From IMG/VR virus record IMGVR_UViG_3300005663_000149, positions 1 through 31,559 of that record: a DNA stretch of 31,559 bases. The stretch is one strand, 5' to 3'. Below, piece by piece: positions 1-31,559 of this stretch. The position numbers were made by a program, and so were the translations under genes. Under the pieces are notes generated by a model. That model saw only the letters and a list, made by a program, of their open reading frames with translations, searched no databases and had not been told where the DNA came from. The DNA comes from a virus. Numbering within the stretch: the first letter of the stretch is position 1; the number at the start of each line of letters is the position of its first letter.

Positions 1-1665
1 TGAATCTACAACCCGTCCGCCACGTTCAATCGTATCGCCGAACTCATCTACAGCCCTGCGCTTGGCGGGTTCTTTCACTATCGCGCTAGGACGCTGCGGC
101 TGTCGTTCCAGCCCTCTCCCAGAAAATTCAACTACGGTATCATCTCCAAAAACTTTGCCCAGCGTCTTTGCCTCATCTCCCACCCTAGAGAGACGAACGA
201 TTACCCCGTCGTAACCCTCAGACTCTAGTAATTCCCTAAGCTGGGCAATCTCTCTGCTGGTCTCAACTAAACCTTCAGCCTTCATCCTTATCGGGTTGGG
301 GAATTTCCAGCCTGCCCTCCGAGTCAATGTGCTCCATTCCGCATCTGTTCGTATAGTTAGAGGGTTTTCTAGCCTAACCGCCACCTTCTCTACGGTTGGT
401 CCGAAAAATTCCGCAAATTCCCTGCTTGGTGTGCTGTATCGACCCGGCCCCAAAATAGGCTCACCAGGATAGCCTTGAGAATAAACTGAACCCATTTCTT
501 TGCGGCCTGAACCTCTCAATAAATTCATCTCAACTGGTTTTCCAGTTCGAGCAGTATCAAGGTTCTTAGCAGGTGCGCTCGGCTCCCGTTCAAGCATCGA
601 GGGTCGCGTAGGCGGACGCTCCGCTGCTCTCGCGGTAACTGCTTCTGCTTCCCTCTGTCGGCGGAGCACTTCCGGCACCCTCTCAGCCGCTACCCCCAAG
701 TCGGCGGCTTCCCGCGCTGAAACCGGCTGGGGGGCCGGCAAAGGCTCTGTGGGAGGCTCTGGCGCTTTGAATGGATCTACCCAATCTGGGTGTGTTCTGT
801 CTGCCTTCAAAGAAGCGCGTGGAGTGCCACCCTCTCCAACTACATAGTTGGTTGGTTTTCCATCCTCAAAGATTTGCCGCGTTCCCGGCGCTTCGACCAT
901 TTCCCCTGGCTTTTTCTTGCTAAGTCCATAAAGGGGATGTTGGTAAATAGCCCCCTCTGGGGGCGTTGGGACAGCACTAGGAGGCGCTGGCTTCGCCTCT
1001 GGCGCGCGTTCGGCCTCTGTCCGCCCTGCTACCCTGGCTCTTCTGCCTCGGACAGCGTGGGTGCCAGCCAGAGCAGCCAGCAGGGCCGTCAGACCCATTC
1101 TGGTAGCAATCTGCGCTGTACGCTGCTCGTCGCCTTCGTTTATGGCCTCACGGAGTTCGGGGTACTGCTCGGCCATGCCGCTAACCATGTGGATTGAGAA
1201 GCCACCTGAAATAATCCTGCTGACAAGTGGTAATGCACCTGCGGTCAAGCCTGCCCCTGCTAGGATTGCGATGTTGCTTGGGGTCGAAAGACTTTCAGCT
1301 ACTTCGGCGACACCGCGCACTACTCCACCAAGAGGAAAGTCCACTGTTTCGGCAGGTTGAACTCCTTGCCCGGGTGGTGCCACTTGAGGGCCAAAACGGC
1401 TAGGATAGCGAGGTAGGCTTACGGTAGTAGTTGGCGGGCCTTCGGGAAACAGCTTCGTCAAAGGGATCAGCGGGACATCTACTTCGGTTTCCTGTACGGG
1501 TATCCCTGCGGCTCTGGGAGCAATGCCCATCTTGAACGGGGGGCGAACCAGTGGGGGCGGGGCGGGTGTCAGCTTGGGTGGCTTTGTAGGTTCTGGTACT
1601 GCAGCGTCGGGAGTGAAGCTAATCTTTTTATCTGGCCGAAAATCAATCTGTAACCCGTTCGCCAT
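1..1665 (-). CDS. Large internal virion/ejection protein with ADP-ribosyltransferase-like domain (partial, runs off left edge)
   Basis: The reading frame opens with ATG at 1665, 2 nt after the stop of the upstream gene, and stays open for 555 codons to base 1, so the C-terminus lies outside the window. The first ~110 residues are proline-rich. A hydrophobic, Ala/Gly-rich stretch follows (about residues 115-200), as is usual in ejected phage proteins. Residues ~380-520 look like the ART-PolyVal fold of phage polyvalent proteins. They show an LLRGSG strand (R384), GPGRYSTPSREFAEFFG (Y410, S411, T412), a VRLENPLTI strand (431-438), GYDGVIV (484-490) and VVEF (E513). This order matches known toxin-like ART domains in polyvalent proteins; a catalytic R384-S411/T412-E513 set is inferred. 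The gene holds the position of P22 gene 16/20 ejection proteins, so the domain may be delivered with the DNA. Whether it is active is unknown. Confidence 0.72.
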   Translation of the reverse strand, partial: MANGLQIDFRPDKKISFTPDAAVPEPTKPPKLTPAPPPLVRPPFKMGIAPRAAGIPVQETEVDVPLIPLTKLFPEGPPTTTVSLPRYPSRFGPQVAPPGQGVQPAETVDFPLGGVVRGVAEVAESLSTPSNIAILAGAGLTAGALPLVSRIISGGFSIHMVSGMAEQYPELREAINEGDEQRTAQIATRMGLTALLAALAGTHAVRGRRARVAGRTEAERAPEAKPAPPSAVPTPPEGAIYQHPLYGLSKKKPGEMVEAPGTRQIFEDGKPTNYVVGEGGTPRASLKADRTHPDWVDPFKAPEPPTEPLPAPQPVSAREAADLGVAAERVPEVLRRQREAEAVTARAAERPPTRPSMLEREPSAPAKNLDTARTGKPVEMNLLRGSGRKEMGSVYSQGYPGEPILGPGRYSTPSREFAEFFGPTVEKVAVRLENPLTIRTDAEWSTLTRRAGWKFPNPIRMKAEGLVETSREIAQLRELLESEGYDGVIVRLSRVGDEAKTLGKVFGDDTVVEFSGRGLERQPQRPSAIVKEPAKRRAVDEFGDTIERGGRVVDS

Positions 1666-1667
1666 AA

Positions 1668-2771
1668 TTATTCTACTTTCCGATAGCCTTGTTTAATGGC
1701 GTCCTGAAGTTGCGCCCTTGGTATTTTCCCTCTCACCCCATCTGGAGAAATGACGGAAACTGTGTCGGCTAGTTTGCCTTGTTCTGGAGCCTTTCCGCTC
1801 AGGACAGCATCGTAGTCTTCGTTGGCCTTCCGCAGAAGTTCTTCCATTCGAGCAGCTTGTTCTTTTGTCGGATCGCCTGGGAATCCAATCTGGGCCTTGA
1901 TTACCTCCATTTCTCGCTTGAACCGTGCGTTGATGGAATCAAGTTGCCGCTTTTCCTCCCCGGTCGCTTGGCGATATTTCTCTTGCAAGCCAATCCACTG
2001 TCTTGCCAGTCTTTGTTGTTTGGGATCACCAGAAGCGAAGGCAGCGAATGGAGTAGTCGCCTTTTTCCCCCATGCTGCAATTTCCTTTCGCGCTTGAATC
2101 TCAACCTTTCCGTTTTTCTTTAGGCCCTTGGCTTCTAGCCATGCGGGATAAACAGCTTGAAACTCTCGCTCACTTGCCGGTTTTTCCATTTCGCGCTGGT
2201 GCCGACGAGTTTCCTTGTCCACACGCCGCTGCCTTTCAGCCGCAATCTGATCCTTTGCCGATGTGGAAGATAGGGCACCAACCCGCATGAACTCATCGCC
2301 TGGATACTGCTCTGGCGCCTCTTGCGCCCTTATCACGCCACTCTGGATCAACTGCCCTCGTACCTGTGCGTAGGCTTGCGTGCGCTGCTGCTCTGACACA
2401 CCAAGCACCGCCTGAAAAGCACCCCCGATAGCATCATTCCTCTTGGCGGCATTGTCCAGTGCGGCCCCATCTAAATCTTCCAACGCCTTTCTCGACTTCG
2501 TGATGGAATCTCTGTACTGCGAAATCAACTGCGGCGACACACCAGCCCTGGTAACTAGTTCGATGGTTTTCCGTGGGTCGCCCTGCGCCTCCATGTAGGC
2601 TTTGCGGAATATCTGCTGGTCTTTCTGCGCCTGTTGCTGTTGCTCGAGTTTTAGTTGCCCCGCTTGCTGGCCCTGCAGGAGACTCTTCAAATGAACCGCC
2701 TTCGTCATTTGGTCCAGCGGGCTCTTAAACTGTGGGGTGCGTACCCCCAACGCGGCTAGTGGGATTCCCAT
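1668..2771 (-). CDS. Putative DNA-ejection (internal virion) protein, gp20/gp16 position
   Basis: 367 aa. ATG at 2771 is preceded by a good AAGGAG site 6 nt upstream. The protein is hydrophilic, Gln/Lys/Arg-rich and largely helical, with a Gln-rich coiled stretch near residues 34-55 and long charged helices around 180-310. The C-terminus (about residues 340-367) has a compact module, SPDGVRGKIPRAQLQDAIKQGYR, of a type I remember at the ends of many phage structural proteins. No enzyme motif is visible. It sits between the gp7-like protein and the ART-bearing protein, where P22 carries ejection genes 20 and 16, and the junctions are 1-2 nt. An E-protein role (forming part of the trans-envelope conduit) is inferred from position and composition only. 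Confidence 0.6.
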   Translation of the reverse strand: MGIPLAALGVRTPQFKSPLDQMTKAVHLKSLLQGQQAGQLKLEQQQQAQKDQQIFRKAYMEAQGDPRKTIELVTRAGVSPQLISQYRDSITKSRKALEDLDGAALDNAAKRNDAIGGAFQAVLGVSEQQRTQAYAQVRGQLIQSGVIRAQEAPEQYPGDEFMRVGALSSTSAKDQIAAERQRRVDKETRRHQREMEKPASEREFQAVYPAWLEAKGLKKNGKVEIQARKEIAAWGKKATTPFAAFASGDPKQQRLARQWIGLQEKYRQATGEEKRQLDSINARFKREMEVIKAQIGFPGDPTKEQAARMEELLRKANEDYDAVLSGKAPEQGKLADTVSVISPDGVRGKIPRAQLQDAIKQGYRKVE

Positions 2772-2772
2772 A

Positions 2773-3918
2773 CTATTCTCCTTGCTCCTCCGGCCTCCGC
2801 AATGCTTGGGCCAGGAGAAGGTCGCTTAGGCTTCCAGTAGCTCCCGCGATTCCTCCGGTAATGGCATTCGCGCTACCGACATAACCACTGGCCCGGGCTG
2901 CTGCTGCGTTCTGGATACTTTGGCCTTGCTGTGCGGCAGAACCCAGGAGAATGTTACTCACGTTCCCGGCCGCAAACTGTCCCGCCGAGGAAAGTTGCCC
3001 TGCTGCGGTCTGTCCCACCCCGGACAAGGAAGCCAGTCGGTTGAACTGATTAGCCTGGTTCTGTTGGAAGATGTTGTAGTTTTGCTGGTACTCCGTCAGC
3101 GCCCGGTTATAGACGTTGCTGTACTCACCAGAGGCATAGTCCTGTCCGTAGCGCGTGAGGGCTTCTGAGGTTGCCCCGGTCAGAAGGTTGCCACGCGCCG
3201 CGGCTGAATGCTCCAGGACATCCTGACCTTCTTGCAGCCGGAATTGATAGCCCGGAGTAAGCTGCATGGTTTCGAGCGTAGGAGCTTCAAACTCCTCCCC
3301 GAACGGCTGCATCAAGGAACCAAACTCTCCCAATTCAGGATTAACCAGCGAACTAAGGTTGCCCGCTTCTCCCTCAGCACCAGCTAATACGGGAGTTGGA
3401 GCACCTCTACTACCACCCTCAAAGGGAATGCCGCCTGGGGGTAGAGTGCTTCCTCCTGCCAGAGTAGAAAGTGGAACTCCATCCTCAGAGGGACGGCCAC
3501 CCTTCCCCCTCGCCTCTAGCAAGGCTTGTATCCGTGGGGGCAAGGTAACGCCGCCGCGAGTTCCCGTACTCCCACTACCTACAAATCGTGGCTCACCGCC
3601 CGCACCCGGAACCGCGCCGCCAGCCTCTTGTTGCTGTCCTGGAATCCCCATCAGATACGACAGGTTGGCGAGTGCCCCACGGCCAGTTTGAAGCCACGGA
3701 GCAAAGTTCTCTTGGGTAGTGGCAAATTGCTCTCTTTGAAAAGCTAGGGCTTCTCTGGCGGACTGAGCCTGTAGTTCTGCGGCGCGAGTTCCGGCCTCGG
3801 CTTGTACCCCAGCGGCACGTCCAGCCGCTCTTGACCCGATGACGCCGCTTGCGACCGCGCCACCAGCAGCGGCAATCCCACCGATTGCTAACGCGGTTCC
3901 AGTGCTAATTGCTGGCAT
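2773..3918 (-). CDS. DNA transfer/ejection protein, P22 gp7-like
   Basis: 381 aa. The ATG at 3918 overlaps the stop of the GNAT gene (TAATG), so translation is probably coupled. The N-terminus is a Gly/Ala-rich hydrophobic helix (residues 5-35), then a Gln-rich helix with the recurrent QREQFATTQENFAPWL pattern, a Gly/Pro-rich linker (~95-190), and a conserved C-terminal half. That half has GYQFRLQEGQDVLEHSAAARG followed by GATSEALTRYGQDYASGEY and QNQANQFNRLASLSGVGQ. These strings are typical of proteins annotated as 'DNA transfer protein' in P22-like podoviruses and prophages. The expected role is an internal capsid protein ejected into the host envelope with the genome. The order gp10 - x - GNAT - this gene - ejection proteins agrees with it. 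Confidence 0.75.
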   Translation of the reverse strand: MPAISTGTALAIGGIAAAGGAVASGVIGSRAAGRAAGVQAEAGTRAAELQAQSAREALAFQREQFATTQENFAPWLQTGRGALANLSYLMGIPGQQQEAGGAVPGAGGEPRFVGSGSTGTRGGVTLPPRIQALLEARGKGGRPSEDGVPLSTLAGGSTLPPGGIPFEGGSRGAPTPVLAGAEGEAGNLSSLVNPELGEFGSLMQPFGEEFEAPTLETMQLTPGYQFRLQEGQDVLEHSAAARGNLLTGATSEALTRYGQDYASGEYSNVYNRALTEYQQNYNIFQQNQANQFNRLASLSGVGQTAAGQLSSAGQFAAGNVSNILLGSAAQQGQSIQNAAAARASGYVGSANAITGGIAGATGSLSDLLLAQALRRPEEQGE

Positions 3919-4355
3919 TAGAGTGTCCTCTGGTAGCCTGTTTCAACTTTCTTGTAGCCCGACAACTTGGAAAACAATTCATCTTGGTCGATAGGGCAGG
4001 TCAGGTGCATCTGTACCGCCCCTAATTTCTTAGCCAATGTCTCGGCTTCCCACTTCAAGCGCAAGCCAGCCATCGTCTTTCGCGCTTCTGGTTCCACATA
4101 CCAAATCAGTTCTCCCGCTGTCATCAAGCCAGAATAATAGTGGGGAAAAAGAATGAAGCAAAATACTCCAACCAGCTTGCCCTCTTGTTCTTCGACCAGG
4201 ATTCTAGCCTGTGGGTTCGTGACCAGCTTCTTAGCAAGTTCAAGAGGAACCTCTGGATTGTCTGCGATGATCTCCCGGTAAGGACCGGACAGTAGAAAGT
4301 TCCTTCCCATTTCAATAATCCGAGGAATGTCGGCTGGGGTCGCTTCTCGGATCAT
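3918..4355 (-). CDS. GNAT-family N-acetyltransferase-like protein in the ejection cassette
   Basis: 145 aa. A longer frame could open at a GTG upstream, but the ATG at 4355 overlaps the upstream stop (TAATG) and begins exactly at the classic GNAT N-terminus MIREATPADIPRIIEMG. Strand beta-4-like 'GELIWYVEPEARKTMAGLRL' (about residues 77-96) matches the GNAT acetyl-CoA-binding region, although the usual Q/RxxGxG/A loop is degenerate (ARKTMAG). The C-terminal part, KLGAVQMHLTCPIDQ to SGYKKVETGYQRTL, fits the beta-5 to beta-7 end of GNAT folds. A GNAT-like protein among internal virion proteins recalls the T7 gp13-type family, which I recall as GNAT-related. Both structural assembly and host-protein acetylation are possible. 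Confidence 0.72.
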   Translation of the reverse strand: MIREATPADIPRIIEMGRNFLLSGPYREIIADNPEVPLELAKKLVTNPQARILVEEQEGKLVGVFCFILFPHYYSGLMTAGELIWYVEPEARKTMAGLRLKWEAETLAKKLGAVQMHLTCPIDQDELFSKLSGYKKVETGYQRTL

Positions 4356-5230
4356 TATGTCAGCCCAACCACGATAAAGGTTCGACGGTCGCTCTCCCAC
4401 TGATCGTTCACGGTCGAACCGTCCGTTCTTCCCTGCATTTTGAATATACGGTTTCCAGCCGAAAGCCCTGTGGCTACCCACACATTTGTATGCAATTGAA
4501 TTGCGGCCCCAACAAGACTTTCCTGCCCCGCCTTATCGGAACCGACCTCGGCCACAGCATCTACCATAACTCTACTTTCGATTAACGATGCAAGATCAGC
4601 AACAAAAGACCCACGGAAAATTATCAAGGCTGCCCCGCCCTGTATATTTACTGTCTTGGTCATCTCAGGAATATCTTTATAGGTGCTTAGGACATCACTG
4701 ATTGTCGGATCGGCCGTACTTCCAACCACCACACTCATATCAAGATGACTGGCTGTTTCATCGGCATCAACCTCGGCGGGTTCCTTCGCCTCAATGGATG
4801 TCCGCAGAGCATCCGATGTGAACATTCGGGCCAGGGAGTCGGTTTTCTGCTTCCCCAAAGCCACGGCACCATCTAAAATCGACCCCTCGATCACCTTGTC
4901 AGTCACAACAACCCGCGACAAGTCCCCAGCTCCATCAAGTCCCAGAAACCCCCTCTTTCCTCCGGTCAGGGGGCTTCCAACTCCATCCGCTGCAATCGCG
5001 TCGGTATCTTCCAGCAATCCCGCTACTGTCAGTTTGACGACCGTAGTTCCAATCCCTTCCGTTCTGCCTTGAATGATTGTCGCAGAAGCAATTTGTCCCA
5101 ACAGGGTAAGAGTGTTTTGCAGCTTCTTATCATATTCCAGCAGTTTTTGGAGCGCCGTCCAGGTAAGCATTCCTTTTTCGTCCACAAAGCGGGAGCGACT
5201 AGGTGCAAAGGTGCTGGGGTTAGTGCTCAT
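4355..5230 (-). CDS. Putative tail/fibre-adaptor structural protein
   Basis: 291 aa. ATG at 5230 overlaps the stop of the gp10 homologue (ATGA). The N-terminal segment RFVDEKGMLTWTALQKLLEYDKKLQ resembles short N-terminal anchoring helices of phage head or tail fibre proteins. The middle (65-150) contains TVVKLTVAGLLEDTDAIAADG and LSRVVVTDKVIEGSILDG, suggesting stacked beta repeats. The C-terminal ~110 residues look like a beta-rich knob with INIQGG-type strands, ending in DRRTFIVVGLT. It occupies the slot of P22 gene 26 (tail needle), next to gp10, but shows no long trimeric coiled coil, so I do not call it a needle. A tail-tip or fibre protein is the best guess. Confidence 0.5.
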   Translation of the reverse strand: MSTNPSTFAPSRSRFVDEKGMLTWTALQKLLEYDKKLQNTLTLLGQIASATIIQGRTEGIGTTVVKLTVAGLLEDTDAIAADGVGSPLTGGKRGFLGLDGAGDLSRVVVTDKVIEGSILDGAVALGKQKTDSLARMFTSDALRTSIEAKEPAEVDADETASHLDMSVVVGSTADPTISDVLSTYKDIPEMTKTVNIQGGAALIIFRGSFVADLASLIESRVMVDAVAEVGSDKAGQESLVGAAIQLHTNVWVATGLSAGNRIFKMQGRTDGSTVNDQWESDRRTFIVVGLT

Positions 5231-6669
5231 GCTCCGTTCCCCGGTGTCAGGTCAAGGTACGCATCAATAATTCTCCACGGCACTGCATCGCTGGCGCTGA
5301 TCTCGTAAATCCGGTCACGGGATCGTCCTAAGCGCAGCCACCTTGCGCGCTTGCTATACTCACCCGCTTTCCCTACTCCCCTGTTGTGGGTGTTTGACCA
5401 TGTGTGCCCGCCGTCATCAGACCAGCGCAAACCCATCATTGGGTCGCGTGGATTTCCTTCGCCATCAAGTAGCGGCGGGGTTGGCCCCACTCCCATCTCA
5501 AGGGCAACGTGGAGTTCATGGTGGAAGTCCCAATTGCTTTCTCTAGAAATATGCGGTGCGCGCCGAACCCGGCGAATCGCACTTCCGTCATCGTCAAAGA
5601 TGGAAATGGACATCTCATAGACTTTATTGCTCTTCCAATCGCCGACTAGATGCTTTCCGAAATTGAAGGTGTGGTTGCGGCTGTGGTGCGCCTCAAAAAC
5701 GCCAAGATTCAGAAACGCTCGCTCATGCCACATATTTGACGCCACATCAAAAACCCAAGTCGCCGATGCCGTTGGGAAAAGCAGGACGTAAAAACTATGG
5801 CCTTGATCCTGGTAAGAATAGCCGATGGCGTCATTGATGGTTGTGTAGCCCTGCATGGCAAACTCGATAGCGTGGTTGCTCACGCGCTGGGGCGTATAGC
5901 CTGCGGCCCGCCATACCATCGCGGCTCCGCGTTCATCCCCGCCCAGCCAGAACAGCGTGTTGTCCAGTCTCGCGGGCGAATGAGTTGCAACCATTCCCTT
6001 CTCGATTATCGCACCAGGGATCACATCGAAGATTTGAGCACTGCCTGAATCGAAGTACACGACACTCTTGGTTATCCCAAAAAGCCACAGCTCCCGGTGG
6101 TCGGCCTTGAATCCCACGATGTTGTCAGGAAACACTGAAACCGTGATGATCTGTAAAGCGGGCCACGAGGTTGCATCCACAACAGTTGAAATTCTGAAGG
6201 TCTGCGAATCCTTAATCAGCGCCAGGAAGAACCCGTCAACGTACTCAACCATCGAAACATTCGTAAGTGTCCCAGAGGCGATTTTTGTCAATCCATTTGT
6301 TATCAGATTCAGAACGTGCGCCCTCCCGCCGCTGGAAATGAGTAGTTGCGTCGGACTAGCGGCCATCGAGACGGGCAGGCTATCACCTGTTACCGTTCCA
6401 CGCAAAACCTTGGTTCCGTCTGCAAAAATCTCGTACAATTTTGCCCCAGCCACAGCGAAAGTCCGTGCGTTGATGGTATGAATCCCCCGCACCGAAGCGC
6501 CTGTGAGTGCCACAAAGAGTTTCAGCCCGGGCGTAGGATAGAGCACCAGATTAGACTTCCCTGCTCCCGTCTCAATTAACTCTGGATACCAGTTCATCGT
6601 AAAATCAGCACTGGCGTTGGGAGACTGTGATCTGTAGGTGCCTGCGAGAGCTAGGGGGTGACGAGCCAT
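5227..6669 (-). CDS. P22 gp10-like packaged-DNA stabilisation / tail hub protein
   Basis: 480 aa, close to the ~470 aa of P22 gp10. ATG at 6669 has an AGGAG site 9 nt upstream. The N-terminus (YRSQSPNASADFTMNWYPELIE, then YPTPGLKLF) is the family signature. Repeated WLGGDERG / VWRAAGYTPQRVSNHAIE and WVFDVASNMWHER strings suggest a beta-propeller. The C-terminal MGLRWSDDGGHTWSNTHNRGVGKAGEYSKRARWLRLGRSRDRIYEI is the most recognisable element. In P22 this protein binds under gp4 and closes the portal vertex after packaging. Here it is separated from its usual neighbour gp4 by the plus-strand HNH insertion, which starts immediately upstream of its ribosome site. Confidence 0.85.
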   Translation of the reverse strand: MARHPLALAGTYRSQSPNASADFTMNWYPELIETGAGKSNLVLYPTPGLKLFVALTGASVRGIHTINARTFAVAGAKLYEIFADGTKVLRGTVTGDSLPVSMAASPTQLLISSGGRAHVLNLITNGLTKIASGTLTNVSMVEYVDGFFLALIKDSQTFRISTVVDATSWPALQIITVSVFPDNIVGFKADHRELWLFGITKSVVYFDSGSAQIFDVIPGAIIEKGMVATHSPARLDNTLFWLGGDERGAAMVWRAAGYTPQRVSNHAIEFAMQGYTTINDAIGYSYQDQGHSFYVLLFPTASATWVFDVASNMWHERAFLNLGVFEAHHSRNHTFNFGKHLVGDWKSNKVYEMSISIFDDDGSAIRRVRRAPHISRESNWDFHHELHVALEMGVGPTPPLLDGEGNPRDPMMGLRWSDDGGHTWSNTHNRGVGKAGEYSKRARWLRLGRSRDRIYEISASDAVPWRIIDAYLDLTPGNGA

Positions 6670-6671
6670 TG

Positions 6672-6680
6672 TGCTATACT
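6672..6680 (+). promoter_or_regulatory. Candidate extended -10 promoter (TGC TATACT) upstream of the permuted tRNA
   Basis: TGC followed by TATACT (6675-6680) is an extended -10 with five of six consensus bases. No good -35 is seen 16-18 nt upstream. The predicted start would be 6687-6688, where the first purine is G6688, the first base of the swapped tRNA 3' half. Caution: the same bases hold the antisense of the gp10 ribosome site (AGGAG at 6679-6683 on the minus strand), so the motif could be coincidental. Confidence 0.4.
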
Positions 6681-6687
6681 CCTGTCC

Positions 6688-6787
6688 GGGGCAAGACGGA
6701 CGTTCGACTCGTCCCTGAGATAGCGCTTCCTAGGTCAACAAAGCGTGCGGTACTCAGTAGCTCAACGGTAGAGCAGCCCCATTTCAT
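6688..6787 (+). tRNA. Candidate circularly permuted tRNA (3' half before 5' half), loop reads as Glu (UUC)
   Basis: The elements appear in this order. GGGGC (6688-6692) fits anticodon stem 39-43. AAGAC (6693-6697) is a canonical 5-nt variable loop with G46 and C48. GGACG-TTCGACT-CGTCC (6698-6714) is a perfect T arm with a TTCRANY loop. CTGAG (6715-6719) is acceptor 3' strand. A spacer follows (6720-6752). CTCAG (6753-6757) is acceptor 5' strand, TA (6758-6759) fits positions 8-9, GCTC-AACGGTA-GAGC (6760-6774) is a perfect D arm with G18G19, A (6775) fits position 26, GCCCC (6776-6780) is anticodon stem 27-31, and ATTTCAT (6781-6787) is a loop with U33, UUC and A37. Both cross-half helices (CTGAG/CTCAG and GGGGC/GCCCC) pair 5 of 5. 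The outer acceptor pairs need a bulged A6720 to form (TA 6751-6752 with TA 6721-6722). The spacer can fold as GCGCTT (6723-6728) with AAGCGT (6741-6746). No CCA is encoded. Function is unproven. Confidence 0.6.
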
Positions 6788-6800
6788 CTTAGAAATCTCC

Positions 6801-6829
6801 TTGACACAGTTTTACGCATATGCTACCGT
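6801..6829 (+). promoter_or_regulatory. Candidate promoter (TTGACA, 17 bp, TGC TACCGT) for the HNH cassette
   Basis: A perfect -35 TTGACA (6801-6806) lies 17 bp from TACCGT (6824-6829), which keeps the TAnnnT core and carries an extended -10 TGC at 6821-6823. The predicted start is ~6836, one base before the ATG of the next gene. It is the only strong sigma70-like signal seen on the plus strand here and would drive the two plus-strand genes independently of the phage late operon. Because the start falls at the start codon, the mRNA may be leaderless. Confidence 0.6.
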
Positions 6830-6836
6830 AGCATCC

Positions 6837-7097
6837 ATGCCAAACACTCTTATGACAGTAAAGGAAGTCTGCAAAGAGTTCGCAGATAAAATAAATGCGA
6901 TTCCCGACAAGCGCGTTCGGAGAGCCATAGTTGAGTCGTTATCTGGAAGCCTTTTCATGGGGCCAGGAAGCAAAGCACTCCAAACCTCAAAGGCTGCACG
7001 CAGCCATGCTTCAAAAATCATGCACGCCAGTATGACAGCGGAAAAGAGACGCCAGAGAGCTAGGCGGGCTGCAAAAGCACGCTGGGCCAAAAAATGA
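6837..7097 (+). CDS. Small basic protein encoded upstream of the HNH endonuclease
   Basis: 86 aa. No Shine-Dalgarno precedes the ATG at 6837 or the in-frame ATG at 6852; a promoter is positioned to start the transcript at about 6836, so leaderless translation is likely. The N-terminal half (MTVKEVCKEFADKINAIPDKRVRRAIVESL, described in pieces: helix 6-20, helix 24-36) is helical. The C-terminus is strongly basic (KRRQRARRAAKARWAKK), suggesting nucleic-acid binding. The stop overlaps the HNH start (ATGA), so the two are co-translated. I do not recognise a named family. A DNA-binding partner or regulator of the endonuclease is inferred from basicity and coupling only. Confidence 0.6.
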   Translation: MPNTLMTVKEVCKEFADKINAIPDKRVRRAIVESLSGSLFMGPGSKALQTSKAARSHASKIMHASMTAEKRRQRARRAAKARWAKK

Positions 7098-7636
7098 AAG
7101 AGACTTGGAAACCAGTTGTCGGGTATGAAGGACTTTACGAAGTCAGCAACCTGGGCCGAGTAAAAAGAATTGCCCCGAGGATCGACGGGAGGAATTATAG
7201 CTTTGGGATGCTTCATCCGACCCCCAAGCAGAACCGAAAAGAAAGAAATCCTGGCACTTATTTTTATCTCAGCTTGCACAAGAATCGAAAACAAACAGTG
7301 CGCCAAGTTCATCAGGTAGTTGCAGCAGCCTTTCTTGGTCCTTGTCCACCAGGAAAGCAAATAAACCACAAAAACGGAAACCCAGGCGATAACAGACCGA
7401 GGAATTTGGAATATGTGACCCCATCGGAAAACCTTGAACATGGATTCCGTATATTGAAAACAAGGAACCATGCGGGGTCCAGAAATCCGCACACCAAACT
7501 TACCGAGGGTGATGTGCTTAAAATTCGCCATCTTCGTAGGCATGGACTTTCCCTCACAAATATCGCCGAGCGATTTTCGGTCACAAAAACAGTTGTGCAG
7601 TATATTGGTAAGCGAAAAACTTGGACTCATATCTAA
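7094..7636 (+). CDS. NUMOD4 / HNH homing-type endonuclease
   Basis: 180 aa. Residues 2-27 are a NUMOD4 module (ETWKPVVGYEGLYEVSNLGRVKRI in two pieces), which targets DNA in phage homing enzymes. Residues 72-116 hold an HNH_3 core with VHQVVAAAFLG (H73), INHKNGNPGDN (N91, H92, N94) and NLEYVTPSENLEHG. Residues ~136-175 (TKLTEGDVLKIRHLRRHG, LTNIAERFSVTKTVVQYI) form a helix-turn-helix specificity domain. The length is typical. It lies on the plus strand, opposite all neighbouring structural genes, between gp4 and gp10 which are normally adjacent, marking it as a mobile insertion. No intron was found around it, so it looks like a free-standing homing gene. It converges on the gp4 stop with only 4 nt between. 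Confidence 0.9.
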   Translation: MKETWKPVVGYEGLYEVSNLGRVKRIAPRIDGRNYSFGMLHPTPKQNRKERNPGTYFYLSLHKNRKQTVRQVHQVVAAAFLGPCPPGKQINHKNGNPGDNRPRNLEYVTPSENLEHGFRILKTRNHAGSRNPHTKLTEGDVLKIRHLRRHGLSLTNIAERFSVTKTVVQYIGKRKTWTHI

Positions 7637-7640
7637 AAGT

Positions 7641-8369
7641 TTATCTCCTTCCTGCAGGACTGTCCGAGCGCCAATTATACTGCGCCCCACCGCCATCGCC
7701 CCTTAGTGCTGGGTCAACCGTCATCTGGAATTTGGGAACATTGAGGGATTTCAGCTTGCCTTTGCTCGACGCCGCCTGCACCGCTACCTCCACCGGAGTT
7801 GTCCGGCCGTATTCCGGGGCTAGGTCAACAGCAAGTCCATAGCGCAGTGCCTTCAAGTAAGCCGGCGGAAGGGTTGTGTCGCCAGCAAGAGTGAAAGCTG
7901 CTAGAGGTGTCCAGGCATAGAGCTTAGTCTTGACGGCAACGCTGGGTATCTGCCAGTAACTCAGATTTCGCAGCGGAAAGGCATCGTCAATATAAACCAC
8001 CTGCGGAAGTGTGCTGGTAATCTCCTTGACCGGAATCGCCTGCCAACCCTGTTCGTTAAGAATTTCAATGTCCAGTTCCAGCGGTTGCGAGGGATTGCTC
8101 AACTGGATAATACTGGCTCGCTCAATCCGTGCCGGCCGCGCTACACTGAAATCCCCACCAGTTCCCATTGTGTAAGTCTGCTGGTTGACTACCAGGGTAA
8201 ATTCGTGTGTAGTGATGGCGAAGATCGACAGGCGCTCAGAGTTCCACTCGTCAATCATTTGGTTCAGAATCACAAGCGCATCTGCACCTTCGGCGCCCGA
8301 CGGTGTTTCACCACTCGCCAGAGCGCCGATCAAACGCAGTGAGGATGCTACAAGCTCATTCCCGGTCAT
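7641..8369 (-). CDS. P22 gp4-like tail accessory factor / head completion protein
   Basis: 242 aa, longer than P22 gp4 (166 aa) but usual for gp4 homologues outside enterobacterial phages. The N-terminus TGNELVASSLRLIGALASGE, then ADALVILNQMIDEWNSERLSIFA, is diagnostic for the family. The centre contains RPARIERASII and EITSTLPQVVYIDDAFPLRNLSYWQIP, and the C-terminal helix has PPAYLKALRYGLAVDLAPEYG. In P22 gp4 binds the portal dodecamer and provides the platform for gp10. Start ATG at 8369. Its partner gp10 is 970 bp downstream, beyond the HNH insertion. Confidence 0.85.
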   Translation of the reverse strand: MTGNELVASSLRLIGALASGETPSGAEGADALVILNQMIDEWNSERLSIFAITTHEFTLVVNQQTYTMGTGGDFSVARPARIERASIIQLSNPSQPLELDIEILNEQGWQAIPVKEITSTLPQVVYIDDAFPLRNLSYWQIPSVAVKTKLYAWTPLAAFTLAGDTTLPPAYLKALRYGLAVDLAPEYGRTTPVEVAVQAASSKGKLKSLNVPKFQMTVDPALRGDGGGAQYNWRSDSPAGRR

Positions 8370-8387
8370 GTGTCCTCGCCTCTGTCT

Positions 8388-8660
8388 TTAGAACAGTCCC
8401 ACAAGGTCGGTGGCAGTGGTTCCTGTTGCAAATACCCTCGAAGCGCGAACAGCCAGCACTGTCCCAACCTTAATGCCAGCAAAAATAACAGGATCTTCGT
8501 CGTCTATCAGGCACATCTTAATATCACCTGTCTTGCCGACGTAAATCGCTCTAGTTACAAACGGCAACTTGTCGGTATCGCTCGGCGTTATCGCAAACGC
8601 ACGCTTCGCGGGCGAACTAAATCCGGTGCTGTACTCTGCTGCGTCAGTTTGCCCTGTCAT
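8388..8660 (-). CDS. Small conserved phage structural protein (spike/decoration type)
   Basis: 90 aa with AGGAG upstream of the ATG at 8660. The pattern SPAKRAFAITPSDTDKLPFVTRAIYVGKTGDIKM, then PVIFAGIKVGTVLAVRASRVFATGTTATDLVGLF (given here in motif pieces), is a compact beta-sandwich-like protein that I remember as common in the capsid regions of many phages and prophages. ITPSD, RAIYVG and ATGTTATD are the recurring motifs. No catalytic residues are seen. It lies between gp4 and the signal-peptide proteins, downstream of the coat gene. A capsid decoration or spike subunit is inferred. Confidence 0.65.
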   Translation of the reverse strand: MTGQTDAAEYSTGFSSPAKRAFAITPSDTDKLPFVTRAIYVGKTGDIKMCLIDDEDPVIFAGIKVGTVLAVRASRVFATGTTATDLVGLF

Positions 8661-8671
8661 AAATCACGCTC

Positions 8672-9139
8672 CTACTTGGGCTTTTTCTTGGCCTCGATGG
8701 CCTTCTCTCGGTCTCTGAGTGCTGCGCCTAACTCCAAAGCGCTGGGCTCGGGCTCGGCTTCTGGTTTGACTACCGACGGGGCCGGCTCCTCAGGCTTAGA
8801 GTCTGGGTTGTTGAGCCAGCCCTTCCCCAGAGCCTTTTCTTCCTCGGCGCTTTTGACTGTAACCGGATCGTGCTCTCTGTGGTACTTGACCTTTGGAAAT
8901 TCGTTCATCGCTTCTTCCTCCTGTTCTGCATCCTTCAACAGCTCGATCCAAAAGTTGCACTCTTGAATCGCGCCATCGTAGGCATTCACATTCGCAATCG
9001 CTTGGGCGCGGTCACGCTGCAATGCCGCTAGGCGTAGTTCCAGCGCCTCTTTGGTGATGAGAGAAGGTTTGCTGTTCTGGGCGAACCCGGCTAGGCATCC
9101 GCCCAAAACCAGCAAGAGGGCTAGAGCAAAACGCTGCAA
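8672..9139 (-). CDS. Lipoprotein-like coiled-coil protein with phage structural motif
   Basis: 155 aa from a TTG at 9139, the only start that keeps the full signal sequence and lies just after the preceding stop. Residues 1-21 (LQRFALALLLVLGGCLAGFAQ) form a Sec signal with a lipobox-like LGGC, so the mature protein could be lipidated at C15. Residues ~26-72 (ALELRLAALQRDRAQAIANVNAYDGAIQ) form a coiled coil. Residues 81-113 (KVKYHREHDPVTVKS, EEEKALGKGWLNNP) match a short motif I recall from phage structural proteins. The tail is Pro/Glu/Lys-rich. No Shine-Dalgarno is visible, consistent with coupling to the upstream gene. It could act at the membrane (for example in entry or superinfection) or be a virion protein; function unknown. 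Confidence 0.5.
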   Translation of the reverse strand: MQRFALALLLVLGGCLAGFAQNSKPSLITKEALELRLAALQRDRAQAIANVNAYDGAIQECNFWIELLKDAEQEEEAMNEFPKVKYHREHDPVTVKSAEEEKALGKGWLNNPDSKPEEPAPSVVKPEAEPEPSALELGAALRDREKAIEAKKKPK

Positions 9140-9142
9140 ATT

Positions 9143-10144
9143 CTAATCGACGGGCGCACCTGAATACAGTTGAATGAAGCGATCCGTTCCGTTGACAATC
9201 ACCTTGATGTACCCGTCGGCGGTTGTTGGTTCGGTCCCGGGCGTGTTGTTCCATACCAGTGCGATTGTGCCCGTCAAATCCATCAAAGCATCGTAGGTTT
9301 GGCTGTTGGTTTGCGCCTCTGGGAACTCAAACCGCATCGCGGTGAAGTTTCCCGTAATCGCTGTGGCAGAGAACACAGACCGGAAGCGAATGCCAGTCAC
9401 ATAACCGCTGATGGTCCGCGTCCCAGAGTTGGAAGTGACCAACTCAACCTCAAGTCCACGCACGTTGCCGGAATTGGTTACGGCAGTTGTTCCTTTCAGG
9501 TCAACATCGACGTGCAGGCCGGTGATGCTTGCGCTACTAACGCCATCCTGTAGGCGCGGGCTGATTTCACCGCCAGTAACATTGCCCGTACTAACGGCGT
9601 TCTGTCCGGGCTTGACTTGAAAACCGATGGTGTCGCCCGTAGTGTTGATGTAGTCACTTCGGACGTTGAACCTGAGAGGCTGATCCAGCCCTGACCTGAG
9701 TGCAGTAATGGGTGCTTCGAGTTCCCACTGGCTACTCCGGCAACGAAAGGCATTTCCGTTGCTGACGTTGATAAGCGGAGTGTAAGCAGGAAATTCCGAC
9801 GCAGATGTGCAGGCACCGGACAAATCCCTCTTGATAAAGCGGGCCGCTTTGTCGATCCAGATAACTTGACGGTTGCCGTGATCTTCCGCAAACGTGCCAG
9901 AGAAACCGCGTTGCACCCGAATCCGGTTGTTGGTGGAATCGACCGACAAGACCAGCATCGCCTCTTTGTCCACAAAGGCGATGTCGCCTGCGGTCACGTT
10001 CGATGCCGAAACAATGTCAATTCGTCTTTCCGAATTGTCCACCGCCTCGTTGAGCGTGGTGGAGTTGAGGTTCGTCTGACCGAAGGCAGGAAACGCCGCC
10101 ACCGTCAACAGTAGTGCCAGAATCAAGGATTTTGCTTTGTTCAT
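9143..10144 (-). CDS. Secreted-type beta-rich protein in the virion region
   Basis: 333 aa starting at ATG 10144 after an AAGGAG-type site. Residues 1-22 (MNKAKSLILALLLTVAAFPAFG) are a clear Sec signal peptide with cleavage near AFG/Q. Residues ~30-110 contain a small module (RIDIVSASNVTAGDIAFVDKEAMLV, VQRGFSGT) like the surface loops of phage fibres. Residues ~150-333 are beta-rich, with repeated short Thr/Gly/Asn segments (TGDTIGFQVKPGQN, SITGLHVDVDLKGTTAV, SGTRTISGYVTGIRF), ending in DGYIKVIVNGTDRFIQLY. It lies directly after the coat gene. A receptor-binding or surface-decoration role is plausible, but a signal peptide on a virion protein is odd. Confidence 0.6.
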   Translation of the reverse strand: MNKAKSLILALLLTVAAFPAFGQTNLNSTTLNEAVDNSERRIDIVSASNVTAGDIAFVDKEAMLVLSVDSTNNRIRVQRGFSGTFAEDHGNRQVIWIDKAARFIKRDLSGACTSASEFPAYTPLINVSNGNAFRCRSSQWELEAPITALRSGLDQPLRFNVRSDYINTTGDTIGFQVKPGQNAVSTGNVTGGEISPRLQDGVSSASITGLHVDVDLKGTTAVTNSGNVRGLEVELVTSNSGTRTISGYVTGIRFRSVFSATAITGNFTAMRFEFPEAQTNSQTYDALMDLTGTIALVWNNTPGTEPTTADGYIKVIVNGTDRFIQLYSGAPVD

Positions 10145-10182
10145 CTCTCGTTTCTCTCCTTCTGGGGCTCTAACCCCTGGTC

Positions 10183-11391
10183 CTAGGAGGCCATCCTCAC
10201 GGCCAATTCGGGATACAGGGTCGCAAACCCGTACAAAATGTCCAGCCGGGTAATCAGCCGATCCTGGTTGATGTCGTAGTCGCGGATCATGCGAATCGAC
10301 ATTCCGAGTTGCTTATCGCTGACCCGAGCTGCCATATCGGTCCCACCCGGCAGAATCAAGTCAGCAGAGGCAAAGACGAAAGCATCCCGGTGGAATGCTA
10401 GTCCTTGCGGGGTGTTGGTATCGGCCGCGCCCTTGATGGTGAGTGCTGCGTTGTTCGCCGGCAGAGCATCGACGGTCTGGAATGGACCGGACGCCACAAG
10501 CGAGGGTGAAATCGGGATGGTGGCGTTTCCGCTTCCATCCGAAGCTACATCGTCGGTGGCAACGAACTGGCGTAGAGAGCCGGTTGATTGCCGGTTCTGC
10601 GGGTTGACGGCATTGACGTTGGCGATGGTGAAAACATCACCCCGCAGAAGGCGATTGGCCGCAGCCGAAGTCCAAGCGTCGGTGACGAGTGAGGCTCCGC
10701 TTTGGCTGGCGCCGTTCACCAATGGGGTTCCGCCCAGAGCACCGACAACGTGGGTATTGACGTTCTGATCCATCGACCACATCAGGCCCGCCACATACCC
10801 CATCGTGCCGCGTCGGTACTGCTCGGCAATGCTGGAGGCTTCTTGGAACAGGCCCGACAGGGCGTTGACGATGGTGGCTTCCATCGCCGGACTGATAATC
10901 ACCGAACGCCTGGGTGCCTTGGGGGCCGCCTCTTCGTTCAGCCTTTGCCCCAACTGGAGGTAGAGTAGCAGCGTAGCTGGTACGGCTCCAGGCGTTCCGA
11001 GGCAGTTGTAGATGTCCTTGTAGAGCGCAAGCCCGTCGAAGTCGATCTTGTTGGCGATGGTGGCAATGGCCGGGTAGATGAACCGCTGGGAGAAGTCGTC
11101 AATCGAAAGCGTCAGGTCTTGCGAGGAGAACTCAAGGTCAACACCAAACTGCGTGTCGAGAGTCAACGGAACCTGGGTTTCGGTCGCGTCCTCAAGACTC
11201 AGGGCTTGACCAGTCCGACCCTCATACCTAGGCGGCTTTCGGACGTTTACGGTGGTGCCGATCTTGGCTCCCGACCGGCCAAACTGCGAGTCGAGGTCGC
11301 GGCGCACATACTTCGTGAAAACCAAAAAGTTCTCAAGCACGCGCATCGCTTCCCGCGTGATCATTGAGATGGTAAGTAGTGTGTTTGCCAT
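10183..11391 (-). CDS. Major capsid protein, P22 gp5 coat fold
   Basis: 402 aa, against 430 aa for P22 gp5. ATG at 11391 with an upstream AGGAGAG site. Family motifs run through the whole length: the N-terminal MANTLLTISMITREAMRVLENF, RDLDSQFGRSGAKIGTTVNVRKPPRY, PLTLDTQFGVDLEFSSQDLTLSIDDFSQRF, a middle insertion-domain-like part (~220-330), and the C-terminal QLGMSIRMIRDYDINQDRLITRLDILYGFATLYPELAVRM (given in pieces by family motif). It follows the scaffold gene directly, as in P22. A T=7 HK97-fold shell is expected from the family. Confidence 0.92.
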   Translation of the reverse strand: MANTLLTISMITREAMRVLENFLVFTKYVRRDLDSQFGRSGAKIGTTVNVRKPPRYEGRTGQALSLEDATETQVPLTLDTQFGVDLEFSSQDLTLSIDDFSQRFIYPAIATIANKIDFDGLALYKDIYNCLGTPGAVPATLLLYLQLGQRLNEEAAPKAPRRSVIISPAMEATIVNALSGLFQEASSIAEQYRRGTMGYVAGLMWSMDQNVNTHVVGALGGTPLVNGASQSGASLVTDAWTSAAANRLLRGDVFTIANVNAVNPQNRQSTGSLRQFVATDDVASDGSGNATIPISPSLVASGPFQTVDALPANNAALTIKGAADTNTPQGLAFHRDAFVFASADLILPGGTDMAARVSDKQLGMSIRMIRDYDINQDRLITRLDILYGFATLYPELAVRMAS

Positions 11392-11412
11392 AACGGCGAA
11401 TCTCTCCTTGGT

Positions 11413-12378
11413 CTAACCTTGCCTGCCTGCGTCCCGCGCTCGTCTGTATTCCTGATACTCCATCTGGTCGAGCGGAACGTCCGTTTTCGTAGTGCTTCCA
11501 CCCACCGGAGTTATCGGTGGCGGAGCACCTGACGCTGGTTTTTTGGGAGCAGGAGGTTTACCCGCCTCTTGTTCGGGTGTTCGGAGAGCAGGAGGATTAG
11601 CCGCCTCCTGAACGGGTGTTGCCAAAATCGCTGAAAGCCGACCAATTTCTGCGACCGCTTTCAACGGCGACAAATCCATGAGCTTCTTAGGAAGCTCAGG
11701 ATTCTTAGCAAGGTGATACGCCACCTCCGGGCCGTTGTCAAGCTCTATTATTGCCAGCAAGGCAGATTGTGGAATCTGGAGATTCCCGCCACCAACAACT
11801 TCATCGTAGTCCTCGTGGGCTGCGCGCGCTTTGTCTTGCCGCTCACCGAAGGCTTCAAAGACTTCCTGCTGTTCTTGCTGTTCTGCTTTCTGGGCTTCCT
11901 CGGCCTGGTTTTTCTTGAATCGTTCGTCGGCCTTGAAGTCACTCATCGCCTCAATGAACTCCTCGGTCGTCTCAAAGTCCTCGGCCAAAGGCTTTTTTGC
12001 TTCCCCAACCGCCGTCTCATCTTTCGTTCCAGCCTCAATCTGCCCTCTCAGGTTATGAACCTGATCTTCAAGCGAACGCTTCTCAGCCGTAAGCCTGTTG
12101 ATTCTCTTCTCGGCGCCGCTGGGCTTGGCTTTTTCTTCCTCCGCTTTGGCGGCTGCCTCTTTCGCTGCCTTCTGCTCTGGTGTCTCTTCGGGCGCAGTTT
12201 TCTCTGCGGGTTTCTCAGCAGCCTTTCCCTTGGGAGGCGGTTCTTCCTTTGACTTGTTCTCTGGTTTAGCCGGTGCGGTCGGTTCCGGGGGCGTTTCTTC
12301 CACTGGCTTGCTGTCAATCGCTGCCTTTACTTCTTCCGGCGTGTCGGTTGGTGATTCGACCACTACTTCTTTTCCCAT
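11413..12378 (-). CDS. Scaffolding protein
   Basis: 321 aa with a strong AGGAGG site before ATG at 12378. The N-terminal ~85 residues are Pro/Glu/Lys/Ala low complexity (EETPPEPTAPAKPENK, KAAEKPAEKTAPEE). Residues 90-115 (KRINRLTAEKRSLEDQVHNL) and 140-175 (charged, Gln/Glu-rich) are coiled coils. Residues ~185-260 form a helical domain with IPQSALLAIIELDNGPEVAYHLAKNPELPKKL, a pattern that recurs in podovirus scaffold proteins. The C-terminus is basic (MEYQEYRRARDAGRQG), as needed for coat binding in P22 scaffold. Position immediately upstream of coat supports the call. Confidence 0.85.
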   Translation of the reverse strand: MGKEVVVESPTDTPEEVKAAIDSKPVEETPPEPTAPAKPENKSKEEPPPKGKAAEKPAEKTAPEETPEQKAAKEAAAKAEEEKAKPSGAEKRINRLTAEKRSLEDQVHNLRGQIEAGTKDETAVGEAKKPLAEDFETTEEFIEAMSDFKADERFKKNQAEEAQKAEQQEQQEVFEAFGERQDKARAAHEDYDEVVGGGNLQIPQSALLAIIELDNGPEVAYHLAKNPELPKKLMDLSPLKAVAEIGRLSAILATPVQEAANPPALRTPEQEAGKPPAPKKPASGAPPPITPVGGSTTKTDVPLDQMEYQEYRRARDAGRQG

Positions 12379-12387
12379 CGTCTCCTC

Positions 12388-12705
12388 CTATTTGTCCAGC
12401 CGGTCGTGGATACGTTCAAAATGCTTGTCCACCCTCTTGTTAAAATCCCTCTGCGCGTTCCATCGCTCATCGGCTCGGGCGCAGGCTTCTTTCACTTCGC
12501 GTATGCCCTCTTCGCAGGCAAGTAATCTCTCAGCCAAAAGAAGATTGCCCGGGTTTCCGGGGTTGCCGTTGCGCTTCCGTTTGTAGTAGGGAATCCCATC
12601 TCGCAGCAGGGCATAAAGCACTATTCCGATGACGGAGGAGACGATCCCTGGGCTGTGCTCAACCAACCCCGCCGCGGCTGCCATCCATTCGTGGTCAAGA
12701 ATCAT
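12388..12705 (-). CDS. Small membrane protein with coiled coil (possible holin)
   Basis: 105 aa. ATG at 12705 overlaps the previous stop (ATGA). One predicted transmembrane segment (SPGIVSSVIGIVLYALL, ~18-34) is followed by a basic stretch (YYKRKRNGN, 40-47) and a charged coiled coil (~57-104, EEGIREVKEACARADERW, NKRVDKHFERIHDRL). The topology (short N-terminus outside, long cytosolic coiled coil) is found in some phage holin-like proteins, but no endolysin is next to it, so lysis is only a suggestion. It sits immediately upstream of the scaffold gene. Confidence 0.6.
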   Translation of the reverse strand: MILDHEWMAAAAGLVEHSPGIVSSVIGIVLYALLRDGIPYYKRKRNGNPGNPGNLLLAERLLACEEGIREVKEACARADERWNAQRDFNKRVDKHFERIHDRLDK

Positions 12706-13097
12706 TGCAATGCGTTCGCCACGTTCGCCAGTTTGGTGCTGATAGCGTCAATCTGCGGCTGGAGCGTGGCGGAACTCTGGGCTTGGAGTGCGGCGATGGC
12801 AGCCTCCGCCGCCGCCAAACGAACATCGTGGTCGTTTACGACAAGAATAGTGGCCTGGAGCTTAGCGGCTTTCGTCCACTCGTTCCCCACCAGCGCCACC
12901 AAGACTTTGCAGAACTCCTGGGGTGTGACCGTGGGGGGGGCGATAGACGAATCTGCCGATACCACCGCCACGCACTCCGTCTCGAGCGAGCCCGTGCTTT
13001 GTGCTTGGATGGGTTCTGCGGAGAACAATCCCCACCACAACGTAGCCATCGTCAAGAAAAGCAAGCAAAGCGCCGTTTGTTTTCCAGTAATGTTCAT
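12702..13097 (-). CDS. Signal-peptide protein with C-terminal helix, nested start
   Basis: 131 aa. ATG at 13097 has an excellent AGGAGAGGAG site 7 nt upstream. Residues 1-32 are a Sec signal (CLLFLTMATLWWGLFSAEPIQA) with cleavage near IQA/Q. The mature part contains two Cys (C42, C63) and ends in an Ala/Gln-rich helix (DHDVRLAAAEAAIAALQAQ, then LQPQIDAISTKLANVANAL), probably coiled coil. Its first 236 nt overlap the zinc-binding gene in another frame. The next gene (membrane protein) overlaps its stop by 4 nt. Periplasmic or virion location is unresolved. Confidence 0.6.
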   Translation of the reverse strand: MNITGKQTALCLLFLTMATLWWGLFSAEPIQAQSTGSLETECVAVVSADSSIAPPTVTPQEFCKVLVALVGNEWTKAAKLQATILVVNDHDVRLAAAEAAIAALQAQSSATLQPQIDAISTKLANVANALQ

Positions 13098-13197
13098 CGC
13101 AGAACTCCTCTCCTGCTAGTTTGTGTGTTGCCTTGTTCGTGCACTGCGTCCAGAACTCTTCCTGGTGGGTCGGGTTGAAGCCGTGGCAGCGCGCCAT
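12862..13197 (-). CDS. Small zinc-binding protein overlapping the next gene
   Basis: 111 aa if read to its stop at 12862. The ATG at 13197 overlaps the stop of the upstream gene (TGATG), which decides the start against upstream alternatives. Residues 4-37 contain RCHG, TQC, EFCDEH: a C-C-C-H set typical of phage miniprotein zinc ribbons. The last ~50 residues (RTHPSTKHGLARDGVRGGG and on) look like unselected translation of the neighbouring frame, because the following gene starts inside this one at 13097. The N-terminal half is probably the selected part. Function unknown. Confidence 0.5.
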   Translation of the reverse strand: MARCHGFNPTHQEEFWTQCTNKATHKLAGEEFCDEHYWKTNGALLAFLDDGYVVVGIVLRRTHPSTKHGLARDGVRGGGIGRFVYRPPHGHTPGVLQSLGGAGGERVDESR

Positions 13198-13904
13198 CAA
13201 TACACCACCACTGGACGACGTGCGCCTACGGGCTTGAAAGCCGCTGCGACCGTTGCCCATATCCTAGAGGAACCAAATGTCCAGCTCATCGTCACCGAAC
13301 CGACTGGAGTGTTAGGGCCTTCATCGGAGACGTTTCCTTGCGCTGAACCAATGGCCGGGCTTTCTACCCGTTCGGTCTGACCCGCACCCACTGTCTCGTC
13401 TCCAGCTCCAGAGTGGCCCATAGAATCAATCACCCAGGCATTGTTGGTGAGAGTTGTGACGGCTACGCTGGCAGTAGTTGAACTTCCAGTCGCGGTGTTG
13501 TTGGCTTCCACCGGAGAACTCTCAGCGACTCCGGTATAGGAAACCGCCCCAGGCCAGATACGAAGGCAGGTTCCTCCCATTGTCACCACTACGTTGTTCG
13601 CTCCCGTGGCGGGCGCAATCAGAAACCACAATTCGCTTCTGTGGTTGGGACTGTCGGCTGCGGCGACAAGAGACATGCTGACGGCGTTATAGGTAACGGT
13701 TGAAACTGTCCGGTCTCCCAGCACAGTATCGAGAGTGCTGACAGTGACAAACAAAATCCGGTCGCTCCCGGCAACGGTGTGGGAGAAAGTAATAGAAGTC
13801 TGGTCTTGCGCTTCCTGTTCTCCGGTTGCTGCGTCTAAAGCAATCTGCGCCCAAGCGGGTGAGGCCACCAGGAGAGCCAGCAATAAGAGGATGTGTTTTC
13901 TCAT
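13197..13904 (-). CDS. Secreted-type beta-sandwich protein
   Basis: 235 aa. ATG at 13904 overlaps the fibre gene stop (ATGA). Residues 1-19 (MRKHILLLLALLVASPAWA) are a textbook Sec signal with cleavage AWA/Q. The mature part is a single beta-rich domain with SITFSHTVAGSDRILFVTVS, STVTYNAVSMSLVAA, ELWFLIAPATGANNVVVTM, VVSYTGV-like and SVTMSWTFGSSRIWATVAAAFKP strings. This is the pattern of surface jelly-roll/Ig-like domains found in phage adhesion proteins and in secreted bacterial proteins. It resembles phage fibre tips more than enzymes; no catalytic motif is visible. Confidence 0.6.
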   Translation of the reverse strand: MRKHILLLLALLVASPAWAQIALDAATGEQEAQDQTSITFSHTVAGSDRILFVTVSTLDTVLGDRTVSTVTYNAVSMSLVAAADSPNHRSELWFLIAPATGANNVVVTMGGTCLRIWPGAVSYTGVAESSPVEANNTATGSSTTASVAVTTLTNNAWVIDSMGHSGAGDETVGAGQTERVESPAIGSAQGNVSDEGPNTPVGSVTMSWTFGSSRIWATVAAAFKPVGARRPVVVY

Positions 13905-15523
13905 GGCTTTTGGAATATCAGCGTCGCGATTAGACCTTGTGTGCCTGTGCCCGCCCCATCCACATCAAGCCGCCACGTTTGGTCAACAATCACATCGTCA
14001 AGCGACGTATCAACCACGGAGGGGGTAGCTGCGGTGTTGGAACTGTCCTCGTCTTGGTCAATGGTCAGGTTGGTCGAAAGCGCATCGGCCACCGTGCCGG
14101 AGCAGGGATTCCCGGTAGCAACAGGAGCACACCGCGCCACGTCCACGGTGATTGCGCCCGAAGAACTCACCGTAATAACCGCACCCACCACGTCAATCAG
14201 GTTCATCCCGATTAACTTGGAGCCAGTTGGAATGTGGAAGTAAAATGCTCCGTCGCCCGCCGTCACGGTGTTCGTAAAGTCGAACAAAACCATCTGGACT
14301 TCAACTTGTCCAAACTCTGAGCCTGCCAAGGCGTCGGGGGTCACTGCTAGGATGGTGCTCGTGCCAGTGTTTACTTCACTGGCGATTCCCATTTCCGGGC
14401 AGCCAACCGCTGTTGTACTCGCCGCGTCGCAATCAAGCGTGTCGGGAGAGGCGGCAGTCAAGGTCAGTCCCACCCCGCCAACACTGCTGCCTAGGAGGTC
14501 ATCCCCGTCAATACTGGCGGCAGCATACTGTCCGGCGGCGACCGCTCCCTGAAGGTCAGAGAGATCAATAACTCCTTCGGCGCTTGCCTCTGACCCAGGC
14601 GTGAAGTCCTCATCGCTCAACACACCCGCGAGTTCGGCGACTGTGGTAGCGGCGAAGAAGTCAAGCTTGTCAGATGAAAGAGCTACCGCAGAAGAAAGCC
14701 GGGCATCTTCAAGCGTGCCGGAAGAGAAGAAGCTGGTGGCCGAATCGCCCAGCGTAGCCGTGATTGCGCCTGTCCCAATCGCGGTCATGGCGCCGGCTTG
14801 AGTGATCTGTACTCCGTTGCTGGCACCAAATTGAGCTAAGAGAGCATTCACGTCGGTCGCTGTAACCAATAACAGTGCCCCGCCAGTAGGATTCCCGGTG
14901 GTCTGCTTGAGAACGAATCGGTCGGTGGAAAAGTTTGACTGGAAATCCCAAGTCATTATCTCCGCGTCGGCGTTGCTGACCAAACTCATTGCCCCCGTAG
15001 GAGCAGTCAGTTGATCCCATCTGCCCCCGCTGCCTGCCGATGCGCTTAATGTGAGAGTTGAACCATCGGAGGTACAAGTTACGTTCGTGGTGCAGTCGAT
15101 GGTGAAAGGATAGGTGAAAAATCCGTTGTTTACTGCCGAGCCACCGTCTTTCCATTCGATAAAGACTATTTGGCTGAATTGCGAACGCGCAGGAAGGGCA
15201 AAGATAAGACAACCGAGAATCAGTACCAACAACCCGATGATGATTCGTAATTCCCAGCGAGGGAACTTAGCCTGCACTTTGACTTCTTGCTTTAGTTGAG
15301 GAAGGACGAAATCCTTTCGATGCTCTCCGCTGCGCTTAGTCCACAAACAGGTAGAAATAGCTTTGAGCGTCAGAAACGAATGCTCTGCAAGTGGGAGAGT
15401 CTTTTTCCACTCGGCGTAGTTCTTCTTGAACACAGACTCTTCCACTTCAACCCACTTGCCAACATTCACCAAGCCGACGGAGCGAAGTTTCTCTTGTTCT
15501 TCTTTGGTCAACTTGATTTTCAT
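13901..15523 (-). CDS. Fibre-like protein with internal transmembrane/signal-anchor segment
   Basis: 540 aa. ATG at 15523 overlaps the previous stop (ATGA). Residues 1-90 are charged and cytosol-like. Residues 92-111 form one hydrophobic segment (LRIIIGLLVLILGCLIFAL) ending in PARSQ, a possible signal cleavage site. The remainder is fibre-like: repeated Ser/Thr/Gly/Ala beta segments, EDARLSSAVALSSDKLDFFAATTVAEL, and GIASEVNTGTSTILAVTPDALAGSE, the phage tail-fibre EVN-TG-AVTPDAL signature (about residues 380-405). A C-terminal knob follows (~405-540) ending TWRLDVDGAGTGTQGLIATLIFQ. A fibre with a membrane segment is unusual. It is probably a receptor-binding or surface protein. Confidence 0.65.
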   Translation of the reverse strand: MKIKLTKEEQEKLRSVGLVNVGKWVEVEESVFKKNYAEWKKTLPLAEHSFLTLKAISTCLWTKRSGEHRKDFVLPQLKQEVKVQAKFPRWELRIIIGLLVLILGCLIFALPARSQFSQIVFIEWKDGGSAVNNGFFTYPFTIDCTTNVTCTSDGSTLTLSASAGSGGRWDQLTAPTGAMSLVSNADAEIMTWDFQSNFSTDRFVLKQTTGNPTGGALLLVTATDVNALLAQFGASNGVQITQAGAMTAIGTGAITATLGDSATSFFSSGTLEDARLSSAVALSSDKLDFFAATTVAELAGVLSDEDFTPGSEASAEGVIDLSDLQGAVAAGQYAAASIDGDDLLGSSVGGVGLTLTAASPDTLDCDAASTTAVGCPEMGIASEVNTGTSTILAVTPDALAGSEFGQVEVQMVLFDFTNTVTAGDGAFYFHIPTGSKLIGMNLIDVVGAVITVSSSGAITVDVARCAPVATGNPCSGTVADALSTNLTIDQDEDSSNTAATPSVVDTSLDDVIVDQTWRLDVDGAGTGTQGLIATLIFQKP

Positions 15524-15840
15524 ATCTGATCACTCTCGATTTGTTGAACCGTGATCGAGCCTGACGAGGTGGCGATTCCCCCCACTACCTCACCGGGGAA
15601 ATAGGTATTCGCTTCTTGGCTTACGCCGCTGCTCGGTTTACTCTTGGTAAAAACCGCCGGTGTTCCTTTCACGACCTTGGCTGGGGTTGAACTCCCGGTG
15701 GGGTCGTATTGAAGCAAGTTGGCGGTGGGGGGAGTATCAGAGTCGTAATCCTCTTTCACGCTAACGCGACGGCAAGGACTATTCGCAACTACGTCAATCT
15801 TGTTGGTGTCCAGCGCGTAGGTTGTAATGCGATCAGCCAC
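15520..15840 (-). CDS. Small protein downstream of the portal
   Basis: 106 aa from GTG at 15840, chosen because AGGAGGG lies 5 nt upstream; a TTG 18 nt earlier lacks any site. The start overlaps the portal stop (GTGGCTGA). Sequence features: [34 protein letters not shown], then [29 protein letters not shown] (in pieces), ending [14 protein letters not shown]. This is a compact beta-rich domain without Cys pairs or enzyme motifs. Similar small proteins next to portals often decorate capsids, but I do not recognise the family. Confidence 0.65.
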
Positions 15841-17905
15841 TTTTCCCTCCTGCGCCAACTGGTTTGTCCTCGTTCAGCAATTTCTGCCGTGCGGCAACGT
15901 CAGCGTTGACCGCCTTCAAGTTCTCCAGCGCGCCTTGCATTCCTGCGGCAACCTGAGCCAAAGCAACATCAGTCTCACCCTTTTGTAGGGCGATTCTTTC
16001 CTTTGACTCCAATTCCCACTTTTTCATGTCCTTGACTGCATCCTGCTTCACCCGCTCGTTCTTAATCATCCCGGCCTGTTGCTGCACCATCTTGTTTGCC
16101 TGTTCAAGCAACTGGCCTTGTTGCTGCAACTGCATTTGGGCCTGCTGCAATTTTGCCTGCGGGTTTTCGTCGTCGGCATCTTCTACACCTGGTGGCAGCA
16201 TTCTCTTCAACCGCGCAGCAATAGTTTTCGCTCCCGGCCAATCCATTGCGCCCGCGATCAAGTCTCCAATGAAAGCCGCAGCTTGCGGAAAGACTTTGAG
16301 GAAGTCCAGCATGGAAGCTACACCCTCTTGCCGCTTGGACTGGTAGGACGGGCCGACCGAGATTGAAATGTCGTAGGTGCCCACCTTCACATCGAATACT
16401 TTGTCTATCCCGGGTGAAACCATGCCTTGCGCTGCTGCTTGTTGTTCTTGTCCATTGTGAATTATTACGTGGTCGATGCTGGCATCGGGATTGACAATTC
16501 TCTGGATTCTTGCTCGGTCGTAAATCTTAGGAATCAAGTCCAAGATAATCCGGCCACCAAAACGAATTGACCGACTTAGGTTGTCGGAGTAATTCAGTGA
16601 GGTTATGTCGGCTGCTCTTTGTCGGGCTAGGATGGCTTTTCCTGATTGTTCTGGTCCGCGTGCGCCCAAAGAGGCGTTGTAAATCCCTATGGTTGCCTGC
16701 AAGTCGCCGGCCGCCATCCCAATCATCTGTGCCATTGCCTGAATCGGTGTCTCAGCTACTTGCCGCTGTGGTGGCGGAAGCGCCTTGCCACCTACCTCAA
16801 GAATCTTGTACTGCAAGACCGCAGTGTTTTTCCGGTTGGACTCGGCCCATTCCAGTTCGTGGTTCTCTATTTGTCCCTCGGCGGCAATGAAGGGAGCCTT
16901 TGGGGCTAGTGCGATTGCCTCGGTTGCAGCCGAGATCCAATAATTATATTGGCGTTGGGGATCTTTGGCCCCGCGCACCATGCCGGAAAGATGCCGCACT
17001 CCATCTACATCTATGTCGTCACCCAGCACCGGAATAATCGGAATCCACTTTCCGGGCCACTCTTTTTCTTCCAGTATGTCCACCGCACTAATCTTCGCCC
17101 AGCGCACCCGAGTGCGGGTTCTTTCCACCTGGGCTACTGCCTGTTCTTCTTCCGGCAGTTGCTCAACCCAGGATTCATCCTGCAACTGGTAGAGGGTGTA
17201 CTTCTCTTGCTCCAGGTAGAAATACTCAGCCACACGGATGATTTCTCTTGTGATCCAACCGGGAGCGCGGTTCCCAACCGAGGAAAAGTCAGTCAGAGAA
17301 GAGGCTGCGGCAGTAGGGTATTGCTGCTTGAAAACGTCCGATCCCATATCCTCAATGACGAAACACCAGCGGGCATCGGAATAATCTGGTTTCTTGTGGT
17401 TGGGATCGAAGTACACCGTAAAAGGATTTTTGATGCGGTCAAACTTGATCTCCTGGTAATTGGATTCTTCCTCGATGTAGTCGGTGATAATCCGGTAGTA
17501 TCCGAACCCGATCCGCACCATCATATCGAAAGCGTGGTCGATGGCGATGGAAGCCTCGCTGTTGATTTCAATGTGCCGGATAATTCCCTGAATGATCTCA
17601 GCCGTCTTGACGGTTGCGCCATTGCCAACCGGATTTACCTGAATGGCTGGACGCTCAGCTCTCTGCTCGTTGGTTATCTTGCGAATGAATTGCGGCATCC
17701 GGTTCATGGTCAAACAAGGTCGGCCATCAGCCTCCCGGTCGGCTTTCACCATGTTCGGCCATTGCTCACCCACCGAAAATTTCAGGTCGTCGAGCGATTC
17801 GTTTCTGACCCTGTTTTCAGTTTCCGAAGCAAGTTTGAATCTTCGCTGCGCTTGTTCCAGAAAACTCTCGGTGCGGTCGTGAGATTTCTGTTCGTCCTCA
17901 GTCAT
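15833..17905 (-). CDS. Portal protein, P22 gp1-like
   Basis: 690 aa from ATG 17905, which overlaps the GroES-like gene stop; an in-frame TTG 9 nt upstream has no support. P22 portal is 725 aa. Family strings: [107 protein letters not shown], and [24 protein letters not shown] (each a conserved motif). The C-terminal ~100 residues are a Gln-rich coiled coil ([21 protein letters not shown]), matching the P22 barrel helix region. It forms the dodecameric DNA entry/exit channel. Confidence 0.92.
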
Positions 17906-18161
17906 TGAACACAACCCGAATATCGGCCTCTTGGAAAATGACTACCTTGTTCTCCAAATCCATATCGACGTACTCCCCGATCAAAACTGTTTCCCCCACT
18001 TTTACCCCGTCAACCTTTGGCCCAACTGCAAGGACTTTGCATCTGTAGTTTTTCCGACTCCCGGCAGGAGTCCAAATCATCGAACCATCGGGTTCGGGAA
18101 GGCGCCGGCCTACCACGCGATTCCCCAGCGGCCTCAATCTGGTTTCGCGCAGCTCACACAC
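17898..18161 (-). CDS. GroES-like co-chaperonin
   Basis: 87 aa from GTG 18161 (a TTG eight codons on is an alternative). The GroES fold is readable: [15 protein letters not shown] (residues 10-24) is the first strand, GSMIWTP (26-32) sits in the mobile-loop region that in GroES carries the IVL chaperonin-binding tripeptide, CKVLAVGP (41-48) is the central strand, [12 protein letters not shown] (53-64) the next, and [14 protein letters not shown] (72-85) the last. Phage co-chaperonins such as T4 gp31 and RB49 CocO replace GroES for capsid folding, and this gene lies directly upstream of the portal and in the same operon as the coat gene. A role in folding the coat or portal with host GroEL is inferred. 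Confidence 0.78.
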
Positions 18162-18322
18162 AACGGATTCCCGTATTCGTCATAGTAACTTGCTAGCTTT
18201 CCGCACCTTGGTGGGTTCTCTTCTAGTGTTGAGAAAACGGCAACGCACGCATACAGCCCTTCTTCTCCCGGCGGAAGCAGCTTCACCGGCGGCGGTAACT
18301 CCCTCTGGTGCTTGTTGAGCAT
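18134..18322 (-). CDS. Small Cys-rich (zinc-ribbon-like) protein
   Basis: 62 aa from ATG 18322, chosen because AAGGAGG is just upstream; a longer frame has no ribosome site. Cysteines: ACVAVF, PRCGK, LCVSCAK (about C26, C40, C55, C58), a pattern compatible with one zinc. The stop overlaps the GroES-like gene start by 28 nt. Family not recognised. Confidence 0.6.
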   Translation of the reverse strand: MLNKHQRELPPPVKLLPPGEEGLYACVAVFSTLEENPPRCGKLASYYDEYGNPLCVSCAKPD

Positions 18323-18345
18323 CGCCCTCCTTTTACATGGCGCTT

Positions 18346-18759
18346 CTAGTTCAGTGCCTTCTTGTCGTCTCCGACGATGTTCTCCCGGCGGGAGCGATGT
18401 TTCTCCATCCACTCCGGGTCACTGATTCCGTGGTGGGAGTTCATATCTAGCGCCATCACCATCTCCATTCGGCCGTGCTCGTCCAGCAACTCCCAGACTT
18501 CTTTCAAAACCTTCTCAGGATGCGCGGAAATGTACTTCCGTTCTGCTCGACTGTGTTCTCCCTCACGACTGCCCGGGCCGGCAGACTGAAACCGTCCCAG
18601 GCGGGCAACCAGTAGGGCGGCAATCCTCTTGGCCGGGAGAATCTTAAGTGTTTCTGTGATCGACTGCCCTAAAGAATTGAACCAGGAGAAGGTTACATTC
18701 CCATCCTGGTAGATTGCCTCACCGGAATTATGGATGTGCGGAAACTTCGACTTCATCAT
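18346..18759 (-). CDS. Hypothetical phage protein
   Basis: 137 aa. ATG at 18759 overlaps the preceding stop (ATGA). N-terminal beta part (GEAIYQDGNVTFSWFN), then helix (SITETLKILPAKRIAALLVARLGRF), a charged link and a helical C-terminus (KVLKEVWELLDEHGRMEMVMAL, DPEWMEKHRSRRENIV). No Cys or enzyme motif. Not recognised. Its place between terminase and portal is a variable spot in P22-like genomes. Confidence 0.65.
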   Translation of the reverse strand: MMKSKFPHIHNSGEAIYQDGNVTFSWFNSLGQSITETLKILPAKRIAALLVARLGRFQSAGPGSREGEHSRAERKYISAHPEKVLKEVWELLDEHGRMEMVMALDMNSHHGISDPEWMEKHRSRRENIVGDDKKALN

Positions 18760-18983
18760 GTGGCAGTTACCTGTGGGTTGCCGCCTTCTTTCAGGATTAA
18801 TTCCTGTCGCGGGAGTTCAAACTTGAACCCAGCCTGTGGGCAAAAAGGGGTAGGTGGAATCACGTCAAGGCGTTGGCCTTCGCACCACAGCGCGTTGTTT
18901 TTCCTGTCAATCGTCATTTCATAACCGCACTCTGGACAGAGGAAACCGTGAAGAATCTCAGCTTTCCGCTTGATTTCGACCAT
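18756..18983 (-). CDS. Small zinc-ribbon protein
   Basis: 75 aa from ATG 18983; a TTG 9 nt earlier is less likely. FLCPECGYEMTIDRKNNALWCEG (C16, C19, C34) plus FCPQ (C48) gives four cysteines arranged like a rubredoxin-type zinc knuckle. The stop overlaps the next gene's ATG (ATGA). Possible DNA- or protein-binding miniprotein. Confidence 0.65.
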   Translation of the reverse strand: MVEIKRKAEILHGFLCPECGYEMTIDRKNNALWCEGQRLDVIPPTPFCPQAGFKFELPRQELILKEGGNPQVTAT

Positions 18984-18988
18984 TTCTC

Positions 18989-19342
18989 TCAATACCTTGG
19001 TGAGTTATGACGCCCCAGGAGTGACCGCAAGGGTACTCCCGGTTGCCGCCGTGCCGGCGCCCGCGTAGGAACAGGGCGACCCCTGCGCTTCTTAGGCAGA
19101 ACCATACCGCCGCGCGCTCCCAGGCCTCTTTGTCCGAGCCCAAGACCTATAGGACGACCTCCTGCAGTCGGCAAACTCCTTTTTTTCCGTAACAAGGAGC
19201 TGGCTGCGGCTCTCTGTCCAAGGGCACTACGGGTTGGCGTTCGAGAACCAGGTATTACCTGACGAGCTGGCAGGCTTGGCCTACTTGATCCAACACGGCC
19301 CCCTCTTTGTAAACCACCACCAAATCTTCCTACAAATGGCAT
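18989..19342 (-). CDS. Arg/Gly/Pro-rich basic protein
   Basis: 117 aa. A strong AAAAGGAGG site 5-6 nt before ATG 19342 supports that it is expressed. Composition is extreme: Arg, Gly, Pro and Leu dominate (VGRFGGGLQRGGRVG, LPKKRRGRPVPTRAPARRQPGV), with almost no acidic residues and no Cys. It looks intrinsically disordered and nucleic-acid-binding, like protamine or RGG/AT-hook tails (RGRP at about 88-91). No family is recognised. It could be packaged with or bind phage DNA. Confidence 0.6.
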   Translation of the reverse strand: MPFVGRFGGGLQRGGRVGSSRPSLPARQVIPGSRTPTRSALGQRAAASSLLRKKRSLPTAGGRPIGLGLGQRGLGARGGMVLPKKRRGRPVPTRAPARRQPGVPLRSLLGRHNSPRY

Positions 19343-19377
19343 CTCTTCCTCCTTTTAGTAGCTGTGCGAACTCCGTT

Positions 19378-19623
19378 TCATGTCTTGAACCCCATGCGTC
19401 TCATGCCAGCCAAAATCAGCCGTGACCCAAGCCAGGCACGATCCTCGCAGGGCGACCAGTATGTGGTGACATTCTTTGAACGATCTTCCAGGCACACAAT
19501 GACGGTGTGAATCTCTGGATCGTCCTTGGCGATGGCAAGGCACTCCTTCAACTGCTTGACAACTTCTCGATGGTTGCCCTGGTGGCGAGTCTCAAGTACG
19601 CGGATTTTGCTGGTGTCGGCCAT
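19378..19623 (-). CDS. Hypothetical phage protein
   Basis: 81 aa, ATG at 19623 overlapping the previous stop (TAATG). One alpha/beta domain: EVVKQLKECLAIAKDDPEIHTVIVCLED, then TTYWSPCEDRAWLGSRLILAGMRRMGF. The shape resembles small phage proteins of about 80 aa with a conserved W-x(n)-LG-A/L motif that I have seen beside DNA-packaging genes. Function unknown. Confidence 0.65.
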   Translation of the reverse strand: MADTSKIRVLETRHQGNHREVVKQLKECLAIAKDDPEIHTVIVCLEDRSKNVTTYWSPCEDRAWLGSRLILAGMRRMGFKT

Positions 19624-20285
19624 TACTGGTAACTTTCCTGTAGGATTTCAAAGCCTGTCTGGATTCGACTACCGAAGGGAATTTCGTCTGTGAGAACTAC
19701 AGGCTCATCCGCAACCTCTGGCAAGTCTGGGATCTCTGGAATCCTGACTTGGACGTGCGGTTCCCAAGGCTCAGAGAAGTAAATCTCCCAAATCGCATTT
19801 AACTCGGATGAATTACCAACTCTTTCGGGTAAGCCAATCTGTGCGTGAAAAATCTGACACAGGACTTTGTCTAATGTCCAGCTTTTAGGTGTTTGCCGTC
19901 TCCAAAGAGTTGGTAATTCCAATCCAAACTCTTTTGTGAACCATTGCTTCCACAACCCCAGCTTCGTGAGGTTTCTCTTTGGCGCTGTAATCCAACTTTT
20001 TTCCTTCTGCATCACTACGGGAACAGTGACACTCGGGATCGCTCTAGGCTTAGATTTCCTAGCTAATCGGGAGGAAGTTTCTACTACGTCGGGTTCCAGT
20101 CGGGTTTCTATGATTGGTGGCGTTGCGGCATCGGTCTGGGCTATCTGCTGCGCCTCTGTGATGATTTCATGGTATTTAGCCTCTAGTTCTGCGTAGAAGT
20201 CTTTTATGTCAAGTTGCTCCTCTTCTCGCGTGCGTATGAGTTTCCACCCGCCGGGGATGCGAACCACTTTTCCTCTAGCCATCAT
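19623..20285 (-). CDS. Hypothetical protein downstream of the large terminase
   Basis: 220 aa. ATG at 20285 overlaps the terminase stop (TAATG); a second ATG follows directly. The N-terminus (GKVVRIPGGWKLIRTREEEQLDIKDFYAELEAKYHE) ends in a charged helix; the centre is basic; residues ~115-170 have Trp-rich WKQWFTKEFGLELPTLW and KSWTLDKVLCQIFHAQIGLP; the C-terminus is acidic, Pro/Val-rich (IPEIPDLPEVADEPVV). No known domain recognised. Confidence 0.65.
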   Translation of the reverse strand: MMARGKVVRIPGGWKLIRTREEEQLDIKDFYAELEAKYHEIITEAQQIAQTDAATPPIIETRLEPDVVETSSRLARKSKPRAIPSVTVPVVMQKEKSWITAPKRNLTKLGLWKQWFTKEFGLELPTLWRRQTPKSWTLDKVLCQIFHAQIGLPERVGNSSELNAIWEIYFSEPWEPHVQVRIPEIPDLPEVADEPVVLTDEIPFGSRIQTGFEILQESYQ

Positions 20286-21766
20286 TAGGTCATCCAGTTC
20301 TGAGCACTCTGGTCAGGATGGACGAACACTCGCTTGGGCTTTGGGCCTGGGGGCGCCACCTTGGGCGCAAACGTCATGGCAGCCATATCGCCACAATCAG
20401 GCGAACTCAACCCGCGCTTCTTCATATCCGCCTTCTTCTCGAGCAAAATTTGATTCTTTCGGCTGTAGGTGTACTCCGGGCCGGTCAAATCAGCCGCCAG
20501 CTCGGGATCGTCGGGAATGTCCGCCCCTCCCATCAGCCAGTCCCGCATCAACCCCCAAACCTCTGCCCGCCGGTTGAAATACTTTGTCGCGTTATTCGCC
20601 TTCTGTGCCCCCTTGAACTCGAACAACCGACGCCCAAAACCTCGAAATCTTATCTGGTCAACCACCCCGGCCCCTAACCCATCCCCATCCACTACCGTCG
20701 CGTCCGGGCTTAACTCCTCCATAAAAGCTATCACCCGCATCGCCACCTCAACCGTATCCAACCCTCGCAATTTTTTCAGAATTACCAGCTTCCGTCCCTG
20801 TCTCCACCCAATTACCGTCTGATCGTCCCCAAACCGCGCCACATCCACTGCCAAAATTTTAGCCAGATGCTCATACCCCCTCGCCTCCTCCTTCCTCGCC
20901 CGCTCTACCGCGTCCGACGGTATGTACTGCGTGCTCCCTACCCGCGGAAACTCCCCCTTTACCCAAATCCTTACGTGATCTGAATCTTCACCGTAATCCA
21001 ATACTTGCTGGTTAAGCTCCTTCTTGTTAGTTCCTTCAACCCGGCGACTGTCAATTTGATCGGTTTGCCATCTGTGTTTGTACTTGCCGAAGCACTCACG
21101 GAAGCGGCCGGCGGTGCGGGTGGGGTTGCCGAAGGCCAACCAGATGATTTCGGTGTCCTCGTCGGTCAGTGCGCCTTCGGTTACTTCCCAGATAGGGTCA
21201 GCGATGGCGCTGGCTTCGTCGAAGATGACTAGGATGCGCTTTCGCTTGTTGTGAAGGCCGGCGAAGGCTTCGGGGTTCTTCTCGTTCCAGGTGATGCGGT
21301 CGCAGCGCCAGAGCCGCTTGTGCTCTGGGACGTTGAAGGTGATTGACTCCGCTTCGACACTGAACCAATGGGAGTTAATCGCCAGCCTGAACCACTTGCA
21401 GACCTCCGGCCAAGTCTTTGTCTTGAGTTGCGGGTCGGTGTTGGCTGTGAGAACTACTTTGCAACCCTCTGCGGTACTCATGGCCCACTCGATCAGCATT
21501 CCGACCAGAGCACTCTTACCGATGCCCTTACCGCTTGCTACGGCAATCAGGCAGGGTTGGTGGCGAGTCTGAGGGTCTTTCAGGTGAGAGCCTATCTTGT
21601 TGAGGATGCCTTCCTGCCAGTCCCGGGCGCCGGCCTCTCCTTCCAGCTCACCAGTGCCCCAGGGGAAGAACGCCTTGACGTACCCGGCCGGGTCGTGCTG
21701 ATAGCCAGCTGCGTCTAGGATCAACTCCCGCTCTGCTTCGGCCTGAGTCAAGGTGGCTTGCGTCAT
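20285..21766 (-). CDS. Terminase large subunit (packaging ATPase and nuclease)
   Basis: 493 aa. ATG at 21766 follows AGGAG by 4 nt and abuts the preceding stop. Walker A is SGKGIGKS (78-85), Walker B ILVIFDEAS (178-186, catalytic E184), and the coupling motif is probably LAFGNPTRTAGRF (210-222). The RNase H-like nuclease domain starts at LAVDVARFGDD (D308, D314/D315) with VVDGDGLGAGVVD (D360, D362) and an acidic C-terminal SSPDCGDMAAM. All expected catalytic acids are present. Together with the portal it pumps DNA into the prohead; the small subunit lies just upstream. Confidence 0.95.
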   Translation of the reverse strand: MTQATLTQAEAERELILDAAGYQHDPAGYVKAFFPWGTGELEGEAGARDWQEGILNKIGSHLKDPQTRHQPCLIAVASGKGIGKSALVGMLIEWAMSTAEGCKVVLTANTDPQLKTKTWPEVCKWFRLAINSHWFSVEAESITFNVPEHKRLWRCDRITWNEKNPEAFAGLHNKRKRILVIFDEASAIADPIWEVTEGALTDEDTEIIWLAFGNPTRTAGRFRECFGKYKHRWQTDQIDSRRVEGTNKKELNQQVLDYGEDSDHVRIWVKGEFPRVGSTQYIPSDAVERARKEEARGYEHLAKILAVDVARFGDDQTVIGWRQGRKLVILKKLRGLDTVEVAMRVIAFMEELSPDATVVDGDGLGAGVVDQIRFRGFGRRLFEFKGAQKANNATKYFNRRAEVWGLMRDWLMGGADIPDDPELAADLTGPEYTYSRKNQILLEKKADMKKRGLSSPDCGDMAAMTFAPKVAPPGPKPKRVFVHPDQSAQNWMT

Positions 21767-21955
21767 TTAACTCCTAACTACGCCGTCACCGAAGGGTGTG
21801 AAGTCCGAAGCCTTCTCTGCCTGTTCTCGCGTGGCTACTTCGCAGGGATCGCTATCAACTCGTAGGTCGTCCGCTGGCATATCACAGAAGATGCAGGTGT
21901 CCGTCCAAGCACCAAACACATGGTTTTTTAGTACCTTGCTTTCAGGGTGTGTCAT
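21767..21955 (-). CDS. Small Cys-containing protein between terminase subunits
   Basis: 62 aa. ATG at 21955 overlaps the small-terminase stop (ATGA) and its own TAA directly abuts the large-terminase ATG. Contains CIFCDMPADDLRVDSDPC: a CxxC pair plus a third Cys, possibly half a zinc site. Genes this small within terminase operons are common; function unknown. Confidence 0.6.
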   Translation of the reverse strand: MTHPESKVLKNHVFGAWTDTCIFCDMPADDLRVDSDPCEVATREQAEKASDFTPFGDGVVRS

Positions 21956-22575
21956 TTCTTTCCCTGCGCTCGTGCTCGTGCTGCAGCGAGAACTGCCGGC
22001 AGGTCGCCCAGGCCAGTTACTTCCACCTTGTCCACGAACAGCTTGAGGTACTTGCCTAGCAGTTCCAGAGAGCGCGCCTTGTCCGCCAGCTTGAACCTTG
22101 TCCGCATAACCTGTTTGCGCTCTCCGTCGCCAGTCCCACCAGTAGCATCCACGGTGTATTCCTGAATTGCCGCGGCTTGCTCCCGCGTCAGCTTCGAGAA
22201 GTCCAAGCGGAACTCGCCGTCCTCATCCACCCGCATGTAGTCCAGCATGTTGGAGAAGCCCATCTTGGCAAGCTCTCCCAGCACTTTGTCGGCGCTGATT
22301 TCGAGCTTATCGGCGTGCTTTTGCATGAGCTTAGCGAGCTGAGCCTTAATGTGGACCTTCTGCAATAGCTTCGAGGCAATGGTATGAGCACTTCTAGCTG
22401 CATAACCTGCTGCAGTAGCGGCTCTTGTGCCGTTTAGGTCAATGATGTACTCCTTACAGAAGGTTCTTTCCTTCAGCTTGCGCTTTGGGGTGTTTCCTTT
22501 GCGCGAAACATGGCGGGGTTTAGGTACTGGTGGCTTGCTGATCTTGTCGGTCAGGTGGGTCTTTTCAGGTGTCAT
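21952..22575 (-). CDS. Terminase small subunit
   Basis: 207 aa from ATG 22575 (MTPEKTHLT...). A frame could extend 30 codons upstream to a TTG, but no ribosome site supports it and the extension overlaps hairpins; neither start has a clear Shine-Dalgarno. The Terminase_2 DNA-binding region is residues ~31-82: KRKLKERTFCKEYIIDLNGTRAATAAGY, then TIASKLLQKVHIKAQLAKLM. The C-terminal helix region (DKARSLELLGKYLKLFVDKVE) is also typical. It recognises the packaging site and recruits the large subunit. Confidence 0.85.
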   Translation of the reverse strand: MTPEKTHLTDKISKPPVPKPRHVSRKGNTPKRKLKERTFCKEYIIDLNGTRAATAAGYAARSAHTIASKLLQKVHIKAQLAKLMQKHADKLEISADKVLGELAKMGFSNMLDYMRVDEDGEFRLDFSKLTREQAAAIQEYTVDATGGTGDGERKQVMRTRFKLADKARSLELLGKYLKLFVDKVEVTGLGDLPAVLAAARARAQGKK

Positions 22576-23071
22576 AGGCAAAGAGAAAGCCCGGCCCATC
22601 TGGGGACAGAGTGAACCGGGCAGCCTTGAGATGCTGTGGGGGTGAGTTTCCCCACCATACAACACCGCAGCCTAAGCCCAGCGGTAAAGCAGAGTCAAGC
22701 CCTTTCTTTTGCTGGTTAAGATAGGTGGCAGTAAAAATGGGGGGTGCTAGTCAATGAGTGCGGCAAGCAGTGGCCATCTGTGCCGCGAAAGCGTGCTCTG
22801 GTGCGGGAATTGGGGCGCGTTTTGGTGTCCGATGGCCAAGCACTAGGCGGGGGGTCATGTGCTAGGGGAAATGGCTCATGCGGAATAGGAGGTTTGGACT
22901 ATTCCAAGCGGGGTTGAGCGGGAGTAGGCTGTACCCGTGATGAGCAAGGAAAGCAATGATCGCCGGCTAGCCCCCGTTCCCCTTTGGCCTGTGTGTGCAC
23001 CAGCTAGGTGCTGTTCGGGGGTCGGTCGGTTTTAATGATCAAGAAAATTGGACTCATAGAGTGGTAGCGTG
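22576..23071. other. Gene-poor control region between terS and divergent plus-strand genes
   Basis: About 500 bp without a convincing gene. It contains a 6-bp hairpin GTGGGG (22636-22641) / CCCCAC (22650-22655), a CCCGG (22590-22594) / CCGGG (22616-22620) pair in the terS leader, and a perfect 7-bp inverted repeat at 22882-22905. As the divergent start of the packaging operon, it is the likely site of late-promoter control and possibly the pac site. No tRNA or consensus promoter with good spacing was found. Confidence 0.45.
22882..22905. repeat. Inverted repeat GGAATAG-N10-CTATTCC
   Basis: Perfect 7-bp arms (22882-22888 and 22899-22905) around a 10-bp centre, inside the gene-poor region. Arm centres are 17 bp apart, about 1.6 helical turns, so a dimeric operator or small hairpin are both possible. 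No poly-T follows, so it is not a standard terminator. Confidence 0.5.
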
Positions 23072-23269
23072 ATGGCAAAGCGCAAGCGCCAACTGAGGCT
23101 GTTGGGGGATAAGGAGCCGGAAACTGCGGCGCTCTTTACGTCGAGCGAGTTTCCCTACGATACCCCCGACGAGATCGCCTACAACGCCCAGCGCAAGAAA
23201 GAGGGTTTGTTTGTGATAACTCCAGAGGAAAAGGAGCAAGAAGAAAATGAGCAGGCAAAGCACAGATGA
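23072..23269 (+). CDS. Small acidic/basic hypothetical protein
   Basis: 65 aa from ATG 23072 (GTG directly before is possible). N-terminus basic (MAKRKRQLRLLG), then EFPYDTPDEIAYNAQRKKEGLFVITPEEKEQEENEQ, charged and probably helical. It overlaps the next gene by 23 nt. One of only two short plus-strand genes in the right half of the window, divergent from terS. Not recognised. Confidence 0.5.
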   Translation: MAKRKRQLRLLGDKEPETAALFTSSEFPYDTPDEIAYNAQRKKEGLFVITPEEKEQEENEQAKHR

Positions 23270-23471
23270 AATCAAGAATGGCCGGGTGTTCAACGGCTTC
23301 GACTACACGCTGCAAGTCTGGGTCAAGAATGGAGTGGTCCAGCCCTGCGCGCATCCACGGTACATGAGCCAGAAGATGCCATGCTGCAACCAACACGCCT
23401 ACGCGGGCTGGCATATTTCCAACGTGGACCAGCGCCTAGTTGACCACCGCAGCGTTCCGAATCCCAGCTAG
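23247..23471 (+). CDS. Small conserved phage protein with Cys/His cluster
   Basis: 74 aa. ATG 23247 follows AAGGAG. Core: GRVFNGFDYTLQVWVKNGVVQPCAHPRYMSQK, then MPCCNQHAYAGWHISNVDQRL. C33, C46, C47 and nearby His residues suggest a metal site. The FNGFDYTLQVWV-G-V-PC-HP-CCN pattern recurs in small phage proteins, as I recall. Converges on the next minus gene after 19 nt. Confidence 0.65.
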   Translation: MSRQSTDEIKNGRVFNGFDYTLQVWVKNGVVQPCAHPRYMSQKMPCCNQHAYAGWHISNVDQRLVDHRSVPNPS

Positions 23472-23490
23472 TACCCGGCTGCTGGCCGCT

Positions 23491-23724
23491 CTACGGAGTC
23501 GGCATAGGTTTTCTCAGTTCCTTTTTCTCGGCTTCTGTGAATCCAGGCATGCTTGGGTGCTTACTAAAGAGAATTGCGCCCCTTCTCATCTGCAAAATCA
23601 GTTCGAGCATCTCCTCCTGCGTCATTGCGCGTTGCCCAGCCGATCCACTCATGCCGACGTTCGCTTGGCCTTGACCCTCACCGTATATCCCCCGCGCCCA
23701 AAACGGTGCTTCTCCTGGTAACAT
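23491..23724 (-). CDS. Hypothetical phage protein
   Basis: 77 aa with strong AGGAGG six bases before ATG 23724. Gly-rich N-terminus (GIYGEGQGQANVGMSGSAG), then a helix EEMLELILQMRRGAILF and TEAEKKELRKPMPTP. Not recognised; last gene of the small minus-strand operon 26.9-23.5 kb. Confidence 0.6.
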   Translation of the reverse strand: MLPGEAPFWARGIYGEGQGQANVGMSGSAGQRAMTQEEMLELILQMRRGAILFSKHPSMPGFTEAEKKELRKPMPTP

Positions 23725-23733
23725 GGCTTCCTC

Positions 23734-23946
23734 CTATGCCGACATTCTAGCCCTTTTCTCGCTTTCCTTGAAGAACTCGCTTCGGGCATGTGCCGCGATT
23801 GGTGCCACAATCCGATCCACAAAATCCTTAATACTCAAATTCTTGATTTCCTTTTTGGTACAATAAGTTGATGCCACTTTCCCATTCCCATCTCCTTCTT
23901 GAATTACGATAGCTACCCGTATTGTGTGGTGGTTGATTTCTGCCAT
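23734..23946 (-). CDS. Hypothetical phage protein
   Basis: 70 aa. AGGAGG lies 10 nt before ATG 23946. HHTIRVAIVIQEGDGNGKVAST suggests two beta strands, then a helix IKDFVDRIVAPIAAHARSEFFKESEKR. The phrase FFKESEK is similar to the C-termini of the next two upstream genes (FFKETEKI), a hint of shared ancestry or of ribosome-site constraint, since GAAGAA-rich ends double as Shine-Dalgarno sites. Confidence 0.6.
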   Translation of the reverse strand: MAEINHHTIRVAIVIQEGDGNGKVASTYCTKKEIKNLSIKDFVDRIVAPIAAHARSEFFKESEKRARMSA

Positions 23947-23970
23947 GATTTCTCAGCCTCCTTGAAGAAC

Positions 23971-24198
23971 TCAGCGCCCCAAATACCCCAAGTACAGTTC
24001 GGCCAGTTTTATCAGTTCGAGTAGGCGGCCGCCTAGTATTTTTTGGTTGTGATCGTTCATCACGAAGCTGCGATGATCTAAATTTATGTCGTAGCTCGTC
24101 ATTTCGCTACCTATCCTCGCAAGTTTCTTTGCGATTAGGGCAGCAACCGCCTCTTTATCCTTACGGATTACAACCAAGCCAAAAGGCCACAGTCTCAT
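23971..24198 (-). CDS. Hypothetical phage protein
   Basis: 75 aa. ATG 24198 follows GGAGAAG and overlaps the upstream stop. Sequence: MRLWPFGLVVIRKDKEAVAAL then LDHRSFVMNDHNQKILGGRLLELIKLAELYLG, a short strand and amphipathic helices. No family recognised. Confidence 0.6.
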   Translation of the reverse strand: MRLWPFGLVVIRKDKEAVAALIAKKLARIGSEMTSYDINLDHRSFVMNDHNQKILGGRLLELIKLAELYLGYLGR

Positions 24199-24554
24199 AT
24201 CTTCTCCGTTTCTTTGAAGAACTCATCAGGGTGCAGCCCTCGCCTTTTCAACTCAGCTCCCACCACAGTCCGTACCTGATCCAGCCAGCGGCAAAAGGTG
24301 CTCTCAGGCAGCCGTGAGAGTTTCACCGCCCGCTTGTAAGGGCCGTCTGCAATGAAGTAAAGCAGAAATACCCCACAACGCCCATGCCAGTTCTTCCGCC
24401 GGCGCAGCGCGATCTCCCCGGCCTTCTGAAAGTCAGCACAGTAGCTACTCTCTTTCGGCCACTTGGGACCAGGGTATTCAGGAGAAGCCCCCACCGCGAA
24501 CTTGGGCGCGCGCAGAACTAGCTGCTGGCATCTTCTGAATCTTCTATGACACAC
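24195..24554 (-). CDS. HTH-like DNA-binding protein, possible phage regulator
   Basis: 119 aa from GTG 24554. The conserved-looking HRRFRRCQQLVLRAPKF begins at once, and an in-frame CTG eight codons upstream (24578) could add LRDHEYFD; no ATG is available and neither has a strong ribosome site. The C-terminal half, GPYKRAVKLSRLPESTFCRWLDQVRTVVGAELKRRGLHPDEFF, has a helix-turn-helix spacing (helix, SRLPESTF turn, recognition helix with RWLDQV) like sigma region 4 or phage late regulators. A transcription activator or antiterminator of late genes is suggested only. Confidence 0.6.
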   Translation of the reverse strand: MCHRRFRRCQQLVLRAPKFAVGASPEYPGPKWPKESSYCADFQKAGEIALRRRKNWHGRCGVFLLYFIADGPYKRAVKLSRLPESTFCRWLDQVRTVVGAELKRRGLHPDEFFKETEKI

Positions 24555-24618
24555 ATCGAAATACTCGTGATCTCTCAGCTAGACAATCCTACCTTCTCCC
24601 CGTTGAATTTCCCCGGTG

Positions 24619-24861
24619 CTAGTGCGGCGCCTTCTCTTCCCGCTGCTCCTGCGCCGCCTCAGAGCGCGGGGGAACCTGAGCGGATAAGGGGTTCACACCA
24701 AGAGACACCACTACCGATGCTGCAAAAACGAAGGTTAGACATATCCCAACCAAACTTCCCTGTTTGCTTGCACCGCACGATTTCTCCATCCTTGTCGCGT
24801 ATCGGTTCTTCTCCAGGTGAACAGTACCGCTCAGGTTTATTTTGTTCGCCAACTTAATCAC
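24619..24861 (-). CDS. Possible small membrane/secreted protein
   Basis: 80 aa from GTG 24861 (GAAGAGAG just upstream; 23 nt after the previous stop). A hydrophobic stretch GSLVGICLTFVFAASVVVSLG (about residues 36-56) ends in NPLSAQVPP, like a signal peptide or membrane anchor, followed by a charged tail QEQREEK. Size and topology fit a spanin-like lysis protein, but no partner genes are recognised. Low confidence. Confidence 0.35.
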   Translation of the reverse strand: MIKLANKINLSGTVHLEKNRYATRMEKSCGASKQGSLVGICLTFVFAASVVVSLGVNPLSAQVPPRSEAAQEQREEKAPH

Positions 24862-24884
24862 CTCTCTTCTTGCGCTGGTTGCGC

Positions 24885-25085
24885 TCACTTCCTTGCATTC
24901 CTGAGAACCGCAAACGCTGAGGTCTGTTCCTCTACCCGGAGCTGTAGCGGATCCGCTGTGATCGGCAGCGGCCGGCACTTCTCCTCATGGGTCCGGTAGC
25001 AATTCATGCCGTAGCAGAGAGGTTCCCCACAGTTAGGACAGCTTACCTTAGCCTGTGCTCTGCAGTGGCAAAGCCGAGAGTTCAT
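24885..25085 (-). CDS. Small zinc-finger protein (B-box/zf-like)
   Basis: 66 aa. AGGAGAAGG precedes ATG 25085, which overlaps the upstream stop (ATGA). CHCRAQAKVSCPNCGEPLCYGMNCYRTHEEKC (residues 6-37) has seven Cys and two His arranged as CxC...CxxC...C...C...H...C, which can hold two zincs. Probably protein- or nucleic-acid-binding. Not a named family to my knowledge. Confidence 0.65.
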   Translation of the reverse strand: MNSRLCHCRAQAKVSCPNCGEPLCYGMNCYRTHEEKCRPLPITADPLQLRVEEQTSAFAVLRNARK

Positions 25086-25345
25086 ACCTTCTCCTCCCCA
25101 CCCTCATCCAGGCTCGTTAGAAGCTGCTGCTCGGACTCTACAGCGCCACGGATTTCATCAAGCACTGACTCATACAAACTCTTTACCCTTAAAGACTCCT
25201 TCCCAATCGCCCTAATAGTTCGTGCTTCCGGTGAAATCGGGCTGACACATTCTGGATGAAAGGGCTTCATCCCATCCCAGACAATTTCTTGTGCGGAACC
25301 AATCTCTACGTCACAGCGAGTGCAAGGGTAAAATACGGTGCTCAT
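25082..25345 (-). CDS. Small zinc-binding protein (LIM-like half) with coiled coil
   Basis: 87 aa. GGAGGAAGG immediately before ATG 25345. PCTRCDVEIGSAQEIVWDGMKPFHPECV (residues 7-34) has the CxxC...HxxC geometry of a single LIM-type finger; the rest is helical (TIRAIGKESLRVKSLYESVLDEIRGAVESEQQLL). Overlaps both neighbours by 4 nt (ATGA). Confidence 0.65.
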   Translation of the reverse strand: MSTVFYPCTRCDVEIGSAQEIVWDGMKPFHPECVSPISPEARTIRAIGKESLRVKSLYESVLDEIRGAVESEQQLLTSLDEGGEEKV

Positions 25346-25644
25346 CCTTCCTCCGTGCTACTAGGTGCGGTGAGGTCGAGTTGGCGGCGCAGTTGTTCAG
25401 CACATATAATCAAACAACAGCGACAGATATTTTCCTTTGTGGGCCAGTCAGCTTCCTCGGCATCCTTTTGCCATTTGTCTGCCAGCTTTCGTTGTGACTC
25501 CCTCACCTTCTCCTGCTCGTCGGCTAGGAGGCGCTCGATTTCATCTGTGGCTTCTTTGAAAGCGAGATTGGCTTCTTGGGTGTGGTCAAAGCCAGTGACG
25601 TTTGTGAGTCGAATCAGGACGTTCGGAATATCTTCCCGGCTCAT
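25342..25644 (-). CDS. Coiled-coil hypothetical phage protein
   Basis: 100 aa. ATG 25644 overlaps the upstream stop. Central charged coiled coil (EATDEIERLLADEQEKVRESQRKLADKWQKD, in part), followed by Cys-rich ENICRCCLIICAEQLRRQLDL. Similar 'helix plus CC' proteins occur in phage early regions. Function unknown. Confidence 0.6.
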   Translation of the reverse strand: MSREDIPNVLIRLTNVTGFDHTQEANLAFKEATDEIERLLADEQEKVRESQRKLADKWQKDAEEADWPTKENICRCCLIICAEQLRRQLDLTAPSSTEEG

Positions 25645-25898
25645 TCCTTAACCTCCAGTAATAATGCGCGGGCTCCTTTCATAATTCTTTCGGCGAAGGC
25701 GGGCATCCTTTGTGGAACACCATTCCTAGTGCGATAGCAAGGGTCATCGCCACACCAAACAGTTGTAGCGTCTATTACCTTCCCCAGCCTCTTAACCAAG
25801 TCGAGGAGGCACATAATTGCATCGCAGCCCTCTTTGTGTTCAAGTGGCCGCGACGAGGCCATCAACGAATAAATCTCACTCAGCTTGGGCTTTTTCAT
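25641..25898 (-). CDS. Hypothetical phage protein
   Basis: 85 aa from ATG 25898, chosen because AAGGAG lies 8 nt upstream and the ATG overlaps the preceding gene's stop (ATGA); a longer frame to 26036 overlaps that gene and has no site. Helical: LSEIYSLMASSRPLEHKEGCDAIMCLLDLVKRLGKVID, then CGDDPCYRTRNGVPQRMPAFAERIMKGARALLLE. Not recognised. Confidence 0.6.
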   Translation of the reverse strand: MKKPKLSEIYSLMASSRPLEHKEGCDAIMCLLDLVKRLGKVIDATTVWCGDDPCYRTRNGVPQRMPAFAERIMKGARALLLEVKE

Positions 25899-26115
25899 TT
25901 GCTGGACTCCTTCCTGGGCGGCCTTCGCCCCAGCACCTTGATGCAGACCATGAACTCTGAATCTGGTTCTCCGGGCCACTTCATAAATCCAATAGGCCCA
26001 GTGACAACAGCAATTCCACCTCTTACTTTGAGCCACGCTGCTACTGCTTTGTGGAATTTCGTGTCGGCCTTCGTCTTCTCCCCCTTCAGGATGAACCCTT
26101 TTCGGTCAAAGACAT
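25895..26115 (-). pseudogene. Small conserved phage gene interrupted by a one-base frameshift
   Basis: An ATG at 26115 with AAGGAG 4 nt upstream reads MSLTEKGSS and stops. The -1 frame, open from just after an upstream TGA, encodes GFILKGEKTKADTKFHKAVAAWLK, then VRGGIAVVTGPIGFMKWPGEPDSEFMVCIKVLGRRP, a pattern I recall in small phage proteins (FHKAVAAWL, GG, G-I, WPGE, GRRP). Adding one A to the AAAA run (26099-26102) joins the two frames into a 73-aa protein starting MSLTEKGFILKGEK. The stop overlaps the next gene (ATGA), as for intact neighbours. It could be a true mutation, a homopolymer sequencing error or, less likely, programmed frameshifting; no classic slippery heptamer is present. Confidence 0.6.
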
Positions 26116-26126
26116 CTCACTCCTTC

Positions 26127-26456
26127 TCATCCATTCTCGTCGGACTGGCCCTCACTGATATTGATGAACGAGTTTTCGATTGCCATTTCGGTGACGCCCA
26201 AAGCAGTTTCTAAGAAGAGTTCGTTCACGGTTGACTTATCGTTATAGAGCGAAAAAGACTTGCTCTCCTTCGTGAACCTAGACCCGCCCGATACAACTGA
26301 CAGGGAGAAGGTGAACTCGTCGGTTTCAACCAAATTGTCGTCTTTAAGCTCATAATATTTGCCAAAATCCTTGACCTCTAACCACGGACAGCACGAGGCC
26401 AGCGCGTCAAGACGGTATCGAACGTATTTTGGATTCATGTAAGGTCGCCCAAGCAT
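26127..26456 (-). CDS. Hypothetical phage protein
   Basis: 109 aa from ATG 26456, overlapping the upstream stop (TGATG). KYVRYRLDALASCCPWLEVKDFGKYYEL, then EFTFSLSVVSGGSRFTKESKSFSLYNDKSTVNELF and a C-terminal helix. Mixed alpha/beta. Not recognised. Confidence 0.6.
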   Translation of the reverse strand: MLGRPYMNPKYVRYRLDALASCCPWLEVKDFGKYYELKDDNLVETDEFTFSLSVVSGGSRFTKESKSFSLYNDKSTVNELFLETALGVTEMAIENSFINISEGQSDENG

Positions 26457-26695
26457 CACTTCCCCTCCTGCGTTGTGCCGAGTATCCGCTCTCTAAAATA
26501 CTCGGCTTGGCGGTAGCCAATGTAATTGACCACTCGCTTATCAGCTTCCCCCAACCATGCTTGCAGTAGGTCGCCGGAAACACGAAGTCCGCTTGCTTGG
26601 CCTGAGCTATATCCTCCTGGGCCTGAATAGGCCTTCTGTCCTTCGACAACCGCTAGTCGGAGAATCTCTTTCAGTATTTCCATTCCTGTTTTCAT
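26456..26695 (-). CDS. Hypothetical phage protein
   Basis: 79 aa. ATG 26695 overlaps the upstream stop (ATGA). Helical N-terminus (GMEILKEILRLAVVEGQKAY), Gly/Ser turn (SGPGGYSSGQASG), helical C-terminus (LLQAWLGEADKRVVNYIGYRQAEYF). Not recognised. Confidence 0.55.
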   Translation of the reverse strand: MKTGMEILKEILRLAVVEGQKAYSGPGGYSSGQASGLRVSGDLLQAWLGEADKRVVNYIGYRQAEYFRERILGTTQEGK

Positions 26696-26910
26696 GGGTT
26701 CACCGTTCGCACCGGAACAATAAACTTCTTCTTGAGTCGCAGGATCTTCAGCTTCTCTTTGGCTGTGTAACGAATACGCTCAATCGTGACCGTCACGCGC
26801 TGGTTGTTGGGGTGAATCATTTTTTGTAGAGCTAGGCATGCTCCCATCAGGGGTTCAACATCACCAGGAACCAACCTACCCGTCAACTTTACTGTCAATA
26901 CTCTAGGCAT
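26692..26910 (-). CDS. Hypothetical small basic protein
   Basis: 72 aa with GAGGAG 6 nt before ATG 26910. Beta strands RVLTVKLTGRLVPG and QRVTVTIERIRYTA flank a helix (EPLMGACLALQKMI), and the C-terminus is Lys-rich (KEKLKILRLKKKFIVPV). Possibly RNA- or DNA-binding. Not recognised. Confidence 0.6.
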   Translation of the reverse strand: MPRVLTVKLTGRLVPGDVEPLMGACLALQKMIHPNNQRVTVTIERIRYTAKEKLKILRLKKKFIVPVRTVNP

Positions 26911-26919
26911 CGTTTCTCC

Positions 26920-27840
26920 TCATGGGTTCACCGGGGCTTTCTTCTTCATGCACTCCAGGCACTTTAGAAATCCTGCTGGGATTTCAGCGCCGCAGTCCCT
27001 ACACTTCCCAGGCTTGCCTTCTGGTCGTGGCCGTGGACCAAGTTCAATTACTTCTTGGCCTGGTTCATCTTCCCATCGCCGCTGATTCAGAAACGTCGCT
27101 GGGTAGGGAATGAATTTACCGTCCTCTTTTTGCCATTGCTCGGTTTGCATCCAGCGTTTTAGGCCAGCCAGAACTAGAGCAAGCCTCATTCCACTACGCA
27201 TTCCTCGGTATGCTTTTAGCGCCGCTGGTTTTCCGACCTTTCTAGGATAGAGGTCCCAAAATGTTGAGAAACCAGACGGAGAAGGCGAAGCCTGAGCAGG
27301 GTTCTTTCTTTTTTCTTTCTTCTCTATTCTTCCTTCTTGTATAGGGGCGGGATGCTCGCCCTGATGCTGACCCAAATGCTTGCCATCTTGCTGACTAGTA
27401 TATATTAGGAACTTGGTAGAAGTGGTTTGTTTTGCGTCTAATAGCTTGCCCTTGTGTTGGCCATCCGTAATTGCGTATTTATTGATGAGAATTTGGTAGT
27501 TGGCGTGAACCCCTGGTGTTGTGAAGCGCTTAATGTAGCCCTTCGATTCAAGGCGCTGCAAAGAGTTTCTGGCAGTTGAACGAGCAAAGTTGTATGCACC
27601 AAGAGCCTTTGCGCTACCCCACCAGATTCCAGTGTGGTGGTCTGCCAACAGCAGTAGCAGGCAATACACAGAGAAGTCAGTTTTGTTTAGGAGTCCCTTC
27701 TGGACGTGCTCTAGGATTCCACGGCGGAGGGGTATGTATCCAGCAAACATCCAGCCCTGTCCTTTGGTACGGGCCGATGCGGGATTAGGAAGGACAGGCT
27801 GGCCCAAAACCCTTTCCCGCCCGGCTCGTACCGCGCACAT
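26920..27840 (-). CDS. Replication initiator-like (winged-helix, DnaD/RepA-type) protein
   Basis: 306 aa. AAGGAG is 10 nt before ATG 27840. Residues ~30-125 look like a winged helix of the replication-initiator kind (GYIPLRRGILEHVQKGLLNKTDFSVYCLLLLLADHHTGIWWGS, then STARNSLQRLESKGYIKRF; given in pieces). A basic linker follows (~165-185), then a C-terminal module FWDLYPRKVGKPAALKAYRGM and IPYPATFLNQRRWEDE, which is common in phage replication initiators, and a terminal zinc knuckle CRDCGAEIPAGFLKCLEC. It likely loads the host helicase. RusA and the other recombination gene lie just upstream. Confidence 0.7.
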   Translation of the reverse strand: MCAVRAGRERVLGQPVLPNPASARTKGQGWMFAGYIPLRRGILEHVQKGLLNKTDFSVYCLLLLLADHHTGIWWGSAKALGAYNFARSTARNSLQRLESKGYIKRFTTPGVHANYQILINKYAITDGQHKGKLLDAKQTTSTKFLIYTSQQDGKHLGQHQGEHPAPIQEGRIEKKEKRKNPAQASPSPSGFSTFWDLYPRKVGKPAALKAYRGMRSGMRLALVLAGLKRWMQTEQWQKEDGKFIPYPATFLNQRRWEDEPGQEVIELGPRPRPEGKPGKCRDCGAEIPAGFLKCLECMKKKAPVNP

Positions 27841-27854
27841 CGTAGTCCAACTCC

Positions 27855-28049
27855 TTAACCGTTGTCAACCTTAAAAACTGGTCGTACAGAAACAGAGAAA
27901 TGGATGCGGTTGGCATACTCGTTGATTATCCCAGAGTCGTGAGGTTCTTCTGCGGCGTCGGCGTAGGAGCCGCATGTGTTCATGCTGACACCAATCGCAG
28001 CCCAGTGCAGCAAGGCACGCAGGTCGTGAATCTGAACGGAAATCGTCAC
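27855..28049 (-). CDS. Hypothetical phage protein
   Basis: 64 aa from GTG 28049, which overlaps the RusA-like stop (GTGA) and follows GGTGGAGG; a longer frame lies inside that gene. TISVQIHDLRALLHWAAIGVSMNTCGSYADAAE, then IINEYANRIHFSVSV. Not recognised. Confidence 0.55.
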   Translation of the reverse strand: MTISVQIHDLRALLHWAAIGVSMNTCGSYADAAEEPHDSGIINEYANRIHFSVSVRPVFKVDNG

Positions 28050-28477
28050 AGAACCTCCACCGGCGAAATCTCTATTCTGGTAAATCCTCGCATTCCTCTC
28101 GGCACCAATATCTGCTTCGGGGTGCCCTCCACCAACCACTGCTCTGAATCGTCCACAATCAGCCCCAGGCCGCTAGGGTGGCTTTTCTTGGGAATCACAA
28201 GGCAGTCCCGCACTGGCTTCAATCCTGCGTCCAGGTTGTCCTGCTCGATCCTGCGCTTGCGGTAGCAGGTGAATTGCACTCGCATCTTGGGGCGGTTCTT
28301 CTCCACCCACTTCTGCAAGCGATGGAGCTTCGGAGCGCCGAGATTTCCCGATATAAAGCCGTTGCAGGCCATCCTCAGCGCCGCATAGCTCGCCCAATGG
28401 TGATACTTCCCGCCCTGGCGGTAGGCATTCCCTGATGGTACCTCTAGGGGAATCTCGATGATGACGGGCCAGTTCAT
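28046..28477 (-). CDS. rusA-like: RusA-like Holliday junction resolvase
   Basis: 143 aa; ATG 28477 follows GGAGTG. RusA motifs: IIEIPLEVPSGNAYR at the start, RIEQDNLDAGLKPVRDCLV (D80, D83, D91) and GLIVDDSEQWL (D109, D110). In RusA, conserved Asp residues bind Mg and the NLDK segment is diagnostic; here it is NLDAG. Length is slightly above E. coli RusA (120 aa). It cleaves four-way junctions arising in phage recombination or replication, and follows the PAPS-reductase-like gene by 2 nt. Confidence 0.8.
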   Translation of the reverse strand: MNWPVIIEIPLEVPSGNAYRQGGKYHHWASYAALRMACNGFISGNLGAPKLHRLQKWVEKNRPKMRVQFTCYRKRRIEQDNLDAGLKPVRDCLVIPKKSHPSGLGLIVDDSEQWLVEGTPKQILVPRGMRGFTRIEISPVEVL

Positions 28478-28479
28478 TC

Positions 28480-29343
28480 CTACACTCCACAGACTCCTTC
28501 ACACTCAGTAGTGAATCCGAGTCCAAGTTGGAGTTCCCGTGGATTAAGCCGACCATTGAACTTGATTTTCTCCAGCGGCACACACGACCTGTGGACGTAG
28601 AGCTTCTGATCTACCTTGCGGTTCACGACCCGGCCTGGGATTCTCAAGGCGTTGTCTATCGCAACCGCGCGCGCCCAATCTACTGGGTTCTTCTTGATGG
28701 CCTGCCACTCAGAATCATTGTGATAAGGGCAAAAGACACAGGCCGAACGGGGAACCTGATGCGGGACGTTGCCAATCTCTTTCAGCCATGTGAAGCAATC
28801 AGCCCGAGTCATGGCCTTGTCCATGAGGGGAAACCGTAGATCCATCCACTTCTTGTTGCGATTGGGGTTGTTTCGCATACGAAGTGCCCGCCCAGCCTCT
28901 TCAATTGATATGCCGATGTACTGGACGATCACCACGTCTTTGGGAATCCTCTGGCGCGGCCTCAACCCAATTAACTCGTACCGGATCGCCCGTTCGATCA
29001 CGTCAATCTTGTATTCCTTGGAACATTGCCGGCGAAGCATGCCCTCCCGACCACCCTCAACTATTGCCGTATAGGCAGGAATCGAAGCGAACCGCTGCTT
29101 CGTGCTGTTCTCGCCCCGCATGAGATCATCACCTAGCCGACTCTTCTGGCGAATCCAAATGGGCGCACCGCCTACAGCTTGGAGCCACTCCAAATGTTGA
29201 TAGACGGCCACTGGCTCCTCGCCTGTGTCTGCGAAGATGGCGCAATCAAGGGGGGGCTTGAGGAGGCCCTGAGCAAACATCAGGTACAGCGTTGTACTCT
29301 GAACGCCAGCACCTAGCGACAGTACGTGATACTCAGTACTCAT
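28480..29343 (-). CDS. PAPS reductase-like PP-loop (adenine nucleotide alpha-hydrolase) enzyme
   Basis: 287 aa. ATG 29343 overlaps the previous stop (ATGA). PP-loop: LSLGAGVQSTTLY (8-20), a variant of SGGxxS. Further family motifs: CAIFADTGEEPVAVYQHLEWL (33-53), RRQCSKEYKI (C106) and RSACVFCPYHNDSEW (C201, C204), plus C182. Cysteines this placed are typical of PAPS-reductase-like phage enzymes and DndC relatives that bind a Fe-S cluster or zinc. A true assimilatory role is unlikely; sulfur or adenylate chemistry on nucleic acid is possible, but no other dnd gene is in the window. Confidence 0.8.
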   Translation of the reverse strand: MSTEYHVLSLGAGVQSTTLYLMFAQGLLKPPLDCAIFADTGEEPVAVYQHLEWLQAVGGAPIWIRQKSRLGDDLMRGENSTKQRFASIPAYTAIVEGGREGMLRRQCSKEYKIDVIERAIRYELIGLRPRQRIPKDVVIVQYIGISIEEAGRALRMRNNPNRNKKWMDLRFPLMDKAMTRADCFTWLKEIGNVPHQVPRSACVFCPYHNDSEWQAIKKNPVDWARAVAIDNALRIPGRVVNRKVDQKLYVHRSCVPLEKIKFNGRLNPRELQLGLGFTTECEGVCGV

Positions 29344-29651
29344 GCCGTTTCCGCAAACAACTCAGCCTGCTCTGCGGGCCTTTCCACTGGCACCACTCGG
29401 TACAGAGATTGTCGCCGCGAAACAACCGTGTAGTTCAAGAGCCCTTGCTGGCGTAGCTGTCGTAGGATGCGGCCTGGAGAATCAGGCGCTATCATCCCAA
29501 GGTTGCCTTGAATATAAAGCAACAGTTGTTCCATATGAAACTGTTCGTTATGGCGGCAGAACTCCATAATAAGCGAACCTATCCGGCTCCTGACCCTAGC
29601 CCGTTCCTGGGGGTCGCTAGTCACTGGCGCCATCTTGTTCATCGCAATCAT
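29340..29651 (-). CDS. Winged-helix DNA-binding protein
   Basis: 103 aa (start uncertain: ATGs at 29651, 29642 and 29633, none with a clear site). IGSLIMEFCRHNEQFHMEQLLLYIQGNLGMIAPDSPGRILRQLRQQGLLNYTVVSRRQSLYRVV (in order) has the helix-helix-recognition helix-wing layout of a winged HTH, with RILRQLRQQG as recognition helix. Ends EQAELF. Overlaps the previous gene by 35 nt. Regulator or replication accessory; unproven. Confidence 0.65.
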   Translation of the reverse strand: MIAMNKMAPVTSDPQERARVRSRIGSLIMEFCRHNEQFHMEQLLLYIQGNLGMIAPDSPGRILRQLRQQGLLNYTVVSRRQSLYRVVPVERPAEQAELFAETA

Positions 29652-29775
29652 AAAAAACTTTGAACGTCCACCTAGTTTTGCATTCTGAGCAAGTCAACGC
29701 CAATCCAGGGAATAACACTTCGATGTCCTCAACTATTTCTGTGTCATCACCGCAACAAGGGCAGTAAATCTTCAT
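29617..29775 (-). CDS. Small zinc-ribbon protein
   Basis: 52 aa from ATG 29775, 11 nt after the methyltransferase stop; an upstream frame into the methyltransferase is less likely. KIYCPCCGDDTEIVEDIEVLFPGLALTCSECKTRW (C5, C7, C8, C28/C31) is a classic CxxC-CxxC ribbon. Probably DNA-binding or a methyltransferase accessory; unproven. Confidence 0.6.
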   Translation of the reverse strand: MKIYCPCCGDDTEIVEDIEVLFPGLALTCSECKTRWTFKVFYDCDEQDGASD

Positions 29776-29782
29776 CTTCTTT

Positions 29783-30616
29783 TCACTCACTGGCACGCGA
29801 TGATCCTTTGGGCGATCCATTCCGCGATTTGCGGGACAACGGCTTCGCCGAGGGCGTCATTTCTGGCATCGACCAATTGTCGGGAAAGCCCATCAACCGT
29901 TCTAGCCACACTGAATTGATGAGCCCACCAGTCCGCAGCCATTCGCGGATGTATTCCGGGCACCAGCGCAACGAGCTCCCGATGTTCGCTCCGCTCGGCC
30001 TCCGTCCCGACATTTCCTTGCGGTAGCACGTAAGCGCATCCATTGCCCCGGTCAGTCCGCCCCTCAGTGAACCGAGGCTCTTGTCGGGGGTAGGCAAGTA
30101 GCCAAACCCTGTCGCGGATATGGGGGGCACCAAAGGCGGCCGCTGGTAGGCAATCCCATTCCGCGTCATACCCGCTCTCGGCCAAGTCTCCGAGAACTCG
30201 GCCCATCCCCCGTCCAAGCAAAGCTGAGACGTTCTCCACGACAACGTAGCGGGGTCGTAGTTCGCAAACGATGCGGAACATTTCGCTCCAGAGTCCGCTT
30301 CTGTCGCCTTCGATTCCTGCCCGCTTGCCAGCGTTGGAGATGTCCTGGCAGGGGAACCCCCCGGAGATGATGTCAACCCATTTGAGGTGGTGGGCCCGCT
30401 GACATCGGTGCCTAGTTTTCCCGCTTCGCATTCGCCGCTCGTTCGGTTTGTAGATTCCGCAGCAATTTCGGATGTCGGCGTACTGCCTAGCACCGGGGAA
30501 GTGCTGGGCAAGCACCTTGCGGCAGTAGTCCTCAATTTCAATCTGCCAGTCCGTTTCGATTCCCGCCCGTTCAAACCCAAGGTCAAACCCTCCAATCCCT
30601 GCAAACAGAGAGCCAT
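29783..30616 (-). CDS. Overlapping protein inside the methyltransferase gene (alternate frame)
   Basis: 277 aa frame from ATG 30616, one frame off the methyltransferase and stop-free over nearly its whole length. It is not random in appearance: residues 84-150 read SPGGSPARTSPTLASGQESKA, then SFANYDPATLSWRTSQLCLDGG (117-138), AEFSETWPRAGMTRNGIAYQRPPLVPPISATGFGYLPTP (139-177) and the C-terminal NSVWLERLMGFPDNWS (234-249). I recall phage proteins with exactly this order (WRTSQ, SETWPR-GM-R-G-AY, LMGFP-W) as separate conserved genes. The bases of LMGFPDNWS are those of motif X-adjacent DGLSRQLVD. Either a dual-coding gene or a by-product of selected methyltransferase codons. No ribosome site precedes ATG 30616. 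Confidence 0.45.
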   Translation of the reverse strand: MALCLQGLEGLTLGLNGRESKRTGRLKLRTTAARCLPSTSPVLGSTPTSEIAAESTNRTSGECEAGKLGTDVSGPTTSNGLTSSPGGSPARTSPTLASGQESKATEADSGAKCSASFANYDPATLSWRTSQLCLDGGWAEFSETWPRAGMTRNGIAYQRPPLVPPISATGFGYLPTPDKSLGSLRGGLTGAMDALTCYRKEMSGRRPSGANIGSSLRWCPEYIREWLRTGGLINSVWLERLMGFPDNWSMPEMTPSAKPLSRKSRNGSPKGSSRASE

Positions 30617-30626
30617 GCGTCAGCAT
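29787..30626 (-). CDS. dcm-like: C5-cytosine DNA methyltransferase
   Basis: 279 aa, ATG 30626 (GGGAG adjoins it closely). Motif I FAGIGGFDLGFERAG (8-22), motif IV GGFPCQDIS (catalytic C93), motif VI ENVS (131-134), motif VIII AFGAPHIRDRVWLLA (164-178, R171 and R173) and motif X DALGEAVVPQIAEWI are all present; the usual LGN of motif X is LGE. The target-recognition region is short (~180-240), as in small phage enzymes. Probably protects phage DNA from host restriction. Almost all of the gene is also open in another frame on the same strand (see separate entry). Confidence 0.9.
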   Translation of the reverse strand: MLTHGSLFAGIGGFDLGFERAGIETDWQIEIEDYCRKVLAQHFPGARQYADIRNCCGIYKPNERRMRSGKTRHRCQRAHHLKWVDIISGGFPCQDISNAGKRAGIEGDRSGLWSEMFRIVCELRPRYVVVENVSALLGRGMGRVLGDLAESGYDAEWDCLPAAAFGAPHIRDRVWLLAYPRQEPRFTEGRTDRGNGCAYVLPQGNVGTEAERSEHRELVALVPGIHPRMAADWWAHQFSVARTVDGLSRQLVDARNDALGEAVVPQIAEWIAQRIIACQ

Positions 30627-30662
30627 CTCCCGTCAGCTTTGAGGATGCCGAGCATCAGTCAG

Positions 30663-30935
30663 TCAGCCTTGCCGCCGCTCAGCCTTGGCTAAAGCAGCAT
30701 TCAAATTTGCCAAGGTTGTAGCCTCAAGCGGAGTAACCCTGTTGGAAAAACGCAAGACTTGCCGACAAACATTAAGCAAGTCTGGCGCAGCAGATATTAC
30801 TGCAGCGTCATCAGCGCCCTGTTTGACATCAGCAATTGGGATGTAGTCGCTCTCCGGGCCTTTGTAGTCGGAGTCCACATGCCAACGACCACCTACATCC
30901 TGAGTGGCTTGCCAGTCTCCCATTGTGTGACTCAT
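30663..30935 (-). CDS. Small conserved phage protein
   Basis: 90 aa. AAGGAG lies 6 nt before ATG 30935. The C-terminal ISAAPDLLNVCRQVLRF and LNAALAKAERRQG match a very common phage pattern (AAPDLLEAL...A-AKAEG), usually a C-terminal tag on small early proteins. N-terminus TMGDWQATQDVGGRWHVDSDYKG is variable. Function unknown. Confidence 0.75.
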   Translation of the reverse strand: MSHTMGDWQATQDVGGRWHVDSDYKGPESDYIPIADVKQGADDAAVISAAPDLLNVCRQVLRFSNRVTPLEATTLANLNAALAKAERRQG

Positions 30936-31227
30936 TGCTCACTCCTTATGCGAAAGGCGGCACCAGGCTGCTAGGCCCCCCAAACTTGTCGGGCGAGTGT
31001 GGGTTAGGTTGACTTCCCACGAGCCTGGGGCGCTGGTGAAGCATGTCCTCGCGCTGCCCGCATCAGCCGTGCTGAGGTGTGCTGTCCTCCACGGCGTTTA
31101 TCAACCACGACTGGTCCCGCCCGATTCCTTGCAAGCTCGTCTCTCCCATTGAAAACTGTGTGGCGACCCCTACCCAATTGGCGGTTTCTCAGGCACGCCC
31201 TAGGTAAAGCAATCTGCCAGGATTCGC
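30936..31227. other. Noncoding, GC-rich, structured region
   Basis: About 290 bp with no convincing gene; an open frame across it has no ribosome site or conserved look. Inverted repeats are frequent, the largest at 31157-31242. It forms the leader of the 30935 gene and may hold a structured RNA, a leader or an early operator region. No known riboswitch consensus was recognised. Confidence 0.4.
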
Positions 31228-31242
31228 TTAAGCCGCCACACA
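31157..31242. repeat. 9-bp inverted repeat with 68-nt centre
   Basis: TGTGTGGCG (31157-31165) and CGCCACACA (31234-31242) pair perfectly, which would close an ~86-nt domain containing a smaller CCAATTGG palindrome and CCTAGG. No T-arm consensus is inside, so it is not a tRNA. It overlaps the 3' end of the small zinc-ribbon gene. Structured RNA or recombination site possible. Confidence 0.45.
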
Positions 31243-31443
31243 CTTGATTCCTAAAAGGTCAAACTCTTGTGTGCGCTTTCTCCGATTCATAGTCATCCTT
31301 CGCGCTTTACTTCGTTCGCGCATTGTTTTACAAGACTTGCACCAACGCATAACTATTCCGGTTTTTAATATGCAAGTGCCAATGTTTCGACCGATCCAAG
31401 GATGGCCGCGTTTGCATTTCTTTCTAGAACGACCTAGAAACAC
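31228..31443 (-). CDS. Small zinc-ribbon protein (HNH-type N-terminal module)
   Basis: 71 aa from GTG 31443. KCKRGHPWIGRNIGTCILKTGIVMRWCKSCKTMRERSKARR (C10, H14, C23, C34, C37) is the CxRGH...C..C pattern found in many short phage proteins and at the N-terminus of some HNH endonucleases. The GTG follows directly on an in-frame TAG and has no ribosome site, so the start is doubtful. The TAG lies in a 10-bp tandem repeat; see findings. Confidence 0.5.
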   Translation of the reverse strand: MFLGRSRKKCKRGHPWIGRNIGTCILKTGIVMRWCKSCKTMRERSKARRMTMNRRKRTQEFDLLGIKCVAA

Positions 31444-31450
31444 CTAGAAA
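31421..31450. repeat. 10-bp tandem repeat (ACCTAGAAAC) with adjoining TTCTAGAA palindrome
   Basis: CCTAGAAA occurs at 31433-31440 and 31443-31450, exactly 10 bp (one helical turn) apart, next to TTTCTAGAA (31421-31429). It could be an operator for an early promoter, or a recent duplication. Confidence 0.45.
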
Positions 31451-31559
31451 TCCGTGGCCATTGCCGAAAAGTGAACGTTGTTTGTCATTGAATGTCAGGT
31501 TCATCCCGTCAAAAAGCTGATATTGGGCAGTTATGACGACAAGATGTCCTCAGTTGTTC

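Follow-up and report, generated by a model that had tools for sequence, protein, structure and literature searches.

In a stretch of viral DNA of 31,559 nucleotides (positions 1 to 31,559 of IMG/VR record IMGVR_UViG_3300005663_000149, hereafter the window) we identified a 93-nt tRNA-like module on the + strand (6688..6780). A held-out covariance model, Rfam and the minimum free energy (MFE) fold all describe it as a circularly permuted cloverleaf of the Y-RNA/YrlA type. We consider it likely that this element is a minimal tRNA mimic of the Y-RNA type that stands alone, that is, the effector module of the bacterial Y RNA YrlA without its Ro60-binding stem. While the tRNA-mimic plan of YrlA is known, a module that stands alone, with neither Ro60 nor the stem that binds it, is unusual.

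The module begins with GGGGC (6688..6692), the 5′ strand of the closing stem and the equivalent of anticodon-stem positions 39-43, followed by the variable AAGAC (6693-6697). The T arm, GGACG-TTCGACT-CGTCC (6698..6714), has its stem strands at 6698-6702 and 6710-6714 and its loop at 6703-6709; T54-A58, T55 and C56 are present. It is followed by an acceptor-like hairpin (6715..6757), in which CTGAG (6715-6719) pairs with CTCAG (6753-6757) over 5 bp and, after a bulged A, the helix is extended by UA/UA. This hairpin is capped by a 33-nt insert containing another helix and carries no CCA. The following part (6758..6775) comprises TA at positions 8-9 (6758-6759), a D arm, GCTC-AACGGTA-GAGC, with stem strands at 6760-6763 and 6771-6774 and the loop AACGGTA between them, and A26 (6775). 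Finally, GCCCC (6776..6780; positions 27-31) forms the 3′ strand of the closing stem. All of these parts lie on the + strand. The T arm, the D arm, the complementarity of the acceptor and anticodon stems and the standard spacing had been noticed by the first-pass annotation, and both the sequence and the MFE fold place every one of them where it had put them.

The MFE fold of 6684-6800 consists of exactly the four helices proposed, closed by GGGGC/GCCCC. In a 200-nt context, the pairs of the named helices have probabilities of 0.70-0.98, with 0.70 for the closing stem. The folding-energy z-score of the module is only -1.7; folding energy alone would not make the module stand out and is a poor criterion here. 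The tRNA core positions U8, A14, G18G19, A21 and T54-A58 are all present, and 19 of 19 core pairs are intact together with the loop signature positions. The Levitt pair would be A15-C48, which is non-canonical. In the order of transcription, the T arm is followed by the closed acceptor-like hairpin and then by the D arm, all within one closing stem. The RNA as transcribed is thus modelled as a closed four-way junction in which the acceptor end is a hairpin and the free ends occupy the place of the anticodon stem.

We compared the module with random sequence using a descriptor made up of a T arm, an acceptor of at least 5 bp, a D arm with a GG loop and a closing stem of at least 5 bp. The null consisted of 754.5 Mb of order-1 Markov sequence with the dinucleotide composition of the window. 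With loose spacing, nine matches were obtained, corresponding to ~7.5e-4 expected per window, and with the canonical tRNA spacing seen in the module there were none in the 754.5 Mb. The same descriptor matches the window exactly once. These results confirm that the module is real and not a product of chance. The first-pass annotation had estimated a chance of one in a million; the Markov null upholds its conclusion but not the figure, which ignored the search space and G-U pairs.

An Rfam search of the window returned YrlA (RF02553) as its sole match, at 6690-6778 with 26.5 bits, covering model positions 23-85 of 114. This is below the curated cut-off of 69 bits. All matches in Acidobacteriota and phages miss the cut-off as well and, because these include matches beside TROVE genes, the cut-off does not discriminate here. 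YrlA matches with weak E-values occur in control genomes too (E. coli, B. subtilis), and those adjoining TROVE genes were taken as the reliable ones. To gather modules of the same plan, we drew on viral contigs (among the matches listed) and on genomes belonging to the same class as a Bryobacterales MAG (Acidobacteriota). This class was chosen because the MAG is the only bacterial genome contig found with a relative of the head-closure protein encoded next to the module. As the scan of viral contigs for a T arm followed by a D arm yielded mostly tandem-tRNA junctions, a structural filter was added; counts from a second, looser pattern scan of viral contigs are to be read as "at least".

A covariance model was built from 15 YrlA-type modules of phages and Acidobacteriota, with the window excluded. 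In the alignment of these 15 modules the four helices are kept, with 94.6% of cells paired. Of the 21 pairs, 17 show changes on both of their sides, in sequences that were partly selected for pairing; shuffled and slid versions of the alignment pair far less. On the window, the held-out model matched 6688-6780, with exact ends, at 54.3 bits (E 1.9e-14), and the second-best match reached 13 bits. The related tRNA-free phage loci of the control set gave no match at E<=0.01. The junctions of adjacent tRNAs in tRNA arrays score up to ~53 bits with the same model. The score alone therefore leaves room for a relic of tandem tRNA genes, which is why the absence of tRNA halves on both sides of the module, discussed below, matters.

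YrlA, as seen in its crystal structure (6CU1), can be superposed on tRNA once a circular permutation is allowed for (PMC11472068). Like YrlA (RF02553; 6CU1), the module runs from closing stem through T arm, acceptor-like hairpin and D arm back to the closing stem with tRNA spacing, so that all parts of the tRNA-like plan of YrlA are present. Both also have GUAGCUCAA...GGUAGAGC and a UUCGA core. Unlike YrlA, which has a short loop there, the module closes its acceptor hairpin with the 33-nt insert. In YrlA, the tRNA-like domain binds PNPase and the basal stem binds Rsr/Ro60, and the RNA is a substrate of DusA and TruB (PMC8394870). A long stem for Ro60/Rsr was not found at the module, since its flanks pair at the level of shuffled sequence (z +1.1 and +0.25), whereas the flanks of several Ro60-linked modules reach z-scores of -2 to -5. 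The GNCGAA type of sequence, which is the Ro-binding motif, was not found at the module either; it is also missing from many genuine Y RNAs and is thus uninformative. In addition, neither the window nor the 44.4-kb contig of the same phage contains a match to a TROVE gene, the Ro60/Rsr gene. Because these two defining features of YrlA, the Ro stem and the Ro60 neighbour, fail, the module is not a complete YrlA; it resembles the YrlA effector module and probably works alike. With YrlA as the only Rfam match and the held-out model matching end to end, the suggestion of a tRNA mimic or decoy comes closest among the earlier readings.

Where they can be judged, the modules of this plan are Y RNAs. 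In L032, a phage record, the module gives a full-length YrlA match of 42.6 bits and is followed at a distance of 70 nt by a TROVE/Ro60 gene; TROVE matches are also found close to modules in L008, L034, L061, L050 and L055. Among the Acidobacteriota genomes tested that have a YrlA match, 13 of 16 have a TROVE match, mostly within ~2 kb of the RNA. Acidobacteriota is the likely host lineage of the phage. The RNAs of these six phage records are phage-encoded and share the layout of the window module, but they adjoin a Ro60 gene and several have strongly pairing flanks, and the window module has neither. Ro60-related genes have been reported in jumbo phages (PMC7824862, PMC7765460). A further ORF beside a YrlA-type module, L006:242-1804 (-), appears by eye to encode a divergent Ro60/vWA-like protein with a DxSxS-like motif. 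It has no Pfam match and aligns poorly with the L032 protein, and no relative of it was found in the window or in the 44.4-kb contig of the same phage.

YrlA-type modules were also observed within phage tRNA arrays. In the 27.7-kb record L281, a permuted tRNA-like module (1754-1823, +) with an 8-bp acceptor closed by a GATA tetraloop lies exactly between tRNA-Pro (1679-1750) and tRNA-Gly (1832-1903), and the record contains no TROVE gene. Other modules in such arrays are L178:828-896 (+), with the same RNA in L224, L260 and L278, and L210:11589-11662 (-), L068:5592-5683 (-), L027:4116-4188 (-) and L072:7248-7322 (+). None of these overlaps a called tRNA, and their records have no TROVE match. 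It is possible that the modules in tRNA arrays without TROVE form a class of orphan phage tRNA mimics.

In the window, the module, a small ORF and a homing endonuclease, all on the + strand, interrupt a minus-strand cluster of virion genes. The insert is bordered by the gene for a P22-like head closure protein, Hc3 (5227..6669, -; phrog_578, 1e-103). Downstream of the module lie an ORF call for a small basic protein (6837..7097, +), with no match in Pfam, PHROGs or PADLOC and a sole match in viral contigs that belongs to the same phage, and a NUMOD4-HNH_3 homing endonuclease (7094..7636, +; Pfam HNH_3 7e-16, NUMOD4 5e-10; PADLOC homing endonuclease 2e-16). We considered and rejected the idea that the endonuclease and the RNA travel together, as no module lies close to any of the six other HNH relatives. 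Seven nucleotides before the module, a weak extended -10-like sequence can be read, TGCTATACT (6672..6680, +), which overlaps the complement of the ribosome-binding site of the minus-strand head-closure gene. A consensus scan gave no promoter at 6672..6680, and neither a clear promoter nor a clear terminator was found for the module. A TTGACA with a possible extended -10 can be read between the module and the small ORF (6801-6829). An operator-like inverted repeat, ATGCTA-CCG-TAGCAT (6820-6834), overlaps this possible promoter of the small ORF.

A search for the module at this locus covered one Bryobacterales MAG as well as 80 related viral loci, and found it only in the same phage. In one relative of 84% identity (L075), the slot is taken by a different gene, which is homologous to window 18346-18759. 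Searches of phage records for nucleotide similarity to the region gave short chance matches only. Because the L075 slot differs and the other relatives examined are without the module, the module is probably a recent, accessory acquisition. The covariation in related phages to which the first-pass annotation had pointed is not available for this copy, as there is no homologue at the same locus.

The first-pass annotation had described the element as a circularly permuted tRNA-like gene with a Glu anticodon that normal gene finders would miss. ARAGORN indeed finds no tRNA in normal order in the window. After rotation of the sequence and addition of CCA, the tRNA is complete and ARAGORN calls it tRNA-Glu(ttc), but the call is produced by the rotation itself, and the 7-nt "anticodon loop" results from the choice of breakpoints. 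The heptanucleotide in question, ATTTCAT (6781-6787), is no more than the stretch that follows the closing stem on its 3′ side, and it is unclosed in the transcript; instead, it forms the start of a small flanking hairpin (ATTTC-ATCTTA-GAAAT, 6781..6796, +, MFE). Circularly permuted tRNA genes occur in red algae and some archaea, where tRNA processing enzymes cut and join them into a real tRNA. As in those genes, the 3′ half precedes the 5′ half in the module; unlike them, it has an acceptor closed as a hairpin that lacks CCA, and its transcript has no anticodon loop. Between the halves we found no free acceptor end, be it CCA or an addition site, and the MFE pairing continues into the insert, so that an acceptor of 5-7 bp with a bulge is sealed by the 33-nt hairpin. 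Among the ORFs examined, no tRNA-processing or ligase gene was recognised, and the tRNA splicing endonuclease is not known from bacteria. What holds of the earlier description is that the element is circularly permuted and tRNA-like; maturation into a functional tRNA-Glu by cleavage and end-joining has next to no chance of being correct. The statement that no phage example had been accepted applies to permuted tRNA genes only and not to the layout, since phage-borne YrlA has been reported (Sim and Wolin 2018, cited in PMC7765460). Where phage tRNA arrays hold tRNAs in tandem, the junctions between them can resemble this pattern, and the module could accordingly be the remnant of a tandem tRNA pair that has kept just its inner halves, as had also been proposed. 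We regard such a relic as very improbable. Neither outer half is present, and the one upstream would need to overlap the start of the head-closure gene (6669), which lies 19 nt upstream of the module. Downstream of 6780 there is no T arm, and CTGAG is not followed by CCA. Moreover, both lost halves would need to end exactly at the closing stem, and the scanned parts of this phage yielded no tRNA genes.

Two further explanations were weighed. The module lies on the same strand as, and directly upstream of, the + strand ORFs, and might thus belong to the 5′ UTR of the transcript of the small ORF and the HNH gene and control its processing or expression in cis, for example by being recognised by RNase P or by a protein that binds tRNA. 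This is quite improbable, as the TTGACA and possible extended -10 at 6801-6829 would give the small ORF a start of its own, the six HNH relatives of other phages are without such a module in their vicinity, and elsewhere the same type of module stands alone. A former Y RNA of the host or of a phage that has lost its Ro60 gene and Ro stem and is drifting without function seems rather unlikely. The likely host lineage and other phages have YrlA together with TROVE, the window copy has neither the Ro stem nor Ro60, the A15-C48 pair is unusual and the module is absent from relatives, all of which would suit a degenerate copy. On the other hand, the core pairs and the loop signature are fully intact, and neutral drift would soon break some of them.

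If the element is a stand-alone Y-RNA-type tRNA mimic, the module would be transcribed from the + strand and its RNA would fold, unprocessed, into the four-way junction, with the T loop and D loop forming an intact tRNA elbow and the acceptor-like arm sealed by a hairpin. RNAs of the YrlA type function as they are, so that no splicing endonuclease is required. With no free acceptor end, no CCA and no anticodon, aminoacylation would not be possible. An intact elbow combined with a sealed acceptor and no anticodon would let the RNA bind elbow-reading proteins while keeping it out of translation. Proteins recognising the tRNA elbow may thus bind the module in trans. During infection, the module might then be a competitor of tRNAs for the host nucleases that target them. 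Alternatively, it might, like YrlA, recruit PNPase or tRNA-modifying enzymes or keep them occupied. Both action as a decoy and occupation of these enzymes fit the modelled anatomy. We infer the transcription of the module, its protein partners and its benefit to the phage.

The tRNA-like domain of YrlA escapes cleavage by the Salmonella anticodon nuclease and has been proposed as a competitive inhibitor of it (PMC7790460). Phages counter tRNA-cleaving defences with RNAs of their own, e.g. the T5 tRNA-Lys against PARIS (PMC11455837). The module may have a comparable role in conflicts over tRNA, with the difference that genuine tRNAs replace the cleaved ones, whereas the RNA of the module could not be charged. 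We tentatively consider it possible that a Y RNA has been stripped by the phage and that its tRNA-mimic module is used without Ro60 as a decoy for nucleases or elbow-binding proteins. Because similar orphan modules sit in the tRNA arrays of other phages, phage tRNA decoys of this type may be a widespread class.

Our results suggest that a mid-sized phage can carry the tRNA-mimic part of a Y RNA on its own and separate from Ro60. Finding a permuted tRNA-like gene in a phage is therefore no sign that bacteria splice tRNAs. Orphan modules are missed by tRNA gene finders and score below the Rfam cut-off. They offer a concrete way to test the tRNA-like domain of YrlA against anticodon nucleases, a question raised for Salmonella YrlA (PMC7790460).

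Some minor observations concern the rest of the genome and its assembly. In the non-structural part of the genome, window 28480-29343 (-) encodes a phosphoadenosine phosphosulfate reductase-like protein (phrog_424). The translation of the first ORF of L289, at the contig end, ends in LSLIHISE, which looks like translated sequencing adapter reached by read-through. Homology between the ORFs of the two contig ends (L289 and L290) suggests that the genome is nearly complete and was redundantly assembled.
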